From Bacteroidales bacterium (GTDB lineage Bacteria > Bacteroidota > Bacteroidia > Bacteroidales > VadinHA17), in NCBI GenBank assembly GCA_003157015.1, contig PMIJ01000208.1, positions 1,542-41,263 on the forward strand: a stretch of 39,722 nucleotides of DNA. Direction: 5' to 3'. Each line of letters starts with the position of its first letter. Position 1 is the stretch's first letter. A program made the translations under genes and the position numbers. A model generated the notes under the pieces. The model was not told where the DNA came from and did no database searches. It saw only the letters and a list, made by a program, of their open reading frames with translations. Shown in pieces: positions 1 to 39,722 of this stretch.

Positions 1-745
1 ATCTGAATCCTATTTTTTTCAGGTTGGAAATAATATGTTCTTTATCAGGATTACGAATAATTTTTTCGATATATCCGGGCAGACATTCAATCCTCGCAAG
101 ATCACCATGTAACCTGACTCTTGTACCTGGGTAACCCAATTCCAGCAGCATGTTTTCAGCTTTCTCAGCCAACCTGAGGGCCTGTTCACTTATTTCAGTA
201 TCGTAGGGGATTCGTGTTAGAAGGCAAGCCATTGCAGGCTTGTCCCATATATCAAGATCCGCTTCTCTGGACAATTCCCTTATATCTTTTTTTGTAAGGC
301 CGGCTTCAAGTAGAGGGCTCCTTATACCCAGTTCTTTCAGTGCATTCATGCCTGGTCTGAAATCATTGATATCATCAGCATTTGTTCCGTCTATAACAAA
401 CCGATAATTATTTTCCGATGCAAAACTCAATAAATCTGTGAAAAGAGTTTTCTTACACATATAACACCTGTCGATCGGGTTGCTTTTTATCATTTCAGGG
501 AAGCCAATATCAATTATTTTATGCCCGATGCCAAATGAACTTGTAAATTCGATAGCTTCTTCTATTTCCCGCGAGGGAATATATGGAGTTCTTATTGTTA
601 CGGCTATAATATTAGAGTTTTTTAAGGTATGAGCACGGTGTAAAAGGAAAGTGCTGTCAACCCCACCGGAAAATGCAACCACGAACGAATTCAGGTACTT
701 AAGTATTGAGTTTAATTTTAATGATTTCTGATTTTTTGAATCCAT
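1..745 (-). CDS. larE: LarE, ATP-dependent sulfur transferase of nickel-pincer cofactor synthesis (3' end outside window)
   Basis: LarE adenylates and then thiolates the pyridinium bis-carboxylate precursor of the nickel-pincer nucleotide used by lactate racemase-type enzymes. The frame opens at an ATG at 745 and stays open for 248 codons to the window edge, so only the last few dozen residues are missing compared with family members of about 270 residues. The PP-loop ATP motif SGGVDS lies at residues 26-31. Three cysteines are well placed: Cys94 and Cys97 in RCYMCKK and Cys174 in MACLLTRIP, the position of the reactive cysteine in the family. The CxxC plus Cys174 set resembles homologues that hold a [4Fe-4S] cluster rather than those that sacrifice one cysteine sulfur (inference). 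It lies 30 bases downstream of larC on the same strand, so the two are probably one operon. larA and larB are not in the window. Confidence 0.9.
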   Translation of the reverse strand, partial: MDSKNQKSLKLNSILKYLNSFVVAFSGGVDSTFLLHRAHTLKNSNIIAVTIRTPYIPSREIEEAIEFTSSFGIGHKIIDIGFPEMIKSNPIDRCYMCKKTLFTDLLSFASENNYRFVIDGTNADDINDFRPGMNALKELGIRSPLLEAGLTKKDIRELSREADLDIWDKPAMACLLTRIPYDTEISEQALRLAEKAENMLLELGYPGTRVRLHGDLARIECLPGYIEKIIRNPDKEHIISNLKKIGFR

Positions 746-775
746 TTCTATTTCTGATTTATATTTTACTTCCGG

Positions 776-1951
776 CTACTTATTTTTAAGCAGGGCGGCG
801 ATAATATTATTGTAAACCTCTTTTATGGGAATCTGATTTTCAGAAGCGATTTGCTTAATATCCTCATATTCAGGCTTATATGATACTTCTTTCCCTTCAT
901 AGTATGATCGTTTGACCTTTATGTCACCATAAACAGTCTGAATCGTTTCGAAGTTTCTTACGAGTGTGTCTTTTCTAAAAGGAAAAGTTCTGATTCCCAA
1001 TGAAGTTGATTCAGTAAAAATGATATTTTTTACTGTTTCGGCAGTTTCTTTTTCGCAAATTACATTAAGCAGGATGCCCGGACGTCCCTTTTTCATGATA
1101 ATATTTGAAAAGAAAACATCTGATGCGCCTGATTTAAAAAGCCTTTCTGATATGTAATCAAAAAATTCAGGATTCATATCGTCGATGTTGCATTCAATCT
1201 GAACGGCATCATGTCCTGATTCCTGATTCAAACCTGATTCACCAAGAAAAACTCTAAGGAGATTGGGTACATCCGGATGTTCTTTCTGACCTACGCCATA
1301 CGCTGTTTTTTCAATTTTAAGATTGAGATTGTTATTAAAGCTGGTTCCTAAGGTAGCAAGAATGGCAGCTCCGGTAGGAGTTGTAGCTTCAAAGTCGACG
1401 CCACCTGTTTTAACAGGAATTCCTTTAAGAATTTCAGCAGTTGCGGGAGCCGGCACAGGCAGTTTCCCGTGATCGCATAATACAAAACCGCCTCCAAGTT
1501 CAACGGTGGAAACATTTACTGCATCAACATTTAAGGCATTAAAGCATATTGCGGCACCAACAACATCAATAATTGAATCAACAGCTCCAACTTCATGAAA
1601 ATGTACATGATCAATAGGTATAGCATGCACAGCCGCTTCAGCCCGGGCAATATTCATGAATATTTTCAAACTCAGTGTCTTATTTTCATTATCAAGCGTT
1701 GATTCATTAATAATCTTTTCTATATCAGAAAGATGCCGATGGGCATGTTCTTGCCTGGTCCGCTTGACAGTTACTTTTGTTCCGGTTATGCCATGCCTCT
1801 GATCTTTACTGACTTCCAGTTCCCAACCCGGAAGATTCAGCTTAATTAATTCCTCAATGAGATAGTTTTTATCAACGCCAAGATCTATCATAGCACCGAG
1901 ATTCATATCTCCGCTGATACCTGAGAAACAATCATAACCTATAATTTTCAT
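776..1951 (-). CDS. larC: LarC, nickel insertion protein (nickel-pincer cofactor cyclometallase)
   Basis: LarC inserts nickel into the thiolated nucleotide using CTP, the last step of nickel-pincer cofactor synthesis. The 391-residue protein begins MKIIGYDCFSGISGDM, the family signature, and has a histidine-rich stretch (EHAHRH near residues 68-73) and the HVHFHEVGAVDS motif near residues 116-127. A GGVDFEATTPTGAA segment follows. It is a single uninterrupted frame: the programmed frameshift that joins LarC1 and LarC2 in Lactiplantibacillus is not needed here. larE follows after 30 bases. The upstream 181 bases are shared with a divergent DUF362 gene, and no convincing promoter core for larC was found there. 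Confidence 0.92.
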   Translation of the reverse strand: MKIIGYDCFSGISGDMNLGAMIDLGVDKNYLIEELIKLNLPGWELEVSKDQRHGITGTKVTVKRTRQEHAHRHLSDIEKIINESTLDNENKTLSLKIFMNIARAEAAVHAIPIDHVHFHEVGAVDSIIDVVGAAICFNALNVDAVNVSTVELGGGFVLCDHGKLPVPAPATAEILKGIPVKTGGVDFEATTPTGAAILATLGTSFNNNLNLKIEKTAYGVGQKEHPDVPNLLRVFLGESGLNQESGHDAVQIECNIDDMNPEFFDYISERLFKSGASDVFFSNIIMKKGRPGILLNVICEKETAETVKNIIFTESTSLGIRTFPFRKDTLVRNFETIQTVYGDIKVKRSYYEGKEVSYKPEYEDIKQIASENQIPIKEVYNNIIAALLKNK

Positions 1952-2080
1952 GCTATTAGAGTAGTATTAGATGCAACAATTAAAACAGGAGAATGTTAAA
2001 AAACCTTAGAATATATTTATTATTAGTTTGATCTGCTAATATACTATTTACAATCTTTACGGAATAAGAAAAAAAAATTG

Positions 2081-2088
2081 TATTTTTC
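2081..2088 (+). promoter_or_regulatory. Candidate promoter -7 element for the DUF362 operon
   Basis: TATTTTTC matches the Bacteroidota -7 consensus TAnnTTTG at all but the last position. A TTTA at 2056-2059 stands 21 bases upstream, where TTTG is expected. The start codon at 2133 would leave a leader of about 40 bases. Confidence 0.4.
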
Positions 2089-2132
2089 GGCACGTTTCCA
2101 GGTTCGTTTTAATTAACCAGATTATTAAGATT

Positions 2133-3053
2133 ATGAAAAGAAGGGATTTTTTTAAATCATCAATTGGTGGAAGTTTAGCCGCCGGTGCAGCTTTAAAAAT
2201 GGGAGGATTTGATAAGCTCTGGTCATCAGCCCCCCCGGCCGCAAAGTACGACATGGTGGCTGTAATGGGTGGTAATCCTGATGCAATGTTTGACCTCGGG
2301 ATACAGGAATTGGGAGGTATGGGCGCTTTTGTTCAGAAAGGACAAAAAGTTCTTATCAAACCAAATATTGGTTGGGATGTAATTCCTGACCTGGCCGCAA
2401 ATACAAATCCTCTGCTTGTAAAAAGGATAATTGAGCATTGTTTCAAAGCAGGAGCAAAAGAGGTCTATGTGTTTGATCATACATGTGATAACTGGGTTAA
2501 TTGCTATAGTAATTCGGGAATTGAGAAAGCTGCAAAATCTGCAGGCGCTAAAGTGGTTCCGGGCAATTCGGAAAGCTACTACCATGGGATTGAAATTCCG
2601 GGCGGAATTAAGCTTCAGAAGGCAAAAGTACATCAGCTTTTGCTCGAGACTGATGTTTTTATAAATGTACCGGTTCTTAAGGATCATAATTCCACTCTGA
2701 TGACCTGTTGTCTTAAAAATATGATGGGTGTCGTCTGGGACAGAGGTTACTGGCATTCGAATAATCTGAATCAATGTATTGCTGATTATGCTCTTTATGA
2801 AAAGAAACCTGCACTTAATATCATTGATTGCTATAATGTTATGGTGAAGCATGGACCACAGGGTGTCTCAAAAGAAGATATAGTTCCAATGAAGTCACAG
2901 ATACTTACAAACGATTGGGTAGCCGGAGATGCTGCTGCTGCAAAAATGCTGGGCGTTGCGATTGAAAAGATAGAATATATACCGATAGCACATAAAATGG
3001 GATTGGGGAATATGAATCTGGAAACCCTGAATATCAAAAAAATTAAAATGTAA
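2133..3053 (+). CDS. Tat-exported DUF362 protein
   Basis: DUF362 proteins have no settled biochemical role; many are fused or linked to ferredoxin domains. This 306-residue copy starts with a twin-arginine leader, KRRDFF at residues 2-7 followed by an Ala/Gly-rich hydrophobic stretch to about residue 24, which suggests export of a folded protein, perhaps with a cofactor. The rest is the DUF362 core, with KPNIGWD near residue 76 and the NVPVLKDHNSTLMTCCLKNMMGVVWDR region split around residues 180-205. It has a few scattered cysteines but no CxxCxxC ferredoxin motif of its own. The next gene starts 6 bases after the stop and encodes a polyferredoxin, so the clusters this family often carries in cis are probably supplied in trans. 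Function is inferred from context only. Confidence 0.85.
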   Translation: MKRRDFFKSSIGGSLAAGAALKMGGFDKLWSSAPPAAKYDMVAVMGGNPDAMFDLGIQELGGMGAFVQKGQKVLIKPNIGWDVIPDLAANTNPLLVKRIIEHCFKAGAKEVYVFDHTCDNWVNCYSNSGIEKAAKSAGAKVVPGNSESYYHGIEIPGGIKLQKAKVHQLLLETDVFINVPVLKDHNSTLMTCCLKNMMGVVWDRGYWHSNNLNQCIADYALYEKKPALNIIDCYNVMVKHGPQGVSKEDIVPMKSQILTNDWVAGDAAAAKMLGVAIEKIEYIPIAHKMGLGNMNLETLNIKKIKM

Positions 3054-3059
3054 TTCCTG

Positions 3060-4619
3060 ATGAGTTCATCTTTATTAAGAAGAATCCGGATCGTTTTTTC
3101 AACACTTGTTTTTATCTTCTTCGTACTGGTTTTTGTGGATTTTAAATCAATCATCCCGGCAAGCTATATTAATGCCTTAACCTTTTTACAGTTTATTCCT
3201 TCCGTATTAAAGTTTTACGATCTGAAAACTTTAGCTGCAGGAGGTTTTCTGATCATTCTTCTATTGACACTGGTTACCGGTCGCACTTATTGCTCATTTC
3301 TTTGCCCGCTGGGGATAGGACAGGATCTTAACAGCCGGATTGGCGGAAGAATTAAAAAAAAGTTTAGAAGATATGGGTTTAATCGACCATTTACAATATT
3401 ACGATACTCTGTACTTGCAATTACGCTTATTGTTTTATTGTTGTGGGGCACATACATGATTACTCTTCTGGACCCCTATAGTATATTTGCCAGGTTTATG
3501 ACCTATTTTGCAAAACCTGTTGTTATTTTAATAAATAATTTTCTGGCAGGCATATTCGGGAAGTTTGATATCTATACTCTCAGCAATATTCCGGTTAAAG
3601 GATTTCCTTTAATTGTATATTCCATTCCTGCAGCTTTCTTTATTCTGATCGGTGCTCTATCCTTAACCAAGGGACGTCTTTACTGCAATATGATTTGCCC
3701 TGTAGGGACCTTTCTTGGTCTGATTTCGAAAATTTCGCTGTTCAGAATAAAATTTAATGAAACTGCATGCACCAGGTGCGGTAGATGTGCTATGAGATGT
3801 AAGTCATCGTGCATTGACTTTCTTAAGCCACATGTCGATATATCAAGATGTGTAAGTTGCTTCAACTGCATACATACTTGCCAGGATAAAGCTATTTCAT
3901 ATGGGATTGTGAACTTTAAAAAGAAGGTTCATGAAACCGACGAAAGTAAACGGAAACTAATAGCCGGATCACTTTTACTGCTGTTCGGCTTGTCACATGT
4001 TGCAAATGGACAGAGCAAGACAGCACCAAAGCCCAAGAAGGATTCAACAGTAAAAGAGAACAGGACGTGTCCTGTTTGTCCGCCGGGGGGAGGAGGGATT
4101 GCAGCCTTTAATAAAGATTGTATAGCCTGTTCACTCTGTATTAATGTATGTCCGAACGGTGTATTGCAGCCAGCTTACAGACAGTACGGTTTAGCAGGTA
4201 TAATGCAGCCGGTTATGGATTATCATAAGAGCTTTTGCACTTACAATTGCACAAAATGCACTGAAATTTGCCCTACAAATGCGTTACATCCTCTGCTTCT
4301 TGATGCTAAAAAGCTTACCCAGATAGGGAAAGCAAAATTTATTAAAGACAACTGCATAGTTAAAACGGAGAAAACAGCCTGTGGAGCGTGCTCGGAAGCT
4401 TGTCCGACCAAAGCTTGTCATATGATTCCTTATGAAGGAAACCTGGTCATCCCGGAGGTTACCGAGGACATATGTATAGGATGTGGCCATTGTGAATTCG
4501 CATGTCCTGCCTCTCCTTATAAAGCAATTTTTGTTGATGGAAATCTTGTGCATATGGCTGCAAAAAAGCCTGAAAATGTGCAATCGGAAAAAAAGACACC
4601 TGTAGAATTTCCATTTTAA
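3060..4619 (+). CDS. Membrane polyferredoxin, NapH-like half joined to a NapG/MauM-like half
   Basis: The 519-residue protein is a probable quinone-linked electron-transfer component. Residues 12-27, 58-73, 115-135 and 185-203 look like membrane helices. The NapH/NosR-type motifs YCSFLCPLG (77-85) and YCNMICPVG (208-216) follow helices. Two ferredoxin-type clusters follow: CTRCGRCAMRC (237-247) and CVSCFNCIHTC (264-274). A further hydrophobic helix at 298-312 sits behind a KRK motif and ends in VANGQ, like an export signal. Behind it lies a second cysteine-rich domain of NapG/MauM type: CPVC (337-340), CIACSLCINVC (354-364), CTYNCTKCTEIC (393-404), CGACSEAC (441-448), CIGCGHCEFAC (472-482). 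The reading is that electrons cross from the membrane to an exported ferredoxin domain. The start ATG is 6 bases after the DUF362 stop. It carries no catalytic subunit for nitrate or methylamine, so those names describe homology only. Confidence 0.85.
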   Translation: MSSSLLRRIRIVFSTLVFIFFVLVFVDFKSIIPASYINALTFLQFIPSVLKFYDLKTLAAGGFLIILLLTLVTGRTYCSFLCPLGIGQDLNSRIGGRIKKKFRRYGFNRPFTILRYSVLAITLIVLLLWGTYMITLLDPYSIFARFMTYFAKPVVILINNFLAGIFGKFDIYTLSNIPVKGFPLIVYSIPAAFFILIGALSLTKGRLYCNMICPVGTFLGLISKISLFRIKFNETACTRCGRCAMRCKSSCIDFLKPHVDISRCVSCFNCIHTCQDKAISYGIVNFKKKVHETDESKRKLIAGSLLLLFGLSHVANGQSKTAPKPKKDSTVKENRTCPVCPPGGGGIAAFNKDCIACSLCINVCPNGVLQPAYRQYGLAGIMQPVMDYHKSFCTYNCTKCTEICPTNALHPLLLDAKKLTQIGKAKFIKDNCIVKTEKTACGACSEACPTKACHMIPYEGNLVIPEVTEDICIGCGHCEFACPASPYKAIFVDGNLVHMAAKKPENVQSEKKTPVEFPF

Positions 4620-4627
4620 TCTTCCCC

Positions 4628-4646
4628 TTCACACCTAAGGTGGGAA
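4628..4646 (+). terminator. Stem-loop after the polyferredoxin gene
   Basis: TTCACACC and GGTGGGAA pair around the loop TAA with one A-G mismatch, 9 bases after the stop at 4619. The following bases are T-rich only from about 4666, so termination strength is uncertain. Confidence 0.4.
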
Positions 4647-4723
4647 TTCTCAGTAATATTTGAAAATTTTCTTAATGACCGAAAACAGGGGGCCAATTCT
4701 TAAAACAATTAATTTTAATTCAT

Positions 4724-5140
4724 ATGAAGCCATCACATATTGAGCATATTGGTATAGCAGTCACCAACCTTAAAAAGGCAATAAGTTTTTATGAAAAGGT
4801 TTTGGGACTGACCTGTTATAATATCGAAGAGATTCCTGATCAGAAAGTGCGGACGGCATTTTTTCAGGTCGGACAAACAAAAATAGAATTGCTCGAATCA
4901 ACCGACCCGGAAGGACCAATTGGAAAGTTCATTCAAAAGAAAGGAGAAGGAATTCATCATATTGCTTTTAGTGTTGAAAAAATTGAAGAGCAATTGATGT
5001 ATGCCGCCAATATGGGAATCACTCTTATTGACTGTAAACCCCGAAAGGGGGCAGAAGGGCTGGATATTGCTTTTTTGCATCCGAAAGCAACTTCCGGAGT
5101 TCTGATAGAGCTTTGCGAAGATAAACATATAACTGGCTGA
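4724..5140 (+). CDS. mce: Methylmalonyl-CoA epimerase
   Basis: It interconverts the R and S forms of methylmalonyl-CoA in the succinate-propionate pathway. At 138 residues it has the normal size for this vicinal-oxygen-chelate enzyme. The N-terminal HIEHIGIAVTNL carries metal ligand His8; the second half carries GIHHIAFSV (His79) and GVLIELCE (Glu129), the expected metal ligands. In many Bacteroidota this gene is followed by the methylmalonyl-CoA decarboxylase large subunit; here it is followed after 58 bases by citrate lyase, which has its own promoter-like element. A related glyoxalase of another specificity is possible but less likely given the match over the full length. Confidence 0.87.
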   Translation: MKPSHIEHIGIAVTNLKKAISFYEKVLGLTCYNIEEIPDQKVRTAFFQVGQTKIELLESTDPEGPIGKFIQKKGEGIHHIAFSVEKIEEQLMYAANMGITLIDCKPRKGAEGLDIAFLHPKATSGVLIELCEDKHITG

Positions 5141-5141
5141 T

Positions 5142-5172
5142 GTTGGTTATGTTTAAAAAATCAGTAGGTTTG
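5142..5172 (+). promoter_or_regulatory. Promoter for the citrate lyase genes
   Basis: TAGGTTTG at 5165-5172 is a perfect TAnnTTTG -7 element. GTTG at 5142-5145 stands 19 bases upstream, three of four bases matching TTTG. It lies between mce and citDE and predicts a leader of about 20 bases, so the lyase genes can be expressed separately from mce. Confidence 0.6.
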
Positions 5173-5198
5173 TATAACACTACCAACTGTACAGCGAT

Positions 5199-6428
5199 AT
5201 GAATGAACTCGTCGCAATCGCAGGGAATTCCGGACCAAAAATCAGGTCCGATTGCGAAATTGTTTTAGAAATCAGATCTGATGGCGGGATTGTGATTGAT
5301 CTTAAATCCAAGGTTCAGGTATTATATGGCGAATCAATAAAACATCTTATTAAGGAGATACTTGTTTTTTTTGGAATTAAACATGCTTCTGTAACCATCA
5401 GTGACGCTGGCGCTCTTCCCTTTGTTATAGCGGCAAGAATGGAAGCGGCCGTTAAACAATTAATCAAAACTGATCTTGAATATCTTCCGGCGATTCTTGA
5501 GGAAAATGGTTATGAAACAACGCGCGACAGGTTTCGTTTTACGAGGTTATATTTACCTGGCAATACGCCGGGATTAATGATCAATGCGGGTCTTCATTCT
5601 GCCGATGGAATAATTCTTGATCTCGAAGACTCCGTTGCGGCTGAAAAAAAGAATGAAGCCAGAATTCTTGTCAGAAACGCCTTAAGGCAGATTAATTTCT
5701 ATGGTGCTGAAAGAATGGTAAGAATAAATCAGGGCGAGAGAGGGCTGGAGGATATTCGATATGTGGTACCTCATAATGTTAATCTTGTTCTTATTCCAAA
5801 ATGCGAAAGTGCAGAATATATTAAAGTGGTAGATAAAGAGATTTCAGCTGTTAAGAAAGAATTCAATCTCTTTCATAATGTGTATCTTATGCCTATCATT
5901 GAAAGTGCATTGGGGATTGAAAATTCTTTCGATATTGTACGCGGGTCTGAAAATGTTGTTGCAGTTGCGATAGGTTTGGAAGATTATACTGCCGATATAG
6001 GTGTTTCAAGGACTGCAGATGGAAATGAATCGTTTTATGCGAGAACGCGTCTGGTTGTTGCAGCAAAGGCTGCAGGTATTCAACCGATTGATTCAGTGTT
6101 TTCCGATGTTGCCGATATGGAGGCTCTGAAAAAAACTGTAATGATATCAAAATCACTGGGCTTTGAAGGTATGGGTTGTATTCACCCCAGACAGATAGCT
6201 GTAATAAAGAATGGATTTGCACCTGAAGAACATGAAATAGAAAAGTCGAAAGACATCGTACTCGCCTATGAGTCAGCAAGACGCATGGGGCTTGGAGTAG
6301 TTTCACTGGGGTCAAAAATGATAGATCCGCCTGTAGTTGCCCGTGCCCAGAAAATCATTAGTCTTGCTGTTAGTATGAATATTATATCACCTGAGTGGCA
6401 AAAAGAAATTCCTTCTGAAGAGATTTAG
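5199..6428 (+). CDS. citDE: Fused citrate lyase acyl carrier protein and beta subunit (CitD-CitE)
   Basis: Citrate lyase splits citrate to acetate and oxaloacetate using an acyl carrier protein (CitD), a CoA-transferase (CitF) and a lyase (CitE). Here residues 1-95 resemble CitD: AGNSGPKIRSDC aligns with the segment holding the prosthetic-group serine (Ser17 by my alignment), and DAGALPFVIAARMEAA matches the end of CitD. Residues about 113-409 are the CitE lyase barrel, with RLYLPGNTPG (116-125) and DLEDSVA (141-147), the usual substrate and magnesium region. In well-studied operons citD and citE are separate genes, so the fusion is notable. citF follows after 17 bases. The activation genes citC, citX and citG are not in the window. 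Citramalate lyase has the same architecture and is a real alternative. Confidence 0.85.
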   Translation: MNELVAIAGNSGPKIRSDCEIVLEIRSDGGIVIDLKSKVQVLYGESIKHLIKEILVFFGIKHASVTISDAGALPFVIAARMEAAVKQLIKTDLEYLPAILEENGYETTRDRFRFTRLYLPGNTPGLMINAGLHSADGIILDLEDSVAAEKKNEARILVRNALRQINFYGAERMVRINQGERGLEDIRYVVPHNVNLVLIPKCESAEYIKVVDKEISAVKKEFNLFHNVYLMPIIESALGIENSFDIVRGSENVVAVAIGLEDYTADIGVSRTADGNESFYARTRLVVAAKAAGIQPIDSVFSDVADMEALKKTVMISKSLGFEGMGCIHPRQIAVIKNGFAPEEHEIEKSKDIVLAYESARRMGLGVVSLGSKMIDPPVVARAQKIISLAVSMNIISPEWQKEIPSEEI

Positions 6429-6445
6429 AAACCTAAATAGATAAT

Positions 6446-8005
6446 ATGCCAACGAAAACTGTGATAAATGCTGCCGGCAGAGCCGTTCCTTTAGAAATAA
6501 ATGGTAATCCGGTTATCCCTTTTAAAGGAGTTGGTAAATACAAACCGGAAAGCAGGAAATATTCTCCGCCTATACCATCCTGTTCTGATTTTCCTGATGA
6601 TGGAAATAAAGTTGTCAGTTCACTTGAAGAAGCTCTAAGAAAATGTGGCCTGAAAGATGGAATGACTATTTCAACTCATCATCATCTGAGAGATGGCGAC
6701 CTGATAAGCAACAAAGTATTTGAACTGGCATCAGCAATGGGAATAAAAGATCTGGTATGGTTCCCCTCTGCCTCTTTCCCTTGCAATGATCCGATAATTA
6801 AATACCTTGATGATGGCACAATTAACAGGATAGAGGGAAGTATGAATGGCCCGTTGGGGAGATATGTATCTGATGGAAGAATGAAGGGTACTGCAGTTTT
6901 AAGATCGCATGGAGGGAGAGTTCAGGCGATTCAGGATGGGGAGGTCAGAATTGACATAGCTGTTCTTGCAGCACCGACATCGGATTCTTTTGGAAACGCA
7001 AAGGGAACAGGAGGCACATCTGCCTGTGGGGTGCTCGGTTATGCAAAAGCTGATTATTTGTATGCTGAAAAGGTAATTGTGGTTACGGATAATCTTATAG
7101 ATCTTCCATGTTCTCCAATGGAAATTGAAGGAAATTTTGTTGATTACGTAGTCGTTGTCGACAAGATCGGAATACCTGAGAAAATAGTATCAGGTACAAC
7201 TCAGATAACCAGGAGCCCCGACAGGCTTCTGATTGCTGAACTGACTGCAACTTTCCTGGAAAAATCAGGCATATTAAAAAATGGTGTCACAATGCAGGCT
7301 GGTGCGGGGGGAACATCTCTGGCCATTGCGGTTTTTGTGCATCAGATACTCAAGAGCAAGGGTTGGAAATCGAAATTTGGATTCGGAGGAAGTACAAAAT
7401 ACATGGTTAAGATGCTCGAGGAGGGACAGATGGGCGCAATTCTCGATGCGCAGGCATTTGATCTTGAAGCGGTGAAATCAATTGTAAATAATCCCAACCA
7501 TATTCCATATTCGGTATTCAACGCATATAATTATCACTCGAAAGGAAATCTCACCAGTCTGATGGACATAATGATACTTGGTGCAACTGAGATAGATCTG
7601 AATTTCAATGGCAATGTTGTTACACATTCAGATGGCTATCTACTTCATGGCATCGGTGGCTGGCAAAACTGCCTTCATGCCCGGAATGTAATTCTTCCAC
7701 TGCCTTTATTTCGCGACCGTATCCCTGTCATTGTGGATGAAGTCACAACTTTGTGTGGCCCCGGCGAGCTCATTGATGTGATAATAACAGAGAGGGGTAT
7801 TGCTATTAATCCCTTAAGGCCTGATCTTATTGAAAGCGTCAGGGGAAGCGGCCTTCCTTTAAAGACCATCAGGGAACTAAAAGACGAAGCTGAGAAGATA
7901 TGCGGTGTTCCGCAAAAGCCTCAGTTTGAAGACGAAATTGTTGCTGCAGTTAAGTGGGTAGACGGAACTGTAATTGATGTGGTGAGAAAAATAAAAGCAA
8001 GTTGA
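6446..8005 (+). CDS. citF: Citrate lyase alpha subunit (citrate CoA-transferase)
   Basis: CitF exchanges the acetyl group on the carrier protein for citrate, before cleavage by CitE. The 519-residue length is normal for the alpha subunit. Recognisable segments include [15 protein letters not shown] near residue 70, [17 protein letters not shown] near 190, [12 protein letters not shown] near 283, and [28 protein letters not shown] near 311-340 (given here in part), followed by [15 protein letters not shown] near 395. It stands 17 bases after citDE and 7 bases before a rubredoxin gene, so one transcript is likely. A citramalate-specific enzyme cannot be excluded. Confidence 0.88.
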
Positions 8006-8012
8006 TCGTAAA

Positions 8013-8174
8013 ATGGAAAAATTCAAATGCGTTGTATGCGGCTATATCTACGACCCGGATGAGGGAGATTCTTCCAGCGGGATTCAGCCCGGCACTTCAT
8101 TCAGCGAACTGCCTGCTGATTATATCTGTCCTGTTTGTGGTGCTGGCAAAGATGAATTTGAAAAATACGGGTAG
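8013..8174 (+). CDS. Rubredoxin
   Basis: A short frame of 53 codons, ATG at 8013 and TAG at 8172-8174. It has the two rubredoxin iron-binding knuckles CVVCGY (residues 6-11) and [11 protein letters not shown] (39-49), with the usual YDPDEGD and LPADY segments between them. The single Fe(Cys)4 protein is a small one-electron carrier, typical of anaerobes, often for oxygen or superoxide detoxification. It starts 7 bases after the citF stop, so it is probably the last gene of the citrate lyase transcript; no redox partner is adjacent. Confidence 0.95.
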
Positions 8175-8202
8175 AAAAAAAAGAGTTCTTTCCTGCTAAA
8201 AG

Positions 8203-9669
8203 CTATCCCTGATTAACCGGCATATTTATCACAACATCAATAAGAAGATCCCAGAACATCTGTGCTGTCTTGATTTCAATCATCTCTTCAGGTGTATGAG
8301 CTCCTCTTATTGTCGGTCCGAATGAAATCATGTCAATGCCTTTAATTTTTTCATATACCAGGCCGCACTCCAGACCGGCATGTATTGCCCTGACAGATGG
8401 TTCTTTTCCGAACAAATTGATATACGATTTACGGGTTATACTAAGAATTTCCGAATTCAGATTTGGTTTCCAACCAGGGTATCCGTCAGAATGAACAACT
8501 TCTGCTCCTGCAAGTTTCAGACAAGATTCAACCATTGCTCCTGCATTATTCTTAGCCGATTCTACTGAACTTCGCTGCGTTGTAATTATTCTAATTGTAT
8601 TATTCTCACTGAACTTCGCTGAAGCAAGATTAGTTGATGTTTCTACAAGATCATCCATTTCCAGCGACCATGCGATAACACCGTGAGGACAGCAGGTTAA
8701 TGCATTCAGAAACCTTATCTGGCTTTCTTCATCCATAACAAAAGGAGGAACAGTTGTTTCCTTTACCCATATTTTAATATCTTTTTCGAGGGGCCCAAAC
8801 TCATCGATTTGAGTCGCATAGAAATCATTAATCCAGTATTTTATCTTAACTAATAATGTTTTATCGAAAACTATTGTTGAAAATGCTTCTCTTGGGATTG
8901 CATTACGGAGGTTACCTCCGTTAAAATCGGCAATAGAAATCTTAAACTGATGTGAGACATTCCAAAGAAGCCTGGTCATAATTTTAACCGCATTGCCATA
9001 TCCTTTGTGAATTTCATCTCCTGAATGACCTCCATGAAGACCGGTAACTGATACTTCAAGAGCTGCTGAATCTTTTGTTGTCTGAATTGCTTTATAATTC
9101 ATTGTTCCCACGGTATCCATTCCGCCGGCACAACCTATGAAGAGGATCCCTTCATCTTCTGAATCAAGATTAAGAAGTGTCCTGCCGCTGAAAAAATCAG
9201 GTTTAAGATTGATAGCTCCGGTCATTCCCGATTCTTCATCAACAGTAAAAAGGCATTCGATTTTGCCAGCTTTCAGGCTTTGATCAGAAAGGATTGCCAG
9301 TTGAGATGCAATACCTATTCCGTCATCAGCACCCAGAGTAGTTCCTGAAGCAGTTATCCATCCATCTTTTATAGTCGGTATAATGGGATCAGTTGACCAG
9401 TTATGCGGATAGTCAGCATTCTTTTCCCCCACCATATCCATATGACTCTGAAGAACAACTGTTTTTCGGTTTTCCATACCCCTGGTCGGTGGTTTGATAA
9501 TCAAGATATTACCGACTTCGTCCTCTTTTGATTCAAGGTTGTTTTTTTTTGCGAACTCAAGAAGATACTTTCTGATTTTCCCCTCATTTTTCGAAAGACG
9601 CGGAATACCGCAAATCTCTTCAAAGTAAAACCAGATTGGCGCTGGATTCAAATTACTTAAAATGCTCAT
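8203..9669 (-). CDS. pepD: Cytosolic dipeptidase of the PepD/aminoacyl-histidine type (M20)
   Basis: A zinc dipeptidase that cleaves dipeptides with broad specificity in the cytoplasm. The 488 residues match the family length and there is no signal peptide. The M20 zinc-site motifs are visible: QSHMDMV with His76 and Asp78, GADDGIG with Asp115/Asp116, the catalytic DEESGMTG with Glu145/Glu146, and LDSEDEG near 192. The C-terminal AIHAGLECGL and SFGPTIRGAHTPEE carry the last ligands. It converges with the rubredoxin gene (28-base gap) and is divergent from the isocitrate dehydrogenase gene. A perfect -7 element sits 29 bases upstream of its ATG. Confidence 0.93.
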   Translation of the reverse strand: MSILSNLNPAPIWFYFEEICGIPRLSKNEGKIRKYLLEFAKKNNLESKEDEVGNILIIKPPTRGMENRKTVVLQSHMDMVGEKNADYPHNWSTDPIIPTIKDGWITASGTTLGADDGIGIASQLAILSDQSLKAGKIECLFTVDEESGMTGAINLKPDFFSGRTLLNLDSEDEGILFIGCAGGMDTVGTMNYKAIQTTKDSAALEVSVTGLHGGHSGDEIHKGYGNAVKIMTRLLWNVSHQFKISIADFNGGNLRNAIPREAFSTIVFDKTLLVKIKYWINDFYATQIDEFGPLEKDIKIWVKETTVPPFVMDEESQIRFLNALTCCPHGVIAWSLEMDDLVETSTNLASAKFSENNTIRIITTQRSSVESAKNNAGAMVESCLKLAGAEVVHSDGYPGWKPNLNSEILSITRKSYINLFGKEPSVRAIHAGLECGLVYEKIKGIDMISFGPTIRGAHTPEEMIEIKTAQMFWDLLIDVVINMPVNQG

Positions 9670-9686
9670 ACGTGGAACTATAGTGC

Positions 9687-9705
9687 TATATTTGGCGCAA
9701 AAATA
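9687..9705. promoter_or_regulatory. Two opposed -7 elements in the pepD/idh divergent gap
   Basis: On the plus strand TATATTTG (9687-9694) points to idh; on the minus strand TATTTTTG (9698-9705) points to pepD. Both match TAnnTTTG at every fixed position and are separated by three bases, forming a near-perfect 19-base inverted repeat. The predicted start of each transcript falls in the other -7 element. Leaders would be about 22 bases for pepD and about 125 for idh. A dimeric regulator site is an alternative reading of the symmetry. Confidence 0.6.
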
Positions 9706-9825
9706 CTATTTTTTTTTTCATTTTTCGGGTATAACCGTAAAATTATAGTCAGGCTTTATCTGCTGACAAAAATTGATTATTTTTACGAATACCGAGATAT
9801 TCTGAAATAAACTAATTGAAATCGT

Positions 9826-11022
9826 ATGGCTAAACGTGCAATTGTTACATTACCCGGCGATGGGATAGGGGGAGTGGTTCTTCAACAGGCAATAAGAGTG
9901 CTTGATGCGGCAGGATTTAATGCGGATTATATACATGGTGATATTGGATGGGAATTCTGGTGCAAAGAAGGAAATCCATTGCCTCAGAGGACAATTGACC
10001 TCATTAAGAAACATAAAATTGCCCTTTTCGGAGCTATAACCTCAAAGCCGGTTGATGAGGCTAAAGCAGAACTTTCGCTGGAACTTCAGGGTAAGGGTTT
10101 TAGTTACTCAAGTCCGATTGTAGGTTTAAGACAACTTTTCAACCTGGATATTTGTGTTCGTCCGTGCAAGTCATATAAAGGAAACCCGCTGAACTTTGTA
10201 CGGAGAGGAAAAGGAAATACAATCGACGAACCACTTGTTGATGTGGTAATTTTTCGGCAGAATACCGAATGTTTATATTCCGGGGTGGAGTGGTCCAGCC
10301 CTCCTCCGCAGGTTCATGAGGCTTTAATGACCCATCCTAAATTCGTTGAGAACTTTGGAAATGTTCCAGTTGAAGAGCTGTCAATATCCACCAGAATCTT
10401 TACGAGAAAAGCCACAACCAGGATATTGCTGGCTGCTTTTGAGCATGCAAAAAAATATGGATATAAATCAGTTACAGTATGTGAGAAGCCAAATGTTATC
10501 AGAGAAACATCAGGATTAATGTGGAAGCTTGCGAAAGAAATTCAGAAAAGCTCTTTCCCCGAAATAAAACTGCTGAATACCAATATTGATGCCCAAATGA
10601 TGTGGCTTACCAAGAATCCTGAGGAATATGGCGTGATCGTTGCAGGCAACATGTTTGGCGATATTGCCTCAGACGCTTTTGCCGGACTTATTGGTGGTTT
10701 AGGATTTGCCTGCAGCGCCCAGTTCTCATCCGACGGAATCGCAGTATTTGAACCGACTCATGGTTCAGCCCCGAAATATGCGGGGTATGAAATTTCAATT
10801 GTTAACCCAATAGCAATGATAGAGTCAGCATGCATGATGCTCGATTTTCTTGATGAGAAGAAAACTTCTTCTAAAATCCGTAAAGCTATTGCTGCAGTTA
10901 TAGAAGAAGGTAAAGTGAAAACCTATGATATGATGAAAATGGCCGGCAGACCTGACGTAGTTAAGAATGGCGCTGCTTCAACATCTCAAATGACTGATGC
11001 CATCATTGCTAAATTAACTTAA
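9826..11022 (+). CDS. Isocitrate/isopropylmalate dehydrogenase family protein, probably isocitrate dehydrogenase
   Basis: The enzyme class oxidises and decarboxylates a 2-hydroxy dicarboxylic acid with NAD(P). The 398-residue protein has the N-terminal LPGDGIG motif (9-15), the substrate loop FRQNTECLYSGVEW (about 142-155), the metal-binding stretch AGNMFGDIASDAFAGLIGG (near 277-295) and the cofactor motif EPTHGSAPKYAG (near 310-321). The ENTE.LYSG pattern favours isocitrate over isopropylmalate, but the substrate loop RQNTEC is not standard, so homoisocitrate or another substrate stays open. It is divergent from pepD and 10 bases before an HD-domain gene. If it is isocitrate dehydrogenase, it feeds glutamate synthesis in a cell that also cleaves citrate. 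Confidence 0.82.
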   Translation: MAKRAIVTLPGDGIGGVVLQQAIRVLDAAGFNADYIHGDIGWEFWCKEGNPLPQRTIDLIKKHKIALFGAITSKPVDEAKAELSLELQGKGFSYSSPIVGLRQLFNLDICVRPCKSYKGNPLNFVRRGKGNTIDEPLVDVVIFRQNTECLYSGVEWSSPPPQVHEALMTHPKFVENFGNVPVEELSISTRIFTRKATTRILLAAFEHAKKYGYKSVTVCEKPNVIRETSGLMWKLAKEIQKSSFPEIKLLNTNIDAQMMWLTKNPEEYGVIVAGNMFGDIASDAFAGLIGGLGFACSAQFSSDGIAVFEPTHGSAPKYAGYEISIVNPIAMIESACMMLDFLDEKKTSSKIRKAIAAVIEEGKVKTYDMMKMAGRPDVVKNGAASTSQMTDAIIAKLT

Positions 11023-11032
11023 AGACTTTCCA

Positions 11033-11584
11033 ATGAATGAACAGGTTAAAAAGTTGTGGCCGGAATTAGAGTGGATTAAAGACCGGTCTCTCAGGGAACA
11101 AACTGCTAAAACATGGGAAAGGGCTCTGGAACGGAGTGTACTGACGGTAGATGATCTTGAAAAAATCCCATTTACACTATTGTGCGGACCTGACCTTAAA
11201 GTTAGTTTCATGGCACATAAGCGGTGTGTTGTTCATATCGCACGGGCGAGTGGTGAAAAGATGAACGAATTTTTCGCCGATGACCTACCGGTAGATATGG
11301 ACGTCCTTATCTCAGGAGCCATTCTTGCCGATGTGGGGAAATTGCTTGAATATGAACTTAATAAAGAAAAGAAGGCAGTACAGGGTAAATATGGACAATA
11401 CCTGAGACATCCCTTTTCAGGTGTGGCACTTGCAGAAGAGTGCGGGCTTCCGCCTGAGGTTTGTCATATAATTGCAGCGCATGCACATGAAGGTGACCTG
11501 GTGAAAAGAACCACCGAGGCTTATATTGTTCATCATGCTGATTTCATGACTTTCCTGCCATTCAAAAGCCGGTTGATAGTCTAG
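11033..11584 (+). CDS. HD-domain protein with altered HD motif
   Basis: A 183-residue cytoplasmic protein of the HD phosphohydrolase superfamily. His68 (CVVHIAR), ADVGK (99-103), His126 (RHPFSG), HAH (150-152) and HHAD (167-170) mark the usual metal-ligand positions in order. The central HD pair reads AD (Ala99-Asp100) in place of the almost invariant His-Asp, while the following VGK is kept. Either a reduced metal site or a neighbouring histidine replaces it. It follows idh after 10 bases and is probably cotranscribed with it. The substrate is unknown. Confidence 0.72.
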   Translation: MNEQVKKLWPELEWIKDRSLREQTAKTWERALERSVLTVDDLEKIPFTLLCGPDLKVSFMAHKRCVVHIARASGEKMNEFFADDLPVDMDVLISGAILADVGKLLEYELNKEKKAVQGKYGQYLRHPFSGVALAEECGLPPEVCHIIAAHAHEGDLVKRTTEAYIVHHADFMTFLPFKSRLIV

Positions 11585-11672
11585 TTAAAATCTGCGAATA
11601 TAAGGGCAATCGGAGATATCATTTTCCCTTTCTCTCGCAGATCACGCTGATTTAAGCGTATAAAATTGCATG

Positions 11673-14138
11673 TTAATTGAACAGCCAGATGGCTGGAACA
11701 ATGGCTTTAGGTCGGCCAGTACCTTCAACCAGGAACTCCAGTCCCTCACCGCCCTCACACTGAAAATATTCAATTCTTAATTTATGGTAACCTTTTGTTA
11801 GCGGATAACTTCTGCCTTCTTCATTCATGCCATGAATCCCATCATTAAGGACCGGTTCGGATTCATCAATAATCAATTTACTCCCGTCATCAGAGTTTAT
11901 AAATAGCCCATAAACTCCGTTTTCGGGTATAAGGATATATCCCTCAAACACAACTCCGAAATATGAATCCCTGCCGGCTATGGTATGAAAAACTCCGGGT
12001 ACGGTTTTTGTCACTATTGGCTTAAGTTCAGAAAAATCAGGCAATTCACTATACTTTCCGAAATAAATGGAGGCTTTTAATCCAGGCTTCAATTGATCTG
12101 TTTTAACCGGAGCCATCGCACTCCTCTTTTCTATAAGATATGATGCAATGCGACTTTGAGCATCGTTCCATTTTGTGAATGTTTTAACTGTAGTTGTCTC
12201 TGTTATCTTAAAAGGCCCTGTATAAAGTGTCGATTTTTCATCCGGGTTATTGCCATTTAAAGTATAGAAAATTTTTCCTCCGTCTCTGATATTTTTTAAA
12301 TCAATCATAAAACTGTCGGTAAATATTCTGTCACGCGAAATAAGTGAAGCCGGAATCATGTTATGATTTGCCCTGAAAACGTTTTCAATTCCCATCTTAT
12401 TTACTTTCCTGTCATATGTAAGCAGGCCATTTGTTTCTGTTTCAACGTCAGTTGTCTGAGTGTATATTGTTGCACTTAAGCCATTCTCTGCAACAAATCT
12501 GTGAACCAGGTCAAAATATGATTCATATTTTGACAACAACTGAAGAGTATCTGCCATGTTTCTGTATCCCCAGTTCTTTTGTTCCCATGTATGACCCTGG
12601 AGAGGAAGTCCAAGCCCTCCAAATTCACCTAGCACTTTCGCTCTCTTTTCCTCGGAAGGTTGAACTACCGGATCGGGATAATGATGAATATCATTTATAT
12701 TGCCAGTACCTCTGTCTGTCCAGCCGGAAGAGCTGTTAACAAGCCTCGTGGGGTCATAATCAGCGATCAGGCCTGTAATTCTTCCAGTTTCAAACTGACC
12801 CCAGCCTTCGTTGAAAGGTATCCACATGATAATTGACGGATGATTATATTTTGTCTCTATCATCCTTTTAAGCTCGAACTCATACTGTAAAATTGCATCT
12901 TGCGATTTATTTATATCTGGCATATTCCCCCAGATTGACTGATCACCGCTTGGCATATCCTGCCAGACAAGAATTCCCAGTTTGTCGCACCAGTAATAAA
13001 AGATCCTGTTTTCCACTTTTACATGTTTCCTCAACATATTGAACCCCATTTTCTTTGTCATCTGAAGATCGTTAACCATCGCTTCTTCAGTTGGGGGAGT
13101 GTAGATGCCATCAGGCCAGAAACCCTGATCGAGAGGCCCATTCTGATATACGAATTCGTTGTTGAGAAGCATTCTGGTAAACCCGTCAGATGTTTTTCCA
13201 ATCGATATTTTTCTGATACCCGTATAGGATTTCACAAAATCAACTGTTCTGTTATTATTTTTTAATTCGATAGTAATATCATACAGGAAAGGCTTATCAG
13301 GCGACCAGAGAACAGGATCTTTAATTTTGACCGTAGTCTCACTATTCGTGTTCCCGTTTGCAGAGGCAATTGTTTTCCCATCTCTTTTTATCTTGAAAGA
13401 AAGAGAACCTGAGCCTCCGTTTTTAACCTCAGTTTTAAACGTAATTGTTCCGTTATCAGCATTAGGTACCGTTCGGAAGGAAGTGATATAGCTTTCGTTT
13501 ACAGGTTCGATCCATACGGTTTGCCAGATGCCAGTTGTTGATGTATACCAGATACTGCCTGGTGATGAGACCTGTTTCCCCCTGGGTTGGGTTCCCTTGT
13601 CCGTCGGATCCCATATGCAAACAACCAGCTCATGCTGTTTTTTGTTGCCGAGCGAACTTGTAATATCGAAAGTAAAGGGATCATATCCGCCACGGTGCGT
13701 TCCAACCTCATTCCCGTCGACCCAGACAATGGTTTCCCAGTCACATGCTTCAAAATTTAACAATATATGTTTCTTCTTCCAGATATTTGGTATCCTGAAT
13801 GTTCTCTTATACCACAGATTTTCATTTTCAGATACTTTTTTTCTGACTCCCGAAAGAGCCGATTCAACCGGATAAGGAACCAGGATTGAGCCATCCCAGT
13901 TTCCAGGTTTTATTCCTTTGACAGTGATTGCATAATCCCATAGACCATTGAGATTGATCCAGGAGTTTCTGGCCATATCGGGACGGGGATATTCCATCCA
14001 TGGTTTTGACGGATCAACCTCTTGTGACCATTTTGTCAGAAGAGGATTTTCTGCAATTTTCCAGCTTGTTTCTTTTTTCTGAGTACATGAAATACTAAAA
14101 AACAATATCAGGATTATGACTAAGCCTGTAGATCTCAT
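11673..14138 (-). CDS. GH2-family glycoside hydrolase lipoprotein with chitobiase-C-like and PA14 domains
   Basis: A secreted lipoprotein exo-glycosidase. The leader ends in the lipobox FFSISC, so Cys18 is lipidated. Residues about 55-220 form the GH2 jelly-roll, 225-310 the immunoglobulin-like domain, and 315-600 the TIM barrel. Within the barrel FNEGWGQFE holds the probable acid/base Glu444 and VLGEFGG the probable nucleophile Glu505. Residues about 610-665 (GKIFYTLNGNNPDEKS) resemble the chitobiase C-terminal domain, and the last 130 residues (NSDDGSKLIID) are a PA14 carbohydrate-binding domain. Specificity (galactoside, glucuronide, mannoside) cannot be read safely. No SusC/SusD pair or other glycan gene is near, so it is not in an evident polysaccharide utilization locus. 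Confidence 0.9.
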   Translation of the reverse strand: MRSTGLVIILILFFSISCTQKKETSWKIAENPLLTKWSQEVDPSKPWMEYPRPDMARNSWINLNGLWDYAITVKGIKPGNWDGSILVPYPVESALSGVRKKVSENENLWYKRTFRIPNIWKKKHILLNFEACDWETIVWVDGNEVGTHRGGYDPFTFDITSSLGNKKQHELVVCIWDPTDKGTQPRGKQVSSPGSIWYTSTTGIWQTVWIEPVNESYITSFRTVPNADNGTITFKTEVKNGGSGSLSFKIKRDGKTIASANGNTNSETTVKIKDPVLWSPDKPFLYDITIELKNNNRTVDFVKSYTGIRKISIGKTSDGFTRMLLNNEFVYQNGPLDQGFWPDGIYTPPTEEAMVNDLQMTKKMGFNMLRKHVKVENRIFYYWCDKLGILVWQDMPSGDQSIWGNMPDINKSQDAILQYEFELKRMIETKYNHPSIIMWIPFNEGWGQFETGRITGLIADYDPTRLVNSSSGWTDRGTGNINDIHHYPDPVVQPSEEKRAKVLGEFGGLGLPLQGHTWEQKNWGYRNMADTLQLLSKYESYFDLVHRFVAENGLSATIYTQTTDVETETNGLLTYDRKVNKMGIENVFRANHNMIPASLISRDRIFTDSFMIDLKNIRDGGKIFYTLNGNNPDEKSTLYTGPFKITETTTVKTFTKWNDAQSRIASYLIEKRSAMAPVKTDQLKPGLKASIYFGKYSELPDFSELKPIVTKTVPGVFHTIAGRDSYFGVVFEGYILIPENGVYGLFINSDDGSKLIIDESEPVLNDGIHGMNEEGRSYPLTKGYHKLRIEYFQCEGGEGLEFLVEGTGRPKAIVPAIWLFN

Positions 14139-14162
14139 ATGATATTATAATAAGTTGAAGTT

Positions 14163-14186
14163 AAAGTCAAAAGTCAAAAGTCAAAG
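14163..14186. repeat. Short tandem repeat, unit AAAAGTC
   Basis: About 3.4 copies of a 7-base unit in the gap between the GH2 gene and the acyl-CoA synthetase gene. It is followed by a CTGAGCC-type stretch (about 14203-14255) with several partly matching GAGCC and GGCC blocks, unlike the surrounding AT-rich DNA. Confidence 0.7.
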
Positions 14187-14262
14187 AATCTTATCTACTC
14201 TGAGCCCTGAGCCTCTGATGCTCCTTCGTCGGTCAGAGCCTTCGGCCTGCGTCCTAATCTTC

Positions 14263-16176
14263 CTACCCCAGCTTCATCTTCTCTACCTCTTCAATATTTC
14301 TTTCATTGGTAACTGCTTTTGCGTCAGGAGTATATAAATAATCAATCAGTTCCTGGTACTTGTCCATCACTTTTCCACGTACAATCTTAATTGTAGAGTT
14401 CATAAGACCATTGTCTTCAGTAAAACTTTCCTCCAGGATACCAATTGCAACCGGTAACCAGCGTTGTGGAAACATATTCCCGAATTTTCCGTTGGTGCGG
14501 TATTCATTAACCTCACTTTCTATCAGTGTAATAACTAAGCGTTTACCCTCATCTGAGTCAGCAGTAAGGTTCTTTTCTTCAAGATATAGTTTTAAAGCGT
14601 GCTGGTTGGGTACAACAAGAGCCACTGTATATGGCTTCTGGTTATTGTAAAGCATGCACTGATCTATGTACTTTGATTGCTCCGAGATCGATTCCTCGAT
14701 GCTTTCCGGACTAAATTTCTCCCCGTCATCTGCAATGAGAAGACTTTTAAATCTTCCCAGAACGTAGAGGAATCCATCTTCAGACATGTATCCCATATCC
14801 CCGGTATAGAGCCATCCGTCTTTTACTGTCTCTTTTGTGGCGGCTTCATTTTTCCAGTAGCCGTGCATTACATTTCCACCCCTTATGACAATTTCTCCTT
14901 TTTGACCGATAGGAACCTCTTTCCCCTCGTCATCGCATATCTTAAGGTCCATATTATTTACGAGGGCACCCGATGATCCCAGTTTATGTTTACCGGCAGA
15001 ATTTGTAGAGATGACAGGAGAGGCTTCACTTAAGCCGTAGCCCTGGTACATAGGCATTCCAAGAGCATAAAAAAACCTCTGAAGCTCTATTTCAAGTAAA
15101 GCGCCACCTCCTATAAAGTAGTCTAGCTCTCCACCATAAGCCTCCCGGATTTTGCTGAAGAGAAGCTTATCGTAGAACCTTAATAGAGGTCTCTTGAGCT
15201 TTTGCAGTCCTTTACCTTTATTCCAGCCCTCTTTATTATATGCATATGAGATCTTAAGTGCATGGTTAAAAAGCATGTCAATTGCGCTCCCTTTTTCCTT
15301 GATACCTTTTTCAATATTCTTTCTGAAATTTTTTGCTATGGCAGGAACGCTCATCAGCATATTAGGCTTAATTTCTTTCAGACAGATGGGAACATTCCTT
15401 AAAGTTTCCATGGGAGTTTTCCCTGTCTTCACAGAGGCAATGCTCGCTCCCTTACCCATAAATGCAAATATTCCCCCTGTGTGGCCGAAAGAATGATCCC
15501 ATGGGAGAATAAGCAACGTCTTGTAAAATGAAGGGATATCTATAAGACTGTACGCCTGGTATACGTTGGTGACATAATTTCCATGAGTCAGAATAATACC
15601 TTTCGGATCAGCTGTAGTTCCTGATGTATAACAGATATTAGCAAAAGAGTCAGGAGTAAGACTCTTGAAAAGCTGTTCGAACTTTAATAAATTTTCAGGC
15701 GATTCGAGCCATTCCCTTCCAAATTTCCTTACCTCATTAAAATGCACCTCATTTTTTGCGTATTCTTCCTGAGTATCGAAATGGATCACTTTTTCTATTA
15801 ATGGGCATTCACTGAGTATATCTTTAAGTTTAATAGCCTGAATAGAAGAGACAAGGATCATTCTTGACTCTGAATGATTGATCCTGAACTTTAATTCATC
15901 GGGATTGAGTTTTACAGAAAGCGGCACATTAACTGCCCCGGCGTATAGAATTCCCATTTCCCCTATAACCCAGCTATTCCGTCCCTCTGATATAAGGCTA
16001 AGCTTGTCCCCTTTTTTTATACCAAGTTTAACTAGTCCGGCTGCAAATTCATAAATCTGCTTTCTAGTCTCGCCATAAGTGGTACCTTCATATTTATCGT
16101 TAGGTTTTTCCCACAGATAAACATTATTACTGAACTTCTCAACACTTTCTTCAAAGAATTGTATTAACGATTTCAT
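14263..16176 (-). CDS. Long-chain fatty acid--CoA ligase (AMP-binding)
   Basis: The enzyme activates fatty acids to acyl-CoA through an acyl-adenylate. The start is taken as the ATG at 16176 (MKSLIQFFEES); an in-frame TTG six bases further upstream is less likely. With that start the protein has 637 residues. The AMP-binding loop YTSGTTADPKG falls at about 183-193, GYGLSEASP (A5) near 375-385, and YTGDMGY with LGRFKSLL (A7/A8) near 450-475. The long C-terminal region is typical of the FAA1/long-chain class (AMP-binding in Bacteroidota). The gene is monocistronic as far as seen: the next gene on this strand, GH2, starts 125 bases further downstream across the repeat region. Confidence 0.9.
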   Translation of the reverse strand: MKSLIQFFEESVEKFSNNVYLWEKPNDKYEGTTYGETRKQIYEFAAGLVKLGIKKGDKLSLISEGRNSWVIGEMGILYAGAVNVPLSVKLNPDELKFRINHSESRMILVSSIQAIKLKDILSECPLIEKVIHFDTQEEYAKNEVHFNEVRKFGREWLESPENLLKFEQLFKSLTPDSFANICYTSGTTADPKGIILTHGNYVTNVYQAYSLIDIPSFYKTLLILPWDHSFGHTGGIFAFMGKGASIASVKTGKTPMETLRNVPICLKEIKPNMLMSVPAIAKNFRKNIEKGIKEKGSAIDMLFNHALKISYAYNKEGWNKGKGLQKLKRPLLRFYDKLLFSKIREAYGGELDYFIGGGALLEIELQRFFYALGMPMYQGYGLSEASPVISTNSAGKHKLGSSGALVNNMDLKICDDEGKEVPIGQKGEIVIRGGNVMHGYWKNEAATKETVKDGWLYTGDMGYMSEDGFLYVLGRFKSLLIADDGEKFSPESIEESISEQSKYIDQCMLYNNQKPYTVALVVPNQHALKLYLEEKNLTADSDEGKRLVITLIESEVNEYRTNGKFGNMFPQRWLPVAIGILEESFTEDNGLMNSTIKIVRGKVMDKYQELIDYLYTPDAKAVTNERNIEEVEKMKLG

Positions 16177-16214
16177 CAGCAAGGTATTTATAATTGTCCT
16201 GAAATTTTATTAGC

Positions 16215-16222
16215 CGAATATA
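16215..16222 (-). promoter_or_regulatory. Weak -7 element for the acyl-CoA synthetase gene
   Basis: TATATTCG on the minus strand matches TAnnTTTG except for one base and would give a leader of about 35 bases. No good upstream TTTG at normal spacing is seen. Confidence 0.3.
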
Positions 16223-16266
16223 CAAAATCCTTAATACTTTGATATATAGAGGTAATAAATATATCT

Positions 16267-16298
16267 TTTGGTTTGGCTTTCAATTATTTGTATCTTTG
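16267..16298 (+). promoter_or_regulatory. Promoter of the SPOR lipoprotein gene
   Basis: TTTG (16267-16270), 20 bases, then TATCTTTG (16291-16298): both elements fully match the Bacteroidota promoter consensus. The ATG at 16357 gives a leader of about 50 bases. Confidence 0.65.
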
Positions 16299-16356
16299 GG
16301 TAGTATGTTCGAAATATTTCAGAGTGTGATTTCAACTTAAATTCTAAGATTCTGTT

Positions 16357-16830
16357 ATGAAACATTTGCCAGTACTTTTTTTAATGGGATTTTTGATAGT
16401 ACTTCCGTCCTGCAAATATTTCAAGAACGGCGGTCTGTTTGGGAAAAAATCGAGAGCCATGGCTATAATGAAAGCTCAGGAGGATAGTACCCGGCTTGCA
16501 GATTCGCTTCAAAAAGTTAAAGATGAATTAAAGGCAACTGAGAGTGCGAAACCCGATTCAGTGAAACAGGCTGTTGACGCACGTCTTGCTGTTAAATCGA
16601 GTCACCGGTACAATATTATTGTGGGAAGTTTCATTACTCATGCATATGCTGAAGCATATGCGAAAGAATACGGTAAGAAGGGCTATGATCCCAAAATATT
16701 AAAACCTGAAGGCAGCAGGTTTGAACTAGTATCTGTTGAGGCTTCTGATATTTTCAGAAAAGCAGTTTCAAGGCTCAGGCAATTTCAGGATTCGGTTCGG
16801 ATTGAAGCGTGGTTGTATATTAAAAAATAA
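16357..16830 (+). CDS. SPOR-domain lipoprotein
   Basis: A 157-residue lipoprotein. The leader ends in VLPSC with Cys19 as the lipidation site. A charged, helical linker follows (about 30-80), then a SPOR domain at about 84-157 (HRYNIIVGSFITHAYAEAYAKE and RIEAWLYIKK at its ends). SPOR domains bind septal peptidoglycan stripped of stem peptides, so a role in cell division or wall maintenance is likely. It converges with purA and has a complete promoter of its own. Confidence 0.85.
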   Translation: MKHLPVLFLMGFLIVLPSCKYFKNGGLFGKKSRAMAIMKAQEDSTRLADSLQKVKDELKATESAKPDSVKQAVDARLAVKSSHRYNIIVGSFITHAYAEAYAKEYGKKGYDPKILKPEGSRFELVSVEASDIFRKAVSRLRQFQDSVRIEAWLYIKK

Positions 16831-16940
16831 CCTGATCAATTTAAAAGCCACAAACTTTTTCACTTTAATAAACTGTTGTTATCCTCTTTCAGGAAGAGTA
16901 TCCGAAGGGGCAGGTGGTGCAAAAATTAAAACATCTTTGT

Positions 16941-18206
16941 TTAGCTTCTGAAAATAGTTTCTTCTCTGTCAGGGCCCACAGAAACCATTGTGACCGGCAC
17001 TCCGGTCTGATTTTCAATAAATTCTATAAAGTTTTTAAGAGGCAATGGAAGTTTATTGAAATCACGCTGACCCGATATATCTTCTTCCCATCCCTTAACT
17101 ACAGTATATACCGGTTCAATAACTGAGTCGTTATTGAAAGGTAGCTCATGACATATTTTCCCGTCAATTTTATATGCCGTGCATATCTTTATTGATTCAA
17201 ATCCTGACATAACATCTGCTTTTGTCATGAATAGCCTCGTGACACCATTAATCATTATTGAGTATTTCATTGCTGGCAGATCGAGCCAGCCGCATCGTCT
17301 GGGTCTACCAGTGGTTGAACCGAATTCACGTCCGATATTTCTCAGATTGGTGCCTGTATCGTCATGTAGTTCAGTAGGAAACGGACCGGATCCGACTCTT
17401 GTACAGTAAGCTTTAAATATCCCGAAAATTTCGCCGATTAGTTTTGGAGATGCACCTAAACCGGAGCAGGCACCTGCACTTATTGTATTTGAAGAAGTTA
17501 CGAAAGGATAAGAACCAAAATCCAGATCGAGCATCGTTCCCTGTGCCCCTTCGGCAAGAATCTTTTTATCTTTTTGGGCAAGTTCATTGATAAGATATTC
17601 AGTATTGCTTATAGGAAATTTTTTTAGCATTTCAATTCCTTCAAACCAGCCCTTCTCATACTCTTCGATATCGAATATGAAATCATAGGTTTTAAGAATT
17701 GCAAGATGGTTATTCAGATGATCTTTATACTTCAGTACAAAATCTTCCTTTAGTATATCTCCTACTCTTAGTCCGTTACGCCCGGTTTTATCAGTATAGG
17801 CTGGACCAATTCCCTTTAGTGTTGACCCTATTTTAGAATTGCCTTTTGAGCACTCATAAGCAGCATCCAGTATTCTGTGGCTTGGGAGAATAAGGTTTGC
17901 TTTATTGGATATTATGAGCCGCTTAGAGAGTTCATCGACTGAGGGACCCAGTTCTTCAATTTCCTTTTTGAAAACAGCGGGATCAATAACAACTCCATTT
18001 CCAATAATATTCAATTTATCGGTATGAAAAATACCGGAAGGTATGAGATGAAGAATATGTTTAACATTATTAAATTCGAGTGAATGCCCGGCATTCGGGC
18101 CCCCCTGGAAACGGGCAATAACATCATAATCCGGACTTAAAGCATCAACAATTTTACCCTTCCCTTCGTCACCCCACTGCAGTCCTAACAGTATGTCAAT
18201 GTTCAT
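16941..18206 (-). CDS. purA: Adenylosuccinate synthetase
   Basis: It makes adenylosuccinate from IMP and aspartate with GTP, the first committed step from IMP to AMP. At 421 residues the length is normal. The N-terminal QWGDEGKGK (10-18) is the GTP loop, GPNAGHSL (about 37-44) carries the catalytic histidine region, and STTGRPRRCGWLDLPA (near 292-307) the IMP-binding loop. A possible promoter sits just upstream on the minus strand: TATATTTA about 20 bases before the ATG with TTG-type sequence 18 bases further up. It is convergent with the SPOR gene. Confidence 0.97.
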   Translation of the reverse strand: MNIDILLGLQWGDEGKGKIVDALSPDYDVIARFQGGPNAGHSLEFNNVKHILHLIPSGIFHTDKLNIIGNGVVIDPAVFKKEIEELGPSVDELSKRLIISNKANLILPSHRILDAAYECSKGNSKIGSTLKGIGPAYTDKTGRNGLRVGDILKEDFVLKYKDHLNNHLAILKTYDFIFDIEEYEKGWFEGIEMLKKFPISNTEYLINELAQKDKKILAEGAQGTMLDLDFGSYPFVTSSNTISAGACSGLGASPKLIGEIFGIFKAYCTRVGSGPFPTELHDDTGTNLRNIGREFGSTTGRPRRCGWLDLPAMKYSIMINGVTRLFMTKADVMSGFESIKICTAYKIDGKICHELPFNNDSVIEPVYTVVKGWEEDISGQRDFNKLPLPLKNFIEFIENQTGVPVTMVSVGPDREETIFRS

Positions 18207-18383
18207 ATTAGATAAATATAATATATATAAAAATGCTTTGCAAGGTACAAATTTATTTCGGAAATCTTTTCAGGAGTCAGACTTGTTATTGATTCTGCTT
18301 AAAATGAATTATTGAACAAGATTTTTGCTTATGTAAATATTTAAAAATGACTATATTATATTTTTAATCTATAAAATTAGGTT

Positions 18384-18391
18384 TAAATTTG
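18384..18391 (+). promoter_or_regulatory. Promoter -7 element for the barrel protein gene
   Basis: TAAATTTG fits TAnnTTTG fully, 35 bases before the ATG at 18427. No clear TTTG at the upstream distance. Confidence 0.4.
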
Positions 18392-18426
18392 AATAGGAAT
18401 TTAAAATTCTTTCTAAATTATATACT

Positions 18427-19302
18427 ATGAAAAGTAACCAGAGAGTTTTTTTCATAACGTTTATCCTGTTAATTTTTCTAGGCCAGATAGAAATGCTTTC
18501 TCAGGTTAATGTTTCTGATAATCAGACCAGAAATGTTTTGATCACACTAAAAAACGGTTCTGCATTCCATGGAAAAGTCGTTGCTGAAAATGCACTGGAG
18601 ATTAATCTGGAGGCAGAAAACATCGGAACGATTGTTATCAGGAAGGATCAGATTAAATCATCGGTTAATTTGGATTCAACAAATTTCAAAAAAGGGAAAT
18701 ACTGGTTTCCTAATCCCAATTATTCCAGGTACTTCATTAGTCCGGGAATACAATTGAAACAAGGTGACGGATACTATCAAAACATTGACCTTTCAGCAAA
18801 TACCGTGAGCTATGGTATCACTAATTTCTTAAGTATTGGAGGCGGTTTGGAGTTATATACCACATTAAGCGGACATCCTGTTTTCATTTTAATGCCAAAA
18901 CTTGGATTTAAAGTTGGAAAATCTTTTTGGTTGGGTGGTGGAATATTTTATCTGAATGCAGCTGAAGTAATTTCTGATTTCAGAGGACTGGGAATAGGAT
19001 ATGGATCAGCTACTATCGGAAATGAAAATAACAACTTGTCGCTCGGAGCCGGATGGGGATTTGTCGGAACTCAATGGTCCGAAAAACCGATCATAACTCT
19101 AAGTGGAATGACAAGAGTAGCCAGAAGAATTGAACTTGTTACAGAAAACTGGATAATTCCCGGTTATACTGTCTTTTCTTATGGATTACGTTTTTTAACT
19201 GAAAAGACTTCTATAGATGTAGGGCTTGTAAACAGCAAGGATATAATTAAAACTTTTCCAATCGGATTACCGGTTTTTCTTGATTTTGTCCTGAAATTCT
19301 GA
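18427..19302 (+). CDS. Predicted outer-membrane beta-barrel protein of unknown function
   Basis: A 291-residue exported protein. The signal peptide covers about residues 1-26 (FFITFILLIFLGQIEMLSQ). Residues about 35-75 look like a small beta domain (LITLKNGSAFHGKVVAENA), which resembles Sm-like or LSm-fold openings in other Bacteroidota exported proteins. The rest alternates polar and hydrophobic residues with many Gly and aromatic residues and ends in LKF, as expected for barrel strands. I recognise no named family. It has its own -7 element, stands alone, and converges with the Fur-type regulator. Confidence 0.7.
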   Translation: MKSNQRVFFITFILLIFLGQIEMLSQVNVSDNQTRNVLITLKNGSAFHGKVVAENALEINLEAENIGTIVIRKDQIKSSVNLDSTNFKKGKYWFPNPNYSRYFISPGIQLKQGDGYYQNIDLSANTVSYGITNFLSIGGGLELYTTLSGHPVFILMPKLGFKVGKSFWLGGGIFYLNAAEVISDFRGLGIGYGSATIGNENNNLSLGAGWGFVGTQWSEKPIITLSGMTRVARRIELVTENWIIPGYTVFSYGLRFLTEKTSIDVGLVNSKDIIKTFPIGLPVFLDFVLKF

Positions 19303-19304
19303 TA

Positions 19305-19341
19305 TTGATTAATATAATACCTCAGGTTAATTATTAATCAA
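19305..19341. terminator. Inverted repeat between the barrel protein gene and fur
   Basis: TTGATTAAT (19305-19313) is matched exactly by ATTAATCAA (19333-19341); inside the 19-base loop ACCT and AGGT pair around one base. It lies between convergent genes and could end both transcripts, but the stem is AT-rich. Confidence 0.4.
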
Positions 19342-19380
19342 GAAAATACAATAAGATTAAATCACCGGTGAAGGAGTATA

Positions 19381-19830
19381 TTATTCCTTATCCTTTCCTT
19401 TGTAATTACCATAGATGTAAAGAGAATGGTAAAGAGGAGTGAAGTTGTGCATTTCACTTGCAGTGTTAATAATCTCATGAATCCTGGGATCACAGAATTC
19501 TATTACCTTACCTGTTTCAATATCAATGAGATGATCATGCTGGCCACATTGATATGCTCTTTCAAACTGGGCAATGTTTTTTCCGAACTGATGTTTTATG
19601 ACCAGGTTACAGTCGAGTAGCAGCTCAATTGTATTATATAGAGTTGCTCTGCTGACCCGATAATTTTTGTTTTTCATAAAGATGTAAAGCGACTCAATGT
19701 CGAAATGTCCTGACCGTGAATAAATCTCATCAAGAATTGCATACCGCTCGGGTGTCTTCCGATGCCCCTTCTTTTCAAGATATTCAGTGAAGATCTTCTT
19801 TACAGTTAATTTGGTATCGTCACTAATCAT
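19381..19830 (-). CDS. Fur-family transcriptional regulator
   Basis: A 149-residue winged-helix metalloregulator. The DNA-binding part shows [13 protein letters not shown] (24-36) and [14 protein letters not shown] (58-71). The dimer/metal part keeps His42 (HFDIE), His98 and His100 (QHDH), Glu111 and His118 at the places where Fur proteins bind the regulatory metal. The structural-zinc CxxC after HDHL is missing: the sequence reads DIETG (103-107), and the C-terminal CxxC is also absent. So it is Fur, Zur or PerR by fold but with a reduced zinc site; which metal it senses cannot be told. It lies downstream of rel, separated by a hairpin and by its own -7 element. Confidence 0.85.
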
Positions 19831-19854
19831 ATCTGGTCTAATTTAAAATAATAG

Positions 19855-19862
19855 CAAAAGTA
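19855..19862 (-). promoter_or_regulatory. Promoter -7 element of the Fur-family gene
   Basis: TACTTTTG on the minus strand fits TAnnTTTG fully and predicts a leader of about 19 bases before the ATG at 19830. It sits directly after the rel hairpin. Confidence 0.5.
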
Positions 19863-19864
19863 GG

Positions 19865-19889
19865 CAATTTCCCCGGATATCGGGGATTG
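19865..19889 (-). terminator. Hairpin terminator after rel
   Basis: CCCCG and CGGGG pair around GATAT, with a further CAAT/ATTG extension across a two-base bulge. It begins 14 bases after the rel stop codon. The downstream tract on the minus strand (CCTACTTTTGC) is only partly T-rich. Confidence 0.5.
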
Positions 19890-19902
19890 AACAGAAGAAA
19901 AT

Positions 19903-22149
19903 TTAATTCGTGAAATCTTCCACTCTCCTTACGTTTTCAATACCGTTTATATTGGAGATTTTAAGAATGAGATTGTTCAGGTCTTTTGTATGGTGAACAT
20001 ACAAATCAATCGTGCCCTCAAAAATACCATTATTTACAGAAATATTTATTCTGGTCATATTTACCTTAAGTTCGGCCGATATAATATTTGTAATATCGTT
20101 AACAAGTCCGATCCGGTCGATTCCTGTCATGCTTATCCTGGCAATGAAAGAAACAAGTTTATGGATAGCCCATTTTACAGCGATAATCCTGTTTCCTTCA
20201 TTCGACATGATCCTTATTGCAACCGGGCATTTAGGTTTGTGAATGATAATGGTTCCTTCAGGTGAATGGTAGCCTATGACCTCATCTCCGGGGATCGGAT
20301 TACAGCATTTTGCTATTTCGTATGATTGTTCTGCATTATCAACATTTTCCCTGAGAAGGAAAGGGATATTCTTATCAATATTGTTTTGTTGCAGTCCTGA
20401 ATCTTTTTTCTCTTTCTTAGATCCGATAAGTTTTAATTCCCAGTATTTGATTACATTATTTGCAGGGCCCTTCTTAATCGTTTTCTTAAGATTATCCAGA
20501 TTTATTCTTCCTAGACCAATGCCTGAATACAGTTCCTCTTTATTCAGTACATCATAGGAGAGGATAAGGGATTTAAGAATTTCATTGTTTATTGTAGATC
20601 CGATTTCCTTAAGTTTGGATTCAAGAATCTCCATCCCGGTCTGAATTGTATCCTTCGAGTTATTCCTCAACGCGTTTTTAATTGCTTCTTTGGCTTTCGA
20701 AGTTCTTACGAAAGAGAGCCATTCCATTTCGGGTTTTGCTATATCAGAGGTAATTATTTCCACCTGGTCGCCACTCATCAGTATTGAGTTAATAGGATTG
20801 AGTTTGTAATTAATTTTGGCACCTATAGCTTTATTTCCTATTTCAGTATGTATCTCATATGCGAAATCCAGGGCAGAAGCCCCTTTGGGTAGACTTACCA
20901 GAAAACCTTTCGGCGTAAAAACCATGATTTCTGATGAGAAAAGGTTCATTTTGAACTCGTCCAGAAACTCAATAGGGTCTTCATTCGGATTTTCAAGCAT
21001 GATCCGGATCTTTTTTATCCATTTGTCGAGTTCGGTTTCCTGGGCTTCATCTCCCTTATACTTCCAGTGTGCTGCATAACCCCTTTCAGCTATTTCATCC
21101 ATGCGTTTGCTTCGTATCTGCACTTCGATCCACTGACCTTCGGGACCCATTACGGTAACATGCAAAGCTTCATATCCATTCGGCTTTGGGCGGCTTACCC
21201 AATCCCTGAGCCTGTCGGGTTTGGGCATATAAGAATCAGTAATGATAGAATAAATATTCCAGCACTGGGTTTTTTCAGGGATATTTGCTGCCGGTTCAAA
21301 TACAATCCGTATAGCGAGAACATCATAAATCTCTTCGAACGGTACATTTTTAGCCTGCATCTTCTTCCATATAGAGAAGATAGACTTTGGTCTTCCGCTT
21401 ATGTCAAACTTAAGCCCTGCCTCGGAGAGCTTTTCAATTATTGGCAGGGAGAATTTATTTATGAGTGCAAGGTTCTTTTTTTCACTATGCTTAAGTTTCG
21501 ACGATATCTCCTCATAGATCTGAGGTTGTCGGAATTTGAAGCTGAGGTCCTCGAGTTCACTCTTTATAGCATATAATCCAAGCCTGTGAGCAAGGGGAGC
21601 ATATAGAAAAATTGTTTCTCCCGCCACTTTCATCTTTTTATGTTCAGGCATAGAGTCAAGCGTTCTCATATTATGCAGGCGATCTGCAATTTTAATAAGA
21701 ATAACCCTGAGATCATCGGAAAGGGTAAGCAGCATCTTTCTGAAGTTCTCCGCCTGAAGTGAGGAAGAATTTTCTTTATTGTATGTTCCCGAAATTTTTG
21801 TGAGGCCATCTATCAGAGACGCTATTTTAGGGCCAAAATCTCTTTCGACATCTTCCAGCGAGTATTCGGTATCTTCGACTACATCATGCAGAAGAGCAAC
21901 GGCAATTGATTTGGCTCCAAGGCCGATTTCATTGTTAACTATTTTTGCAACTGAGATCGGGTGTATTACGTATGGCTCACCTGATTTGCGGCGCATGTTC
22001 CAGTGAGCTTCATTTGCTATTTTGAATGCTTTTTCAATAAGCTCATGGTCCCCCGGTTTGTTACACCTCAGGAGATTATTTATAAGACTATCATATTCTG
22101 TCTGAATACGTTTTCTGTCCTCATCATCAAAAATATCTTTGCTACCCAT
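19903..22149 (-). CDS. RelA/SpoT-family (p)ppGpp synthetase/hydrolase
   Basis: Long RSH enzyme that makes and breaks the stringent-response alarmone. The 748 residues hold the usual domain order: hydrolase HD domain with LLHDVVEDT (87-95), synthetase domain (about 240-390) with PNGYEALHVTV, EVQIRS and AHWKYK, TGS domain (about 405-465, TPKGFLVSLPKGASALDFAYE in part), a helical region, a CC domain (CCNPIPGDEVIGY near 630) and a C-terminal ACT domain. The hydrolase motif is complete, so it is most likely bifunctional. A perfect -7 element lies 35 bases upstream of the ATG. It is the only RSH gene in the window. Confidence 0.95.
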   Translation of the reverse strand: MGSKDIFDDEDRKRIQTEYDSLINNLLRCNKPGDHELIEKAFKIANEAHWNMRRKSGEPYVIHPISVAKIVNNEIGLGAKSIAVALLHDVVEDTEYSLEDVERDFGPKIASLIDGLTKISGTYNKENSSSLQAENFRKMLLTLSDDLRVILIKIADRLHNMRTLDSMPEHKKMKVAGETIFLYAPLAHRLGLYAIKSELEDLSFKFRQPQIYEEISSKLKHSEKKNLALINKFSLPIIEKLSEAGLKFDISGRPKSIFSIWKKMQAKNVPFEEIYDVLAIRIVFEPAANIPEKTQCWNIYSIITDSYMPKPDRLRDWVSRPKPNGYEALHVTVMGPEGQWIEVQIRSKRMDEIAERGYAAHWKYKGDEAQETELDKWIKKIRIMLENPNEDPIEFLDEFKMNLFSSEIMVFTPKGFLVSLPKGASALDFAYEIHTEIGNKAIGAKINYKLNPINSILMSGDQVEIITSDIAKPEMEWLSFVRTSKAKEAIKNALRNNSKDTIQTGMEILESKLKEIGSTINNEILKSLILSYDVLNKEELYSGIGLGRINLDNLKKTIKKGPANNVIKYWELKLIGSKKEKKDSGLQQNNIDKNIPFLLRENVDNAEQSYEIAKCCNPIPGDEVIGYHSPEGTIIIHKPKCPVAIRIMSNEGNRIIAVKWAIHKLVSFIARISMTGIDRIGLVNDITNIISAELKVNMTRINISVNNGIFEGTIDLYVHHTKDLNNLILKISNINGIENVRRVEDFTN

Positions 22150-22183
22150 AAAATAACTTCACGGCAAATGCTTATCAAGATTA

Positions 22184-22191
22184 CAAATATA
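22184..22191 (-). promoter_or_regulatory. Promoter -7 element of rel
   Basis: TATATTTG on the minus strand, a full match to TAnnTTTG; leader of about 28 bases to the ATG at 22149. A TTTG occurs 12 bases upstream, too close for the usual spacing. Confidence 0.5.
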
Positions 22192-22269
22192 GCTTTTCCG
22201 GCTCAAAGTTGCTAGCTTAAAGCCAGTCAAACAGATCAAATCAACAAGTGAGTATGAATTTATTGTTCT

Positions 22270-23763
22270 TTACCTGGTCCTTATAATCGTTATAGTTCCA
22301 GTTTTGGATATTACTTTTCCAGATGGAGTGGTTAATTTTAAATACCATAGGAAGACTCCCTGCGGTTGGGGTTTTCCATTTCGGGTACCATCCCAGCTTG
22401 CCAGATAATCTCTGGTTTCAAACAGAATACTGCTTTGCCTGTCGCTGATTATAAGATGATATTCCTGTGGAGTGAAAGAAAGGACTGGTCTGAAAAGATC
22501 ATTTATCAGGTCATTATCCGGAGTGAAAACATTTGGAACCGTAATTATCTCAGTCGGTGATGTACATATTTCCGATGAAATACTTTCGCCGGAAATGCCA
22601 TGGGGATTACCCGTTTCTGTAGCGTCGATGTAAAAACAAACCTTATTTCCGGTGACTTCATACATGATTTGCTGATATCCCTGCACAAAAAATGTATCAG
22701 AAGCAGAAATAACGTCATTCTCCTTAAATCCATTTCCGCTGTTGATAAATAATTTGTACGACGATATAGTTCCAAGCCAGCTTCTGTATGGATTCCACGA
22801 CAGTACTATATTATTAGCCGATCTCTCCAGTGACAGCACTATGTTAGAAGCAATATTTGAAGTTATTACAGGAAGATTGCAACTGTTGAGGGCTGAGAGT
22901 CTGTAATAATTAACTAGACCTGTATCTGCCTTAATATCAATATAGTAAACTTTTCCACCTACTGAAACAGGTCTTGATATCTCCTGAAAAGTGCCTGTTG
23001 ATCCGGTTTCCTTTTCAAGGCTGAAATGGTCAATCTCTGATAATGGATCAACTGTAAAGGAGATTGCAATTTCGCTTTTAGGATTTATAGTTGCCTGGTC
23101 GGCATTGATCCATTGGGGAGGGCGTTGCATTTTTGTCGATATGCAAGATTTGTTTGATGTAGAAATTTCTCCGGGTTCCAGATTTGCCCGAACCACAAAA
23201 CAATATTGTGCATCAATAGTAAATTCATTCAGAACATAGCTTGTGTCAAGGGCACTTAAATTTTCAGATTCTGTAAATGTGTCACTATTTACAGACCACA
23301 GAACAGTGTATCCAGTGACTTTTTCAGGGTAAGATGGATAGCTGTTCCACGAAACTGCTATCTTTTTTTTACAGGTATCAATTGCGACCTGCTCAAAAAT
23401 TGAATTAATTACATTTGAAAAAATACTGGTGCACCGGGGAAGTCTCATAGCAGTAACGACATAAGAGATACTAAAATATTTTGAGGCTGTGCTTGACGAT
23501 GTATAGCTTGTTGCCGTAGGATCCCAGATTGTATCAATTGGCATCCCGTCTCCGTTTTTATACGAATAAAGAATATAAGCTGCTATATCAGATGAGGGAC
23601 TCAGGGTCCATCTAAATTTTGTATTTCCTGTTTCAGAATCTACGGAAACTGATCTAAGAACTGGTGGCAGGGGAGGATCAGTGATGCAGTTGATTTGAGA
23701 AAAAGCGTTGCCTGACCAAAAGATGATAAAAATGAAAATAATATAGAAATGAAAGATTTTCAT
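22270..23763 (-). CDS. Type IX secretion cargo with fibronectin-like domains and gliding-motility C-terminal domain
   Basis: A 497-residue exported protein of unknown activity. A signal peptide spans about 1-22 (FIIFWSGNAFSQ). The body is built of several fibronectin type III-like repeats (for example FRWTLSPSSDIAAYILY, IAVSWNSYPSYPEKVTGYTV, IVLSWNPYRSWLGTISSYKL). The last 90 residues form a type B T9SS sorting domain (VPNVFTPDNDLINDLF, then SWDGTRNGKPQPQGVFLWYL), which directs the protein across the outer membrane. Its ATG overlaps the stop of the upstream M16-type gene (ATGA), so it is translationally coupled to a peptidase pair. Likely job: cell-surface adhesion or binding; no catalytic motif is seen. 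Confidence 0.88.
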   Translation of the reverse strand: MKIFHFYIIFIFIIFWSGNAFSQINCITDPPLPPVLRSVSVDSETGNTKFRWTLSPSSDIAAYILYSYKNGDGMPIDTIWDPTATSYTSSSTASKYFSISYVVTAMRLPRCTSIFSNVINSIFEQVAIDTCKKKIAVSWNSYPSYPEKVTGYTVLWSVNSDTFTESENLSALDTSYVLNEFTIDAQYCFVVRANLEPGEISTSNKSCISTKMQRPPQWINADQATINPKSEIAISFTVDPLSEIDHFSLEKETGSTGTFQEISRPVSVGGKVYYIDIKADTGLVNYYRLSALNSCNLPVITSNIASNIVLSLERSANNIVLSWNPYRSWLGTISSYKLFINSGNGFKENDVISASDTFFVQGYQQIMYEVTGNKVCFYIDATETGNPHGISGESISSEICTSPTEIITVPNVFTPDNDLINDLFRPVLSFTPQEYHLIISDRQSSILFETRDYLASWDGTRNGKPQPQGVFLWYLKLTTPSGKVISKTGTITIIRTR

Positions 23764-25040
23764 TCAGCGCCGACGGTTATTTCATAGAGGTCACCAATAT
23801 TGTAATACGTTCTTGCAAGTTCAATTATTTCATCTGCTTCAATTGTTTTTATTTTTTCAGCCAGCCTGTAGTAATAATTATTGTCAAGACCGAATTCCCA
23901 CGCCGATTTAAAACTTTCAGCAAGAGCAAAGGGTCCGTCAAACATTCTTAACATTTCACCCGACATGTAATTTTGCACAACCGCCAACTCACTATTCTTA
24001 ACCCTGACATTCTGAAGGAGCTTTATCTCCTTGTAAATCTCGTCTATTGCTCTCTGGCAGTTTTTCTGACCGACTTCAGTTGAGATTACTTTGTATCCTG
24101 AAAGATCAAGAGATGAAATTGTTGAACTGATCCCGTATGTTAATCCTTTTTTTTCACGAATATTCCTCATTAATCGTGAACCAAAATATCCTCCCAGTAT
24201 TGAATCGAGTATCTTCAGACCCGGGTAATCAGAATGTCTTTTATTTATGGTCGCTGATCCTATTCTTATAGCATTCTGAACTGTTCCGGGTTTACTTATA
24301 TGGATCTTTTTGGATTTTTCTCCTTTTAAAGGATACGCCGGAACTTCTGTAATGTTTTTGTTAGAACCTCGCTCTCCAAAATATGAATTAAGCAGATCGG
24401 GAGTTTTGCTGTGTAATTTCCCCGATATTATGATCGTCATATTTTCAGAAGTATAATATTTCGTGTGGAAATCAGATAAAACTGCAGGAGTCATGTTTTC
24501 AAAATCCTGTTCACGAATCTGATAACCGTAAGGGTGGGATTTCCCAAAGACAGATTCAAAAAACTGATCCATTGCAAGATTCTGAACTTTTTCCCTGTTT
24601 ACAAGGTACCAGCGAAGTCGTTTTTTCATCAGAGAGTTTAATTCTGCCTCTGGAAACACAGGACGAAACAAAATCTCATGGCTGAGCTCCAAAACTTTTT
24701 CAATGTGTTTATTCAGGAAAAAGAGAACAACACCGGCGCAATCTTTCTCGGCTGATTGGTTAAAAAAAATACCATAAAAATCGAGCAATCTGTTAAGTTC
24801 TTCAGAACTGTAATTCTGTGAGCCTTCTGAGAGCATTAAGTTGCAAGTGGAAGCCAGAAGCGGAAGGTGCTCCTTAACCTGTCCCGCCCTGAAAACAAAT
24901 TCAAGACGCATTATCTCCTCTGTTCCAGCTTCAATCAGGAAGACAGGTACCCCATTATTCAATCTGAATGACTTTGCTTCCTGGATTGACACTTTTTCTA
25001 TTGGAAATACCGGTGGTTGCAATCTTTGCAGGATTTTCAT
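23760..25040 (-). CDS. M16-family protein without zinc motif (non-catalytic partner)
   Basis: The 426-residue protein has the fold pattern of M16 peptidases (FRLNNGVPVFLIEAG, FRAGQ, then DSILGGYFGSRLMRNIREKKGLTYG near 285-309, given here in part). The zinc motif HxxEH is missing; its place reads LASTCNLML near residue 62. In bacterial M16 pairs one chain carries zinc and the other binds the peptide substrate, and the RxxKGLTYG region is typical of that second chain. It overlaps the catalytic gene upstream and the T9SS cargo gene downstream by the same ATGA arrangement. No signal peptide is evident, so the pair probably works in the cytoplasm. Confidence 0.9.
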   Translation of the reverse strand: MKILQRLQPPVFPIEKVSIQEAKSFRLNNGVPVFLIEAGTEEIMRLEFVFRAGQVKEHLPLLASTCNLMLSEGSQNYSSEELNRLLDFYGIFFNQSAEKDCAGVVLFFLNKHIEKVLELSHEILFRPVFPEAELNSLMKKRLRWYLVNREKVQNLAMDQFFESVFGKSHPYGYQIREQDFENMTPAVLSDFHTKYYTSENMTIIISGKLHSKTPDLLNSYFGERGSNKNITEVPAYPLKGEKSKKIHISKPGTVQNAIRIGSATINKRHSDYPGLKILDSILGGYFGSRLMRNIREKKGLTYGISSTISSLDLSGYKVISTEVGQKNCQRAIDEIYKEIKLLQNVRVKNSELAVVQNYMSGEMLRMFDGPFALAESFKSAWEFGLDNNYYYRLAEKIKTIEADEIIELARTYYNIGDLYEITVGAE

Positions 25041-26287
25041 CAGTTCTCCTTTCGGGTTGATATATAATTAATTGTACTACAATTTTGAGGAGTAAAGTAT
25101 TTATCCAGGGCCTCTTTTACCATTCCATGACTGACATTTCCATACTTTTTAACCTCATTATTTATTAATTCAGGGTTTCCAAGAAGCTCAAAATATGCAA
25201 GGTTAGATGCCTTGTTAAGAATACTGGTATTTGAAAAAACTGTTGAAGATTCAAATTTGTTCTTCACTTTCTCCATTTCATCCTCAATTTGGTTTTCCCT
25301 ACGCAAATCAAGGATCAGCTCATTTACAGAATCCTCAGCTTGCTTAATACTGACACCCTTCATCAGCTTCCCCTGAACAATTATGAGTCCAGGATCAATA
25401 TCAGAAGTCAGATAGGCATTTATTTCACTGAACAACTTTTTCCCCCTTACAAGCTTTGTTTGCAATCTGCCTGATTCTCCTCCGGCAAGTATATCAGTAA
25501 TCAGGTCAAGTGTATAGAAATCCTTGCTGGTCCTGGGTCCTATATGCCAGACTTTATATAATGCCGTTGATGGCACGTCTTTTTCAATAGTAATAACCCG
25601 TTCTTCTGTCTGTTCCGGTTCAACAGGAAGGTTTCTTGATTTTACTTCTCTTTTTGCAATCGGGCCAAACCATCTCTCTGAAAGTTTATACGCAAGGTCA
25701 AATCCAATATTTCCTGTAAGTGACATTATAGCATTATTCGGAGCATAGTGTGAAAAGAAGAAGTCCTTAACCTGATCTATATTGATGTTTTTTATATGAG
25801 CCATATCCCTTCCGATTGCCGGCCACCTGTATGGATGGATTTTATATGCAAGGGGCCGCATTTTCAGTATTACCTCTCCATAAGGCTGATTCAGATATCG
25901 CTGATTGAATTCCTCAATGACAACATTTCTCTGGGTGTCGAGATTCTTCTGCGAAAAGTCTAGTTCGAGCATTCTGTCGGATTCAAGCCAGAATCCAGTC
26001 TCTATATTTGCTGATGGGATTGTTAGATAGTAGTTGGTAATATCATTATTTGTAAATGCATTGTTTTCACCTCCGACAAGTTGCAGTGGAGTATCGTAAT
26101 CAGGAATATTCAGCGAGCCGCCAAACATTAGATGTTCAAAGAGATGCGCAAGACCTGTCATTTCCGGATCCTCGTCTCTCGATCCAACATCGTAAAGAAT
26201 GTTCATAGCGACAAGAGGAGTAGAATTATCTTCATGTACAAGAACCCTCAGTCCATTGTCGAGAGTAAACTTTTTATAATCTATCAT
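25040..26287 (-). CDS. M16-family zinc peptidase (catalytic subunit)
   Basis: The 415-residue partner of the previous gene. The inverted zinc motif HLFEH is at residues 48-52 (His48, Glu51, His52), and VVIEEFNQR around 122-130 supplies the third metal ligand Glu125/Glu126. Start ATG at 26287. The N-terminal MIDYKKFTLDNGLRVLVHED is the standard opening of the family, without a signal peptide. It is first of three genes on this strand, joined to the next by a 1-base stop/start overlap in the ATGA configuration. Confidence 0.93.
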   Translation of the reverse strand: MIDYKKFTLDNGLRVLVHEDNSTPLVAMNILYDVGSRDEDPEMTGLAHLFEHLMFGGSLNIPDYDTPLQLVGGENNAFTNNDITNYYLTIPSANIETGFWLESDRMLELDFSQKNLDTQRNVVIEEFNQRYLNQPYGEVILKMRPLAYKIHPYRWPAIGRDMAHIKNINIDQVKDFFFSHYAPNNAIMSLTGNIGFDLAYKLSERWFGPIAKREVKSRNLPVEPEQTEERVITIEKDVPSTALYKVWHIGPRTSKDFYTLDLITDILAGGESGRLQTKLVRGKKLFSEINAYLTSDIDPGLIIVQGKLMKGVSIKQAEDSVNELILDLRRENQIEDEMEKVKNKFESSTVFSNTSILNKASNLAYFELLGNPELINNEVKKYGNVSHGMVKEALDKYFTPQNCSTINYISTRKEN

Positions 26288-26552
26288 AAATTATTTCAAA
26301 TATTCTTTATCGATAAATTTTGTCCCCCCTTGCTTCCCGCATTGCGCGATGATTCAATCTGATGCCTTTCGCCACGGAGAAGGACCGATAACTATCAGCA
26401 GGGTAGCGTGGGATTGTGGTAAAATAATATCATAAGTCTGACCAGTTCCGAAATTTTAAGTTAAAAACTCTTACGGCCATCTGAATAAATCATCAGCGGA
26501 TTTTCATGCAGACAAACTTAATTAAAAAACAATGAAGGTTTAGTATTGTTTT

Positions 26553-26560
26553 TATATTTG
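26553..26560 (+). promoter_or_regulatory. -7 element immediately before the ClC gene
   Basis: TATATTTG, a full consensus match, ends 7 bases before the ATG at 26568. The expected transcription start is at or next to the start codon, so the mRNA would be leaderless or nearly so. Confidence 0.55.
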
Positions 26561-26567
26561 CATAATT

Positions 26568-28343
26568 ATGTTCAAAAATCGCTTTTTCAAAAAAATAACT
26601 CGTCAAACCCTTTTAGAAGTTGATCAGGTTAAATTAGTGTACTTCCTAAGTCTTGTTATCGGATTACTGAGTGCACTGGCTGCAGCATTGCTTAAATATT
26701 CGATTCATTACATTCATAAAATTCTTACTCAAGGAATTACGTCTGAGCCGGGAACCTATTTATATCTGGCATTTCCTCTTATTGGTATGTTCCTGACATT
26801 TATGTTTGTGAAGTTTATAGTCAGGGATAATATCAGCCACGGCATCAGCAGGATACTATTTTCTATTTCCAGGAAAAAGGGCAAGCTGAACACACACAAT
26901 ACATGGACATCAATAGTTGCAAGCATTTTAACAATCGGTTTTGGAGGGTCTGTTGGAGCTGAAGCACCGATAGTATTAACAGGTTCTTCAATAGGATCCG
27001 TATTAGGCAGATTTTTCAAACTGAATTATAAAAATGTAACCTTACTGATAGGGTGTGGTGCAGCAGGAGCAGTCTCAGGAATCTTTAAGGCTCCTATAGC
27101 CGGAATTGTTTTTACTCTTGAAATATTAATGCTTGATCTGACTATATCATCAATTGTTCCTCTCCTGATCTCTTCAGTCACAGCTGCAACGGTTGCTTAT
27201 TTTCTTATGGGAAATAATGTATTGTTTAACTTCAATGTGATTGGTGCCTTTAATATTTCAAATATTCCATGGTATTTACTTCTTGGAATAATTTCCGGAT
27301 TAATATCTCTGTATTTTTCAAAAATGACTTTATTTCTGGAAGGAAGCTATAATAAAATTACCAATGCCTACTTAAGACTTGTACTGGGAGGGATTGTTCT
27401 CGGAGGATTGATTTATCTTTTTCCTCCCTTCTATGGCGAAGGGTATGACACAATCATGTCGCTGCTCCAGGGAAATACCGAATCGGTCATTAATAGCAGC
27501 ATATTCAGTCATTTTTCCGGAAGTTTTTGGGTGATCATACTTTTCATGTCGTGCCTTGTTCTGTTAAAAGTGATAGCCAGCAGTTCAACAAACGGAGCCG
27601 GTGGAGTTGGAGGAATATTCGCGCCTACTCTGTTTATAGGAGGAATAAACGGATACCTCATTGCCGGGATATTGAAAAAAGTCACTAATCTGGAACTGCC
27701 CGATAACAGGTTTGTTCTTGTGGGGATGGCCGGTATGATGGCAGGAGTCATGCATGCCCCACTTACTGCAATATTTCTTATTGCGGAGATCACCGGTGGC
27801 TATAATCTGCTTATCCCGCTGATAATTACATCCACGGCCGCATACATTACTACCAGGAGTTTTGAAAAACATTCAATCTATCATGTTCAACTTGCAGAAA
27901 GCGGAGACCTTATTACTCATGATAAGGATAAAGCAGTACTGACAAGGATGAACTGGAAAAGGGAGATTGAGACCGATTTATTAATGGTTATGCCTTCAGA
28001 CACACTTGGTGAACTGGTAAAAGTAATTGCCAGGTCAAAAAGGAACATTTTTCCCGTGGTTGACGAATACAATATTCTGGAAGGGGTGGTGTATCTCGAT
28101 GATGTCAGGGAAATTATGTTTCAGCAGAACTTATACGGCACAACCTTTATGAAGGATCTTATGACAATGCCTCCTTCTTATATTGACAGGAAAGAGAATA
28201 TTGAAACAGTAATGGAGACGTTTAGGAAAACAGGTGCATGGAACCTTCCTGTACTGGATAATGGTTATTATGTAGGATTCATCTCGAAATCCAGGATCTT
28301 TTCGACATACCGCGATTTGCTTGTTGAATTTTCAGAAGAATAA
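26568..28343 (+). CDS. ClC-type chloride channel/transporter with two CBS domains
   Basis: A 591-residue membrane protein. About the first 440 residues are the ClC membrane domain: GGSVGAEAP (126-134) holds the gating glutamate Glu132, GIFKAPIAGIVFTLEI follows near 165-180, and GGIFAPTLFIGG is the GxFxP selectivity region near 355. The GSGIPE region reads SHGISRIL (90-97), so the Ser-Pro part is altered. The C-terminus has two CBS domains (about 470-520 and 535-585; FPVVDE and LPVLDNGYYVGFI), which in relatives bind nucleotides and regulate gating. The start at 26568 is the first in-frame Met of a coherent N-terminus. glyA follows after 20 bases. Confidence 0.93.
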   Translation: MFKNRFFKKITRQTLLEVDQVKLVYFLSLVIGLLSALAAALLKYSIHYIHKILTQGITSEPGTYLYLAFPLIGMFLTFMFVKFIVRDNISHGISRILFSISRKKGKLNTHNTWTSIVASILTIGFGGSVGAEAPIVLTGSSIGSVLGRFFKLNYKNVTLLIGCGAAGAVSGIFKAPIAGIVFTLEILMLDLTISSIVPLLISSVTAATVAYFLMGNNVLFNFNVIGAFNISNIPWYLLLGIISGLISLYFSKMTLFLEGSYNKITNAYLRLVLGGIVLGGLIYLFPPFYGEGYDTIMSLLQGNTESVINSSIFSHFSGSFWVIILFMSCLVLLKVIASSSTNGAGGVGGIFAPTLFIGGINGYLIAGILKKVTNLELPDNRFVLVGMAGMMAGVMHAPLTAIFLIAEITGGYNLLIPLIITSTAAYITTRSFEKHSIYHVQLAESGDLITHDKDKAVLTRMNWKREIETDLLMVMPSDTLGELVKVIARSKRNIFPVVDEYNILEGVVYLDDVREIMFQQNLYGTTFMKDLMTMPPSYIDRKENIETVMETFRKTGAWNLPVLDNGYYVGFISKSRIFSTYRDLLVEFSEE

Positions 28344-28363
28344 ATGTCTTAAAATAATATATT

Positions 28364-29644
28364 ATGAATAGAGATAATTTGATTTTTGACCTTATTGAAA
28401 AGGAACGTCAGCGCCAGATTAACGGAATTGAATTAATCGCTTCCGAAAATTTTGTAAGTCCGCAGGTACTTGAAGCTATGGGTTCAGTATTGACAAACAA
28501 ATACGCTGAAGGGTATCCCGGACACCGGTATTACGGTGGTTGTGAGATTGTCGATCAGACCGAGCAGATCGCCATTGACAGGTTAAAAAAACTTTTTGAT
28601 GCCGAATATGCAAACGTCCAGCCTCATTCAGGAGCCCAGGCAAATATGGCTGTGTTTATGACAGTTCTTAAGCCGGGAGATACTTTTCTGGGATTAAATC
28701 TTGCACATGGCGGGCATCTTTCTCATGGGTCGCCTGTCAATTCTTCAGGACTGTTTTATAAACCAGTTGCCTACAGTGTCAGAGAGGATGATGGACTGGT
28801 TGATTACGATATAATGGAAAAAATTGCGCTGAAAGAAAAGCCAAAAATGATAATCGGAGGTGCATCGGCATATTCACGGGAATGGGATTACGAAAGAATG
28901 CGAAAAATTGCTGATATTATTGGCGCTATCTTCGTGGTCGATATGGCTCATCCTGCAGGGCTGATAGCGGCAGGACTTCTTAAGAATCCATTGAAATACG
29001 CTCATATTGTCACTTCAACAACTCATAAAACCCTCAGAGGACCAAGAGGAGGAATAATCCTGATGGGAAAGGATTTTGTTAATCCCTGGGGTATAACAAC
29101 ACCAAAAGGCGAAGTGAAAATGATGTCATCTCTTTTAAATTCTGCCGTTTTCCCGGGAATCCAGGGTGGCCCGCTGGAGCATGTCATCGCCTCAAAAGCA
29201 GTCTCTTTCGGTGAAGCACTCACCTCAGAGTTCAATGAATACCAGAAAAGAGTTAAGAAGAATGCATTTGTGATGGCAAAGGCGTTTATGGATAAAGGAT
29301 ACAAAGTCATATCAGGTGGTACTGACAATCATTTGATGTTAATAGACCTTAGGACCCGATTCCCGGAAATTTCAGGTAAAAAAGTTGAAAACACCCTTGT
29401 CCAGTCACATATTACAGTCAATAAAAACATGGTACCGTTTGACAGTCGTTCTCCTTTCCTGACTTCAGGTTTGAGAGTCGGTACTCCTGCTGTTACTACC
29501 CGTGGACTTAAAGAAGAGCACATGGGAATAATAGTTGATTATATTGATGAAGTTATATCGAACATTGATAATGAAGCTGTTGTAAAAAAGGTTGGTGAGA
29601 GTGTTGTGAATATGATGAAATCTTTCCCTCTTTTTTCAATGTGA
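28364..29644 (+). CDS. glyA: Serine hydroxymethyltransferase
   Basis: PLP enzyme that converts serine and tetrahydrofolate to glycine and methylenetetrahydrofolate, the main source of one-carbon units. At 426 residues it is full-length. Visible landmarks are IASENF (25-30), [13 protein letters not shown] (47-59), [10 protein letters not shown] (88-97), VDMAHPAGL (192-200) and the Schiff-base region [14 protein letters not shown] (217-230) with Lys222. It begins 20 bases after the ClC stop; the two may share a transcript, although there is no obvious functional tie. Confidence 0.97.
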
Positions 29645-29698
29645 TTTTAACTAAAAAAAACTGAAATATTAAAAACTACCTGATTTAGATTTTTATCT

Positions 29699-29706
29699 TA
29701 ACTTTG
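29699..29706 (+). promoter_or_regulatory. Promoter -7 element of the response regulator gene
   Basis: TAACTTTG fully matches TAnnTTTG. It overlaps an in-frame TTG at 29704, which argues that translation starts at the later ATG at 29734. Confidence 0.5.
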
Positions 29707-29733
29707 TGTGTATCCACTTTCAATTTTTCATCG

Positions 29734-30126
29734 ATGAATAGCCAGAAACTAATTTTTATTGTTGACGATGATCCGTTTATTAATATGTTGGTTGTTAAAC
29801 GTTTTTCTTCTGCTGGTTTCCGACTTGAAGCATTTTTGTATGGTGAGGAATGTATAAGCGCTCTGAATAAAAATCCCGATCTGATTATACTTGACTATTA
29901 TTTCGTCAATAATGAGTATAAGGTAATGAATGGAATGGAAGTTTTTGATAAGATAAAAGAGATAAAACCCGAAACTCCCGTAATAATGTTATCGGGTCAG
30001 GAAAAGGGAGAAATTGTACTTGAGCTTGCCAGGAAAGGTATTGATGATTATATTATCAAAGATAATAATCTCATTGATAATCTTAATGTTGCAATAAACG
30101 AACTATTCTCCAGAGAACATTTATAA
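29734..30126 (+). CDS. Stand-alone response regulator (receiver domain only)
   Basis: A 130-residue single-domain receiver protein. From the ATG at 29734 it has DDDP (11-14), the phosphorylated Asp54 (LIILDYYF), Ser87 (MLSGQ) and Lys109 (IIKD), so all phosphorylation residues are present. An in-frame upstream start at 29704 (TTG) would add 10 residues but lies inside the -7 element. There is no output domain, and no histidine kinase next to it. Such proteins act as phosphorelay intermediates or bind a partner directly. It ends 2 bases from the convergent TonB-like gene. Confidence 0.88.
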   Translation: MNSQKLIFIVDDDPFINMLVVKRFSSAGFRLEAFLYGEECISALNKNPDLIILDYYFVNNEYKVMNGMEVFDKIKEIKPETPVIMLSGQEKGEIVLELARKGIDDYIIKDNNLIDNLNVAINELFSREHL

Positions 30127-30128
30127 TC

Positions 30129-31073
30129 TTATTTAAGTATAAAATTATAGGTAATTGTACCTTTCTGAATTGCAGGTGCATCTTGTTTCACTTCAAACCT
30201 GGCAGCAAGAGCGGCTTCTTTGGCAACCCTAAGCAAATATTCATCAAGAGTGGTTGATCCTTTTGTACCGGGAGTTGCCTGAACCACTTTCCCTTGCCTG
30301 TCGACGCTTACCTCAACTACAACCCTTCCTTCGCCCTGGTAATCGTATTTAGGAGAAGGAAGCGCCTGAAATCCACGTCCCTGAAGATTATATGATATCC
30401 CCTTATCTCCTGTACCTGAACCTTTGTCTCCAAGACCGCTGCCAACCCCACGGACTTTTGAATCAATTGATCCGTTAGGGTCACCCTGGTTCCCCGGTCC
30501 GCCTGCAATACCTTCACCTGTTGAGTTTGTTCCTCTATTTTTCGAATTTGCCAGGGCATTTTTGGTACGGTTCATGATATCTGATTCACGTTGTTGTTCT
30601 GCTGCGATCTTCTTCTTTTCAGCCTCTTCCTGTCTTATTCGTATTCTTTCAGCTTCCCTTTCTTCATTTATCTTTTTGTCAGCCTCAGTCTTCTCCAGTT
30701 TTTTCCTCACAGCTTCAGGGTCAGCTTTCTTAACGACAGGTGCTTCCTCATTGTTTTGAGTCAAGACAGGTTCATTTTTGATTTTTGTGCTGACTTTAGA
30801 TGTAGCCGGAGGAGAAACTACTTCTCTGGTCGGAGGAGGTGAAGTCTCTTGTTTCCCGGCCGGTGGGGAAGGTTCAATATCACCAATACCGGTCTCGCCT
30901 GTCCCGAAATTAACTAGAATACCCTCTCCGGTTTCAGAGACAGGAGGAGAAGTTGAAAATCCTGCCAGGATGAGTAGACCGAACAGCATTAAATGTATTA
31001 ATGTAGTGCCCAGAAGTCCTTTCTTCCTTACAGATGATGAACTCCTTAAATCTCTATTTAATCTAGGTTGCAA
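30129..31073 (-). CDS. TonB-like energy transducer
   Basis: A 314-residue inner-membrane protein with the TonB layout: one membrane helix (about 20-40, LGTTLIHLMLFGLLILAGF), a proline-rich stretch (PSPPAGKQETSPPPTREV), a highly charged Lys/Glu helix (about 115-165), a Gly-rich linker, and a C-terminal TonB-type domain (about 235-314, VVVEVSVDRQGKVVQATPG). It would transmit energy to outer-membrane receptors. exbB and exbD are not adjacent here; instead tamB lies upstream on the same strand, 155 bases away. Confidence 0.85.
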   Translation of the reverse strand: MQPRLNRDLRSSSSVRKKGLLGTTLIHLMLFGLLILAGFSTSPPVSETGEGILVNFGTGETGIGDIEPSPPAGKQETSPPPTREVVSPPATSKVSTKIKNEPVLTQNNEEAPVVKKADPEAVRKKLEKTEADKKINEEREAERIRIRQEEAEKKKIAAEQQRESDIMNRTKNALANSKNRGTNSTGEGIAGGPGNQGDPNGSIDSKVRGVGSGLGDKGSGTGDKGISYNLQGRGFQALPSPKYDYQGEGRVVVEVSVDRQGKVVQATPGTKGSTTLDEYLLRVAKEAALAARFEVKQDAPAIQKGTITYNFILK

Positions 31074-31228
31074 TTATCTGATTATTATATTTTATTCCCT
31101 GCTTTCAACTGAACTTAACAGTGCGAATTTAAGAATAAACGAAATGATAACCGGTTCTATTATGCCCCTTTAATAACAATGAGAGAAAAATTATTAACCG
31201 GAATCGGACAAGATGTATTAAATTTTTA

Positions 31229-34200
31229 TTATTTATCTTTTGGTTTTGTTTCATCCTCTTTCTTCATATCGGCTTTTACCTTTTTCCTGAATAAATCGGA
31301 GAATTTATTAAAATCACGATTGTAGAAGATCCCAACACCCTGAGTATATGGACTTAAGCCTGATCCTATGTAAGTATCGTTATATCGGTTAAATACCTTG
31401 AACCGCAGTTTTTCCGTAAGCTTTATTTCAGCATTAAAATCACCAGTTAACTGGTTAGTGTTGTTTGTTAACTGAGCAGTAGTGGCATTGGTTCCCCTCA
31501 CATCAAAATTGCCATTAAGCACAACTTTATTATTTAAAACCTGCGTTGATAATGCCAGTTCGGCTTCCGGTGTTGTTATTGCATTCAGTCCAGGCCTGAA
31601 ATTTACTCCGATATCAACATTTCTTGAAATCTGTGACAACATATTGCTTACCCGGTTAGAGATCATTTCCATAGACGTTGCCTCCATTGCCGATGTAGCA
31701 GTTGATGAGACATTCGAATTTCCACTTGCAATGAAATTTTGTATTAAAAGAAGAGCGGTAACCTGCCTGGTCATTTCTTCGGGTGTCGAAATTGCATTCC
31801 GGAGTCGTGTTCTGGTTGCTTCGTCTGCATCCGGAAGATAGATATCGAATCCGACCACAGGATTAAAGAGTTTACCTGATAGATTCAGCTGAGGTTCAAC
31901 GCGTATTCGTTCAGTATAATCCTCATTGGCAAGTATGGAGGCAAGTGATGCCTTCAGGTGCAAATAGGAAGCTTTCAAATCTATTTCTGCATCCTTGAGA
32001 TTTCCGTTGAACATAATCCTGCCACCGCTCTCAACATCAAAAGGTTTGTTTATAATTGGGCCAAGAGTAAAATTATAGGTCCCGCTTTCAATTATATAAT
32101 CACCTAATATACCAAAATCACCTTTCTTATTAAGAGTTACATTCAGGTTAGGGCTCGATCCATTACCTTTCATGATATCGCCTGCTTTTGCGTCAAAAAT
32201 AATCTGCACCTCTGCATCCGGCGTCACTTCAAGATTCATATTAAGATCCATGGTGATTTTTGAAGCAGCAGGAGGAGGTACTGTCTTCACATCACTCAGT
32301 TTCCCCTTACTTGAGTCAACAAATGAGATATATGAATATTCTGATACTGAGAGGCCCTTGCTTATAGGAATAATTAATTCTGAAGTTTTTCCTGTCTTGG
32401 TCGATTTACTCGTTTTGGCAGATATATCAAATGAGAGAGAACTCTGATCACTCTTTATTTTAGCAACTCCTGTACCATATACCAAACCATAAAACATCGG
32501 ATTGTCCTTTGACTGGGTATTTAATACCTGGAAACCTTTTGCAGCAATATTAATTATCAGATCGGCAGAATATTCTTTTAAATTTTTATGGTAGACGGCT
32601 CCGGAAATAGTTGCGACATTACCTTCAATGTCTTTAATCTTAACAGCATTGAACTTAATTCCCTGCCTGTCGAACCTGATTGTGTCATTCAGTGAGTATT
32701 TGGTTTGCAGATAATTGATTTTCAATGATGCATTATCGACCATAGCTGCCCCTGTAAGAAAAAGATTTTCTTTTTCCCCTGACAATCTAAGTTTACCTGA
32801 AGCAAAACCTGATATTTCCGAGGCAAACACTTTAAGCAATGGATTAAGAAAACCTATCGGCAATTTCAGAGCATTTGCATTCAGATCTATTTTTTTTGCT
32901 GCAGGGTTGTACATTCCTGTGATATCGAATGTTTTTACAGAATTCAGATTATTGGTGGCCCTGATATTTATAAGTTTTTTTTCGTTGTCGAGTGCTGAGT
33001 TGATCGAAATATTTCCAAATTCGCAGCCAAGCATTGAGAATTTATTTACAACTATATTTCCAAACAACAGAAAACCTTTGTAAACATTGGTTAATGTTAT
33101 TCTTCCGTCAATCCGGCCCTTGAAATCTAGAGGAATAGCATTTGGATCGTTCCTTCTCCGTTCCAGCCAGTAGTTAAAAGGAGCAATATCAATACCTTTA
33201 AACTCGAGATGCAGTGTATCAGCTGGATTTGCTGAAACAGAGCCATCTACGAGGTAATACCTTTGTTTACTGGTCAGATATAGTTTATTTATCTTAATTG
33301 CATTTGAATCAATCAGAACAGATGAATTGTTTAATTTCCAAAGGTTGTTCTCTGAATAAAAATCAGATGAATCTATATCTACTTTCAATATTGCATATTT
33401 TTTACCGGCGATATTTTTTATTACGGTGCCCCGTGCGATAAAATTGCCCCGGTTAAGGACTGTATCTTTACTATCCCAATTAACTTTAAAGGTAAAATTA
33501 TCTGGAATTGTCTTTAAGCTTACTGAGAAATCTTTTAATTCTGATTCTCCAAGCAATGTAACAGATGAACTATTGATACCCAACGATAGTTTGGATCTTG
33601 TAACTGTGGTATTAAAAGCGAAATTCTTAAATACAATGTTTTTTATTGTCAGCAGATCTGTCTTACCTGCAACACTTATTATGCTGTCGGGGAAAACAAC
33701 TCCCTTAATATAACTTTTATCGGCTATTAAGATTCCGGTTTTGAAAAAGTTGTTAATCTTATCGGTATTTTTAAAATTAATATCAAAAGTGAACATGTTC
33801 TTATTAGGACCTTTCTTTTTACCACTGACGATAAATTGAGAAGGCATAAGTGATTCCAGGGTCGATTCTACCATTTCAGCCAGGCCGGCAAAGTTGTAGT
33901 AGCCCTTTATGTCCGCGTCAACAAAATCTGTTCTGAGGCTCAAAACAGGTTTTGAATTTTCTTTGTAGGTTTTTATTGAAAAGTCATAGAGTTCGAGGTT
34001 TTTGTTATATTTTCTGAATTTTGAATTAAGAAGTTTTATTTCGCCGTCGAGATTATCTATGTTATTCCCTTTAAAGTTAGATGTAAGGAGCATTGTAACA
34101 TTAGAAGAACTATCAAGTTTATCAAAATTCAGTTTATAAAGATTCGCATCAGCAATATTAAGGGTAAAGTCAAACTCCGGCAGTTTATTATTGAAATTCA

Positions 34201-35728
34201 GTAAACCCAGAAGGTCTAGCTTAATATTCTTGTCATCGATATTTACACTTCCGTCCCACGTCTTTTCCGTAAATGATCCTTTCAGGGTTATGTTCCGGTA
34301 TAAATATTTGTTTATTTCAATACTGTCGATTCTCCCTGTTAGATCTCCTGCAAATTTCTTTAAAGAGTAAGCATATCCATCTACATTAGCCTGCATACTC
34401 AGGTTTCCTAAAAAATCAGGATTATCGGACAGCGCTCCGATATTTATATCACTTCCTTTAATAAGACCTTTTACCATATATTTTTTAGAACCTCCGGGTC
34501 TGAGTGAAATATCTGTCCGGATGTTTCCCTGGCTGGTCTTTATTTCTCCATAAGTAACAAAATCTGTTGTAAACCCTGTAAAGCTTCCATTAAATGATAT
34601 GTTCCCAAGCTTCTTCACAGCTTCGGGAATTTCTAAAAATTTCTGACTGGGTAATTTGATTTGCTGCAGATCTTTAGCATTTGTTTTAAGGCTGGTCACT
34701 CCGATATTAAAATATGCATTTTCAATTCTGGGAAGTCCTGAAAAATCAAAATCACAGTTAAGCGAAGAAAAATTCCTGTATTTAACTTTTATGTCTCTTC
34801 CTCGAAGTTCAGATATGGTTCCCATAATTTTTCCTGACAACCATACCGATTCATTCAAACTATCGGCAAAGGGCATAAAATATTTCAGATCAGAAGTATT
34901 TATAAGCGATTTATCGAGCTGGAGATCCAGTTTTACCTTATCTGTAAAATTTTTGAATGAACCTGCTGAATCTGCGGTCAAACTCAATCGGGGAATATTT
35001 AAAATACTGCTGTCGCATGTTATAAAAGCGGATTTTATGAAGATATTTTGTTTTGCCAGTAAGACAGCACTGCCCATCTTCTTTACCCTGAACCCGCTCG
35101 ACTCTTTAAATCCCAGATCATAGATATTAAATGAAGTTGAATCATTTAATATATTCAGTTCTTCAATTATACCATTCATTTCTGAGAGCTTCAGATCGTT
35201 AAAATCTATTTTGGTTTTCCCTTTAGAAGCAGACTTGTTAATAAGAGAAAACCTGGCATTATTTATCTCAATCTGATCAATCGATATTTTGTTTCCGCTT
35301 GTCTTTACATTATCAGACTGATTTTTCATAAGATTCAGATACCATGTGAGATTCATGACTCCTGCAGAATCTGTAATTAATGCAATAACAGGTTTGATCA
35401 GAACTACTTTACCAAGCCGGAATGATTTATTTTTAAAATCCATTCTCCTGATTCCAACCTTAATTTCCTTTGAATATAACAGAGTATCATTATTTTTGTC
35501 TTTGATGATTACATCATTGATAGACAATTTATTAAAGAACTTATATTCAATAGAGCCAACAGATATTGTCGATTTGATCTCGTTTGAAAAATGATTTGTA
35601 ATTCTTTTTACCAGGAAGGTTTGGACCTCAGAGGTATTCAACAACAAATAAAGGACCGTGGGGAGAAGTACTATGACCCCGAAAACAATAATTAAATACT
35701 TAAGTGATCTTTTAATTTTTTTCAGCAT
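31229..35728 (-). CDS. tamB: Translocation and assembly module protein TamB
   Basis: A 1499-residue AsmA-like bridge protein. It has an N-terminal membrane anchor (about 11-31, YLIIVFGVIVLLPTVLYLLL) and then a very long, repetitive beta-rich periplasmic region. The C-terminal 350-400 residues carry the TamB (DUF490) domain: VTPDAEVQIIFDAKAGD near 1155, LNLSGKLFNPVVGFDIYLP near 1265 (given in part), and RFKVFNRYNDTYIGSGLSPY near the end. TamB forms a hydrophobic groove spanning the periplasm and is linked to outer-membrane protein insertion and lipid transport. It is the largest gene of the window and stands divergent from tsaD, with a small gene between. Confidence 0.93.
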   Translation of the reverse strand: MLKKIKRSLKYLIIVFGVIVLLPTVLYLLLNTSEVQTFLVKRITNHFSNEIKSTISVGSIEYKFFNKLSINDVIIKDKNNDTLLYSKEIKVGIRRMDFKNKSFRLGKVVLIKPVIALITDSAGVMNLTWYLNLMKNQSDNVKTSGNKISIDQIEINNARFSLINKSASKGKTKIDFNDLKLSEMNGIIEELNILNDSTSFNIYDLGFKESSGFRVKKMGSAVLLAKQNIFIKSAFITCDSSILNIPRLSLTADSAGSFKNFTDKVKLDLQLDKSLINTSDLKYFMPFADSLNESVWLSGKIMGTISELRGRDIKVKYRNFSSLNCDFDFSGLPRIENAYFNIGVTSLKTNAKDLQQIKLPSQKFLEIPEAVKKLGNISFNGSFTGFTTDFVTYGEIKTSQGNIRTDISLRPGGSKKYMVKGLIKGSDINIGALSDNPDFLGNLSMQANVDGYAYSLKKFAGDLTGRIDSIEINKYLYRNITLKGSFTEKTWDGSVNIDDKNIKLDLLGLLNFNNKLPEFDFTLNIADANLYKLNFDKLDSSSNVTMLLTSNFKGNNIDNLDGEIKLLNSKFRKYNKNLELYDFSIKTYKENSKPVLSLRTDFVDADIKGYYNFAGLAEMVESTLESLMPSQFIVSGKKKGPNKNMFTFDINFKNTDKINNFFKTGILIADKSYIKGVVFPDSIISVAGKTDLLTIKNIVFKNFAFNTTVTRSKLSLGINSSSVTLLGESELKDFSVSLKTIPDNFTFKVNWDSKDTVLNRGNFIARGTVIKNIAGKKYAILKVDIDSSDFYSENNLWKLNNSSVLIDSNAIKINKLYLTSKQRYYLVDGSVSANPADTLHLEFKGIDIAPFNYWLERRRNDPNAIPLDFKGRIDGRITLTNVYKGFLLFGNIVVNKFSMLGCEFGNISINSALDNEKKLINIRATNNLNSVKTFDITGMYNPAAKKIDLNANALKLPIGFLNPLLKVFASEISGFASGKLRLSGEKENLFLTGAAMVDNASLKINYLQTKYSLNDTIRFDRQGIKFNAVKIKDIEGNVATISGAVYHKNLKEYSADLIINIAAKGFQVLNTQSKDNPMFYGLVYGTGVAKIKSDQSSLSFDISAKTSKSTKTGKTSELIIPISKGLSVSEYSYISFVDSSKGKLSDVKTVPPPAASKITMDLNMNLEVTPDAEVQIIFDAKAGDIMKGNGSSPNLNVTLNKKGDFGILGDYIIESGTYNFTLGPIINKPFDVESGGRIMFNGNLKDAEIDLKASYLHLKASLASILANEDYTERIRVEPQLNLSGKLFNPVVGFDIYLPDADEATRTRLRNAISTPEEMTRQVTALLLIQNFIASGNSNVSSTATSAMEATSMEMISNRVSNMLSQISRNVDIGVNFRPGLNAITTPEAELALSTQVLNNKVVLNGNFDVRGTNATTAQLTNNTNQLTGDFNAEIKLTEKLRFKVFNRYNDTYIGSGLSPYTQGVGIFYNRDFNKFSDLFRKKVKADMKKEDETKPKDK

Positions 35729-35783
35729 ATAAGCGTAAAAAGTCTTAAAATATCATTTATCTGATGCGTTACATGTAAAGATG

Positions 35784-35791
35784 TAAAGATA
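35784..35791 (-). promoter_or_regulatory. Candidate -7 element of tamB
   Basis: TATCTTTA on the minus strand differs from TAnnTTTG in the last base. It is followed by CATCTTTACATG, a partial copy of the same octamer, so the segment has an 8-base direct repeat. The leader would be about 50 bases. Confidence 0.35.
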
Positions 35792-35899
35792 GTGAAACTC
35801 AGGTAAAATGCAGGGAATTATTTATTCTGTGAAAAAGTTAGTTACTGCTATTAATGAATTCAGATATTAAGGGCTCTGCTTTATTAAAATCTGATTGTT

Positions 35900-36032
35900 G
35901 AATCCCCGCGAGTAGATTCTCCGTTGCTTGCTGCGAAGTCAGCGAGCATTAAGAATTCCCTTAGGGGATCGAAGATTAGCTGCGCTGAGCTCCACTTCGT
36001 TCCGGTTCTTCGTCGCTTGCTGCGAAGAGCTT
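35900..36032. repeat. Repeat and hairpin block in the tamB upstream gap
   Basis: A 17-base repeat occurs at 35922-35938 and 36011-36027, with 16 of 17 bases identical (GCTTGCTGCGAAG shared). Around them ATCCCC (35902-35907) is complementary to GGGGAT (35964-35969), and CTTCG (36008-36012) pairs with CGAAG (36023-36027). It looks like a palindromic intergenic element or a decayed copy of one. Confidence 0.6.
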
Positions 36033-36265
36033 CAATATATAGATCTTATATAGTTATGTTTGGTCTTTAGCTCGATTATATAACCAAAGTTACAAGTTCA
36101 ATTTTTATTTTTGTTTATCTTTAATGTTCTTTTGATATTTAATAACGGAGAAACTGCATTTTTCTCAATATTTTATGAGCATTAAACCCTGAAACCCAAT
36201 ATTTTTGATCTTTATATTAACTATTAGTTAAAAAATCTAATCAGAAAATAACTCCGAGTAAGGAA

Positions 36266-36550
36266 ATGAAGAAGCAAAAATTCAGAATTATAACATATAA
36301 TAAAGATGATACTTCATTCTATGAGACAAAAGTTAAAACCTGGTTTGGCTGGGTTTCTTTTTCGGTTTTCTATAAATCAGAAATTCTACATATTTTATCT
36401 GTCCCATCTGTTCAAAAATCACTGGCTTATGAGCGCATTTATCAATATTGTGAGATAAAAGGCTATGAAAAGAAATATATTGAGATTACCGAGATCAACA
36501 AAGGTATAGCTAAGAAGTGGATACTATTCCAAAGAATTTATTCTGAATAA
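36266..36550 (+). CDS. Small protein of unknown function
   Basis: A 94-residue basic protein, cytoplasmic by sequence, preceded by AAGGAA five bases before the ATG. It has an aromatic-rich centre (KTWFGWVSFSVFYKSEILHI) and an amphipathic helix (SLAYERIYQYCEIKGYEKKY). Short proteins opening KKxKFRIITYN with a WFGWV-type segment are common in Bacteroidota genomes, but I do not know a function. It ends 110 bases before tsaD. Confidence 0.6.
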   Translation: MKKQKFRIITYNKDDTSFYETKVKTWFGWVSFSVFYKSEILHILSVPSVQKSLAYERIYQYCEIKGYEKKYIEITEINKGIAKKWILFQRIYSE

Positions 36551-36660
36551 AAAATTGTTCTACTCTGGGCTGTAGCGACTGATTCCTTTACTTCATTATT
36601 TTTCCAGAAATCGGTTTTTGCCGGAATTTTTTTGAAATTTGCAGCTTTAAACGAATTTAG

Positions 36661-37674
36661 ATGGCTGTTACAATTTTAGCAATAGAATCGTCGTGTGATG
36701 ATACATCAGTTGCAATTATAAGGGATGGTTACGTTCTCTCCAATCTAATTGCTAACCAGGATATTCATATGTCATATGGCGGTGTTGTTCCGGAACTTGC
36801 TTCAAGGGCCCATCAGGCGAATATAGTTCCGGTGACACATCAGGCAATGTTAAAAGCCGGTGTTATTGCCGAAGAAATTGATGCAGTTGCTTTCACGCGA
36901 GGACCAGGACTTCTTGGTTCGCTGTTGGTCGGAACCTCTTTTGCAAAGGGATTTGCACTGGCCCGGAATATACCATTGATTGAAGTAAACCACCTTCAGG
37001 CACACGTTCTGGCTCATTTTATTTTTGAGAAGGACAAAAATAACAGACTGCCTTCTTTCCCTTTCTTATGCCTGCTTGTATCTGGGGGCCACACGCGCAT
37101 AATTATCCTGAAGAGCCAGCTTGAGATGGAGGTAATAGGAAACACTATTGATGATGCGGCAGGTGAAGCATTTGACAAATGCGGAAAAGTTATGGGTTTC
37201 CCTTATCCTGCCGGCCCTCTGATCGATAAGCTGGCTGATGTAGGTAATATCAGCGCTTTCAAGTTTGCAAAACCTCATATTAAAGGCCTTGATTTCAGTT
37301 TCAGCGGATTAAAAACCAGCTTTCTCTACTTTCTCCGCGACAAGTTAAAGGAAGACCCTGATTTCGTGGAACATAATAAGGCTGACCTGTGTGCTTCACT
37401 TCAACATACAATAATAAGTATACTTATTGGTAAGGTTGTAAATGCATCTTTGCAAACAGGTATCAGAGAGATTGGCATAGCCGGCGGAGTTTCAGCAAAT
37501 TCTGGTCTCAGGAATGAAATGAGGAGAGAGGCTGAAAAAAGGAACTGGAACCTTTTCATTCCGGAATTCAGGTACACAACAGATAATGCGGCAATGATTG
37601 GTATCACTGGTTATTATAAATATCTGAGAGGTGAATTCTCCAGTCATGACGTTACTCCACTTGCCAGGTATTAA
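36661..37674 (+). CDS. tsaD: tRNA threonylcarbamoyladenosine transferase subunit TsaD
   Basis: With TsaB and TsaE it transfers the threonylcarbamoyl group to A37 of ANN-decoding tRNAs. The 337 residues open with ILAIESSCDDTSVAI (5-19). Iron-binding HLQAH is at 111-115, LLVSGGHTRI near 137, DDAAGEAFDK near 164-173, GGVSANSGLR near 275, and TDNAAMIG with the third ligand Asp near 308-315. The gene is complete. Its neighbourhood with tamB is common in Bacteroidota. The panE remnant starts 11 bases after its stop codon. Confidence 0.97.
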   Translation: MAVTILAIESSCDDTSVAIIRDGYVLSNLIANQDIHMSYGGVVPELASRAHQANIVPVTHQAMLKAGVIAEEIDAVAFTRGPGLLGSLLVGTSFAKGFALARNIPLIEVNHLQAHVLAHFIFEKDKNNRLPSFPFLCLLVSGGHTRIIILKSQLEMEVIGNTIDDAAGEAFDKCGKVMGFPYPAGPLIDKLADVGNISAFKFAKPHIKGLDFSFSGLKTSFLYFLRDKLKEDPDFVEHNKADLCASLQHTIISILIGKVVNASLQTGIREIGIAGGVSANSGLRNEMRREAEKRNWNLFIPEFRYTTDNAAMIGITGYYKYLRGEFSSHDVTPLARY

Positions 37675-37685
37675 TTCTCATTCAT

Positions 37686-37875
37686 ATGAAGAAATCAAAA
37701 TTGAAATTTCTTGTAGTCGGTGCCGGTGCGGTGGGAGGAATAACTGCTGCATTGCTCAGAAAGAATGGAATTGATGTGGAAATAGTATGTCAATATGATT
37801 CATCAGATTGAGCAACAGAAAAGGGAAATTTCAGTTTCCAACTTTAATGATCCGTTTTTTGACAGATTCAGGTAA
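37686..37875 (+). pseudogene. panE: Remnant of ketopantoate reductase gene with internal deletion
   Basis: The first 36 codons from the ATG at 37686 read as the Rossmann start of ketopantoate reductase (KFLVVGAGAVGGITAALL) with the GxGxxG motif at residues 12-17, then the frame closes at TGA 37809-37811 after 41 codons. From about 37795 a second frame, shifted by one base, reads MIHQIEQQKREISVSNFNDP and ends at 37875; it resembles the C-terminal end of the same enzyme family. So roughly 250 codons are gone and the ends no longer share a frame. The 5' part is certain; the identity of the 3' part is my reading. A short functional peptide is unlikely. Confidence 0.6.
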
Positions 37876-37927
37876 CAGAGTATGTTTTTTGTGATAAAAT
37901 TCGTAATTTCGAAGCAAATAATATGAG

Positions 37928-38302
37928 ATGGAGGAGTTGAGTATTTCGCCAACTAAGAATACACCTGAGATAATTTTAAATCCGGAGGGAATTATTCGTA
38001 TCAAAGGCCGGTCAATACATGAGAATGTAACTGAGTTTTTTGAGCCCGTCGAAGATTGGATCAGTGAGTATATAACAGTTCCGGCAGAAGTGACGAGTGT
38101 GGATTTAAATCTTGAATATTTTAATAGTGCCAGTGCGAAGGTGTTTATTCACATTTTGCAGAAAATTACATATGTCACTTTAAAGCACAAGAAATTTATC
38201 TTCAACTGGTATTACGAAGATGGAGATGATGATATTCTTGAACGCGGAGAATATTTTGCCTCTGTACTCGATGTGAAGATTAATTTTATAAAACTTAAAT
38301 GA
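37928..38302 (+). CDS. SiaC-family regulatory phosphoprotein (DUF1987)
   Basis: A 124-residue protein of the DUF1987 family, whose studied member SiaC is switched by phosphorylation through a kinase/phosphatase pair (SiaB, SiaA) and acts on c-di-GMP signalling in Pseudomonas. The sequence shows PEIILNPEGIIRIKGRSIHEN (residues 13-33 in part), the phospho-site strand DLNLEYFNSASAKVFIHIL near 60-78 with Ser67/Ser69, and FNWYYEDGDDDILERGEYF near 92-110. No SiaA or SiaB-like gene is adjacent, so its partner lies elsewhere. The ATG at 37928 is preceded by AATATG at 37923, which is out of frame. Confidence 0.85.
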   Translation: MEELSISPTKNTPEIILNPEGIIRIKGRSIHENVTEFFEPVEDWISEYITVPAEVTSVDLNLEYFNSASAKVFIHILQKITYVTLKHKKFIFNWYYEDGDDDILERGEYFASVLDVKINFIKLK

Positions 38303-38450
38303 TCCGTCAGGAAGCAGTTCATGGTCTTTGATCAGTAATTCAGATTCTTCCCGTCCGATCTAAAATCTTATTAGATTATTTGAATACTCTACCTGGGAGG
38401 CTTATAGTTAAAAGATAATGCCGGGAGACACACCGATTCACAATCTTCGT

Positions 38451-38477
38451 ATGAGACACCCAGGTTGGGCGTCTCAT
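38451..38477. terminator. Bidirectional hairpin between siaC-like and serpin genes
   Basis: ATGAGAC/GTCTCAT (7 pairs), one mismatch, CCCA/TGGG (4 pairs) and a 3-base loop. It lies in the gap between convergent genes at 38302 and 38508. No T-run follows on either strand, so termination is probable from position but not proven. Confidence 0.5.
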
Positions 38478-38507
38478 CAAATAGTGATTATGTTAAAGTT
38501 TGTTTTT

Positions 38508-39722
38508 TTAATTAGCCAGCGGATCTACAACCCTGCCCATAAAAAGTATCGAATTCGTGGTGGTTTCTCTGATGATATACATGAATGAATGGTCAATATT
38601 AAGAGTGAGAGGCTCCATTACTGCAGTATTTGAGATCCCAACTATTGTAGCAGCTGCAGCTTCCGTACCTTCTTCATTTGTTTCAATAACTGCCTGGTGG
38701 AGCACTAAACTGATATAAAGTTTGAGATCTGATATATTAGAGAAATCCGCATAATTGCCAAAAGTTATTCCCATTCCCATATCAGTTAATATATGAGTAA
38801 GTTCCTTCTTATATCCATATTTAAAACGCGGAAAAGAAAGAACAGTTTTTCTGGAACTCATCATATTCAGCCATCCGTTTAAAGTATTACCATCTATTAA
38901 TGAAATCAGATTATCTATTCCATTGTTATCATCAGGAAGAATCACATCCATCACAAAATTTCCTTGTCCGTAAGGTAGTTCGGCCAGGGTAAATCCTTCG
39001 CCTATATAAATTTTGTAGTCAGAAGTCTGTTTCATCATGGGCACCTGTTCCGTTACATTGCCTGGTTTATAAAATGATCCCTGCACGGTGTTGGCTACAT
39101 CGAATTGAGATTTCCACTTTCCTTTAAAATAGATCGCATTAATTAAAAGCATCACAGTGGTTGGATCGAGCTTGTCAACCATGTTTGTTATTAATCCGTT
39201 CGTCTTGGTATCTATCCATTTGTTTATCTGTGCAGGAACCTGTGGATCGGTAATGTCAAATGATCTGGATTCGGCATTATAATTTCCGGTGAGGATATCA
39301 GCAAAAGTTTTTTTCACTACAAAATTCTTTTCACTCCAAACGGAGTTGGCAATGGAGATCAAAACCCGGCTGTCAATATTCAGAAGCGATGAACTAAGAT
39401 CTTTATATGAGTTATTGATTATTTCGGGCGTTAACCCATTCAATTTTAATGTATTCACCATTGAATCACGGGTGGCTCCGTTAGCACCGTTTAATGTCAT
39501 TGATAAAGCTGATGATATGCTAAGAGGGGAGATAATGACATTCTCTGATCCGGTAGAATTTGCTATAACCTTATTAAAGATATCAAGAGCAAATGTATTT
39601 TCTGATGCTACAAGTGAAACCTGATTAGCCGAGAGTTCTATTGGTACAGGTTCGGTTGGAAAAGATTTGACAGGCTCCTTTTTGCACGATGAATATGCAA
39701 ATGATAATAAGATTAAAGCTGC
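38508..39722 (-). CDS. Lipoprotein serpin (5' end outside window)
   Basis: A serine-protease-inhibitor-fold protein. The frame is open to the window edge, giving 404 residues so far. Near the start it reads LLSFAYSSCKKEPV, a lipobox whose Cys anchors the protein in a membrane. The serpin core is complete: ENTFALDIFNKV, ENVIISPLSISSALSM, LLINAIYFKGKWKSQFD and the C-terminal LNIDHSFMYIIRE. The reactive-loop hinge EEGTEAAAAT is the pattern of inhibitory serpins. Counting from P17 puts P1-P1' at about Thr-Ala, in SNTAVM, suggesting a target with elastase-like preference (inference). The missing part is only the first residues of the signal peptide. Confidence 0.92.
   Translation of the reverse strand, partial: AALILLSFAYSSCKKEPVKSFPTEPVPIELSANQVSLVASENTFALDIFNKVIANSTGSENVIISPLSISSALSMTLNGANGATRDSMVNTLKLNGLTPEIINNSYKDLSSSLLNIDSRVLISIANSVWSEKNFVVKKTFADILTGNYNAESRSFDITDPQVPAQINKWIDTKTNGLITNMVDKLDPTTVMLLINAIYFKGKWKSQFDVANTVQGSFYKPGNVTEQVPMMKQTSDYKIYIGEGFTLAELPYGQGNFVMDVILPDDNNGIDNLISLIDGNTLNGWLNMMSSRKTVLSFPRFKYGYKKELTHILTDMGMGITFGNYADFSNISDLKLYISLVLHQAVIETNEEGTEAAAATIVGISNTAVMEPLTLNIDHSFMYIIRETTTNSILFMGRVVDPLAN

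Follow-up and report, generated by a model that had tools for sequence, protein, structure and literature searches.

Which function is served by a putatively exported DUF362 protein whose gene lies directly in front of that of a polyferredoxin? The question is raised by the window analysed here, the whole stretch of 39,722 nucleotides from a Bacteroidales contig, in which a sequence-only reading had taken the two genes for one redox module that looked like an electron path from quinones to the periplasm. The features on which our argument relies are the following, NPN standing for the nickel-pincer nucleotide:

2–745, minus strand: larE, sacrificial sulfur transferase, cut by the window edge (TIGR00268, 280.1 bits)
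776–1951, minus strand: larC, NPN nickel insertase, oriented divergently to the DUF362 gene (TIGR00299, 210.5 bits; LarC2, 144.8 bits)
2133–3053, plus strand: DUF362 gene, 306 aa, with a Tat-type leader and a predicted LarA N-domain fold
2133–2231, plus strand: Tat-type leader, MKRRDFFKSSIGGSLAAGAALK...; RR in 84/84 rows; residues 1–33 are of low confidence in the model
2679–2756, plus strand: active-site-like motif K183-x-H185-x9-K195-N196...H208; H185/K195/H208 align with LarA H174/K184/H200
3060–4619, plus strand: polyferredoxin gene, 519 aa, a NapH-like and NapG-like fusion; 28 Cys in 88/88 rows
3060–3926, plus strand: NapH-like half (aa 1–289); four hydrophobic stretches, two CxxxCP, two four-Cys groups
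3939–4013, plus strand: second signal-like helix (aa 294–318), ..ESKRKLIAGSLLLLFGL..; start of a separate NapG-like gene in locus L200
3939–4616, plus strand: NapG/MauM-like half (aa 294–519); four conserved four-Cys groups

The two-gene arrangement proved to be real, as both open reading frames lie on the plus strand with a gap of 6 bases between them, and the pairing is near-constant in Bacteroidota and Ignavibacteria. The polyferredoxin gene is located directly 3′ of the DUF362 gene in 76 of 80 related named loci, beside it in 21 of the 22 order genomes (in the 22nd, G011, the sequence stops at the gene) and at all nine phylum loci inspected, so DUF362 genes of this clade mostly occur with the polyferredoxin. 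The exception is Competibacterales, where it was found within 1.5 kb downstream in only two of six loci inspected; since it is absent from this interval in the other four, the wiring by a polyferredoxin is not universal. Nitrate, methylamine or nitrous-oxide enzymes, which had been said to be missing from the vicinity, are indeed not among the annotated neighbours (window 1–11.6 kb; the remainder was viewed as open reading frames only). The neighbourhood as first described had nevertheless omitted larE and larC directly upstream of the pair.

The DUF362 protein matches PF04015 with 156.9 bits against a cut-off of 24, and this is the only Pfam family matched at E ≤ 0.001, which agrees with the earlier view that the protein has no ferredoxin motif of its own and likewise leaves it without a match to Lar_N (PF09861). 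It hence belongs to the same family as other DUF362 proteins but differs from them in combining a Tat-type leader with the lack of a ferredoxin domain; some members (e.g. those of loci L035 and L063) have a ferredoxin motif. The twin-arginine leader (MKRRDFFK) had also been noted before. Its RR recurs in every row of two alignments, A1 and A2, which together comprise 84 rows with a few proteins fetched twice, and 81 of these rows fit the full RRx[F/L] pattern. All 84 rows carry the active-site-like motif, of which K183, H185, K195 and N196 are invariant and H208 is conserved to at least 90% across 24 DUF362 proteins. Membership in Npun_F2552 (NF052623) was considered and rejected (56.6 bits; cut-off 500); a literature search for this name found no paper.

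The protein is predicted to adopt the N-domain fold of lactate racemase LarA. With the AF2 model (pLDDT 89.5) as query, all 19 Foldseek matches at E ≤ 1e-3 are of LarA/Mar type, including 4nar, which does not bear the name LarA but matches the LarA profile. VIA placed the model on the LarA N-domain with a Z of 18.5 over 207 residues at 2.7 Å, the next unrelated match having a Z of 5.7, and returned Z 17.4 for 5huq and 6c1w, the titles of which both mention a tethered pincer complex. The match spans residues 35–270 of L. plantarum LarA only, and the C-terminal domain of LarA is missing from the 306-residue DUF362 protein. Sequence searches of the PDB returned no relative and two weak, chance-like matches for the protein itself, and no LarA and one chance-like match, haemoglobin (E 0.94), for a diverse DUF362 profile. 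A clade-only profile aligned weakly with LarA in hhalign (probability 1.8), and repetition with the diverse profile gave E 3.1e-4 and a probability of 39.5. In the profile alignment, LarA His174, Lys184 and His200 fall onto H185, K195 and H208, respectively, which we regard as putative counterparts; in LarA they are the catalytic, the NPN-tethering and the nickel-coordinating residue, according to the accessible part of PMC12611868. H116, a guessed counterpart of the catalytic H108 of LarA, is H or N in DUF362 proteins.

The accessible part of PMC11770544 places DUF362 and the LarA superfamily in the same Pfam clan, CL0471, and employs ten DUF362 sequences as outgroup to NPN enzymes. With members of this superfamily (Lar_N; 5huq, 6c1w, 9eia/9eid), the protein of the window shares the predicted N-domain fold, the three residue counterparts and the adjoining lar biosynthesis genes. 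Unlike LarA, it consists of a single domain, possesses a Tat-type leader and usually an Fe-S partner, and varies at the H108 position; moreover, LarA itself performs no net redox reaction. The earlier description of the DUF362 protein as a terminal partner without settled function thus still applies to the function of the family, but the predicted fold and the conserved putative active-site counterparts no longer leave the protein blank.

A search for a third gene that correlates with the pair, suggested together with the sequence-only reading, returned larC/larE/larB or, at the same position in other lineages, a membrane protein that resembles ECF-S. LarC is encoded in 34 of the 80 DUF362 loci, divergently in 31 and colinearly in three, the latter all from Competibacteraceae, and larB follows larE (L060:727–1476). 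In a further relative, L200, the order DUF362-napH-napG-larC-larE-larB is contiguous, and in L198 and L199 another DUF362 subfamily heads larC-larE-larB. Within a set of 50 genomes, 21 of the 33 that bear LarC have it within the DUF362 locus, and the larC-neighbour label needs 11 changes on the DUF362 tree. Known RNA families, e.g. a metal or cofactor riboswitch, were found neither in window positions 1–12000 at E ≤ 0.1 nor above the gathering score in nine loci.

The polyferredoxin matches several Fer4 families and scores below the cut-offs of TIGR02163 for NapH/MauN (81.3 bits, cut-off 213.05) and of TIGR00397 for MauM/NapG (42.2 bits, cut-off 178.85). Its proposed nature as a NapH-NapG/MauM fusion with a second signal-like helix is borne out by strongly hydrophobic stretches at 9–27, 55–73, 111–136 and 184–202 and a weaker one at 300–318, by the KR (47/89 rows) or RR (42/89 rows) in front of the second helix, and by L200, in which NapH and NapG are split and the separate NapG-like gene begins exactly at this helix with MDKSRREAIKKGFLLF. 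Five cysteine groups had been counted in the second half; there are four conserved four-Cys groups, each cysteine being present in 88/88 rows, and CPVC at 337/340 is not conserved (8/88 and 20/88 rows). The arrangement of hydrophobic stretches, CxxxCP motifs, signal-like helix and cysteine groups resembles NapH/NapG and MauN/MauM, the NapH/NapG topology being partly general knowledge, whereas the fusion into one chain, the low scores and the partnership with DUF362 instead of a nitrate or methylamine enzyme set it apart. Judged by this resemblance, the quinone-to-periplasm electron path suggested earlier is likely.

We propose, with confidence that is evenly poised, that the DUF362 protein is an exported redox enzyme of LarA type, wired to the quinone pool and carrying NPN in larC-bearing lineages. 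As a single-domain relative of LarA, it would fold and load its cofactor in the cytoplasm prior to export via the Tat pathway. In lineages with linked larBEC, this cofactor would be NPN, tethered at K195, with H208 on the nickel and H185 as acid/base. The polyferredoxin, where present, would link the protein to the quinone pool, and because of this tie the hydride chemistry of LarA racemisation could turn into a net oxidation or reduction, linked to the respiratory chain, of a periplasmic substrate, which is probably a 2-hydroxy/2-oxo acid. Of this picture, the pairing, the leader, the predicted fold, the residue correspondence from profile alignment and the recurrent larC/E/B linkage are results of computation, whereas NPN loading, Tat export, electron transfer, its direction and the substrate are inferred.

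The main rival to an NPN-using DUF362 protein explains the adjacency of larBEC by inherited gene order: the genes would serve, e.g., a hexonate epimerase, and DUF362 would be a periplasmic redox protein with a LarA fold and a link to quinones, but without any use of NPN. We hold this to be possible, though distinctly short of probable. A common frame, WbqC-[larBEC]-DUF362-polyferredoxin-LepB, is shared by some relatives, and the genome of the window encodes another putative NPN enzyme, a LarA of hexonate-epimerase type (NF052594, 640 bits). DUF362 genomes without LarC (14/22 in the order sample, 17/50 and 18/28, several rated 99–100% complete) also keep the same active-site residues. LarC-positive and LarC-negative DUF362 proteins cannot be told apart at any conserved candidate position for cofactor or catalysis, and none of the invariant positions is among the 18 most different columns (34 and 16 rows; 13 of 63 rows were left out as they had no LarC status). 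Such genomes weigh partly less, since 15 of 25 genomes with a LarA-family match have no LarC either. Against inherited order speak the unlike arrangements (divergent, colinear after the polyferredoxin, contiguous in L200, with another DUF362 in L198 and L199), spread over Bacteroidota, Balneolota and Pseudomonadota, and the absence of a LarA match from 10 of the 33 LarC-bearing genomes, four of them Competibacteraceae.

In favour of our proposal, genome-level comparisons by Fisher tests, which ignore relatedness, found LarC in 10/28 genomes with a window-type DUF362 versus 8/219 others and, in the order to which a Competibacteraceae genome belongs, in 15/16 genomes with DUF362 versus 5/24 without. 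Against it, LarA is a better predictor of LarC in the order sample (10/14 with LarA versus 1/66 without) than the window-type DUF362 is (8/22 versus 3/58).

For LarC-less lineages, a further reading, which we consider very unlikely, is that the same DUF362 protein receives a cofactor or precursor taken up from outside; the divergent position is occupied there by a gene for a probable ECF S-component, i.e. a vitamin importer. At 12 of the 80 loci, all of them without LarC, the neighbour of the DUF362 gene encodes a membrane protein of 168–206 aa, the model of which (pLDDT 78.7, from 12 sequences) matched RibU (Z 11.4 and 11.1), PanT (9.8) and BioY (8.7) best in VIA; however, a Z below 13 may reflect a common arrangement of helical proteins, the Foldseek E is only 0.19 and one genome, G038, has both this gene and LarC. 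Least likely of all is that the module maintains NPN, with DUF362 carrying, storing or reducing NPN or nickel for another enzyme by means of polyferredoxin electrons: the lar linkage and the missing LarA C-terminal domain would fit, but the Tat-type leader would place the protein across the membrane from the cytoplasmic LarB, LarC and LarE, and LarC-bearing genomes without a LarA match offer no obvious client.

It also counts against our proposal that, beyond the window, LarC is present without any PF04015 or Lar_N match in C. glutamicum and M. jannaschii and, in G248 and G257, without a match to LarA or to either of two DUF362 profiles. Among the texts read, only PMC11770544, in its accessible part, places DUF362 beside NPN enzymes; the accessible part of PMC10959288 contained no link between the nickel pincer and the periplasm, and a search from 2018 on joining LarA, lactate racemase and Nostoc retrieved no paper. 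PMC10892978 deals with DUF3623, a different family designation from DUF362. Because of its predicted LarA-like shape and frequent adjacency to NPN-building genes, the putatively exported DUF362 protein is a testable candidate for a missing NPN user. Co-expression systems of the type that such a test would need, with LarB/LarC/LarE in E. coli, have been described (PMC11796402). More generally, DUF362 proteins make the question of non-LarA NPN proteins directly testable, since they combine a predicted LarA-like fold without a LarA profile match with several larC/E/B arrangements; if true, DUF362 would be a named candidate for such proteins and, if the respiratory link is right, an NPN enzyme with net redox chemistry outside the cytoplasm. 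Tentatively, and with somewhat less than an even chance of being right in all its parts, we suggest that several DUF362 subfamilies are NPN enzymes, that the pair of the window is a respiratory NPN oxidoreductase, putting the hydride chemistry of the nickel pincer to use in a net redox reaction across the membrane, and that, where organisms have larBCE without larA, DUF362 proteins belong to those that use NPN. In favour of NPN use, a second DUF362 subfamily (A5), strong in 11 of 247 genomes, coincides with LarC in 11/11 of these versus 7/236 others, in a Fisher comparison that is likewise blind to relatedness.

The DUF362 gene and the polyferredoxin gene of the window follow one another on the same strand:

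2133-3053, + strand: DUF362 gene, open reading frame
3060-4619, + strand: polyferredoxin gene (519 aa), open reading frame beginning 6 bases after the DUF362 gene

In a Pfam profile search PF04015 was the sole family matched by the window DUF362 protein, and the RR of its leader is present in 84/84 rows of the clade alignments A1 and A2, a few of which repeat a protein already included. The polyferredoxin joins two known types, NapH-like and NapG-like, in one chain. Its NapH-like first half carries four hydrophobic stretches, two CxxxCP pairs and two four-cysteine groups, and a weaker hydrophobic stretch (300-318) lies between this half and the NapG/MauM-like second half. For the latter the sequence-only reading had counted five cysteine groups; we count four four-cysteine groups, as the fifth (CPVC) is not conserved. 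Altogether, 28 cysteines are kept in every one of the 88 rows that are 481 aa or longer. At locus L200 (genome G195, same phylum) the counterpart is encoded by two genes, a NapH-like protein of 299 aa matching polyferredoxin residues 6-289 (38%) and a NapG-like protein of 223 aa, beginning MDKSRREAIKKGFLLF, that matches residues 294-519 (41%). Because the NapG-like gene of L200 begins at the second signal-like helix proposed earlier, and because KR (47/89 rows) or RR (42/89, L200 counted in) precedes it, this helix is supported. At L120 (Prolixibacteraceae JC049) the polyferredoxin is present as two ORFs of 294 and 219 aa, possibly a second natural split or else a frameshift.

An orthologue of the DUF362 protein (E<1e-89) occurs in 22/80 genomes of the window's own order, with the polyferredoxin adjoining in 21; the contig of the 22nd stops at the gene. 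We further analyzed the best 80 of at least 583 named-genome loci, mostly from Bacteroidota but also from Ignavibacteria, Desulfobacterales and Competibacteraceae, with single records from Goldbacteria, Balneolales and Chlorobiota. The polyferredoxin lies directly downstream in 76 of these; two exceptions are contig ends (L131, L143) and two, both Competibacteraceae (L112, L138), have no polyferredoxin in the sequence examined. It is present in 9/9 further loci of the phylum sample and, within about 1.5 kb, in 2/6 loci of the Competibacterales sample (L205, L207), while none was found within about 1.5 kb directly downstream of the orthologue at L206, L208, L209 and L210. In Bacteroidota and Ignavibacteria the pair is therefore almost constant; in Competibacterales it is optional.

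To the other side of the pair lie genes overlooked in the sequence-only reading:

776-1951, divergent, upstream of the DUF362 gene: larC, over the equivalog cut-off
2-745, divergent, upstream of the DUF362 gene: larE, over the equivalog cut-off
L060:727-1476, just beyond the window edge, after larE: larB, whose relative in L046 matches AIRC

The products of larB, larC and larE make the nickel-pincer nucleotide (NPN), according to an excerpt of PMC11770544. LarC is encoded in 34 of the best 80 of at least 583 loci, divergently upstream in 31 and colinear after the polyferredoxin in three, all Competibacteraceae (L101, L125, L144), with larB further along in L101. L200 has the order DUF362, napH, napG, larC, larE, larB, neighbouring genes being separated or overlapping by 15 bases at most. 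A different DUF362 protein (487-499 aa) is encoded directly before larC, larE and larB at L198 (5572-9872) and L199 (3921-8230), where LarE and LarB are assigned solely from 35-39% BLAST identity and the LarE of L198 is a 141-aa fragment. By eye, the neighbours of these two sets look like polysaccharide genes. In a 50-genome set larC lies inside the locus in 21/33 LarC-bearing genomes, against about 0.4% per genome if placement in 3.5 Mb were random. The larC-neighbour label requires 11 changes on a quick DUF362 tree with many weak branches (64 rows, 62 with a state), and is also clustered.

An AF2 model of the window DUF362 protein (63 sequences, pLDDT 89.5, pTM 0.85, residues 1-33 unreliable) gave 19 Foldseek matches at E<=1e-3, all LarA-type chains; the third-ranked, 4nar, has no LarA name but is matched by the LarA profile. 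With VIA the model aligned to Isosphaera LarA with Z 18.5 (2.7 A, 207 residues) and to 5huq and 6c1w with 17.4, the first unrelated chain scoring 5.7. Since it covers only LarA residues from about 35 to 270, the model predicts a LarA N-domain without the C-domain. We aligned 24 DUF362 proteins (16-58% identical to the window protein) to nine LarA-family proteins by hhalign (E 3.1e-4, probability 39.5, 76 columns), which pairs H185 with H174, K195 with K184 and H208 with H200 of LarA by sequence profiles alone, with no atomic overlay; a clade-only profile left the pairing unchanged at a probability of 1.8. LarA residues are numbered by the first row of the LarA-family alignment A4, which we take to agree with L. 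plantarum LarA numbering. N78, K183, H185, T191, K195, N196 and D232 are invariant in the 24 proteins, and conservation of H208 is 90% or more. In LarA, H174 is the second catalytic histidine, K184 the NPN-carrying lysine and H200 a nickel-ligand histidine (PMC12611868, in part).

LarC is also more frequent in genomes with the DUF362 protein than in others, in counts that all ignore relatedness. It is found in 8/22 order-sample genomes with the window-type protein versus 3/58 others (Fisher 0.001), in 10/28 of the 247-genome phylum sample (E<1e-70) versus 8/219 others (1.7e-6), and in the order of the Competibacteraceae genome G102 in 15/16 versus 5/24 (5e-6), with G389 (contig-edge fragment) taken as positive and G408 (weak 128-aa match) as negative. 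There, the DUF362 and LarC genes of G102, G116, G128, G376 (LarC split over two frames), G381 and G389 are colinear within about 3 kb. Three of the four genomes behind the Competibacterales loci lacking an adjoining polyferredoxin (G390, G399, G407) nonetheless possess LarC, so in G102's order LarC tracks DUF362 more than the polyferredoxin. A tighter LarC partner than the window-type clade itself is a second subfamily, A5 (about 370 aa, no visible leader, motif K[CT]HI.TTTTGAMKNAFGGLL...RHYTH.WIH; L191:4715-5833 and relatives, L187-L197), strong in 11/247 phylum genomes, with LarC in 11/11 versus 7/236 others (relatedness again ignored). Six of the eight LarC-positive, LarA-negative genomes of this sample carry a window-type or A5-type DUF362 protein; G248 and G257 match neither profile. 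No Lar_N match was obtained in 10/33 LarC-bearing genomes of the 50-genome set, most of them drafts and G114 with only a partial LarC.

LarC is absent from 14/22 (order), 17/50 (50-genome set) and 18/28 (phylum) genomes with the window-type protein, and no conserved candidate position separates DUF362 proteins of LarC-positive and LarC-negative genomes. This shows that in LarC-less genomes the protein either works without NPN or has another cofactor or supply. The absence is not decisive alone, because 15/25 phylum-sample genomes with a LarA-family match also lack LarC. LarA is a better predictor of LarC than DUF362 is in the order sample (10/14 over cut-off versus 1/66, ignoring relatedness), and the window's own genome encodes a LarA-family protein (L061:5672-6949, - strand; NF052594, putative nickel-dependent hexonate epimerase) in a cluster that we take, naming its genes by eye, to be hexuronate-type. 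Among 14 control genomes DUF362 occurs in five, LarC in six and Lar_N in two: LarC and DUF362 occur together without Lar_N in Synechococcus elongatus and Haloferax volcanii, Bacteroides ihuae has DUF362 but not LarC, and the LarC-bearing C. glutamicum and M. jannaschii show no match to DUF362 or to Lar_N.

We give even chances to a DUF362 protein that is loaded with NPN and wired via the polyferredoxin. Tat substrates often take up their cofactor in the cytoplasm before export; the apo-DUF362 protein would take up its cofactor there, be exported and then dock onto the NapG-like half. The NPN pyridinium of LarA takes a hydride from a 2-hydroxy acid and gives it back (part of PMC12611868). With iron-sulfur clusters beside NPN, the hydride might instead travel on to menaquinone as electrons through the NapG-like and NapH-like halves, or the flow might run the opposite way. 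Where Competibacterales have no adjoining polyferredoxin, the case for this wiring is weaker but the larC link is unaffected, and the even chances stand. In an open-access literature search, mostly of listings, DUF362 proteins were nowhere said to use NPN. According to passages of PMC11796402, larB, larE and larC are present and larA absent in about 15% of genomes, and cyanobacteria are likely to employ NPN in some other protein, expected to differ in fold from LarA; H. volcanii is noted for larBCE and perhaps a nickel-pincer enzyme in a portion of PMC8305020.

In 12 of the best 80 of at least 583 loci, none with LarC in the locus, the divergent position is held by a membrane protein of 168-206 aa:

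L094:4900-5451, - strand: ECF-S-like membrane protein (also in L096, L098 and nine other loci)

For three relatives from other loci, no Pfam family was matched. A model (12 sequences, pLDDT 78.7) resembles ECF S-components by VIA (11.4 and 11.1 to RibU, 9.8 to PanT, 8.7 to BioY, with MreD interspersed at 9.0; the next unrelated fold scores 6.6); Foldseek alone was weak (E 0.19). A vitamin importer where other lineages place cofactor-biosynthesis genes is suggestive, no more, of cofactor supply. In G038 the gene adjoins the pair, and LarC is encoded at another place in the genome. Downstream of the pair, window positions 4724-8005 encode a methylmalonyl-CoA epimerase followed by CitE- and CitF-type citrate lyase subunits, the N-terminus of the CitE-type ORF also matching the CitD acyl carrier protein just under the cut-off.
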